This document shows, piece by piece, positions 1 to 43,090 of a stretch of DNA of 43,090 nt. A program made the translations under genes and the position numbers. The DNA is taken from the NCBI GenBank assembly GCA_020345765.1, contig CP070770.1, forward strand, positions 2,757,665 to 2,800,754. Direction: 5' to 3'. The stretch is from Deltaproteobacteria bacterium. Lineage in GTDB: Bacteria > Desulfobacterota > G020345765. Within the stretch, counting starts at the first letter, position 1, and every line of letters begins with the position of its first letter. The notes under the pieces were generated by a model. The model did no database searches and was not told the DNA's origin. It saw only the letters and a program-made list of their open reading frames with translations.

Positions 1-1
1 T

Positions 2-1003
2 AGATGGTTTGGATTTGAACATGTATTTTTTGCGTTTGATGCTCCCTTTGTCGGCAATAATCAGATGGTTCACCATGCCATAACCGATATTCAGGAAGGG
101 CAGTTTCATTATACTTATGATTATGCTTCCGGCACACCGCCATACGTGGAGAACGGTTTTGTATTAAGCCTTGGCGTTCAAACTGCTGAAGGTGGTGATG
201 GAAACAATATTATTCATGGAGAGGTAGATAATTATACCCTTGATCTTGAACTGAATACGGTTAAAGCACCAGTATTGCAATATGGAGATGGCTATGAAAA
301 TTTTCCTCAAATTGGAATGTATACCTATTACTATTCCCGGGAAAGAATGGAGGCTGCCGGGACTCTGACGATCGGAGGAGAAACTCTATCCGTTACCGGG
401 ACCGCTTGGTTTGACCACCAGTGGGGGTCACTATCTCCACAAAGTGTTGAATGGGACTGGTTTGCCATCCAACTTGATGATAACCGTGAAATAATGATCT
501 CAATTCTTAATGGTGCAGGCGGGCCGATAATAGGAGGTTCTTTTACTGATGAAAATTGTATTACGACTGAGATTGATCCTTCTGATCTGACAGTAACTGC
601 GCTTGGCAGTTGGGAAAGTCCGTATCATCCAGGTCAAGTTTATCCCATGGGATGGGATATCAGTATAAGGAATATCAGTAGAGGTGGTTGTATGGAAGAT
701 CTGAACCTTACCGTCATTCCGGTAATGGAAGATCAGGAATTAACATTTGATGTCTTTACTACCATTTATTACTGGGAGGGTGCTGCGGTTGTAAGCGGTG
801 ATGCTGAAGGAAGGGCCTATATTGAAATGAACCCCGGGTTTGGATGCAGCACATTTGGGTCTGGTGGAGGAATATCGCGGGGGACATTTATGGTTAACTG
901 GGTTATCTACCTGCTGCCCCTTGTGGGATTACTGTCCAGGAGGCTCCTGAGAAAGAAGGGGTATGTCAGCAGTGGAGTTATTGAAGAACCCTCCCAACAA
1001 TAA
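2..1003 (+). CDS. CrtC/AttH lipocalin-like secreted protein, 5' truncated, with C-terminal membrane anchor
   Basis: The frame is open from the window edge, so the start lies upstream; the ATG at 65 is internal. The visible part has the CrtC N-terminal/AttH lipocalin-like signature: an RWFGFEHVFFAF start, then HHAITD followed by GQFHY, then WFDHQWGS near residue 140 and WDWFAIQLDDNREIM. That family includes hydroxyneurosporene synthase (carotenoid 1,2-hydratase) and many exported proteins of unknown function; nothing nearby suggests carotenoid synthesis, so I assign no enzyme activity. After a Gly/Ser-rich stretch the C-terminus has one hydrophobic segment (VNWVIYLLPLVGLL) followed by RRLLRKK. 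That is the layout of a tail anchor or of a processed sorting signal. Stop at 1003; a good terminator follows at 1138-1174. Family assignment fairly sure, function unknown. Confidence 0.75.
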   Translation, partial: RWFGFEHVFFAFDAPFVGNNQMVHHAITDIQEGQFHYTYDYASGTPPYVENGFVLSLGVQTAEGGDGNNIIHGEVDNYTLDLELNTVKAPVLQYGDGYENFPQIGMYTYYYSRERMEAAGTLTIGGETLSVTGTAWFDHQWGSLSPQSVEWDWFAIQLDDNREIMISILNGAGGPIIGGSFTDENCITTEIDPSDLTVTALGSWESPYHPGQVYPMGWDISIRNISRGGCMEDLNLTVIPVMEDQELTFDVFTTIYYWEGAAVVSGDAEGRAYIEMNPGFGCSTFGSGGGISRGTFMVNWVIYLLPLVGLLSRRLLRKKGYVSSGVIEEPSQQ

Positions 1004-1107
1004 TATGATAGTTTACAATATTGTTATGTAACTCAGAACTGCCAGAGATTCATTTTCCGGTGTGATTAAGGTATTGGCGGTATGCTGGGTGGGCGCCAAA
1101 CATTCGA

Positions 1108-1124
1108 CCCCGCCACAGGCGGGG
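1108..1124. repeat. Short GC-rich palindrome between convergent genes
   Basis: CCCCGCC and GGCGGGG (7 bp) pair around a three-base ACA loop. It lies 14 bases before the terminator stem at 1138. No T-run follows it directly. It resembles the small GC-rich palindromes scattered in the other intergenic regions of this window, but its sequence is different. Confidence 0.45.
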
Positions 1125-1137
1125 CTCAGGACAAGTA

Positions 1138-1174
1138 AAGGGCGGAGATTTAGATCCTCCGCCCTTACTTTTTT
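1138..1174 (+). terminator. Rho-independent terminator after the lipocalin-like gene
   Basis: AAGGGCGGAG (1138-1147) pairs perfectly with CTCCGCCCTT (1157-1166) around a nine-base loop, and is followed by AC and six T (1169-1174). It lies between two convergent genes. The T-run suits rightward transcripts; on the other strand the stem is followed by CTTTACTTG, so leftward activity would be weak. Confidence 0.8.
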
Positions 1175-1183
1175 AGGAGAATA

Positions 1184-2203
1184 CTAAAGTAACTTTATTT
1201 TCTCCTTCATTCCCTCTGACATAATTATCTTTCCTTCATGATCGATAATCAGGGTCTCCACTCCGGCGAGATCTTCGATCAATTTTAATCCGGCTGCCGG
1301 CCCGAGGACGAAGACCGCGGTCGCGAGGGCATCGGCCTCGAGGGCGCTTGGGCAAATAATGGTAACGCTTCGGCATCCCTGGGCAGGGAAGCCGGTCTTG
1401 GGATTAAGGATGTGGTGATACCTGACCCCATCTTTGATAAAATACCTCTCATAATCCCCGGAGCTGGCAAAGGAGGTATCGGTAATCTCGAGAACCCCGA
1501 GGAGCTTATCTTTTTCCCGGGGATCCTGGATCCCGACCCGCCAGGGTTGTCCGTCCTTTTCGCCGATAACCCTCAGGTCCCCTCCGGCATTGACAATGGC
1601 ATCCTGTATCCCTTCCTGTTGTAAAACCTGGATCGCCCGGTCAACGGCATAACCCTTGGCGATACCTCCTAATCCAATCCGCATTCCTTCAACTTGCAGG
1701 AAAACGGTAGAGTTTTTTCGATCAACCGCTATATTCCGGTAATCTACCAACTTGAGAGCGTTATTGATTTTCTCCTTCGGGGGAATTGACTTTTTCCGGT
1801 CAAAATCCCACAGCCCGGCTAGGGCTGCCCAGGAGATATCAAACGCTCCCCGGGAGATTTCGGAGAAGTGAATAGACCTGATAATGACCCCTAACATCTC
1901 CTGACTCACCTTCACTGCTTTTTTGCCGGAATTTTGGTTTATCCGGGAAAGCTCGCTACCTTTTTCCCGCTCACTCATCAATCTCTCGATCCTCTTGATC
2001 TCGGCAAAGGCTCCCTCTACTGCCCGGTTCATCTTCTTGGCATCTGTCCCCTGAGCGGTAATTTCTATAAAAGTCCCCATCAGGAACCGGACCTGCTTTA
2101 TGGTTTTAAGATCCGCCGAGGAAGTAGTCGAGAATACTAAGATTCCGATTATTAAACTAAACAGGAGTTGAAGGGAGGTTCTTCTAAATCGAAGATTTAC
2201 CAT
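1184..2203 (-). CDS. apbE: FAD:protein FMN transferase (ApbE)
   Basis: 339 residues, normal for ApbE. The family moves FMN from FAD onto a Thr (or Ser) of exported target proteins such as Rnf/Nqr subunits, outside the cytoplasmic membrane. Visible motifs: RFLMGTFIEITAQG near residue 40, GGIAKGYAVDRAI near 180, NAGGDLRVIG near 205, the HHILNPKTGFP block near 265, and EADALATAVFVLG near 290, which carries the metal-binding acidic/Thr residues. The N-terminus has basic residues then a hydrophobic run (SLQLLFSLIIGILVFST), a signal peptide or anchor, which fits periplasmic action. It is the last gene of the leftward ppiD-thiE-thiD-apbE cluster, 27 bp after thiD. No obvious flavinylation target is encoded in the window. 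Confidence 0.93.
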   Translation of the reverse strand: MVNLRFRRTSLQLLFSLIIGILVFSTTSSADLKTIKQVRFLMGTFIEITAQGTDAKKMNRAVEGAFAEIKRIERLMSEREKGSELSRINQNSGKKAVKVSQEMLGVIIRSIHFSEISRGAFDISWAALAGLWDFDRKKSIPPKEKINNALKLVDYRNIAVDRKNSTVFLQVEGMRIGLGGIAKGYAVDRAIQVLQQEGIQDAIVNAGGDLRVIGEKDGQPWRVGIQDPREKDKLLGVLEITDTSFASSGDYERYFIKDGVRYHHILNPKTGFPAQGCRSVTIICPSALEADALATAVFVLGPAAGLKLIEDLAGVETLIIDHEGKIIMSEGMKEKIKLL

Positions 2204-2230
2204 TACTTCATGGAATTGACATTTAGATTT

Positions 2231-3028
2231 TTACTCAAAATAATCTGAGATGAGGTAAAAAATATTATGATTGAGTAGCCTCTGTCCTTTTCCGAAGCCA
2301 AACCCGCTTTCCATTGTCCGGGTTAGATACTGCTTGGCCTCTCCGACCGCTTTTTTCGTACTCCAACCCTTGGCCAGTCCGGCAGCTGTTGCCGAGGAGA
2401 GGGTGCAGCCGGTGCCGTGGAACTCTCCCTTGATTTTCTTAGCTTGTAACTGAATAAAAGTCCTTCCGTCATAAAACAAATCAATTGCCGACTTCTGCAA
2501 GTGACCCCCTTTAATCAGTACCGACCTTGCCCCCAGGCTTTTAATCCTCCGGGCGGCCTCTTTCATCGAAGGGAGGTCCCTGACCTCAATCCCCGAAATG
2601 GTCGAGGCCTCGTTCAGGTTGGGGGTCACTATCCGGGCCAGGGGCAGCAGTTTCCTTTTCAACATCTCAATTCCCTCTTCTTTCAGCAGCTCTTTCCCGG
2701 TAGAGGACTTTAGGACCGGATCGAGGACGATGTTTTTCTGGTGATTCGCTGCAAGCCATCGGCTGACTAACTCCACGCATGCCTTTGTTCTTAGCATCCC
2801 GATTTTAACGGCATCGATAGTAAAATCCCGGTTAATGGTATTGAGTTGCTTGCGGATAAAGGCAGGGGGAAGGTCAAAGGCCTCCCGGATACCCCGGGTA
2901 TTCTGGGCGGTCAGGGAGGTAATCACCGAGAGGCCGTAAACCCCAAAGGAGGAGAATGTCTTCAGGTCCGCTTGGATCCCGGCCCCACCGCTGGGATCAG
3001 AGCCAGCTATGCTAAGCACAATCTTCAT
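2231..3028 (-). CDS. thiD: Hydroxymethylpyrimidine/phosphomethylpyrimidine kinase (ThiD)
   Basis: 265 residues, the usual length. ThiD phosphorylates HMP and then HMP-phosphate to give HMP-diphosphate for thiamine synthesis. The N-terminal SIAGSDPSGGAGIQADLKTF and the C-terminal GEFHGTGCTLSSA (anion hole and catalytic Cys of the ribokinase-like fold) are both intact. Its ATG overlaps the stop of thiE by four bases, so translation is probably coupled. Neighbouring thiE makes the enzyme that uses its product; the rest of the pathway (thiC, thiG, thiM) is not in this window. Confidence 0.95.
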   Translation of the reverse strand: MKIVLSIAGSDPSGGAGIQADLKTFSSFGVYGLSVITSLTAQNTRGIREAFDLPPAFIRKQLNTINRDFTIDAVKIGMLRTKACVELVSRWLAANHQKNIVLDPVLKSSTGKELLKEEGIEMLKRKLLPLARIVTPNLNEASTISGIEVRDLPSMKEAARRIKSLGARSVLIKGGHLQKSAIDLFYDGRTFIQLQAKKIKGEFHGTGCTLSSATAAGLAKGWSTKKAVGEAKQYLTRTMESGFGFGKGQRLLNHNIFYLISDYFE

Positions 3029-3672
3029 GTTTTATTAAATAAATCTACAAAATGCCGGGTTTTTGCCGTGATATCTTCTGCCGTGGTGATGGCGGAGATA
3101 ATGGCAGCTCCATCAGCTCCCGCCTGGATAACTTCTTCGATATTCTTCTCGTTTATCCCCCCGATAGCGATGATCGGAAGGTCGATCGCAGCCGTAACCT
3201 GTTTTAGGCTCTTGATTCCCTGGGGAGGAATGTACTTCCCTTTAGTCTCACTGGAGAATATGGGGCCGAATCCGATATAATCGGCCCCCTCCTTCCCGGC
3301 CCTTTCCGCCTCCTCAATGTTATGGGTGGAGATGCCAATCACCTTGTTTTTCCCCAGGATCTTTCTTGCATTAGCCAAGGGGAGATCGTCCTGACCGAGG
3401 TGAAGGCCATCGGCCTCTACTGCTGAAGCAATATCAGCCCGGTCGTTGATGATGAGGGAAGCTCTGGTTTGCCGGGTAAGCTCCCGGATTATTTTCGCAG
3501 TTTCGAACAACTCGCGGTCAGAGACGGCAGGTTTTTTAGATGACAGTGAGGGCTTGGCCCGAAGCTGGATTATCTTTGCCCCTCCTCGGAGGATTTTTTC
3601 TGCAAGCTCCGGATGGGACAGGTGAGAGGTAAGGGTGTTGTCGATGATAGCATACAAGCCTTTGATTTGCAT
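3025..3672 (-). CDS. thiE: Thiamine phosphate synthase (ThiE)
   Basis: Joins HMP-diphosphate and thiazole phosphate to thiamine phosphate. 215 residues from the ATG at 3672 (MQIKGLYAIID), which is where homologues begin. The frame extends 20 residues further up to an ATG at 3732, but that version would overlap ppiD by 29 bp and adds a poorly conserved PSPGNHEC tail, so I prefer 3672. Neither start has a strong ribosome binding site. TIM-barrel motifs: IIQLRAK, LIINDRADIA, DGLHLGQDDLP, GADYIGFGPIF, AIGGI and GADGAAIISAI. It overlaps thiD by four bases and follows ppiD by 31 bp in the same leftward cluster. Confidence 0.93.
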   Translation of the reverse strand: MQIKGLYAIIDNTLTSHLSHPELAEKILRGGAKIIQLRAKPSLSSKKPAVSDRELFETAKIIRELTRQTRASLIINDRADIASAVEADGLHLGQDDLPLANARKILGKNKVIGISTHNIEEAERAGKEGADYIGFGPIFSSETKGKYIPPQGIKSLKQVTAAIDLPIIAIGGINEKNIEEVIQAGADGAAIISAITTAEDITAKTRHFVDLFNKT

Positions 3673-3703
3673 AGGGCATTCATGGTTTCCGGGCGAAGGG
3701 GGT

Positions 3704-5635
3704 TTAGATGAAACTTCGAATGATTTCCTCATTATAGTCTATCTTTACCTTCCCTCTGAGGTCATTCAGCCAATTCTGTCGAAACTCTTCTCTTTTCATC
3801 TCCAGGAGGATTTGAGATAGTTCCTCTTTCTGCTCGGAAAAGTCTGCTTTATCAGCCTCCTTTTTCTCCTTTAGCCAGGTAATGTAAACCTTATCCTGAT
3901 ACTCTACCACCTTATCAGGGAAGGGGGTCCGCTTGGTAAGGGTTCTAACTATCTCGGAGACCTCCTTGGAGGCCCCGATCACGGGTATGGATTCTTCGTA
4001 GGGGGAGAACCATCCGGTCTCCTGCTTTTTCAATTTATATTCTGTGAGCAAGTATCCTATTGCCTTTCCCCTTTTGAGTCTCTTAAGGATCTTTTCTGCT
4101 CGTTCCCGGGCAAGCTCCCGGGTCTTTTCCTGGAGGAATTTTTCTTTTGCTTTGTCCTTCACCTCCGGGAATTCAGGGATCCGGGGGGGGATTTCCTCTA
4201 CTACCTTGAGTAAGTAAAAGCATTCTTCCCCGGAGACGACCGGGCTTGGTTCACCCACTTTCAGGGAGAATGCTGCCTGGGAGAAGATGAGGGGATCGGT
4301 AACCCCGGCGATTTCCTCTCCCTCGGCGAAAGGAAAGGTTTCGATTAAGGTAAGCTCTTCATCGATAGCGATTTTCTCCAGGGTTTTCCCGTCCATGATC
4401 TGCTGATAGATCTCCTGGGCCCGGTCCCGGGCACTTTCCTTTGCCTTATGCTTACGCAAGATGTTGGTAATCAGCTCTTCCGTCTCGGAGAGGGGTATGG
4501 CAGTTGACTCCTTAATATCTTCTACCTTGATAATATGATAGCCGTAAGGGGTGTGAACCAGATCACTCACTTCCCCTTTCTTGAGAGAAAAGGCTACTTC
4601 CTCAAAGGACTTGACCATCTCTCCCCTCCTAAAATAGCCCAAATCCCCTCCGGCTTCTGCCGAGCCCGGGTCCTGCGAGTATTTCCGGGCCAGTTTGGCA
4701 AAGCTCTCCCCGGCTCTCACCTTCTCCAGAATGCTCTCTGCCTCCTTCCGAGCAGAGACAAAGGTTTCCGGGTACTGGGGATCAGTCTGGATGAGGATGT
4801 GTCGAGCCCGGATCTCTTTGGGGATGCGGTAGTTATCGCGATAAGAATAATAATGTTCTTCGACCTCCTGAGAACTTACTTTCGCCTCTTTTAGAAAGTT
4901 ATTAATCTCAACCGCCAGGTACTCGGCCTTCCGCCGGGGAGGGGTACGAAAATTTTCCTGGTTTTGATCAAAGTGTTTTTTTAGCTCGCTGCGGGTAACT
5001 CTAACCAAGTCCTTCAGCTGAGCGGGGTCGACCGGGACAAGGTTCAGGTTTACCTTCTCCGAATCGATCAAGAAGTACTCCCAGAGCTCCTCTTCGGAGA
5101 TACTGACCGAGTCCCTCAGGAGGGCTTCCAAACGGGAGATGAGCAGCCTCTCCCTCTGGGCCTCCTCAAAGTCACCGGGAGTCATACGATAATATCTCAA
5201 GACCTGTAGATAACGATTACGATCGAACCTCTCCAGATCATCTTGAAAGGCGGGCTGGGTTCTGATCGAGAACTTTACCTCCTCATCGGTTACCCTTAAT
5301 CCCAGGCTCCTGGCCTTTCCGCGAAGGAGGGCATCCTCGATCAGATTGTTCAGGGTATTCTCCCTGATATTAAGTTGTTGGACCATAGTTTCATCCAGTT
5401 CAGTTTCAAACTCCTCCTCATAGCGTTTTAGGGCTTGTTGGTATGCTCTTTGATATTGCCCCAGGGTGATTACCTGATTATTGACGATCGCGATCGTGTT
5501 GCGATCCATTTCTTCCCCGCGGATCCGGCGGATCCCGGTCAGGATTCCAAATCCGACGAAGAAGGAGGCAGCCACTGCAATCAGCAGAGCCTTGATGAAG
5601 GGGGATTGTGCGTGTTTCCTCATATAGTCAAGCAT
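3704..5635 (-). CDS. ppiD: PpiD/SurA-type periplasmic peptidyl-prolyl isomerase, membrane-anchored
   Basis: 643 residues, close to E. coli PpiD. Layout: a short cytoplasmic N-terminus, one membrane helix (about 14-36), a SurA_N-like chaperone segment (about 45-200, starting [18 protein letters not shown]), one parvulin rotamase domain (about 275-375: [44 protein letters not shown]), then a long helical and second parvulin-like degenerate region. It probably helps newly exported proteins fold at the Sec exit, useful for the barrel and Ig proteins encoded to the right. AAAGGAG lies six bases before the ATG. It is the first gene of a leftward cluster and diverges from mreB. Confidence 0.85.
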
Positions 5636-5657
5636 AAATGGCTCCTTTCAAAATTTC

Positions 5658-5686
5658 TTTACTCTCGGATTTAAATCCTATATAAT
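5658..5686 (+). promoter_or_regulatory. Probable sigma70-type promoter of the mreB operon
   Basis: TTTACT (5658-5663), a 17-base spacer and a perfect TATAAT (5681-5686), giving a transcript start near 5693 and a leader of roughly 110 bases. The surrounding AT-rich region (5636-5805) separates divergent ppiD and mreB. Seen by eye only. Confidence 0.5.
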
Positions 5687-5805
5687 GTTAGCTAATTATG
5701 CTATAAATATCAACAGGTTTTTTTAGTATTTATTGATTATATCTTTTGATGATACTTTAACTCATGGTTATGTTTAATATTTGTTGCTTAAAAAAGGAGA
5801 GATAA

Positions 5806-6840
<1,035 letters not shown>

Positions 6841-6853
6841 TGGCAGGATTGAA

Positions 6854-7687
6854 ATGTTGGAGTTTATCAAGCGCCACCGGCAGGGCCTGATAACCATTAT
6901 CATTTTATTGGGAGCTATCCAGTTGCTTTCCTTGGGATTGCGGGGGGAAGGGATATTAAGCCTCCCTTCAAGAGCGATTCTGACATTATCCTATTATCCC
7001 TTAAAGGCAATTTCTTCGGGGATCAATGCCGTCCAGGATCTGGGGAAACATTATCTTTTTTTGGTTAACCTTAGCAAAGAAAATGAGGCTCTCAAGCGGG
7101 AACTGGATCAGCTTCGGTTTGAAAAGAATCAACTCATTGAAGTAGCCCTGGAGAATGATAGGTTGCGGGCTCTGCTTGATTTCAAAAGGAGCTTAGGAGG
7201 CCCGGCAATTCCTGCCGAGGTTGTGGGTGAGGATACCTCAAGTTGGTTCAGGACGATTCTGATTAACAAGGGAAGTGAGGATAAGGTTGCCCGGGGGATG
7301 GGGGTTGTCACCAAAGAGGGCATTGTCGGACAGGTCTCTAAGGTAAGCGCAAGATTGTCCCAGGTCCTGTTGATTGTTGATCCCAGTAGCAATGTTGATA
7401 CTCTGATCCGCAGAAATCGGGCCAAAGGGATCTTAACGGGTAAAACGGAGAGGGTTTGCCAGTTGAAATACCTTTCCCGTCTGGAAGAGATAAAAATAGG
7501 GGATGAAGTGGTAACCTCGGGCATAGGGGGAATCTTCCCCAAAGGCCTGGAGGTCGGAGTGGTTAATAGCGTAGAAAAAAAAAGTTACGGGATGTTTCAA
7601 AATGTTCTGGTTACCCCCAAAGTGGATTTTGGTAAACTGGAAGAGGTTTTAGTGCTTTCCCAGACCGGAGCTATTGACTGGCCTTAA
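6854..7687 (+). CDS. mreC: Rod shape-determining protein MreC
   Basis: 277 residues. A membrane helix (about 12-30), then a coiled coil (KENEALKRELDQLRFEKNQL, about 75-110), then the two-barrel periplasmic domain (about 115-270) with VVGEDTSSWFRTILINKG and GMGVVTKEGIVGQVSKV, the usual MreC landmarks. MreC links MreB filaments and RodA/PBP2. It starts 13 bases after mreB. Confidence 0.96.
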   Translation: MLEFIKRHRQGLITIIILLGAIQLLSLGLRGEGILSLPSRAILTLSYYPLKAISSGINAVQDLGKHYLFLVNLSKENEALKRELDQLRFEKNQLIEVALENDRLRALLDFKRSLGGPAIPAEVVGEDTSSWFRTILINKGSEDKVARGMGVVTKEGIVGQVSKVSARLSQVLLIVDPSSNVDTLIRRNRAKGILTGKTERVCQLKYLSRLEEIKIGDEVVTSGIGGIFPKGLEVGVVNSVEKKSYGMFQNVLVTPKVDFGKLEEVLVLSQTGAIDWP

Positions 7688-7691
7688 ACCG

Positions 7692-8201
7692 ATGAAGAGA
7701 TTTCTCTCCCTTTTACTCATTAGCTGGTTTCTTATAATCCTCCAAACAACCCTGCTAAAATTATTTTCTGTCGGAGTGGTGATCCCTGACTTGGTTTTTC
7801 TGACCGTCCTTTATCTTGGCCTATTCCATAAATTTCGCCGGGGGTCTGCCATTACTTTCTTCTTAGGGTATCTTATGGATCTATTCTCGGGAAGCCCAAT
7901 GGGACTTTACATATTTTTATATCTGGGAAGCTTCTCTATAACTCAACTAATCCGGGAAGTAGTTTATTTTAAGAGTATACCCTCCCAAGTGATTTATGTC
8001 CTGATCTTATCTTTCGGTAACAGTCTCTTGCTCTTCCTGTTACTCTGGATATTCTCCCCTTCGCTAAGCCTTCCCTCGTCTTTGCTGAAATGGATAATTA
8101 TCCAGGGGGTTTATAACGCCCTGGTGGGACCCTTTCTTTTTCTTTTACTGGAGAGAATTAACCAGAGATTCTTAGATAATTCTTTATTGGAAGGAATTTA
8201 A
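7692..8201 (+). CDS. mreD: Rod shape-determining protein MreD
   Basis: 169 residues, very hydrophobic with five or six predicted membrane helices, matching MreD in size, topology and position between mreC and mrdA. The frame can be extended back to a TTG at 7674 inside mreC; I prefer the ATG at 7692 (MKRFLSLLL), four bases after the mreC stop, because MreD normally starts with a short basic stretch before the first helix. Neither start has a clear ribosome binding site, so translation probably depends on coupling to mreC. Confidence 0.88.
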   Translation: MKRFLSLLLISWFLIILQTTLLKLFSVGVVIPDLVFLTVLYLGLFHKFRRGSAITFFLGYLMDLFSGSPMGLYIFLYLGSFSITQLIREVVYFKSIPSQVIYVLILSFGNSLLLFLLLWIFSPSLSLPSSLLKWIIIQGVYNALVGPFLFLLLERINQRFLDNSLLEGI

Positions 8202-8227
8202 CCAAGCTTGATATTAGGGAAGGACTT

Positions 8228-10111
8228 ATGGCCTGGCTTCGTCAACGTGATTTAGTTCCCCATGATCCGGAGGAGAAAGGATTCAGGCTTCGCTTTCGCG
8301 TTGCCTTCGGGATAATTACTGCCATCTTCGCCCTGCTTGTTTTCCGGCTGTGGTATCTCCAGCTCTTCCAGGGCGCTAAATTCAGACAATTCTCCCAGGA
8401 GAATCACCTTCGAACCATTAGTATTCCCGCCCCCCGGGGAATGATTCTTGATCGGAAAGGGAGGATTCTGGCGGACAACCGGCCTTCGTTTGACCTGTAC
8501 ATCATTCCGGAAGATATTGGCGATCAAAAGGAGGTGTTGGGGAGGCTTGGTAAGATCCTGAAGGCAAGCCCCCAGGAGCTTGAGAATAGATTAAAAGATG
8601 CGGAAGCTAAAGGGATTCCCCGTTTCAAGCAGTTTAAATTAAGGGGGGGAATCTCCTGGGAAGAACTGGCAAAAATAGAAGCTAATCTAATGGATCTGCC
8701 TGGTATTATTGTTCAGGTGGGACCCCAGAGGTATTATCCCCATAGCAATCTGGCTTCTCATCTTATTGGCTATCTGGCTGAGATCGATAAAGAAGAACTG
8801 AGGGCATTGGGTAAGAGTAGATTCAGACGGTATCAATTAGGGGATCTGATCGGGAGATACGGAGTAGAGGAAAAGACGGAGACCTATTTAAGGGGAGAGG
8901 ATGGAGGGAAGACGGTTCAGGTCGATGCCTTGGGAAGGACTCTGCCAGTTGTCCTGAATGAAATAGAGTCCACTCCCGGGAAAAATATTGTGTTGACGAT
9001 AGATTTGGATCTGCAGGCCTATACCGAGCGCATATTCGCGGGAAAATTAGGCTCGGTCATTGCCATGGATCCCCAAAATGGAGAGGTACTGGCGATGTTG
9101 AGTAATCCATCCTTTAACCCCGGACTATTTGCTCGTGATGTATCCAAACAGGAATGGGAGAGGCTCAGGAATGACCCATTAGATCCTCTGGAGAACAAGT
9201 CAATCAGAGGTCAATATCCTCCGGGCTCAACTTACAAACTCATAGTTGCTGCTGCTGCTGTGGAGGAAGAAGCAATTGCCCCAAAGAGCAAATTAATCTG
9301 TAAGGGTAGTTACCGTCTGGGTAGGAGGAGTTACGGCTGCTGGAGGTGGGGAGGCCACGGAGCGGTTAATCTCTACCAGGCACTGGTTCAGTCCTGCGAT
9401 GTTTATTTCTACCAGGTTGGCCGACGGTTAGGAATAGATACGCTGGCTGAGTATGCATGGGGGTTTGGCCTAGGGGAACCGACCGGGATTGACCTCAGTA
9501 ATGAGAAGGCGGGCCTGGTCCCAACTTCTACCTGGAAATTAGAGACAACCGGGGAGGAATGGCTTGCGGGCGAGACCCTCTCCGCGGCTATCGGCCAGAG
9601 CTTTAATCTGGTAACTCCAATCCAGTTGCTTAATGCCTACTGCGCGGTAGCTAACGGAGGAAAACTGATGCTTCCACGGGTAGTCCAGAAAATAGAGACG
9701 GTTGAGGGAGAGGTGGTGAAAGACTTCCCTTCCCGCGAGATAGGTGCTCTCCCGGCCTCACCAGAAACCCTCGATTTTCTTAAGAAGGCTCTTGCCGGAG
9801 TTGTGAGCGCTCCTCGCGGAACCGGATGGGCAGCCCGAATAGGAGGGGTAAGTGTTGCCGGGAAAACCGGGACTGCCCAGGTTATTTCTCAAAAAGTTAA
9901 GAGTGAGGAAATACCCTTTGAACTCAGGGACCACGCCTGGTTTGTAGCCTTCTCTCCGGTGGAAGAACCGGAGATTGCGGTGGTTGTTCTAGTGGAGCAT
10001 GGGGGTCATGGGGGGAAAGCCGCCGCCCCAATCGCCAGGAAGGTTATCCAAAAGTACTTCGAAATCAAGGCAGAAAAGGATGCTGGACCGAAGATTAGCG
10101 CAAAACTTTGA
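8228..10111 (+). CDS. mrdA: Penicillin-binding protein 2, elongation transpeptidase
   Basis: 627 residues, the class B PBP that cross-links lateral-wall peptidoglycan together with RodA. One membrane helix (about 25-46), a pedestal/dimerisation domain with the conserved start IPAPRGMILDRKGRILADN, then a transpeptidase domain with the catalytic STYK (S334-K337), SCD near residue 390 and KTGTA near 545. All three penicillin-binding motifs are present, so it should be active. The 3' end overlaps rodA by 32 bases. Confidence 0.97.
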   Translation: MAWLRQRDLVPHDPEEKGFRLRFRVAFGIITAIFALLVFRLWYLQLFQGAKFRQFSQENHLRTISIPAPRGMILDRKGRILADNRPSFDLYIIPEDIGDQKEVLGRLGKILKASPQELENRLKDAEAKGIPRFKQFKLRGGISWEELAKIEANLMDLPGIIVQVGPQRYYPHSNLASHLIGYLAEIDKEELRALGKSRFRRYQLGDLIGRYGVEEKTETYLRGEDGGKTVQVDALGRTLPVVLNEIESTPGKNIVLTIDLDLQAYTERIFAGKLGSVIAMDPQNGEVLAMLSNPSFNPGLFARDVSKQEWERLRNDPLDPLENKSIRGQYPPGSTYKLIVAAAAVEEEAIAPKSKLICKGSYRLGRRSYGCWRWGGHGAVNLYQALVQSCDVYFYQVGRRLGIDTLAEYAWGFGLGEPTGIDLSNEKAGLVPTSTWKLETTGEEWLAGETLSAAIGQSFNLVTPIQLLNAYCAVANGGKLMLPRVVQKIETVEGEVVKDFPSREIGALPASPETLDFLKKALAGVVSAPRGTGWAARIGGVSVAGKTGTAQVISQKVKSEEIPFELRDHAWFVAFSPVEEPEIAVVVLVEHGGHGGKAAAPIARKVIQKYFEIKAEKDAGPKISAKL

Positions 10112-11174
10112 CTGGCCCCTTCTGGGAATAACTCTGGTTATTATTCTGATCGGGCTTCTTAACCTCTACAGTGCCTCGGCAAGCTTCCGGGGAGCCCCTA
10201 CGATTTTTCTAAAACAATGTTACTGGCTTCTGATAGGACTCTCCTTGATGCTGATTATCTGCATGTTTGACTACCGGATCTTCGAGCGTCTGGCCTATGC
10301 GATCTATATCATCTCGGTGCTTTTACTGATATTGGTCTTGGTAATGGGAGAAATCCGTCAAGGCGCCCAACGATGGCTGGAGATAGGAGGATTCTCTCTG
10401 CAACCCTCCGAGTTGGTTAAACTCTCTTTAGTGCTGGCACTAGCCAAGTATTTTCAGGACAACTGGCTTCCCGACGGGTTTCGCCTCCGGGAGCTGATAT
10501 TTCCCTTTTTATTGATGGGTATCCCTGCTTTTCTTATTATCCTTCAGCCTGATCTGGGAAGTGCAGTTTTGCTTTTGTTTATAGCTTTCTCCCTCCTGCT
10601 TTTTGCCCGGATTAAGCTGCGCTCGCTCGCAAACCTTGCCGGGTCAGGCCTGATGGTCCTCCCCGTTTTCTGGTTTTTTCTCAAGGATTACCAGCGCCGC
10701 AGGCTTCTGAGCTTCTTAGACCCGGATCGTGATCCCTTGGGTTCAGGTTATCATCTTATCCAATCGAAAATCGCCGTAGGGTCAGGGGAGTTTTTGGGAA
10801 AGAGATTTCTTCAGGGAACCCAGACCCAGCTTCACTTCCTTCCGGAGCAACATACTGATTTTGTCTTCTCCGTCTGGGCCGAGGAGTGGGGATTTCTGGG
10901 CTCGGTGATAGTCCTCTCTCTCTATCTCTTTTTAATCCTCTGGGGCTTAAGTATCGCCAGCCGCTCCAAGGATCGTTTCGGGGCTATCCTTGCAGTAGGT
11001 ATCTCGGCAATCCTCTTTTGTCATGTGGCGGTTAACATCGGGATGGTGGTGGGTTTTCTGCCGGTGGTAGGAGTCACCCTGCCTCTGATGAGCTACGGGG
11101 GGTCTTCCCTGATAATAACCTTGATCGGGGTCGGTCTGTTGCTTAATATCAGTATGCGTCGGTATATGTTTTAA
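10080..11174 (+). CDS. rodA: Peptidoglycan glycosyltransferase RodA (SEDS family)
   Basis: 364 residues from the ATG at 10080 (MLDRRLAQNFDWPLL). A longer frame back to 9999 is rejected because it would overlap mrdA by 113 bases and adds a Pro/Ser-rich stretch unlike RodA. About ten membrane helices. SEDS landmarks: GAQRWLEIGGFSLQPSELVKL, IILQPDLGSA, the large loop with DPDRDPLGSGYHLIQSKIAVGSG (contains the catalytic Asp region), HTDFVFSVWAEEWGF and LMSYGGSS near the C-terminus. Last gene of the rod operon; a 54-nt palindromic repeat begins three bases after its stop. Confidence 0.97.
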   Translation: MLDRRLAQNFDWPLLGITLVIILIGLLNLYSASASFRGAPTIFLKQCYWLLIGLSLMLIICMFDYRIFERLAYAIYIISVLLLILVLVMGEIRQGAQRWLEIGGFSLQPSELVKLSLVLALAKYFQDNWLPDGFRLRELIFPFLLMGIPAFLIILQPDLGSAVLLLFIAFSLLLFARIKLRSLANLAGSGLMVLPVFWFFLKDYQRRRLLSFLDPDRDPLGSGYHLIQSKIAVGSGEFLGKRFLQGTQTQLHFLPEQHTDFVFSVWAEEWGFLGSVIVLSLYLFLILWGLSIASRSKDRFGAILAVGISAILFCHVAVNIGMVVGFLPVVGVTLPLMSYGGSSLIITLIGVGLLLNISMRRYMF

Positions 11175-11176
11175 TT

Positions 11177-11230
11177 CAGGGAATGGCATCCTACTTCGTC
11201 CCGCGTGAACGCGGGACTTCGTAGGACAGG
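11177..11230. repeat. 54-nt palindromic repeat, copy A
   Basis: Begins CAGGGAATGGCATCC three bases after the rodA stop. Arms TCCTAC-TTC-GTCCCGCGT and ACGCGGGAC-TTC-GTAGGA fold around a two-base GA turn, with a symmetric three-base internal mismatch. A second copy lies inverted at 42546-42599 with only three differences. No T-run follows, so if it ends transcription it is not a classic intrinsic terminator. Confidence 0.85.
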
Positions 11231-11286
11231 GAGATAAATCCTGAGTTCTGAATCCTGAATTCTATCTATTAATTAATATTTGATAT

Positions 11287-13980
11287 TTATTTGGGATTTG
11301 TTTTTTTGGGTCTTATCACGGTCAGGGCATACCGGTCAAGCTGAATATACTTCTTTGCTACCAGGAGGACGTCTTCAGCACTTACCTCCAGGATTCTCGC
11401 AGGATACTTTTGGTAGTAGTCCCAGCCTAAGCCATAGCGTTCGTTGAAGGCTAACTCCGTGGCTAAGGCAGAGTTTCTTTGGAGCCCGATCTCATAAGTT
11501 CCCACCAGATAGTTCTTCGCCCTTTCCAGTTCCTCCGTGGTGATTTTATCTTCTCGGAGCCTATTCAGTTCCCTCTTTATCCCGGAGATAGCCTGGTCCA
11601 GCTTTTCCGGGTGGCAGGCAATATATGTCCCCAGGTAGCCCGGCTCCAGTCCCTCCAAGGAGAAGGAAAACACTACATAAGCCAGGCTCTCTTTGTCCCG
11701 GAGTTCTAGGAACAGACGTCCCCCCTGACCAGACAGGACGGTATTCAAGATCTCGAGAGGATAGCGGTCATCGCTGTCGAGGGTGGTACCCAGAAAGCCC
11801 AGGATTATATGAGCCTGCTCTTTTTCCAGATACTTAACCGAGCTCCTTATTTTCTTCAAGGGCAAGGGTAGGGGAAGTTCCGGAGGGGAGAAATGATTTC
11901 CCCGGAAATCCTGGAAGTACCTTGACACCTTTTTCTCCGCTTCCTCGGCCTTGATGTCGCCCACTATCACCAGAACCAGGTTCTCCGGGACCGCTGAGCT
12001 TTGATAAAAATCGATTAGATCAGCACGCTCTATCCTTTCAATGGAATCCTTTGTTCCCAGGGGTGTCATTCGGTAGGGATGCCGGGTATAAAGGGTCTGG
12101 GCAAACAGATCGAAGGTAAGGTGGGCAAGATCGTCTTCTCGATTCTTGATGGCAGCCAGGATATCTTTTTTCTTTTTTCCCAGCTCAACCTTGTCGAAGG
12201 CCGGGTTGAGAATAATATCGGTAAACAGCTCCAGTCCCGAATCAAAGAATCTTGAAAGGAAGAGAGCGGAAATACCGAAGCTGTTACGCCCGGAAAAACC
12301 ATCGATTCTGCCCGCTATCCGGTCAATCTGCTCCGCGATCTCTCGGGCACTGCGTGATTTTGTGCCCGTGGTCAGCATCTCGGCAATGAAATTATAAATA
12401 CCGTTGTGCGTTTCGTCCTCAAAGCGCAGCCCTCCCAAGAAAACAGCTCGCAGGGCCACAATCGGGCTGGTATGGCTTTCTTTGATCAGTAAAGTCATTC
12501 CGTTGTTGAGCAAGGTTTTGGTAACCCCGGCTTCCTCGGTTTTTGTAATTCCTTTGGATTCGGACTGAATTGAGTGGTTTCGGTGTTGTTTTTCCCCTCC
12601 GGTGTCGGATTGGACTTCTTTGACCAAGGAGACGATCTTATTCTTATCAAGTGGAGGTCCATCCTCGGGAAGCAAAAGCCCGATCGAGAGGTTCGAGTTA
12701 TTAAGGTATTTCCTGGCCACCTTTCTGAGTTCCTCGGAAGATACCCCTCGTACCCCTTTAAGGTATCTTTCCTTGAAAGAGATATCCCCGGCGACGATTT
12801 CGAAGAATCCGAGTTGTCGGGCCTGACCCTGGGCAGTCTCTCCTTGATAGATAAAGTGGCTTTCAAGGTTTGTCTTAGCCTTCTCTAACTCCGGGGAGGG
12901 GATCCTGTCGTATTTAAGGCGATAGATCGTGGTAATTATCTGGGTTAGTGCTTTTTCTACTTGTTCCCTCTCCAGGGTGCTTGAAATCAGGAGAAGTCCC
13001 GGGTCTTTCGGGGTATAGGCATAAGCGAAGATAGAGTTAACCAGTTCCCTCTCTGCCTTGATTTCTTGATAAAGGCGGGAACTTTCGCCTTCCCCCAATA
13101 GGGTAGAGATCACATCGATAGCGTATAAGTCCTCTCCGGAAATACTGGGAATATGGAAGGCTAAATCAAGGTAACATTCCTTCACATTATCCTGAAGAAT
13201 GGTGATGCGAAGTTCGTCCTGATCCGGTTCTGAGGTTCGACTGGGTCGAGTTGCTTCCACCGGAGAAAGACCAGGCCAGTTCTGAAAGGCTCCTTTGACC
13301 TTTGGAAGAATCTCAGCGGTACTGAAATCTCCGGCAATAATCAGGTAGGTGTTTTCGGGCATATACCAGTTTTTATAAAACTCCCAGACTTCCTTCCGGT
13401 TTAAGCTCACAACTGTTTTCTGGTATCCGATAATTGGTCTCCCGTAAGGATGACGTTGATAGGAGAGGGCGAAAAGTGTCCGGCTCAACTTGCTCTCCGG
13501 GATATCTTCTGCCCTTCTTATCTCCTCCAGAACCACTTCTTTCTCCTTCTTCAGTTCTTTTGGGTCAAAAGTAGGGTGCTGGAGGGCATCGGCAATGACA
13601 TTGAGACCGGTCTCAATGTATCTGCTGGCAATGACTATATGGTATACGGTCTGATCAAAGGAAGTATAGGCATTAATCTCACCCCCCTTGCCTTCGATCT
13701 CCTGGGCGATCTCACCTAACCCTCGACTTTTAGTCCCTTTGAAGAGCATATGTTCAATCAGGTGGGAGATGCCGGCAAGTTTTTCGGGCTCGTCGGCACT
13801 CCCTGCCTTCACCCAGGCCTGAAGGGCAACTACCGGTGCCGAGTGTTCTTCTAGCAGAAGCAGGGTTAAGCCATTGTCGAGGATAAATCGGCGGGGAGCC
13901 GGTGGACTTGGTGAGTCCTGCAGACAGCCAACGAGCAAGCTCAGTCCGATGAGAATGAGTAGGGTTGTCTTTGTTATCAT
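11287..13980 (-). CDS. Two-domain M16 zinc peptidase lipoprotein (second half inactive)
   Basis: 897 residues. Signal peptide with lipobox LLVGC (lipid Cys19), so it is probably anchored in the outer or inner membrane facing the periplasm. The first M16 unit (about 30-450) has the inverted zinc motif H73-LIE-H77 and the distal glutamate in KEVVLEEIRRAED (E153). The second unit (about 480-890) starts with the same NGMTLLIKESHTSPIVAL pattern but has NFIAE where HxxEH should be, so it cannot bind zinc; it keeps the R...Y substrate-binding pair (RDKESLAYVV). Such halves usually form one closed chamber that degrades short peptides. The gene stands alone, leftward, between the rod operon and the tRNA-Leu/tig operon. 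Confidence 0.9.
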   Translation of the reverse strand: MITKTTLLILIGLSLLVGCLQDSPSPPAPRRFILDNGLTLLLLEEHSAPVVALQAWVKAGSADEPEKLAGISHLIEHMLFKGTKSRGLGEIAQEIEGKGGEINAYTSFDQTVYHIVIASRYIETGLNVIADALQHPTFDPKELKKEKEVVLEEIRRAEDIPESKLSRTLFALSYQRHPYGRPIIGYQKTVVSLNRKEVWEFYKNWYMPENTYLIIAGDFSTAEILPKVKGAFQNWPGLSPVEATRPSRTSEPDQDELRITILQDNVKECYLDLAFHIPSISGEDLYAIDVISTLLGEGESSRLYQEIKAERELVNSIFAYAYTPKDPGLLLISSTLEREQVEKALTQIITTIYRLKYDRIPSPELEKAKTNLESHFIYQGETAQGQARQLGFFEIVAGDISFKERYLKGVRGVSSEELRKVARKYLNNSNLSIGLLLPEDGPPLDKNKIVSLVKEVQSDTGGEKQHRNHSIQSESKGITKTEEAGVTKTLLNNGMTLLIKESHTSPIVALRAVFLGGLRFEDETHNGIYNFIAEMLTTGTKSRSAREIAEQIDRIAGRIDGFSGRNSFGISALFLSRFFDSGLELFTDIILNPAFDKVELGKKKKDILAAIKNREDDLAHLTFDLFAQTLYTRHPYRMTPLGTKDSIERIERADLIDFYQSSAVPENLVLVIVGDIKAEEAEKKVSRYFQDFRGNHFSPPELPLPLPLKKIRSSVKYLEKEQAHIILGFLGTTLDSDDRYPLEILNTVLSGQGGRLFLELRDKESLAYVVFSFSLEGLEPGYLGTYIACHPEKLDQAISGIKRELNRLREDKITTEELERAKNYLVGTYEIGLQRNSALATELAFNERYGLGWDYYQKYPARILEVSAEDVLLVAKKYIQLDRYALTVIRPKKTNPK

Positions 13981-14068
13981 TTTTTCCCCGCTTAGTCCTA
14001 TTCTTTGGTTTTTAAACTGCCATGTTTGTATTGGGCTGTCAAGTAAAATTCATTGGGGAAATTTTCAG

Positions 14069-14097
14069 TTGACAAATCCTTGAATTATTGTTACATT
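14069..14097 (+). promoter_or_regulatory. Promoter of tRNA-Leu and probably of tig-clpP-clpX-lon
   Basis: Perfect TTGACA (14069-14074), 17-base spacer, TACATT (14092-14097). The start point would fall three or four bases before the mature tRNA 5' end at 14107. No terminator is visible between the tRNA and tig, so the protein-quality genes may depend on this promoter. Confidence 0.6.
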
Positions 14098-14106
14098 TTA
14101 ATTATA

Positions 14107-14186
<80 letters not shown>

Positions 14187-14213
14187 TATATAAATTTAGC
14201 TGGTGAATCCCTC

Positions 14214-14230
14214 ACGGTATTTGATACCGT
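14214..14230 (+). promoter_or_regulatory. Hairpin immediately before the tig start codon
   Basis: ACGGTAT (14214-14220) and ATACCGT (14224-14230) form a perfect seven-pair stem with a TTG loop that ends one base before the tig ATG (14232). It occupies the place where a ribosome binding site should be; no Shine-Dalgarno sequence is visible. It may control tig translation or be a processing site after the tRNA. Confidence 0.5.
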
Positions 14231-14231
14231 A

Positions 14232-15521
14232 ATGAAATTTAGGATCGAAGACCTATCGCCCGTTTCCAAACGGATCGAGATAGAGATTCCTCCGGATCAG
14301 GTCGATAGTGAAATTGATGCTACCTATTGTTCCCTAGCAAAGAGAGTTAAGGTAAAGGGATTCCGGCCGGGCAAGGTTCCGAGAAATATCTTGGAGCAAT
14401 ACTACGGGAGTGCCGTGCAAGAAGAGGTGCTCTCCAAGTTGGTTAATGATTCGTACCAGAAGGCTATTGATGAAGGTAAAGTAGTTCCTATCTCCCGTCC
14501 GGTCCTCAATAATAATGGTAGGATAGAAAGGGGTAAGGAATTTAGGTTTTCGGCAACCGTGGAGGTGGAACCTCGGATTGAGCCCCGTGATTATCTGGAG
14601 CTGAAAATTGAAAGCCAGAAGGTTAACATTTCCCCGGAGCAAGTTAAGCAGGCCCTGGCCGAGCTTCAGAATCATCATGCCCAGTTCCAGCAAATATCGG
14701 AGAAACGTCCACTGAGAAGGGGTGATTTTGCCTTGGTCGATTTTCAGGGCTTTCTTGATGATGTGCCCCAGGAAGATGAGAAGGGAGAGGATTATATTAT
14801 CGAGATAGACACCGGTCCCTCATCCTCGATATTTGGTGATTCGTTGATCGGTATGAATGTCGGTGAAGAAAGGGAAATTAATGTTACCCATCTTCAGGAT
14901 CACCCAAAGAAGAAGATAGCCGGGAAAGAAATGAAGTATCAGGTCAAGCTTAAGGAGATCAAGGAAAAGATTCTTCCGAAGCTGGACGACGAATTTGCCA
15001 AGGATTTGGGGAAATTTGAGAGCCTGGAGGAGTTGGAGAAAGAGCTTCACCGCCAATTGGAATCGCAAGAAGAGGCCCGGGTAAAAGATGATTTGAAGGA
15101 GAAGATAGTCAGCCAGATTATTGCCAACAATCCTGTGGAGATTCCTCCTTCTCTGGTAGAGGCTCAGATCAATTTCTTGATTGCCCAGAGGCAACGATTG
15201 CTGGAGATTCAGGGATTGGATCCCGGGCGAACAGATATTGGAGATCAAGAGCTAAGAGAGAAATTTCGCGAGACTGCAATCCGAAGGATTAAAGCAGGCC
15301 TGCTTATGGAGGCAATCGCCGATCAGGAGAAGATTGAAGTGAATGAACAGGATATTACTGACCGTTTGGAGGGGATTGCCCTGAGGGAAAAGAGGAGAGT
15401 AGAAGAAATAAGGGAATACTATCGAAAGCAAGGGCTACTGGAATCGCTTAGAGCTCAGATAAAGGAAGAAAAAACTCTCGATTACCTGATCAGCAAAGCC
15501 GAGCTAAAGGAATTAGCTTAA
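14232..15521 (+). CDS. tig: Trigger factor, ribosome-associated chaperone and prolyl isomerase
   Basis: 429 residues, standard length. Starts MKFRIEDLSPVSKRIEIEIP. A longer reading frame back to 14088 exists but its first part is the translated tRNA-Leu gene and is not real. Domains: N-terminal ribosome-binding domain (about 1-145) with the signature VKGFRPGKVPRNILEQ that docks on L23; FKBP-like isomerase domain (about 150-240: RRGDFALVDFQGFLDD, LIGMNVGEEREI); then the long helical C-terminal chaperone arms. First protein gene of tig-clpP-clpX-lon, a grouping that is widely conserved. Confidence 0.96.
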   Translation: MKFRIEDLSPVSKRIEIEIPPDQVDSEIDATYCSLAKRVKVKGFRPGKVPRNILEQYYGSAVQEEVLSKLVNDSYQKAIDEGKVVPISRPVLNNNGRIERGKEFRFSATVEVEPRIEPRDYLELKIESQKVNISPEQVKQALAELQNHHAQFQQISEKRPLRRGDFALVDFQGFLDDVPQEDEKGEDYIIEIDTGPSSSIFGDSLIGMNVGEEREINVTHLQDHPKKKIAGKEMKYQVKLKEIKEKILPKLDDEFAKDLGKFESLEELEKELHRQLESQEEARVKDDLKEKIVSQIIANNPVEIPPSLVEAQINFLIAQRQRLLEIQGLDPGRTDIGDQELREKFRETAIRRIKAGLLMEAIADQEKIEVNEQDITDRLEGIALREKRRVEEIREYYRKQGLLESLRAQIKEEKTLDYLISKAELKELA

Positions 15522-15547
15522 AAACGAGGAAACAATAGGAAGGCAAA

Positions 15548-16168
15548 ATGACTTTGATTCCGATGGTGGTTGAGCAATCTCAGCGGGGAGAGCGGGCCTA
15601 CGATATCTATTCCCGGCTGCTGAAAGAAAGGATTGTCTTCATCGGCACTTCCATTAATGACGAGATTGCTAATCTGATTATTGCCCAGATGCTTTATTTG
15701 GAGGCAGAGGATCCGGATAAAGATATTAATTTATATATCAATACTCCGGGAGGCTGGGTTCCTGCCGGGCTGGCAATATATGATACCATGCAGTATATTA
15801 AACCGCAGATTTCTACCTTATGCATGGGACAGGCAGCGAGCATGGGGGCCTTACTGTTAACGGCGGGCAGTCCGGGCAAGAGATACTCTCTTCCGCATTC
15901 GAGGATTATGATCCACCAGCCGTACGGGGGGTTCCAGGGTCAGGCTTCCGATATCGCTATTCAGGCAAAGGAGATTCTCCGAATGAGGGAGGAGATCAAT
16001 AATATTTTTGTTAAGCACACTGGCCAACCTATGGCAAAGATTCAGGCTGATACCGATCGGGACTTCTATATGACGAGTGAAGAAGCGGTGAATTACGGTT
16101 TGATCGATGGCGTTGTTACCGTCCGCGAGACAACTAAGAAGGAAAAAGTTAAAGCGATAGGAGAATAA
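15548..16168 (+). CDS. clpP: ATP-dependent Clp protease proteolytic subunit ClpP
   Basis: 206 residues, serine peptidase of the two-ring ClpP chamber. Catalytic triad visible: S98 in [13 protein letters not shown]123 in [11 protein letters not shown]172 in TDRDFYMT. N-terminal [29 protein letters not shown] is the typical axial-loop start. The oxyanion-strand motif reads [10 protein letters not shown] instead of the common NSPGGSVTAG or NSPGGVITAG. AGGAAGG precedes the ATG. The clpX GTG follows its stop by two bases. Confidence 0.97.
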
Positions 16169-16170
16169 AA

Positions 16171-17418
16171 GTGGGCTCGAAGAAGATTGAAAATTCCAGC
16201 AATTTAAAGTGTTCTTTCTGCGGAAAGAATCAGAGGGAAGTAAAAAAGCTTATCGCCGGTCCAACGGTCTATATCTGTGACGAGTGCATCGAGCTCTGCA
16301 ACGATATTATTGCCGAGGAATACGAGAGGGAGGAAGCTTTTACGCGGAAGGCGCCTGTACCGGAGCCGGCTCAGATCAAGAACTTCTTGGAACAGTATGT
16401 CATCGGTCAGGAAAAGGCAAAGAAGATCCTTTCGGTAGCAGTTCATAATCACTATAAAAGGATCGAAACCAAGCTCTCCCTCGACGATGTGGAACTCCAG
16501 AAGAGCAATATTCTTCTGATCGGACCGACCGGGACCGGGAAGACCCTCTTGGCTCAGACTTTAGCACGGTTCCTGGACGTCCCTTTTACCATCGCCGATG
16601 CCACCAGCCTGACCGAGGCTGGTTATGTAGGAGAAGATGTGGAAAATATTATCCTGAATCTTCTCCAACATGCGGATTATGATGTGGAGAAGGCGGCGAA
16701 AGGGATAGTGTATATTGATGAGATTGATAAAATCTCCCGAAAGTCCGAGAATCCCTCTATTACCCGGGATGTTTCTGGGGAAGGAGTGCAACAGGCGCTC
16801 TTGAAGATCATTGAGGGGACAATTGCCAGTGTTCCTCCCCGGGGAGGGCGCAAGCATCCCCAGCAGGAATTTATTCAGATTGATACAACCAATATACTGT
16901 TTATCTGCGGAGGGGCTTTCGCCGGATTGGAAAAGATTATCGAGAAAAGGATCGGGTATCAGGGTTTGGGATTCACTGCCGAGATTAGGCAGAGGAAAGA
17001 GAAGAGTCTGGGAGATATACTCGTGGAGGTCCAGCCCGAGGATCTTTTACAATTCGGCTTGATCCCGGAGTTTATCGGAAGGATGCCGGTTATTGCCACC
17101 CTTAACGAACTGGGCGAGGAAATCCTAGTGGATATCCTGTGCAAACCCAAAAATGCTCTTATCAAACAGTATCAGAAACTGTTTGAGTTTGAACAGGTCA
17201 AGTTAAATTTTACCGAAGATTCTCTGGCGGCCGTAGCCCGGGAGGCAATTAAGCGCAAATCCGGGGCCCGGGGTTTAAGGTCAATTCTGGAAAATGTAAT
17301 GTTGGATCTGATGTATGAGTTACCATCCCAATCCAATATTAAAGAATGCGTAATCACCGGGGATGTAATTACCAGAAATAAAAGTCCGATAATCCTTTAC
17401 GAAAAAGAGTCAGCTTGA
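16171..17418 (+). CDS. clpX: ATP-dependent Clp protease ATPase subunit ClpX
   Basis: 415 residues, AAA+ unfoldase that feeds ClpP. GTG start two bases after the clpP stop. N-terminal zinc-binding domain with C14, C17, C36 and C39; Walker A GPTGTGKT (119-126); Walker [11 protein letters not shown]; pore loop GYVGEDVE near 158; sensor region [10 protein letters not shown] near the C-terminus. The tight junction with clpP means the two are made together. Confidence 0.97.
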
Positions 17419-17474
17419 GATTGGCCTCAGGTAATGTTGCTGATAATGTGAACAAATGATTTAAGAGGAAGAAG

Positions 17475-19940
17475 ATGTTCTTTCGTGATGAGGATAACAA
17501 AAAGGGTAACATTGAATATCCTGCGTTTCCTGCCAAGGCTATCCCCTTGGTTCCCCTGCGGGATATTGTGGTTTTCCCCTATATGATTGTCCCTCTTTTC
17601 GTGGGGAGAGAAAAGTCGGTTGCCGCGCTTGAAGAGGCAATGAACAAGGAAAAAGATGTCTTTCTGGCAACCCAGAAGAAGGCCAGCACGGATGAGCCCA
17701 GCGAGGATGATATCTATCAATTCGGAGTTCTGGCGACGATTCTACAATTGCTCAGGCTTCCGGACGGGACCGTAAAGGTTATGGTAGAGGGGAAAAAGAG
17801 GGGGAAAATCACCCGATTCATTCCAAGCCAGCGTTTCTTTTTGGTTGAGTTCGAGGAGGTTGAGGAGAATAAAGTAGTTACGGTGGAGATCGAGGCCCTG
17901 ATCCGAAGCGCAACCTCTGTCTTCGAGAGCTTTGCCAAATTGAGTGCAAAGATTCCACCGGAGATGATGGTTTCGGTGTCTGGGATCGATGATCCCTCTC
18001 GTTTGGCTGACACCATTATCACCCACCTGAATTTAAGGTTGGAGGATAAGCAGGATATTCTGGAGACTATCGATCCCAGCGAAAGGTTAGAGAAGATTCT
18101 TAACTTCATGCAGGGAGAAATCGAGATTCTCCAGGTGGAAAAGAAGATCCGCACCCGGGTGAAGAAGCAGATGGAGAAAACCCAAAAAGAGTACTATCTT
18201 AATGAACAGATGCGGGCAATCCAGAAGGAGTTGGGAGAGAAAGACGAATTTAAGGGGGAGATTCAGGAACTGGAAGAGTTGATTAAAAAGAAGAAGATGT
18301 CACCGGAGGCTACTACCAAGATTAATAAGGAATTGAAAAAGCTTAAGATGATGTCTCCTATGTCGGCCGAGGCTACGGTCTCGCGCAACTATATTGACTG
18401 GCTGCTCTGCCTGCCTTGGTATGAGTATACCGAAGAGAAAATAGACATCGATGGGGCAGAGAAAATCTTGGAGGAGGATCACTACGGATTGAAGAAGGTC
18501 AAGGAGCGGATCCTGGAGTATCTGGCAGTTCGCCATCTGGTGGAGAAAATGAAAGGACCTATCCTCTGTTTTGTCGGGCCACCGGGAGTAGGGAAGACCT
18601 CTTTGGGTAAGTCGATTGCCCGGGCTACCGGAAGGAATTTTATCCGGATTTCCTTGGGAGGGGTAAGGGACGAGGCCGAGATCCGGGGACATCGAAGGAC
18701 TTACATCGGAGCCCTGCCCGGGAAGATAATCCAATCTTTGAAAAAAGCTGAGTCTAACAATCCGGTATTTCTATTAGACGAGGTTGACAAGATGAGTATG
18801 GATTTCCGGGGCGATCCTTCGGCGGCCCTGATGGAAGTGCTCGATCCCGAGCAAAATAACGCCTTCCAGGATCATTACTTGGATGTGGACTATGATCTCT
18901 CCCGGATCCTGTTTATTACTACCGCTAATTCCCTCCATCCCGTTCCCCCGGCATTACAGGATCGAATGGAGGTGATCCGGCTTCCCGGCTATACCGAATG
19001 GGAGAAGTTAAATATTGCCAAGAAGTATCTGATTCCCAAACAGAAGGAGGCCCACGGACTGGCGGACAAGAAATTGAGCTTTTCGGCCAACTCTATTTTA
19101 AAGATAATCCGCAACTATACCCGAGAAGCCGGAGTCCGGAATCTGGAGCGGGAGATTGCTAATATCTACCGGAAGGTGGCAAAGGAGATAGTCAGGTCTA
19201 AAGAGGAAAAAGAGATAAGAATAGGGGAAAAGGTTATTGAGAAATACCTGGGGGTTCGTAAATATCATTACGGAAAAGGGGAGGAGAAGGATAAAGTGGG
19301 ATTAACCACGGGCCTGGCCTGGACCGAGCAGGGGGGAGAACTTCTGATTACCGAAGTGGCAATAATGCCGGGTAAGGGGAAGCTCACCATTACCGGGAAG
19401 TTGGGTGAGGTAATGCAGGAATCGGCTCAAGCAGCAATGAGTTATGTCCGATCAAGGGCTAACGAGTTGGGGTTAGATAAGAATTTTTATCAGAAGATAG
19501 ATATCCACATCCACATCCCGGAGGGTGCAATTCCCAAGGATGGCCCTTCCGCGGGGATAACTATTGCTACCTCCATTACTTCGGCCTTGGCCAAGATTCC
19601 GGTCAAGAAGGATATTGCGATGACTGGAGAGATCACCCTGCGGGGAAGGGTATTGGTTATTGGTGGGCTGAAAGAAAAGATCCTGGCAGCCCATCGCGGT
19701 AATATCCCTGAGGTCTTGATTCCCAAGGAGAATGAGAAGGATCTCAAGGATATACCCGCCAATGTACTGAAAGATATAAAAGTTCATATGGTAGAGCATA
19801 TGGACGAGGTGTTGAAGCACGCTCTGGTATTAAAGGATCCCAATAGTCTTTTCAAGAAGGAAGAGGAAGAAAAAGAGAAGGAACAAGAATCAGGGTTATA
19901 TTCACCAGAGCAGCCGGTTTCAGATGTAGTTACTCATTGA
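17475..19940 (+). CDS. lon: ATP-dependent protease Lon (La)
   Basis: 821 residues, full-length LonA. N-terminal substrate domain (about 20-215: [23 protein letters not shown]), coiled coil, AAA+ domain with Walker A GPPGVGKT (368-375) and the FLLDEVDKM Walker B, then the protease domain with catalytic S692 in DGPSAG and K735 in GGLKEKIL. It degrades misfolded and regulatory proteins in the cytoplasm. The charged tail rich in Glu and Lys is normal. The gene lies 56 bases after clpX and 32 bases before tRNA-Val; no terminator is seen between lon and the tRNAs. Confidence 0.97.
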
Positions 19941-19972
19941 ACAGGCTTTCCTTTTTTGTTAATGTATTAAAC

Positions 19973-20048
19973 GGGCGGGTAGCTCAGTTGGGAGAGCGTC
20001 GGCCCTACAAGCCGAAGGTCACAGGTTCAAGCCCTGTTCCGCCTACCA
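19973..20048 (+). tRNA. tRNA-Val (anticodon TAC) with C at position 33
   Basis: 76 bases with CCA encoded. Acceptor GGGCGGG/TCCGCCT, D arm GCTC...GAGC, anticodon stem TCGGC/GCCGA, T arm ACAGG-TTCAAGC-CCTGT. The anticodon loop reads CCTACAA, so anticodon TAC is preceded by C where almost every elongator tRNA has U33. All stems are otherwise sound. Confidence 0.9.
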
Positions 20049-20062
20049 GGGAATAAATAGAT

Positions 20063-20085
20063 AGGCCAGCAGTGGGCGCTGGTCT
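20063..20085 (+). other. Hairpin between tRNA-Val and tRNA-Asp
   Basis: AGGCCAGC (20063-20070) pairs with GCTGGTCT (20078-20085) with one G.T pair and a seven-base loop, followed by AATTTTTA. It could be a weak terminator or a tRNA-processing hairpin. Confidence 0.4.
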
Positions 20086-20093
20086 AATTTTTA

Positions 20094-20171
20094 GGGGTCG
20101 TGGTGCAGTTTGGTTAACACGCCGGCCTGTCAAGCCGGAGATCGCCGGTTCAAGTCCGGTCGGCCCCGCCA
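20094..20171 (+). tRNA. tRNA-Asp (anticodon GTC)
   Basis: 78 bases with CCA encoded. Acceptor GGGGTCG pairs fully with CGGCCCC, discriminator G. Anticodon loop CTGTCAA on stem CCGGC/GCCGG gives GTC. T arm CGCCGGTTCAAGTCCGG region is normal. A strong terminator follows ten bases later. Confidence 0.95.
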
Positions 20172-20180
20172 GGTTTAATT

Positions 20181-20214
20181 AAATCCTCTCTTTTTCAGCA
20201 GGAGAGGGTTTTTT
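20181..20214 (+). terminator. Terminator after the lon/tRNA transcript
   Basis: AAATCCTCTC (20181-20190) pairs with GAGAGGGTTT (20202-20211), one G.T pair, loop of 11, running into TTTTTT (20209-20214). It probably ends the transcript that starts at tRNA-Leu. Confidence 0.75.
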
Positions 20215-20402
20215 ATTATAAAATGCCGTTTATTGTCACTAAATATGAATTTTTGTAATATCCCGATCGGTTAAGACTTAGATAACAAGGGGCCTTTGCA
20301 TCCAAAAAGGCTTATAGAATCAAGGAGTTATGAAACAGTTGGAGTTGGTATAGTATTTGCTTCTAAATTTATTGTAAGTCCTTTTAACTAATTAAAAACA
20401 TT

Positions 20403-21371
20403 ATGAATTTAAGACTCATTAAACCTTTAGAATTCTCAAAAAAGAAATCCTCTCCTAAGAAGGGTTTGAAGAAGAAACCCTCTATCTTGATTATCGAAGA
20501 TTCTCCGGCAGCCCGGCAAAAAATTAAAGGGATAATCAATAAATTTTCGCTCTTTGACAATATATACGAGGCGGGTAATGGAATCGAAGGATTTAAGGTG
20601 TTGCTTAATGAAAGGAATATTGATCTTATACTCTGCGATGTGGTAATGCCCGAGATTGACGGATTCAAGTTTCTTTCGATGAAAAAGGCTAAACCGGAAT
20701 TTAATGAGATCCCCGTTATTATGCTGACCGGTAAAGAGGAGGTAAAAGACAGAATTAAGGGCTTAGAGGGGGGGGCAAGTGACTATGTAATCAAACCATT
20801 TGATCCGGGAGAGCTTGTTGCCCGGATCAAGGTGCATTTAAAGATCAAAAACTTGGAGGACGAGCTTAAGCGGCTGGCCATTACTGATGATCTTACCAAG
20901 ATCTACAACCGACGCTATTTTTTCGAGGTCTTGGAGAAGGAGTTTGATCGGGCAAGAAGATATAATGCTACCCTTTCCTACCTGATGATTGATATTGATC
21001 GCTTCAAGAGATTCAATGACACCTATGGCCATCTGGCAGGTGATAAGCTCCTGGCCAAATTATCCTTACTATTCAAGAAAGGGCTGAGGAAACACGACAT
21101 TGTGGCCCGCTATGGGGGAGAGGAGTTTGCCCTGCTACTTCCGGAGACTAACCTGAATGGGGCGGCAATCGTTGCGCAAAGGTACCGAAGGCAGGTGGAG
21201 AGGAAAAACTTTGGTACTTCCCGGAAGCCATTAAAAACTACTATCAGCATTGGGGTTTCCTGCTATCCGGAGGCGGTGATGGAGAATGCTGAGGATCTTG
21301 TCCGGCAGGCGGATGAGGCTCTTTATCGGGCCAAACAGGGTGGGAGAAACCGGGTGGAGCTGGCGAGGTGA
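20403..21371 (+). CDS. Response-regulator diguanylate cyclase (REC-GGDEF)
   Basis: 322 residues, soluble. A basic 25-residue start, then a receiver domain (about 27-145) with the acidic pair E32/D33, phosphoacceptor D79, T109 and K131, then a GGDEF domain (about 158-320). The active site reads GGEEF (238-242), the form used by working cyclases, and an RxxD inhibitory site (R229, D232) lies five residues before it, so it should make c-di-GMP and be inhibited by its product. PleD-like in layout but with one receiver. The ATG has no Shine-Dalgarno sequence. Its kinase is not adjacent; the two histidine kinases 8-11 kb downstream are possible partners. It ends tail-to-tail with rarA, ten bases apart. 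Confidence 0.93.
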   Translation: MNLRLIKPLEFSKKKSSPKKGLKKKPSILIIEDSPAARQKIKGIINKFSLFDNIYEAGNGIEGFKVLLNERNIDLILCDVVMPEIDGFKFLSMKKAKPEFNEIPVIMLTGKEEVKDRIKGLEGGASDYVIKPFDPGELVARIKVHLKIKNLEDELKRLAITDDLTKIYNRRYFFEVLEKEFDRARRYNATLSYLMIDIDRFKRFNDTYGHLAGDKLLAKLSLLFKKGLRKHDIVARYGGEEFALLLPETNLNGAAIVAQRYRRQVERKNFGTSRKPLKTTISIGVSCYPEAVMENAEDLVRQADEALYRAKQGGRNRVELAR

Positions 21372-21381
21372 GGTCTGCCTG

Positions 21382-22710
21382 CTACTTCTTGGGTTTTTTC
21401 CTCCAGTTATTTAACCTTTCCTTGATTGATTTTTCGTAGCCATTCAAGGTTGGGTGGTAATAGGTTCTTCCAATTAGTTTCTCCGGCAGATATTCCTCCT
21501 TGACAAAATGACCTTCGTAATTATGGGGGTATTTGTAATCTTTCCCGTAACCCAATTCACTCATCAATTTAGTCGGGGCATTTCTTAGCCGGAGAGGAAC
21601 CGGGAGAGCCCCTTCGGTTTTTACGTCCTCCTTTGCTTTCAAATAGGCTAAGTAAGAGGCGTTACTTTTGGGAGCGGTGGCGAGATAGGTAGCTGCCTGG
21701 GCCAGGGGGATCCAGCCTTCCGGGAGACCAACGAAATCGAAGGCCTGCATGGCGGAGACGGCGACCTGGATCGCCTGGGGATCGGCATTTCCTATATCCT
21801 CCGAGGAGAATATTACCATTCGGCGGGCAAGAAAAAGGGGATCTTCACCGGCCTCCAGCATCCTTGCCAGCCAGTAGAGGGCAGCATCGGGGTCACTTCC
21901 CCGCAGACTCTTGATAAAGGCGGAGATAAGATTATAATGCTCCTCACCTCCCTTGTCATAAAGGAGAAATTTCTTCTGCATCGCTTCCTCCGCTGCCCGC
22001 AGGGTCACCTTCCTGGTCCCTTTTTTATTTGGTTTGGTGATGGCAGCGGCTATCTCTAAGGCATTTAAGGCAATCCGGGCATCGCCCTGGGAGCAGTGAC
22101 TGATAAAGTCCAGGGCTTTCTCTTCCAATTCGAGATCAAGCCCACCTAGGCCCCGCTCCTTGTTTTTTAGTGCCCTCTTAAGGATAATTTGCATCTCCTC
22201 CCGGGTTAACGCCTCCAGGACGAGCACCTGGCATCGGGAAAGGAGGGGGGAGATGACCTCAAAGGACGGATTCTCCGTAGTGGCACCGATAAGGGTTATC
22301 ACTCCCTTCTCTACCTGAGGGAGAAAAGCATCCTGCTGGGCCTTATTAAAGCGGTGAATCTCATCAACGAAAAGGATTGTCCGGCGTTGATGAAATTTCC
22401 GCTGGTCCAGGGCTTCTTTGATTACTGCTCGGATCTCCTTAACTCCCGAGAGCACCGCGGAGAAGGAAATAAAGTGTGATTTGGTAATACCCGCAACAAT
22501 TTGGGCCAGGGTGGTCTTACCGGAGCCCGGTGGGCCCCAGAGAATGAGGGAGGGGATCTCACCGGATTCAATGATCTTCTGGAGGATTTTTCCTTTCCCT
22601 AAGATTTTCTCCTGGCCAATAAACTCTTCCAGAACCCGGGGCCGCATCCGGTCAGCAAGCGGAGCTTCTTTTTGGATGGAGTTTTTTAGTGTCTGATCGA
22701 ATAGATCCAT
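21382..22710 (-). CDS. rarA: Replication-associated recombination ATPase RarA (MgsA)
   Basis: 442 residues from the ATG at 22710 (MDLFDQTL), the usual RarA start; an upstream in-frame TTG at 22746 would add 12 residues. AAA+ clamp-loader-like ATPase that acts at stalled forks and interacts with SSB. Motifs: RMRPRVLEEFIGQEKILG, Walker A GPPGSGKT (59-66), Walker B FVDEIHRFN (about 114-122), sensor GATTENPSF, and the C-terminal tetramerisation region with YGKDYKYPHNYEGHFV. Single leftward gene, convergent with the diguanylate cyclase. Confidence 0.95.
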   Translation of the reverse strand: MDLFDQTLKNSIQKEAPLADRMRPRVLEEFIGQEKILGKGKILQKIIESGEIPSLILWGPPGSGKTTLAQIVAGITKSHFISFSAVLSGVKEIRAVIKEALDQRKFHQRRTILFVDEIHRFNKAQQDAFLPQVEKGVITLIGATTENPSFEVISPLLSRCQVLVLEALTREEMQIILKRALKNKERGLGGLDLELEEKALDFISHCSQGDARIALNALEIAAAITKPNKKGTRKVTLRAAEEAMQKKFLLYDKGGEEHYNLISAFIKSLRGSDPDAALYWLARMLEAGEDPLFLARRMVIFSSEDIGNADPQAIQVAVSAMQAFDFVGLPEGWIPLAQAATYLATAPKSNASYLAYLKAKEDVKTEGALPVPLRLRNAPTKLMSELGYGKDYKYPHNYEGHFVKEEYLPEKLIGRTYYHPTLNGYEKSIKERLNNWRKKPKK

Positions 22711-22848
22711 AGGGAAATTTTTAACACGGCGGCGGAATAAAGTCAATCTGACTTTTTCACCCTATCCGGAGATAATAGACCCTAAGGCAAGATGAAAAAT
22801 AGGATTTATCATTGGGATTTGGTCGTTGGGATTTGGCCAATTTTCTTC

Positions 22849-22878
22849 TTGATTTAATGGTTGATTTGAAAGTATAAT
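22849..22878 (+). promoter_or_regulatory. Probable promoter of nadK-recN
   Basis: TTGATT (22849-22854), 18-base spacer, perfect TATAAT (22873-22878), about 45 bases before the nadK ATG, in the AT-rich region between divergent rarA and nadK. Confidence 0.45.
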
Positions 22879-22923
22879 AATGGGAGTTTTTTCTTTGTTT
22901 TTTTGATTCGAATTCTCTAAAGA

Positions 22924-23790
22924 ATGAAAAAGATTGGGATAATTACCAATCCGAAAAAGAAAGGGGCGGTCGAGGCTACCCGAAAACTCATCCGCTGGCT
23001 GGAGAAGCGGAAGGTAAGGATCTATTTGGACCGGGATGCCTCAAATTCATTAAGACGCCCGGGTGGCTATCCTCGGGAGAAAATCCCTTCCGAGGTAGAG
23101 ATGATTCTGGTTTTGGGTGGCGATGGGACTCTGCTGAGCCTGGTCCGCCTGATAGGAAAACGAAAGGTTCCCATCTTGGGAGTAAACCTGGGAGGTTTGG
23201 GCTTTCTCACCGAGGTAACCATGAAGGAATTATATCAGGTGCTGGATAGAGCATTGAAAGGGAATTTTACGAGCGATTGGCGGATGCTGCTTGATGTCCG
23301 GGTCTGCCGGGGAGGGAAACATATTGCCGGATATTCTGTGCTCAACGATGCCGTAATCAACAAGGGCGCTCTGGCCCGGATCATTGATCTAGAAACCTCC
23401 ATCAATGAAAACTACCTTACTACCTTTAGGGCCGACGGTCTGATTATATCTACCCCAACCGGCTCCACCGCCTATTCCCTCTCCGCGGGAGGCCCGATAA
23501 TCTATCCGTCTTTGGACTCGTTAACGATTACCCCCATCTGTGCCCATACCTTGAGTAACCGCCCTCTCGTCCTCCCGGAAGGAATGAATGTCAGGGTAAG
23601 GCTGAAATCCAAAGGTGGGGATGTGCTCTTGACTCTTGATGGTCAGGTGGGCTTTGACCTTGAGGATGAAGATATCGTAGAGATCAAGAAGGCGAGAAGC
23701 CGGATCTGCCTAATCAGAACCCCTACCAGGGATTATTTTGATGTCTTAAGAACAAAGCTGAAGTGGGGGGAGATAATAGGTGACAGGTGA
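22924..23790 (+). CDS. nadK: NAD kinase
   Basis: 288 residues, standard. Phosphorylates NAD to NADP. Motifs: IITNPKKKGA start, the GGDGTLLS ATP/NAD site (about 64-71), GVNLGGLGFLTEV, and TPTGSTAYSLSAGGPI (about 178-193) with the conserved Thr/Ser/Ala/Tyr contacts. It is followed 15 bases later by recN; nadK-recN pairs are common in bacteria. Confidence 0.97.
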   Translation: MKKIGIITNPKKKGAVEATRKLIRWLEKRKVRIYLDRDASNSLRRPGGYPREKIPSEVEMILVLGGDGTLLSLVRLIGKRKVPILGVNLGGLGFLTEVTMKELYQVLDRALKGNFTSDWRMLLDVRVCRGGKHIAGYSVLNDAVINKGALARIIDLETSINENYLTTFRADGLIISTPTGSTAYSLSAGGPIIYPSLDSLTITPICAHTLSNRPLVLPEGMNVRVRLKSKGGDVLLTLDGQVGFDLEDEDIVEIKKARSRICLIRTPTRDYFDVLRTKLKWGEIIGDR

Positions 23791-23805
23791 TCGGGGTTCA
23801 GCGAT

Positions 23806-25521
23806 ATGTTGCTGGAATTAGTGATCAAGAATATTGCAATTATCGATCAGTTAAGACTATCTTTTTCTTCGGGGCTAAACATCCTGTCCGGAGAGACCGG
23901 AGCGGGAAAATCGATCATTATCGACGCGATTAATCTCTTGTTGGGAGGAAGGATTTTCCAGGAAATTATCCGAACCCAAGCAGAGGAGGCAATGGTAGAG
24001 GCAATCTTTGATATCTCGGGCCAGGAGGAGATCAAACGGAGGCTAAGGGAGAGGGGGTTGCCGGAAGAAAATAACCTACTCCTAAAAAGGGTGATCTCCC
24101 GTTCCGGCAGGAATCGGGTGTATATCAACGGCAACCTGGCTACCGTAGGCATCCTTTCTGAGATCAGCAGGGGTCTGGTCGATATCTACGGTCAGCATGA
24201 GCACCAGAGCCTCATGCAGGAGGATAAGCATGTTGATATCCTGGATGAGTTCGGAGGGCTGTGGCCTCTCCGTAGTGAGGTAGGTGCTCTTCACGATAAG
24301 CTGGTGAAACTCAGCCGGGAATATCAGCGTCTCAAGCAGAGCGAGGAGAGTCGCAAGGAACATGAGGCCCTACTGCAGTTTCAATCCCAGGAAATTCAGG
24401 CGGCCGGGTTAAATCCGGGAGAGGAAGAGAATCTGGAAAATGAGAGAAGGGTTTTAATGAATTCTGGCCAACTCCTGGAAGCAACCAGCAAGGGGGAGGA
24501 GCTGATTTACTCGGCGGAGGGCTCAATTGTCGAGAAGTTGGGAGAGCTGACGAACAGGATCAAGGATTTGACCTCGGTCGATCACTCCTTGAAGTCACTG
24601 GCCGAGGATCTGGAGTCTGCTCGCTATAAATTGGAAGATATCGCCTTGTCTCTCAGGCAATATGCGAGTAAAATCTCCTTTGAGCCCGGCCGGTTAGAAG
24701 AGGTTGAGACCCGGCTCGATGCGATCAATAAACTGAAGAGAAAGTACGGGTCAAATGTCGCTGATATCCTAATATATAAGGAGCGGATCGATAAGGAACT
24801 CGAAGAACTGGGAGGGAGAGAGGAACAGATCAGCGAAATCACCAAGGAGTTGGAGGAGCTCAAGAGTCAGGCACTGGTACAGTCACAATTGCTCTCCCAA
24901 CGGAGGCAGAAGGTGGCTCAACAACTGAGTAAAAAGGTGGAGGCCGAGCTGAGTACATTAGGGATGAAGAAAACGGTCTTCCGGGTTAATATTGAGCAAG
25001 AACAAGCAGCAGAAGGGTCGGACAGCCGGGGGAAGATTGAGATCAACGGGTTTAACCTGAGCCCTCAGGGCATTGATCTGGTGGAATACCTGATTTCCCC
25101 TAATATCGGGGAGGAGCCCAAGCCCTTGAGCAAGATCGCCTCGGGAGGGGAGCTTTCCCGGATCATGCTGGCCCTGAAGAGGATCCTGCTCAAGGTAGGG
25201 GAAGTGGTAACCATGATCTTTGACGAGGTCGATGCCGGGATCGGCGGGGCCATTGCCGAGGTAGTGGGGAAGAAGCTTAATGAAGTGGCGGAAGGGTCTC
25301 AGGTTCTCTGCGTTACTCACCTTCCCCAAATTGCCTGCTATGCCGATATCCATTACTACGTCTCCAAGATGGTTGAGGGAAAGCGAACGATAACTACCGT
25401 TAAGAAGTTAGAGGATAAGGAGAGGATCGAAGAGATCTCCCGAATGCTGGCGGGAATAAAGATTACTGATAAAAGCAGGGAGTATGCCAGGGAGATGGTG
25501 GAGTCTGCCCGGAGGAAATAG
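23806..25521 (+). CDS. recN: DNA repair protein RecN
   Basis: 571 residues, SMC-like ATPase that acts on double-strand breaks. Walker A GETGAGKS (29-36), the RecN hallmark DIYGQHEHQSLM near 127, a long coiled-coil centre (about 150-370), signature LSKIASGGELSRIMLALK near 446, and Walker B MIFDEVDAGIGG near 470. Complete and typical. It is the last gene of nadK-recN; the signalling locus starts 49 bases after it. Confidence 0.97.
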   Translation: MLLELVIKNIAIIDQLRLSFSSGLNILSGETGAGKSIIIDAINLLLGGRIFQEIIRTQAEEAMVEAIFDISGQEEIKRRLRERGLPEENNLLLKRVISRSGRNRVYINGNLATVGILSEISRGLVDIYGQHEHQSLMQEDKHVDILDEFGGLWPLRSEVGALHDKLVKLSREYQRLKQSEESRKEHEALLQFQSQEIQAAGLNPGEEENLENERRVLMNSGQLLEATSKGEELIYSAEGSIVEKLGELTNRIKDLTSVDHSLKSLAEDLESARYKLEDIALSLRQYASKISFEPGRLEEVETRLDAINKLKRKYGSNVADILIYKERIDKELEELGGREEQISEITKELEELKSQALVQSQLLSQRRQKVAQQLSKKVEAELSTLGMKKTVFRVNIEQEQAAEGSDSRGKIEINGFNLSPQGIDLVEYLISPNIGEEPKPLSKIASGGELSRIMLALKRILLKVGEVVTMIFDEVDAGIGGAIAEVVGKKLNEVAEGSQVLCVTHLPQIACYADIHYYVSKMVEGKRTITTVKKLEDKERIEEISRMLAGIKITDKSREYAREMVESARRK

Positions 25522-25570
25522 TCAGGCTTGGGTAATTACGGAATAATGGGTTCGGCCTATTGGTAATTTT

Positions 25571-26068
25571 ATGGCGGGGAAGAACATGAAGATACTGATA
25601 ATAGATGATGAAGAGGTAGTTCTTGAATTCTTTCAGGAACTGTTAGCGGAAGACGATTATTCGGTGAGCGTAGCCAAAAACGGCGAGGAAGGCTTGGAGG
25701 TCATGGGAAGGGAGTTTTTTAATTTACTTATCGTAGATAAAAACCTTCCGGGAATAAACGGACTGGAGGTGATCAGAAAGGCCAAAAAACTGAGTCCGGA
25801 TACCGAGGCAATCATGGTTACCGGATATGCCTCATTTGAGTCCGTTACGGAAGCCTTGGAATTAGGGGTGATTAGCTACATAACCAAACCCTTTGAGGAC
25901 ATAACAAAGGTTAAAGAGAATATTAAGAGGGCCCTGGAGAAGCAGGATAATAAATTTAAATTCAGGAAGAAGATGGAAGAGATGACGGAAACTAATAAGC
26001 GGTTAACGGAGTTTAATCAACAGATGCAAGCTGAGTTAGAGAGACTGAAGAAGCTGAGGGAAGAATGA
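25571..26068 (+). CDS. Stand-alone receiver domain protein with coiled-coil tail
   Basis: 165 residues. Receiver domain (about 7-125) with the acidic pair in ILIIDDEE, phosphoacceptor Asp in LLIVDKNLPGI, Thr in MVTGYAS and Lys in YITKPFED: all phosphorylation residues present. The last 40 residues are a charged helix (KMEEMTETNKRLTEFNQQMQ), probably a coiled coil. There is no DNA-binding or enzymatic output. Closely similar to receivers 1 and 3 of the three-receiver protein 6 kb downstream (shared DKNLPGI and GYAS blocks), so they likely arose by local duplication. First gene of the signalling/surface locus. Probably relays phosphate or binds a partner through its helix. Confidence 0.9.
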   Translation: MAGKNMKILIIDDEEVVLEFFQELLAEDDYSVSVAKNGEEGLEVMGREFFNLLIVDKNLPGINGLEVIRKAKKLSPDTEAIMVTGYASFESVTEALELGVISYITKPFEDITKVKENIKRALEKQDNKFKFRKKMEEMTETNKRLTEFNQQMQAELERLKKLREE

Positions 26069-26094
26069 TAGATATCAGAGGAGTGGGGGAATTT

Positions 26095-26130
26095 AGTGCA
26101 CAGTTCAGAGTGCACTTTAAACTGTGCACT
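26095..26130. repeat. Inverted repeat with three GTGCAC cores
   Basis: AGTGCACAGTT (26095-26105) and AACTGTGCACT (26120-26130) are perfect inverted arms; the 14-base loop holds a third copy of the palindrome AGTGCACT (26109-26116). It lies in the 116-base gap before the first Ig/barrel gene. It may be an operator, or an intergenic repeat. Confidence 0.6.
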
Positions 26131-26184
26131 ATGAACTATTTTAACATTTAGAACTAATCTCGCGGACAAGCAGGAGAATTCATT

Positions 26185-28524
26185 GTGAGCAGGTTTTTCA
26201 AAGGGGTTATTCAGGAGGGTGTTATTGCTATCGCATTTCTACTTGTTAGTCCCCTGATTATCTTCGCCCAACAGGATAATTTCCGGATAGAGCTTCTCCC
26301 ACTTACCCAGAAGATCATCGCTGATGGTAGTTCCCGATATCGGTTTACGTTCCTTGTCCTTGATACAGAATATCGATTGATTCAGAATCAAAACATTGAG
26401 GTTAAAGCCGAGGTCGGGACAGTTACCTCTTCGGAGGAGTTAGTCCCGGGGTTTTATCAGACTTTTTTCACTCCTCCGGAACTCGCAGAGATAAAACCAG
26501 TCATGATCACCACCCAAACCCAAATTCAGGGAGCGGTGGTCTCCAAAGCCTTCAGGATAAAAGCCTATCCCGATCAGGCTCTATCCATTTCAGCCTCCTT
26601 CAGTCCCGATGTGGTGATTGCCGGGAAGATGGGGAAGTTAGGGTTGAATATTACCGTGAAGGATAAGGCAGGTAAGGCGGTTGAGGATGCGAAGTTGACC
26701 ATAGAGAGCACGGTAGGCAAGGTCACCGGGATCAAGAATATCGGGAGAGGAAAGTACCAGGCGACCTATACTCTTCCTCCGGAAAAGTATCCCCAGGTAA
26801 CAGTTGTTACGATTGAGGCCGAATCCCGGGGGCTGACAGGGCGAGAAATGCTTCCAATACCATTCATCGGGCAAACCCGATTGGAGGGGCGGACCAAGAC
26901 TAATTCTAAGGTGGTTATCAGGGTTGGCAAGAAGGAGTTGGGGACGGTAGATTCTGGCCAATTTGGGGAGTTTGAGCTTCCCCTGACGGTACCTCCGGGA
27001 TATAATTATGCCACCCTTACCGTAACCGATGATGTCGGAAATGTAAGCAAGGAGACCGTGGATCTTAAGGTGTCCAAGTACAAGTTAATGAGAATGTATA
27101 TTAATACCCGGAAGCTGGTGGCGGATGGTAACTCCCGGGCAAGGGTCAGGGTATTTGTAATCGATCGGTTCGGTAAGCCCATGAGGAAAGGAAAGATAGT
27201 AATTAATGCGAGTCCCGGTGAGGTTTCTCCGGTAAGAGAGGAGAAACCCGGGGTATACGTGACCGACTATTTCACCCCGACAGGATTGCCCGGAGCCGAA
27301 AGGCAGAAAACGGTAAGTATAAAGGTCTATGTCCCCGGAGGAGGGAAGGAACTGACGGATTCCGGGACGGTTGAATTATGGGCCGGGTTTCTACCAGCCA
27401 AAATGAGCTTACAGATAACACCAAGGTCTTTAATAGCTGATGGCCGTTCCCGGGCGGCGGTTAGGGTGGAGCTAAAAGACCAAACGGGTAATCCTCTGCC
27501 GGGGGAGCCACTGAGGATAGCCGCCGACTCGGGGGATATAAGCAGGGTAAATGACCTGAAAAACGGGGTATATACGGCCTGGTTAACGAGCCCGAAAAAG
27601 AGGAGGGAGGAAGGTATAAAGATCAAGGCATCGCTCAAGATGCGGACAGGGAGAGCCCCGGACGATTATTTTATTTTAGAAAAACAAGAACGGATATACC
27701 TTGTGACCGGTAAGCCGGCCCTGGTTGCGATCGAGGCCACTTCGCTTACCCTCCAGGCTGACGGGGCTTCCTCTTCCCGGATCACAACTAAGATTACCGA
27801 TGCCACCGGTAACCCAATAGTTGGTGAATCACTGGTGATTACCGCTTCTCGAGGTAAAGTAGGGGAGGTCATGGATCATGAAGACGGAAGATATTCCTTC
27901 GACTACTTTGCTCCCAAGGAAAAGCGTGAGCAAACTGCCCAAATCACAATCACTAATCCCTCAGGGGACTTTACCGAGATAACCAAGATTTTATTAACGC
28001 CCAGGCCAAGAAATTTTGGGATCGGGCCAAAAATTGGGTATATTACAAACTTCGGAAAGGTCTCGGGCTTTTATCCGGGGTTAGATGGTAGCTTTATACT
28101 TCCCTGGTTCAAGCGAGTTACTGCCATCTCCCTTGAAGCAGGTTATTATTATTCTTCTCACGAAGAATCCGTTCAGGATCAGGGCAAGCTCGTTACTGAT
28201 CTGAAGATTATTCCTATCTTCATTAATGGAATGTACCGGATTCCTGCTGGCAGGCTCAAACCATATATCGGGGTGGGGTTAGGGGTACTGATAACTAATT
28301 ACAAACTTTCTTATTCTCTTCAGCCCAGCCTTACCTCAACTTCCTGGGTATTCGGATTTCACGGGGTGGGGGGGGTGGAGATGAAGCTCGGTCCGGGTAA
28401 TGCTTTGGTGGAGCTTAAATATAATTACTCCCGATTGGATTCAGATCTCAAGACTTCAAGCTCGACTATAGAGGGTAATGTCGGCGGACTGTTCGCCGGC
28501 ATAGGATATAGATTTATGTTTTAG
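26185..28524 (+). CDS. Secreted Ig-array (invasin-like) protein with C-terminal outer-membrane barrel, paralogue 1
   Basis: 779 residues, GTG start with AGGAG eight bases upstream. Signal peptide (about 1-28, ending LIIFAQQ). Then at least five beta-sandwich repeats of the bacterial Ig-like/invasin (Big_1) kind; the tell-tale ADG-S-R opening is at residues 44, 313, 418 and 525, each followed by a V-x-D-x-x-G-x-P strand and a G-x-Y-x-x-x-x-T-P close. Two further sandwiches lie at about 130-300. From about 611 the sequence changes to alternating aromatic/glycine strands (PKIGYITNFG, SLEAGYYY, LKPYIGVGLGVLI, LVELKYNYS) ending YRFMF, the outer-membrane barrel signature. Unlike invasin, the barrel is at the C-terminus, so the Ig rod probably lies in the periplasm or is exposed through another route. 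A paralogue is encoded at 34102. Confidence 0.85.
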   Translation: MSRFFKGVIQEGVIAIAFLLVSPLIIFAQQDNFRIELLPLTQKIIADGSSRYRFTFLVLDTEYRLIQNQNIEVKAEVGTVTSSEELVPGFYQTFFTPPELAEIKPVMITTQTQIQGAVVSKAFRIKAYPDQALSISASFSPDVVIAGKMGKLGLNITVKDKAGKAVEDAKLTIESTVGKVTGIKNIGRGKYQATYTLPPEKYPQVTVVTIEAESRGLTGREMLPIPFIGQTRLEGRTKTNSKVVIRVGKKELGTVDSGQFGEFELPLTVPPGYNYATLTVTDDVGNVSKETVDLKVSKYKLMRMYINTRKLVADGNSRARVRVFVIDRFGKPMRKGKIVINASPGEVSPVREEKPGVYVTDYFTPTGLPGAERQKTVSIKVYVPGGGKELTDSGTVELWAGFLPAKMSLQITPRSLIADGRSRAAVRVELKDQTGNPLPGEPLRIAADSGDISRVNDLKNGVYTAWLTSPKKRREEGIKIKASLKMRTGRAPDDYFILEKQERIYLVTGKPALVAIEATSLTLQADGASSSRITTKITDATGNPIVGESLVITASRGKVGEVMDHEDGRYSFDYFAPKEKREQTAQITITNPSGDFTEITKILLTPRPRNFGIGPKIGYITNFGKVSGFYPGLDGSFILPWFKRVTAISLEAGYYYSSHEESVQDQGKLVTDLKIIPIFINGMYRIPAGRLKPYIGVGLGVLITNYKLSYSLQPSLTSTSWVFGFHGVGGVEMKLGPGNALVELKYNYSRLDSDLKTSSSTIEGNVGGLFAGIGYRFMF

Positions 28525-28590
28525 GGGGTCAGGCTAGAGACGGGAACGATTCTGAGCATTGATCAAGATGATAAAGTTTGGGGGTAAAAA

Positions 28591-30537
28591 ATGAAACTAC
28601 TTTATAAGCTAATACTCATTATGTTCTTTATCTCCACGGTACCTCTTGCTATCTCCAGTTATTCGTCCATTAATATCAGCCAGGAAGAGGTGATTGGGAA
28701 GATTCAACAACTCCAGCTAAAGAGCGCTGCTAATATCAACAGCCAGATAAACAAGTACCTGAACGATATAATTACCAACCTGAGATTCGGGGTCGGATAC
28801 CTGAAGCTGGAAACCCTCTCCGACAGTGCCAAGAGGGGAAGCCTGAAGATTCTTTACCGCCAGTTCGATCAAATAAGTATTATTTCTCTCCTGAATAGCT
28901 CCGGAAAGGAGATTGTTAACAGCGTTTATACCCCAAGGAGAAAGGGTTCCCCGAATACTCCGGGAGATCGATCCGTATCTTCGGAAGAGCTTGAGGAATT
29001 TCGCCGACATATCCCTTACCAGGTAGCTCCCAGCCAGGGGGTAGCGGTGGGACCGGTTTATACCTCCCCGCAGAGGGAAGTTTCTCTAATGCCTCTGGCA
29101 ATCGCTTTTGATATTCACGGGGGTAAATCGAAATGGATCCTCTGTGTGGAGCTTTCTCTGGCCAAGATCCAGGAGATGATTGCAGGTTTCTCCCTCGGTA
29201 AAAAGGGCATTGCCTATATATTGGATGGCGAAGGGAAGTTGATATTCCATCCTTCCCGGGAAAGGGCCCTGAGCCGGGAGAATTTGAAGGGATTGAGCAT
29301 TGTTAGGCGGTTACTGCAACAAAGAAAATATGGGGTGATGGATTTTGAGGATAAGGACGGGACATTGAGTGTTGGCGCTTATGGCCCGGTAGGCTTCCAG
29401 GATTGGATCGTGGTAGTTCAGCAGCCCAGGGAAGAAGCCCTGGCAGGTATCTGGAAGATGATTAAGCAGATACTCTTCTGGATCGGTGTTAGTCTGGTGG
29501 TAGCGATTACTATCGGGATAGTATTTGCCCGGGGGGTGAGTGAGCCGGTTAAAAAGTGTGCCCAGGGGGCCCTGGAGATTGCCAAGGGTAAGTTCGACCA
29601 GAAGATAGAGGTAGAGAGCAAGGATGAGATCGGGCAACTGGCCAAAACCTTTAACTATATGAGCGGAGAACTAAAGAATTCCCGGAGAAAGATCGAGAAG
29701 CAAAATGAGGAGATCCGGAGGTGGAACCTGGAGCTTCAAGATAGGGTGGAAGAGAGAACCCGGGACTTAAAAGAGGCGCATGAGCACCTACTGCGGTCCC
29801 AAAAGATGGCTGCGGTAGGATCCTTGGGAGCAGGTGCCGCCCACGAATTGAATAATCCTATGGTAGGTATCCTGGGGTTCGTCCAATTGCTGTTGATGAA
29901 GAAGAAGGAGGGGGACCCGGATTACCGGGCGTTGAAATCCATCGAAGAACAATCGAAGAGGTGTAAGGAGATAATCCATGGACTTCTGGCGTTCTCCCAG
30001 TCGCAGCAGGAAGAGAGGAACTATGTCTCAGTTAACCTGAATAACGTTATAAACAGTGCCCTGTCCCAGGTGGAAAAAGAGATCATTTCACAGAAGATCT
30101 CCGTCAACAAGCAGCTCGATCCCCATTTGCCTGAGATATATGGGGATTTCAATCAACTAAAGCAGGCACTTCTCCATATAATCTCCAATGCCCGAAATGC
30201 GATGCCGGCGGGAGGAGAACTTTCCATTATTACGGAGAATAGTGATCGTAAAGTGGTCCGGGCGAAGATCCGGGATACAGGTAGAGGTATTTCCCGGGAG
30301 ATTATCGAGCGTATCTTTGATCCGTTTTTTACTACCAAGGAGAACTGGCAGGGGACCGGAATGGGCCTGGCAGTTACTAACCGTATTATCGATGAACATA
30401 GAGGAACAATTGATGTCGAAAGTGAGCTTGGGAAAGGGGCAACCTTTGTCCTGAGCTTTTCTTTGGAGGACAACAAGAAGCTTGCCGGTGAGCACTTCAA
30501 GGTTGAGCAAAAAGAGGTGAGAGCCCATTTGATTTAA
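28591..30537 (+). CDS. Membrane sensor histidine kinase with extracytoplasmic Cache-like domain
   Basis: 648 residues. First membrane helix about 5-25, large external sensor (about 30-285) with the look of a double Cache domain (IISLLNSSGKEIVNSVY and IAYILDGEGKLIFHPS are paired PAS-like strands), second helix about 291-314, HAMP (about 312-365), coiled coil, then HisKA with phospho-His H418 (GAGAAHELNNPM) and an HATPase domain with N533, the G1 box DTGRGIS (562-568), the F box RIFDPFFTTK and the G2 box GTGMGL (588-593). All catalytic elements are intact. The ligand is unknown; Cache domains bind small molecules. Likely targets are the nearby receivers. It starts 66 bases after the Ig/barrel gene. 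Confidence 0.92.
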   Translation: MKLLYKLILIMFFISTVPLAISSYSSINISQEEVIGKIQQLQLKSAANINSQINKYLNDIITNLRFGVGYLKLETLSDSAKRGSLKILYRQFDQISIISLLNSSGKEIVNSVYTPRRKGSPNTPGDRSVSSEELEEFRRHIPYQVAPSQGVAVGPVYTSPQREVSLMPLAIAFDIHGGKSKWILCVELSLAKIQEMIAGFSLGKKGIAYILDGEGKLIFHPSRERALSRENLKGLSIVRRLLQQRKYGVMDFEDKDGTLSVGAYGPVGFQDWIVVVQQPREEALAGIWKMIKQILFWIGVSLVVAITIGIVFARGVSEPVKKCAQGALEIAKGKFDQKIEVESKDEIGQLAKTFNYMSGELKNSRRKIEKQNEEIRRWNLELQDRVEERTRDLKEAHEHLLRSQKMAAVGSLGAGAAHELNNPMVGILGFVQLLLMKKKEGDPDYRALKSIEEQSKRCKEIIHGLLAFSQSQQEERNYVSVNLNNVINSALSQVEKEIISQKISVNKQLDPHLPEIYGDFNQLKQALLHIISNARNAMPAGGELSIITENSDRKVVRAKIRDTGRGISREIIERIFDPFFTTKENWQGTGMGLAVTNRIIDEHRGTIDVESELGKGATFVLSFSLEDNKKLAGEHFKVEQKEVRAHLI

Positions 30538-30557
30538 TCCGAGTTTTATGATATAAT
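30529..30557 (+). promoter_or_regulatory. Possible promoter of the FecR-like gene
   Basis: TTGATT (30529-30534) at the end of the kinase gene, 17-base spacer, perfect TATAAT (30552-30557); start point near 30564, about 23 bases before the ATG. It would let the second half of the locus be expressed separately. Confidence 0.45.
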
Positions 30558-30586
30558 TTTTACCATTTTTTCGAGTTCAGACAGGT

Positions 30587-31453
30587 ATGCTGAAAAGAGC
30601 GATTATAATAACCCTGGCCGTCCTGGCCTTCGTGGCCATAAGCTTTTTTGTCTACCGGCTTATTTTCCCGGAAAAAGCCCTGGTGCTGGCATCTTTGGAA
30701 GGGGTCGTGGAGATCGAAAGCGGTGGGGTATGGATTCCCCTTAAGCCCGGGGATAAGATATATGCGAATTCCCGGATAAGGAGCAAGGATAATTCAGTAG
30801 CCATGATACAGATGGGGGAAGACTCCTTCATTAAGGTTGAGTCCGGATCGGAGCTTCTTCTGCAAGAGGTGAGTGGAGATAGGATTAGGGCTAAGCTCGA
30901 GGAAGGGAAGCTGTCTGCTGCCTTGAAGGAAGGCGTCGTACCGTCGGTTCAGGTAGAGGCGGGGGGGAGTGAGACGATAATAGAGAGTAAGGGAGGGGAG
31001 TTTGCTGTAGCCGCCGATCCGAAGGGCTCCCTTACGGTAGCGGCAACAAGAGGAGAGCTCTCACTGGCTGGCCAGAAGGGGGTGACCCAGATGACTCCCG
31101 GGGAAGTGGCAATGGCAGCGCCTGATAAGCAGATGGTAAAGAGTGAGGTTTCCCGGAATGTCTTTCTGGAGGTTAATTGGCCCTGGCCTTCTGCCGTGCG
31201 GACTAACAAGAGGGAGGTTCTGGTAACCGGGTCAACCGCGGTGGGGGCACAGGTAACCATTAATGGGGTAAAGACGAGCACGGATTTTAATGGAAATTTT
31301 GTGAGCCTGGTGCCCTTGCAGGAAGGAAGAAACGTCATAATAGTTACCTCGGTGGGCATCCTGGGAGACCGGAAAGAGGCGATCTCTCCGGAGATAATGG
31401 TTGATACTACTCTGCCGGAGATTGAGATTAAAACCAGGGATCTCTGGGAATAG
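30587..31453 (+). CDS. FecR-like membrane protein with C-terminal Ig-like domain
   Basis: 288 residues. Short basic start, one membrane helix (about 4-26), then a FecR domain (about 33-180: VLASLEGVVEIESGGVW, LKPGDKIYANSRIRSKDNSVAMIQMG, ETIIESKGGEFAVA), then a small Ig-like sandwich (about 205-285: VLVTGSTAVGAQVTINGVKT, DFNGNFVSLVPLQEGRN). Classic FecR passes an outer-membrane TonB-receptor signal to an ECF sigma factor; here there is no sigma factor, no TonB receptor and no cytoplasmic anti-sigma part. The FecR domain faces the periplasm. In this locus it could contact the barrel/Ig proteins or the kinase sensor (inference). Confidence 0.8.
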   Translation: MLKRAIIITLAVLAFVAISFFVYRLIFPEKALVLASLEGVVEIESGGVWIPLKPGDKIYANSRIRSKDNSVAMIQMGEDSFIKVESGSELLLQEVSGDRIRAKLEEGKLSAALKEGVVPSVQVEAGGSETIIESKGGEFAVAADPKGSLTVAATRGELSLAGQKGVTQMTPGEVAMAAPDKQMVKSEVSRNVFLEVNWPWPSAVRTNKREVLVTGSTAVGAQVTINGVKTSTDFNGNFVSLVPLQEGRNVIIVTSVGILGDRKEAISPEIMVDTTLPEIEIKTRDLWE

Positions 31454-31484
31454 TTTGAATAGGGAAAATTATTAAAGGTAAGAA

Positions 31485-32282
31485 ATGGAAGGGCTTACTG
31501 GGGAATTAAGGAATGCCGAAGAAGAACTGCGGACTCTTCGGAGAGAACTGATCCAGGCCTCGAAGATGGCGGAACTGGGTACCATCGCGGCCACCATGGT
31601 CCACGAGCTCAAGCAACCTCTCTTTGGAATAAAGTCTTTTGCCCAGATGATGCTGGAAAAGCTACCCGAGGACAGTCCGTTCAAAAAGAAGGTAGCTCAG
31701 ATTATTGAGCAGTCGGTCAGGATGGAGGAGATCATCCGCCGGATCCGGGAGTTTTCCCGAAAATCCGGTGAGGCCACTTTTTTTGATATTAATGAACCAA
31801 TAGGAGCGGCTCTGGAGCTACTGGCTCATGGACTGCGAAAGTCGAATATTAGGGTTTTACGGGGGCTTTCCCCAGAGCTGCCGAAGATAAAAGGTGATTT
31901 CAACCAGATTGAGCAGGTATTTATCAATCTGATTGACAACGCCCGGGATGCTATTGAGGGGATAAATGGAGGCATGATCGGGGTAGAGACCCGGCAGGGA
32001 ACTGAAAATCAGGGGGTAGAGGCAGTAGTATACGATAACGGATACGGAATCCCGGAAGAGTTCAGGAACAATGTATTCAAGTCGTTTTTTACCACCAAGG
32101 AAAAAGAGAAGGGTACCGGTCTGGGGCTCTTTATCTGCCAGGAGATCATCAGGGATCACGGGGGGGAGATTAGGCTTTTAGGTTCCGAGGAAATAACCCG
32201 AGAAATTAATGAAGGGGCGGTGACCGCATTTAAGATAAAACTCCCGAAAGCTGATTTACAAGGAGATGGTAATGGAAGGTGA
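31485..32282 (+). CDS. Soluble histidine kinase without sensor domain
   Basis: 265 residues. Starts with a short coiled coil (about 5-28), then HisKA with H40 (TMVHELKQPLFGIKSF), then HATPase with N152 (INLIDNARDAI), G1 box DNGYGIP (184-190), F box and G2 box GTGLGL (210-215). It has no membrane helix and no PAS, GAF or Cache domain, so it must receive its signal through the N-terminal coiled coil or a partner. The kinase core resembles the membrane kinase two genes upstream. Its 3' end overlaps the three-receiver gene by 11 bases (from the preferred start), so the two are coupled and are probably a cognate pair. Confidence 0.92.
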   Translation: MEGLTGELRNAEEELRTLRRELIQASKMAELGTIAATMVHELKQPLFGIKSFAQMMLEKLPEDSPFKKKVAQIIEQSVRMEEIIRRIREFSRKSGEATFFDINEPIGAALELLAHGLRKSNIRVLRGLSPELPKIKGDFNQIEQVFINLIDNARDAIEGINGGMIGVETRQGTENQGVEAVVYDNGYGIPEEFRNNVFKSFFTTKEKEKGTGLGLFICQEIIRDHGGEIRLLGSEEITREINEGAVTAFKIKLPKADLQGDGNGR

Positions 32283-34035
32283 GAAAATAATTTCCCAACT
32301 TAATGAGGATATGCGAAATTTTAAGTCCGCATTAGAGAGGGAAAATCGGATTCTGGTGGTTGATGATGAGGATGTCGTCCTGATGGTATTAGAGGAGCTT
32401 CTCACCGGTGAGGGGTATAAGACATCACTTGCCAAAAGTGGAGAAGAAGGCATTAAACAACTCCAAAAATCCCCTTTTAATTTGGTAGTAACCGATAAGA
32501 ACCTCCCGGGGATATCCGGTCTGGATGTTATCCGACATTGCAAGGAGTTGAATCCTTTGATCGAGATCCTGATGATAACCGGGTATGCCTCTCTGGAATC
32601 GGCCCTCGAGGCGATTGGCCGGGGAGCCTATGACTACCTTACCAAGCCCTTTGAGAACCTGGATGTCCTGCGGATCAAGATAAAGAAAGCCGTGGGTAAA
32701 CAGAACCGCACCCTTATCAACCGAAAAATCGTAAGTGAGCTGAAAAAGCTCACCGATGAGTTTATGAAGAGAGATGGGGTCAAAGAAAAGCAGCGCCATA
32801 TTGTTGGCAGGTTCGCGGCGGAGCTTGAAAGATTTAAGCGGGAATTAGGGAAGCGAAACCGGATTTTGGTGATCGATGAGGATGAGCAGGTAGGAGGCGT
32901 TACTACCCGATTTCTTCAGGAGCAGGGATACGATGTGACCTTCAAGGCATCCGGGGAAGAAGGGATTGATTTCCTGAAGGAGCACGGGGCGAACTTGATT
33001 ATTACTGATAAGGATCTGCCCGGGATGGATGGATTTGCCCTGATTGAAAAGGCAAAGGAGATTGACCCTGATATAGGAGTAATGATGATTGCCTCCGGGT
33101 CTTCCCTCGATACCGTGCTAAAGGCAGTAGATAAGGGGGCCTGCGATTACCTCCTGAAGCCCCTGGAGGGGCTTAATGTCCTGCTGACCAAGGTTAAAAA
33201 GACGCTCAAGGAACAGAATGACAACCTCCAGTATAAAAAGCTGATTCAGGAGCTAAGGACCCTGAGCAAGGAGGCCCTGCACTTTGCCCAAGAGGCCGAA
33301 AGACAAAAGAGCTTCTTCGAAGAGCTTACCGAGGAGGAAGAGGAACTACTGGAAGGATTGGGAGCCGGTCCCCCACGCTCCCCGGAGGAGATTGAAGCCG
33401 ATAAACCTATAGTTATCAAGGTAGCGCCGAAAGGATCCCAGGAAAAGTTCGAGCAATTTATGGAAGAGGTTAAGCCGGAAACGACGCCAGAGGAAAAGAC
33501 AGTAGAGCTAAAGCCTGAGCCGGTGGATTTAAAGCTAAAGAAAGTAGAGGAGGAAGCGCCAACGAGAATAAGGGTTCTGATCGTTGATGATGAAGATGTG
33601 GTCCTTAAGGTGATGAAGGAGCTTCTCGCCGGGGAGGGATACGAGGTGGAGCTCAGCCTCTCGGGGGAAGAAGGGCTGGACCTTTTAAAAAATAGATCTT
33701 TCGATCTTATGCTGATTGATAAGAATCTACCCGGGATCTCCGGGCTGGATCTGATCGGCTCAGCAAAGAAGGTAGACCCGGAGATGGAGTTTATTATGAT
33801 GACCGCCTACGGATCCCTGCAATCAGCCATGATGGCAATGGAGCTGGGGGTGTGTAGTTATATCCTGAAGCCTCTTGATGATGTGAAAAATATCTCGCAG
33901 GTAGTCGGCTGGGCAGCACATAAGCGGCGGGAAAAGATCAAGCTCAAGAAGAAAGTCGAGCAACTTATGAAGGAGAACCAGCTCCTGAAGCAGGAACTCA
34001 TCGGACTGAAGAAGAGAATCAAACTGGATGCCTGA
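32272..34035 (+). CDS. Three-receiver response regulator without output domain
   Basis: 587 residues from ATG 32272, chosen because AAGGAG (32260-32265) lies six bases before it; the ATG at 32266 abuts that motif. Receiver 1 (about 25-145): D31/D32, D75, T103, K125. Receiver 2 (about 196-315): D202, D246 and K296, but the switch Thr is replaced by A274 (MMIASGSS). Receiver 3 (about 434-555): D439/D440, D483, T511, K533. Linkers are helical; that between receivers 2 and 3 (about 318-432) is long, acidic and Glu/Pro/Lys-rich. The C-terminal 35 residues form a charged coiled coil. No HTH, GGDEF or other output. It looks like a phosphate hub or scaffold for the two kinases. Confidence 0.92.
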   Translation: MEGEKIISQLNEDMRNFKSALERENRILVVDDEDVVLMVLEELLTGEGYKTSLAKSGEEGIKQLQKSPFNLVVTDKNLPGISGLDVIRHCKELNPLIEILMITGYASLESALEAIGRGAYDYLTKPFENLDVLRIKIKKAVGKQNRTLINRKIVSELKKLTDEFMKRDGVKEKQRHIVGRFAAELERFKRELGKRNRILVIDEDEQVGGVTTRFLQEQGYDVTFKASGEEGIDFLKEHGANLIITDKDLPGMDGFALIEKAKEIDPDIGVMMIASGSSLDTVLKAVDKGACDYLLKPLEGLNVLLTKVKKTLKEQNDNLQYKKLIQELRTLSKEALHFAQEAERQKSFFEELTEEEEELLEGLGAGPPRSPEEIEADKPIVIKVAPKGSQEKFEQFMEEVKPETTPEEKTVELKPEPVDLKLKKVEEEAPTRIRVLIVDDEDVVLKVMKELLAGEGYEVELSLSGEEGLDLLKNRSFDLMLIDKNLPGISGLDLIGSAKKVDPEMEFIMMTAYGSLQSAMMAMELGVCSYILKPLDDVKNISQVVGWAAHKRREKIKLKKKVEQLMKENQLLKQELIGLKKRIKLDA

Positions 34036-34101
34036 TTTTCAAGATTACGGGTAACCTGTCCTGAGTTCTACTTTAGCAGGTTTGAAGTAAATGAAGACGT
34101 T

Positions 34102-36444
34102 ATGAACCTCGGGCTGTCCACAAAATTAATCTTAATTTTATTTTTTATCTTCCTCCTTCCCTCACAGCTCTCGGCGGCATCTAAAAAAGGCTTTGACATC
34201 GATGTCCTTCCCCTCCGTCAGAAGATCATTGCTGACGGCCGGAAAGTATACCCCCTTACCTTTGTGATCATTGACCGATATAGAAGGTTGCTGGATAACC
34301 AAGAGCTCCAACTAATCACCGATACGGGTAAGTTGTCCCCGGTAATAGAAGACCCGCCCGGATTCTATGCTACTTTTTTCACTCCTCCGGAGATTCTGGA
34401 GACGAAACTCATAACAATTGCTGCCCAGGCCCGGGTCAAGGGAATAATAGTTTCCAAGACCTTCAAGATGAGGATCTATCCCTATCAGGGCTTGGCCACC
34501 CCAGTCATTTCCAACCCCGATGAGGTGGTTACCGGAAAGGTAAGGAAGGTAAATTTAAACGTTACGGTGCAGGACAAGATTGGCAAACTGGTTGAGGATG
34601 CAAGATTAACCGTAGAGAGCACATTGGGTGAGATCGCCGAGATCAGGAACCTCGGCGGGGGAAAGTACCGGACTACCTATGTCCTCCCACCGGGAAGATA
34701 CCCCCGGACAGCGATTATAACCATAAAGGCGGAGTCCCGGGGGATGGCGACGATTGATATGTTTTTAATCCCACTGGTTGCCAAGGCCCGGATTGAAGGA
34801 AGGACCAAACCCCGCTCGCGGGTGACCATGAAGTCCGGCAAAAAGGAGTTGGGGATAGCGGAATCCGGGGAAACCGGTGAGTTTGAGCTGCCCCTGACGA
34901 TACCTCCGGGATATAATTATGCTACTCTTTCCGTGACCGATGCCTACGGCAACGTAAGCAGAAAGTCGATGGATTTTAAGATACCCAAATTCAAGTTGAT
35001 GAGGATGTATATTACTCCCGAGAGACTCCTGGCCGACGGCAACTCCCGGGCGGAGATCAGGATATTTTTGATCGACCGGTACGGTATGCCCCAGAGTAAG
35101 GCAAGGATAGTAGTTGTTGCGAGCATTGGTGAGGTCTCTCCGGTCAGGGAGGAGGAACCCGGGATTTATGTGGCTGATTATATTACCCCGGCGGGATTGC
35201 CCGGGGACGAAAGCCAGAGGACGGTTAAAGTAAGGGCCTACATTCCCGGAGGGGGAAAGGAATTGGTAGAATCGGGGGAGATTAAATTATGGGCCGGGTT
35301 TATTCCTATCGTGATGAATTTACAGGTTCAGCCCAAGATTTTAATATCCGATGGCCGTTCCCTGGCAAACGTCCGGGTGGAATTGAAAGACCAGGCAGGG
35401 AATCTCCTTTCCGGAAGGCCGGTGAGGATAGTTACCGACCTGGGAGAGTTAAGCAATATGGAAGACCTGGGAGGTGGGGTATATACGGCCATTTTAACGA
35501 GTCCGAAGAAGAGGAAAAAAGAGAGTATAACGGTTAAGGCCCTGCTGAAAATTAAGGTGGGGAGGGGTTCGAAAGACTATTTCTTTCTGGAGGAGTCAGA
35601 GCGGATAAGCCTTCTGACCGGCAGGCCGGCCCTGATTGCAGTCGAAGCTACCTCACCCTTTCTCCAGGCCGATGGGATCTCCTCATCCAAGATCGTTACC
35701 AAGATTGCTGATGCCAACGAGAATCCCATCGCCGGGGAATCACTGTTGGTCAATGCCTCCCGGGGCATGGTGAAGGAATTGAAGGATCATGGGGATGGAA
35801 GCTATTCGTTTGATTATGTCTCCTCCAAGGAGAGATATGAAAAGATTGCCCGGATCTCCGTTACTAATAAACGCAAGGAATTCAGCAAGGGGCTTTCAAT
35901 AACCTTGATGCCTAAGCCGACGAACTATAGTGTCGGACTTAAGACAGGCTATATCAATAACTTTGGCAGGATATCCACGGTATATCCCGGGATCGAGATG
36001 ACCTACCGGATACCGGTGTTTAACCGGATGTTTTTCTCGTCCCTTGAATCGGGCTGGTATTATAATTCAAATAGATATAAAGATCAAAATAATGACATAG
36101 AGGTGCTAATTGACTGCGAGATTCAGGTTATCCCGATTTCTTTAAACGTCTTCTACAAAGTAATTACCGCTAATCCTCATATCACCCCTTACTTCGGGGG
36201 AGGGCTGGGGGCAAATATTACTAATTCTAAGATCTCTGCGGCTTACCCCCAGCCGACTTTTATTCAGAAAAAAACCCTTTTCGGCATTCATGGCTTTGCG
36301 GGGATTGAGTCTAAGCTGGGCTGGGGAAGTATGTTGCTTGAGGTTAAGTACAGTTACGCAAAGCTCGAGCCGGAAAAGGAGTTTGGGATAAAAGGTAATG
36401 TAGGCGGGCTGGTAGCGTTTCTGGGCTACCGTCTGGGATTTTAA
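34102..36444 (+). CDS. Secreted Ig-array (invasin-like) protein with C-terminal outer-membrane barrel, paralogue 2
   Basis: 780 residues, almost exactly the length of the protein at 26185 and alignable end to end by eye: both have QKIIADG near residue 45, GYNYATL-VTD blocks, a PGGGKEL block, LQADG-SSS near 525, and a C-terminal barrel ending in an aromatic residue (here YRLGF). Signal peptide about 1-25 (LPSQLSAAS). The Ig region is much better conserved than the barrel, where strands and loops differ. No good ribosome binding site: a four-codon frame MKTL starts at 34091 and its TGA overlaps this gene's ATG, so translation may be coupled to that leader. Last gene of the signalling/surface locus; likely partner or alternative form of paralogue 1. 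Confidence 0.85.
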   Translation: MNLGLSTKLILILFFIFLLPSQLSAASKKGFDIDVLPLRQKIIADGRKVYPLTFVIIDRYRRLLDNQELQLITDTGKLSPVIEDPPGFYATFFTPPEILETKLITIAAQARVKGIIVSKTFKMRIYPYQGLATPVISNPDEVVTGKVRKVNLNVTVQDKIGKLVEDARLTVESTLGEIAEIRNLGGGKYRTTYVLPPGRYPRTAIITIKAESRGMATIDMFLIPLVAKARIEGRTKPRSRVTMKSGKKELGIAESGETGEFELPLTIPPGYNYATLSVTDAYGNVSRKSMDFKIPKFKLMRMYITPERLLADGNSRAEIRIFLIDRYGMPQSKARIVVVASIGEVSPVREEEPGIYVADYITPAGLPGDESQRTVKVRAYIPGGGKELVESGEIKLWAGFIPIVMNLQVQPKILISDGRSLANVRVELKDQAGNLLSGRPVRIVTDLGELSNMEDLGGGVYTAILTSPKKRKKESITVKALLKIKVGRGSKDYFFLEESERISLLTGRPALIAVEATSPFLQADGISSSKIVTKIADANENPIAGESLLVNASRGMVKELKDHGDGSYSFDYVSSKERYEKIARISVTNKRKEFSKGLSITLMPKPTNYSVGLKTGYINNFGRISTVYPGIEMTYRIPVFNRMFFSSLESGWYYNSNRYKDQNNDIEVLIDCEIQVIPISLNVFYKVITANPHITPYFGGGLGANITNSKISAAYPQPTFIQKKTLFGIHGFAGIESKLGWGSMLLEVKYSYAKLEPEKEFGIKGNVGGLVAFLGYRLGF

Positions 36445-36699
36445 AATTTTTTAATAAAGTGTGATCTATATCATCGACCGAAATTTCATTGTGAGATTTA
36501 ATAAACTGGGATTATTTATAATTTTTAATGATATTCGGGGCTTTTATATCGGCTGAGCCTGTTGAAGCACCGCCCTGCTGAAAGCAGTTTTGCATAGGGA
36601 TGAGAGTTTTTTCTTCAAAATATCCCCTCCCGTCAAGGGAGGGGATAAAGGGGAGGGTGATAAAATTTGTTCACTCCCACTACCTAATTTTTAATATAT
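36445..36699. other. 255-base AT-rich intergenic region with a strong palindrome
   Basis: No gene seen. It contains a small stem CTGCT-GAA-AGCAG followed by TTTT (about 36572-36588), which might end the upstream transcript, and the perfect palindrome described at 36621-36647. The 20 bases before the next ATG are AT-rich and carry no Shine-Dalgarno sequence. Confidence 0.5.
36621..36647. repeat. Perfect 11-bp GC-rich palindrome
   Basis: TATCCCCTCCC and GGGAGGGGATA pair completely around GTCAA. A third GGGGAGGG follows at 36650-36657. Similar CCCCTCCC/GGGGAGGG material occurs at 40139-40250, so this is probably part of a dispersed intergenic repeat family. Confidence 0.7.

Positions 36700-43090: not shown

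Follow-up and report, generated by a model that had tools for sequence, protein, structure and literature searches.

A candidate envelope-sensing two-component cassette joining Ig-barrel proteins, a FecR-fold protein and output-less receivers in one Desulfobacterota genus

We analysed a seven-gene locus in a 43,090-nucleotide stretch of a Deltaproteobacteria bacterium genome (the window). The results showed that five of these genes, encoding a dCache kinase, a FecR-Ig protein, a soluble kinase, a triple receiver and an Ig-arm/outer-membrane barrel protein, keep their relative order in three copies in two genomes. We give about an even chance to the reading that they form a genus-level envelope-sensing two-component cassette working as proposed below. 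If so, a FecR-type periplasmic receptor can work with histidine kinases and c-di-GMP instead of sigma factors, a locus seemingly without an output gains a concrete, testable one, and the copies with and without an HD-GYP domain offer a natural comparison for a pathway gaining or losing its output. The reach is limited, since only two genomes, both of the same genus, were found to carry the core.

Gene content and predicted topology

The first-pass annotation had described seven rightward genes separated by short gaps, and all seven open reading frames were found on one strand in the order it gave (Table 1), with gaps of 116, 66, 49, 31, -17 and 66 nt, the negative value being the overlap of the soluble kinase and triple receiver genes. 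Its domain calls held in Pfam, with a weak match for FecR and an assignment by alignment for barrel protein 2. Its view of two kinases and four receivers as an envelope-signalling gene set was borne out as well. Both kinases are intact: Pfam calls their HisKA and HATPase domains, and visual inspection of alignments shows the conserved His, N and G boxes. Pfam searches of the seven genes gave no HPt match at E 0.1, and no sigma domain was found in them or in the next gene.

Table 1. Positions and supporting evidence of the features in the locus (window coordinates)
Feature	Position	Strand	Evidence
Solo receiver (REC + C-terminal coiled tail)	25571..26068	+	Pfam Response_reg 2.7e-25
36-bp dyad, between receiver and barrel 1	26095..26130		11-bp perfect arms, strong hairpin
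Barrel protein 1	26185..28524	+	Invasin_D3 7.2e-44, Big_1 3.5e-31, Big_6, OMP_b-brl 9e-7
Membrane histidine kinase (dCache_1, HAMP, HisKA, HATPase)	28591..30537	+	Pfam
Membrane-anchored FecR-fold + Ig domain protein	30587..31453	+	Weak FecR + Glucodextran_B; AlphaFold
Soluble histidine kinase (HisKA-HATPase), no sensor domain called	31485..32282	+	Pfam
Triple receiver protein	32266..34035	+	Three Response_reg stretches (Pfam); alignment
Barrel protein 2, architecture as barrel 1	34102..36444	+	Invasin_D3 1.6e-37, Big_1; alignment
IPT/TIG + CHB_HEX_C repeat lipoprotein	36700..38742	+	Pfam; lipobox by reading

Barrel 2 is followed after 255 nt by the IPT/TIG lipoprotein gene, whose product is a probable surface partner of the cassette and which, given this gap, possibly has its own transcript. 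The dyad (fold z -3.49) contains a 14-mer found once in the genome, and was not seen in the corresponding gap between receiver and barrel 1 of the comparison genome introduced below. Promoter-like sites (16 vs 13.4, sd 3.7) and terminator-like sites (19 vs 13.9, sd 4.1) in the locus were near shuffle level, and one 10-of-12 promoter-like site lies at 30529, just upstream of the FecR gene, so one transcript covering the whole locus is no more than a possibility. At gathering score, the only RNA families in the window were three tRNAs, none within the locus.

The FecR match of the window protein falls below the 24-bit Pfam cut-off (16.1 bits, E 0.015), and a search of its own genome with the FecR family profile PF04773 gave no match at E 0.001. 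We made the FecR call because the homologue in the comparison genome passes the cut-off (35.3 bits) and because the AlphaFold model (mean pLDDT 80.5) matches 4m0n, a putative anti-sigma factor that we take to be FecR-type, as its best solved structure (E 3.8e-5, TM 0.35/0.46, 128 columns). The model contains a single N-terminal helix (residues 2-26) and no cytoplasmic domain, suggesting that the FecR fold sits in the periplasm.

Barrel protein 1 has a signal peptide, about six Ig-like domains (counted by reading) and a C-terminal outer-membrane barrel of ~172 aa that ends in YRFMF and, judged from its sequence, probably has eight strands. Its AlphaFold model, built on a three-row alignment, was discarded (mean pLDDT 48, about 25 in the barrel region). 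Barrel 2 is 51% identical to barrel 1; its own barrel region was not called by Pfam, where only Surface_Ag_2 appeared at E 0.003, below the cut-off, and it was assigned because it aligns to barrel 1. Since the barrel is C-terminal and only about 172 aa long, the Ig array most probably extends into the periplasm.

The two proteins might instead be surface adhesins exported outward, with the kinases merely regulating their expression. The invasin-type Ig domains, the faster evolution of the barrels (dN/dS 0.20-0.30) and the adjoining surface lipoproteins agree with this, yet the barrel falls well short of the 12-strand autotransporter pore, which takes 250-300 aa, the N-terminal barrel of intimin type is absent, and the locus has no DNA-binding output; we regard the adhesin reading as unlikely. 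The Ig domains come first and the barrel last, so the type Ve arrangement of an N-terminal barrel and a C-terminal Ig passenger was not found. No Autotransporter match, the sign of the 12-strand type Va translocator, was present in the locus at E 0.1, and Pfam called no TonB receptor there; barrel 1 matched OMP_b-brl instead.

Conservation of the five-gene core

For comparison we used one genome of the same genus, G001, a "Deltaproteobacteria" MAG of 590 contigs with 6% contamination. The last five cassette genes recur in it in the same order (copy A, L052), and a diverged copy B (L053) has the same five in order, with two extra genes within the core and a barrel gene cut by the contig end. 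Compared with the window, the four non-barrel core genes show 77-83% identity for copy A and 33-53% for copy B; the values are 83% and 53% for the dCache kinase and 80% and 49% for the soluble kinase.

Separation of the homologues in other genomes had been named beforehand as an observation that would speak against the locus being one system. The core five were together in all three readable instances (window, L052 and L053), and for them this objection did not hold. The receiver and barrel-1 pair of G001 sits on a different contig, where the next gene encodes an IPT/TIG lipoprotein and not the kinase, so the proposal of a seven-gene unit was not upheld; contig ends in G001 hide the distance between the pair and the core. 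An IPT/TIG lipoprotein gene (69% identical) also follows the barrel gene at the same position on G001 contig C461. As to the place of the receiver and barrel-1 pair in G001, the contig that carries the RecN-like gene ends 365 nt past that gene, in repeat-like DNA.

We compared substitution rates between the window and the sister genome for eight cassette or neighbour genes. The dN/dS values were 0.12-0.30, against 0.11 for the RecN-like reference; those of both kinases, the FecR protein and the triple receiver fell within 0.12-0.19. These values indicate that the cassette is under purifying selection, and decay of the cassette was rejected on them.

A search of 393 other genomes of the phylum, with a few candidates scored in each, turned up no full-length FecR-Ig, triple receiver or Ig-barrel protein, and the cassette therefore looks like a genus-level invention. 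The triple receiver search covered 395 genomes including G000 and G001, at a threshold of 1e-30 and with three candidates scored per genome. Its best outsider was a 694-aa frame in G025 that has two stops and matches model positions 28-396 only. Among the best 80 of at least 367 relatives in a scan of genome contigs, three receivers within a frame occurred at one locus (the G001 record) and two at four. None of 24 pattern matches for barrel protein 1 among the genome contigs was a relative. Beside a barrel relative in G055 no kinase was seen adjoining, and a receiver gene ~4.4 kb off on the other strand showed no sign of linkage. The gene set was not described in the literature searched, as judged by titles and abstract openings with few subscription journals covered, and no paper in that same material joined FecR, an Ig-like domain, a sensor histidine kinase and HD-GYP.

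We also asked how often FecR genes elsewhere in the phylum have signalling neighbours. None of 20 FecR stretches (hand-picked from the better matches, frames of 245-394 aa, 211 kb in total, five of them <9 kb) held a kinase or receiver, compared with 5 of 19 control stretches (hand-picked, 237 kb, 12 from genomes that supplied none of the FecR loci, and one itself holding a FecR gene). FecR plus kinase is therefore no general theme of the phylum. This result, together with the receiver and barrel-1 pair lying on a different contig in G001, agrees with chance adjacency of envelope and two-component genes. Set against it are the relative order of five genes in three copies, one of which has diverged to 33-53% identity outside the barrel, and the 17-nt overlap of the soluble kinase and triple receiver genes, and we consider chance adjacency highly improbable.

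Receivers and c-di-GMP as the candidate output

To characterise the receivers, we inspected their key residues by eye. The DD/D/T/K residues of the solo receiver are intact, and REC1 and REC3 of the triple receiver keep the acidic pair, the phospho-Asp, the Thr/Ser and the Lys. REC2 of the window protein keeps Asp and Lys but carries Ala in place of the conserved Thr, and in copy B Asp and Lys are lost as well; by these residues this middle domain is degenerating. Both the solo receiver and the triple receiver score best against NCBIfam NF053512, the NosR-family model of c-di-GMP phosphodiesterase regulators, although the solo receiver, matching positions 1-150 of 422, reaches 108.6 bits, far below the cut-off of 400. 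In a tree of 45 receivers, collected with a profile built from six cassette-type receivers, the cassette receivers, 12 in all (three solo receivers and the nine domains of three triple-receiver proteins), and an HD-GYP receiver formed one clade with support 0.986. The sequences thus place the cassette receivers as paralogues of one another and of the HD-GYP receiver.

That HD-GYP receiver bears on the earlier statement that the locus has no output domain, which is correct for the window copy and also fits copy A, but not the paralogous copy B. An intact REC-HD-GYP protein lies inside copy B and passes Pfam (HD_5, 135.5 bits); no HD-GYP fused to a receiver is present in the window copy. G001 also has a co-directional PilZ gene (57.6 bits) 80 nt past a lipoprotein gene. 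The end of its contig overlaps the end of copy B, with 293 of 308 positions matching (C179/C538; the overlap is inexact), and the PilZ gene is probably downstream of copy B. In the window genome neither protein has a match good enough for an orthologue, the best being 43% for the HD-GYP and 40%, over the PilZ domain, for PilZ. Because of the REC-HD-GYP in copy B, the probable PilZ neighbour and the shared receiver clade, the cognate output of the cassette was probably c-di-GMP turnover, absent from the window copy. The c-di-GMP step cannot apply directly to the window copy, since neither it nor copy A has an HD-GYP.

The first-pass annotation had suggested signalling to the REC-GGDEF diguanylate cyclase at 20403. 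That gene is on the same strand, ends 4.2 kb upstream, and its c-di-GMP output would agree with the HD-GYP of copy B. However, its receiver falls far outside the cassette clade and shares just 31% identity with the triple receiver in a partial alignment, and an MgsA-type ATPase, an NAD kinase and a RecN-like gene (RecN by sequence reading) intervene. This link is not favoured, and we think it very unlikely.

AtoS and ZraS are partners of NtrC-type regulators. The best model of both kinases was AtoS, ZraS coming second in one case and third in the other, and more than a dozen receiver matches in the genome lie in frames of 450-491 aa, a length typical of such regulators. The main target could thus be an NtrC-type DNA-binding regulator encoded elsewhere, with the cassette receivers acting as phosphate sinks or buffers that shape the signal. 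We find this doubtful: the kinase scores are far below the AtoS and ZraS cut-offs, Pfam found no NtrC-type gene in the locus, and the sampled long-frame receivers fall outside the cassette clade.

Proposed mechanism and comparison with known systems

In the mechanism proposed for the envelope-sensing cassette, the C-terminal barrel would hold the Ig arm in the periplasm, within reach of two inner-membrane proteins, the single-pass FecR-Ig protein and the Cache kinase. An outer-membrane change or a ligand would alter how the Cache kinase autophosphorylates, and contact would pass this effect on to the soluble kinase. Both kinases would share a receiver pool of the solo receiver, REC1 and REC3, while REC2 would be on its way to becoming a structural pseudo-receiver. 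In the copy with the HD-GYP gene, phosphate would pass to REC-HD-GYP and lower c-di-GMP, which PilZ would read to adjust surface proteins. The receivers of the window copy may work through protein contact, serve as phosphate sinks, or have a target encoded outside the cassette. More speculatively, and with little confidence, we suggest a new trans-envelope architecture. The periplasm-spanning arm of about six Ig domains would dock on an inner-membrane FecR-Ig receptor that drives the kinase pair, which in turn feeds a common pool of paralogous receivers; the triple receiver, with one domain becoming a pseudo-receiver, would be the physical integrator, a role in which the first-pass annotation had also cast it, and the original output, c-di-GMP hydrolysis, would here be replaced by protein contact.

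FecR-FecA-FecI is a cell-surface signalling system with FecR, a TonB-dependent receptor and a sigma factor. As in that system, the FecR-fold protein of the cassette is predicted to have an inner-membrane anchor and a periplasmic body, and is encoded beside an outer-membrane barrel protein. Unlike it, the cassette has no sigma factor, no cytoplasmic anti-sigma part (the helix starts at residue 2) and no TonB-dependent receptor, and uses histidine kinases and receivers. The cassette resembles two-component c-di-GMP phosphodiesterase regulators (NF053512, NosR family) in its best receiver model and in the REC-HD-GYP of copy B, whereas the window copy has receivers only, a degenerating middle REC, and FecR and Ig-barrel partners. 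Like inverse autotransporters (intimin/invasin), the cassette proteins join tandem invasin-type Ig domains to an outer-membrane barrel, but this barrel is small and C-terminal, and Pfam found no inverse-autotransporter barrel domain.

FrzZ is an output-less multi-receiver protein, and the cassette receivers likewise have no effector domain. Pseudo-receivers (PMC12632262) are receiver domains missing a key residue, to which REC2 is comparable. Unlike FrzZ and the pseudo-receivers, the cassette protein carries three receivers in one chain, and its gene lies between kinase and barrel genes.

Gene content of the cassette and its copies in a same-genus genome

The window mapped to C1:2757665-2800754 of a single-contig genome of 3.42 Mb. 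ORF reading and Pfam domains bore out the seven ORFs of the first-pass annotation as written (see table); its interpretation was partly supported: the lack of an effector domain in the window copy stood, while the core proved to be five genes, not seven. In a promoter scan, promoter-like sites occurred at shuffle level and one good site preceded the FecR gene; one transcript for the locus remains putative. The gap between the receiver and barrel 1 contains a 36-bp dyad and has a strong hairpin fold (z -3.49). The 14-mer core of the dyad occurs once in the window genome, and the dyad was not seen in the corresponding gap of the same-genus genome, G001.

Features of the cassette and of related loci (G000, the window's own genome; gap, distance to the next gene)
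Feature	Location	Content	Gap (nt)
ORF 1		Receiver (Pfam)	116
ORF 2		Invasin_D3/Big_1/Big_6 repeats + OMP_b-brl (Pfam)	66
ORF 3		dCache_1-HAMP-HisKA-HATPase (Pfam)	49
ORF 4		FecR (weak) + Glucodextran_B (Pfam)	31
ORF 5		HisKA-HATPase (Pfam)	-17
ORF 6		Three receivers (Pfam)	66
ORF 7		Second Invasin_D3/Big_1 protein (Pfam)	255
Dyad	window 26095-26130	36-bp dyad
TIG-type protein	window 36700-38742	IPT/TIG + CHB_HEX_C
Receiver cluster	L056 (G000:C1:88000-104000)	Six receiver-domain frames
Second barrel locus	L055:10672-13786 (G000:C1 ~698.7-701.8 kb)	Barrel relative, solo receiver + REC-GGDEF, same strand
Cassette B region	L053:4188-12512 (G001)	Cassette B, preceded by dinB, lexA, dUTPase
dUTPase of window genome	L228:5409-10644	dUTPase, Mla-type-like genes
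Past RecN-like gene	L227:5191-5556 (G001)	Repeat-like DNA

G001 was the sole same-genus genome compared, all other relatives being kin at phylum level only. One of its contigs is identical to JAUWWP010000040.1 (Deltaproteobacteria bacterium CSMAG_2661), and names of the CSMAG form are used in a cold-seep catalogue (PMC10491686). Contig C461 (copy A) kept the window order of kinase, FecR, soluble kinase, triple receiver, barrel and TIG lipoprotein; the first four of these were 77-83% identical to their window counterparts. Between the window and G001, dN/dS was 0.12-0.30 in eight cassette and neighbour genes, versus 0.11 in the RecN-like gene. A diverged cassette B on C179 runs kinase, FecR, soluble kinase, REC-HD-GYP, solo receiver, triple receiver and barrel start, where the contig end cuts the barrel gene; its four non-barrel genes in common with the window showed 33-53% identity. 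On contig C293, the solo receiver and barrel 1 are followed by the beginning of a TIG lipoprotein gene. The same five genes thus stand together on both C461 and C179, indicating a five-gene core. The receiver and barrel 1 pair is a second module, on another contig in G001, where it may or may not adjoin the core.

Several neighbouring features were also seen. The TIG-type family of repeat surface proteins is very large in the window genome, and the member next to the cassette gave 83 matches genome-wide, with frames up to 3798 aa. In the window, the solo receiver begins 49 nt past the RecN-like gene, where the 365 nt of G001 up to the contig end look non-coding. The genes before cassette B were named by sequence reading, as were the transporter-like (ABC) genes that follow the dUTPase in the window genome.

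Spread across the phylum

We searched 395 phylum genomes, G000 and G001 included, scoring per genome at most six (FecR-Ig), three (triple receiver) and two (Ig-barrel) candidates. Among the matches listed, none outside G000 and G001 was full-length for any of the three proteins, and only the G001 record held a triple receiver among the best 80 of at least 367 contig-database relatives. The FecR-Ig model had matches at E 0.001 in 133 of the 395 genomes, those listed outside G000 and G001 being partial; a kinase or receiver lay near 0 of 20 loci of such partial matches read outside the genus, versus 5 of 19 control stretches. The cassette is found here in one genus only.

Barrel and FecR-Ig proteins

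The barrel proteins have a signal peptide, about six Ig-like domains across 600 residues and a C-terminal part of ~172 residues, which we read as eight strands, the last residue being aromatic. Both ends of eight-strand barrels face the periplasm, making it most likely that the Ig arm points inward; six Ig domains are estimated to match roughly the width of the periplasm. The AlphaFold model of the barrel protein was unusable, and we infer the arm orientation.

The G001 homologue, at 35.3 bits, lent support to the weak FecR call. The AlphaFold model of the FecR-Ig protein (mean pLDDT 80.5) showed a helix at 2-26 followed by an all-beta body, and its best solved structure match was 4m0n, a putative anti-sigma factor (E 3.8e-5). 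Since FecR is anchored by one helix and lacks a cytoplasmic portion, a signal that it picks up has to go through the Cache kinase or stop in the periplasm.

Receivers and output

An effector domain was absent from the window copy and copy A, whereas cassette B has HD_5 (135.5 bits) fused to a receiver, with HD and GYP motifs visible in translation. The C538 end overlaps the C179 end at 293 of 308 matching positions; on C538 the barrel gene continues, followed by a 1182-aa lipoprotein gene and a PilZ gene, which is thus probably adjacent to cassette B. The overlap being imperfect, C179 and C538 may represent either one locus in variant strains or a pair of close paralogues. The window genome had no orthologue-grade match to this HD-GYP protein (best 43%) or PilZ (best 40%), and its dUTPase, a gene that in G001 directly precedes cassette B, is followed by other genes.

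For the receiver tree, 88 receiver matches, collected with a profile of six of them at loci found by similarity to the triple receiver or to the HD-GYP protein, were reduced to 45 by removing duplicates and pieces <85 aa. This profile favours similar receivers but should not draw outsiders into the cassette clade. In this tree the HD-GYP receiver and the 12 receivers of the cassettes formed a single clade (support 0.986). The REC-GGDEF at 20403, which the first-pass annotation had offered as a possible output, lay far from it, and that link is therefore not favoured. Most simply read, the output of the expanding receiver family was an HD-GYP regulator, and copy A functions in its absence; c-di-GMP ancestry of the output is likely. 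A second barrel locus, whose barrel relative lacks an Ig array, also has a c-di-GMP enzyme nearby. Another locus packs receiver frames of 257-482 aa within ~10 kb; those included in the tree fell outside the clade.

Phosphotransfer residues are kept in the solo receiver, REC1 and REC3. These three are alike past the acidic pair, the stretch that kinases read, and REC2 differs there. REC2 keeps the Asp in the window, with Thr changed to Ala, and has lost both Asp and Lys in cassette B. By these residues, REC2 is a receiver in transition to a pseudo-receiver; PMC12632262 reviews that class.
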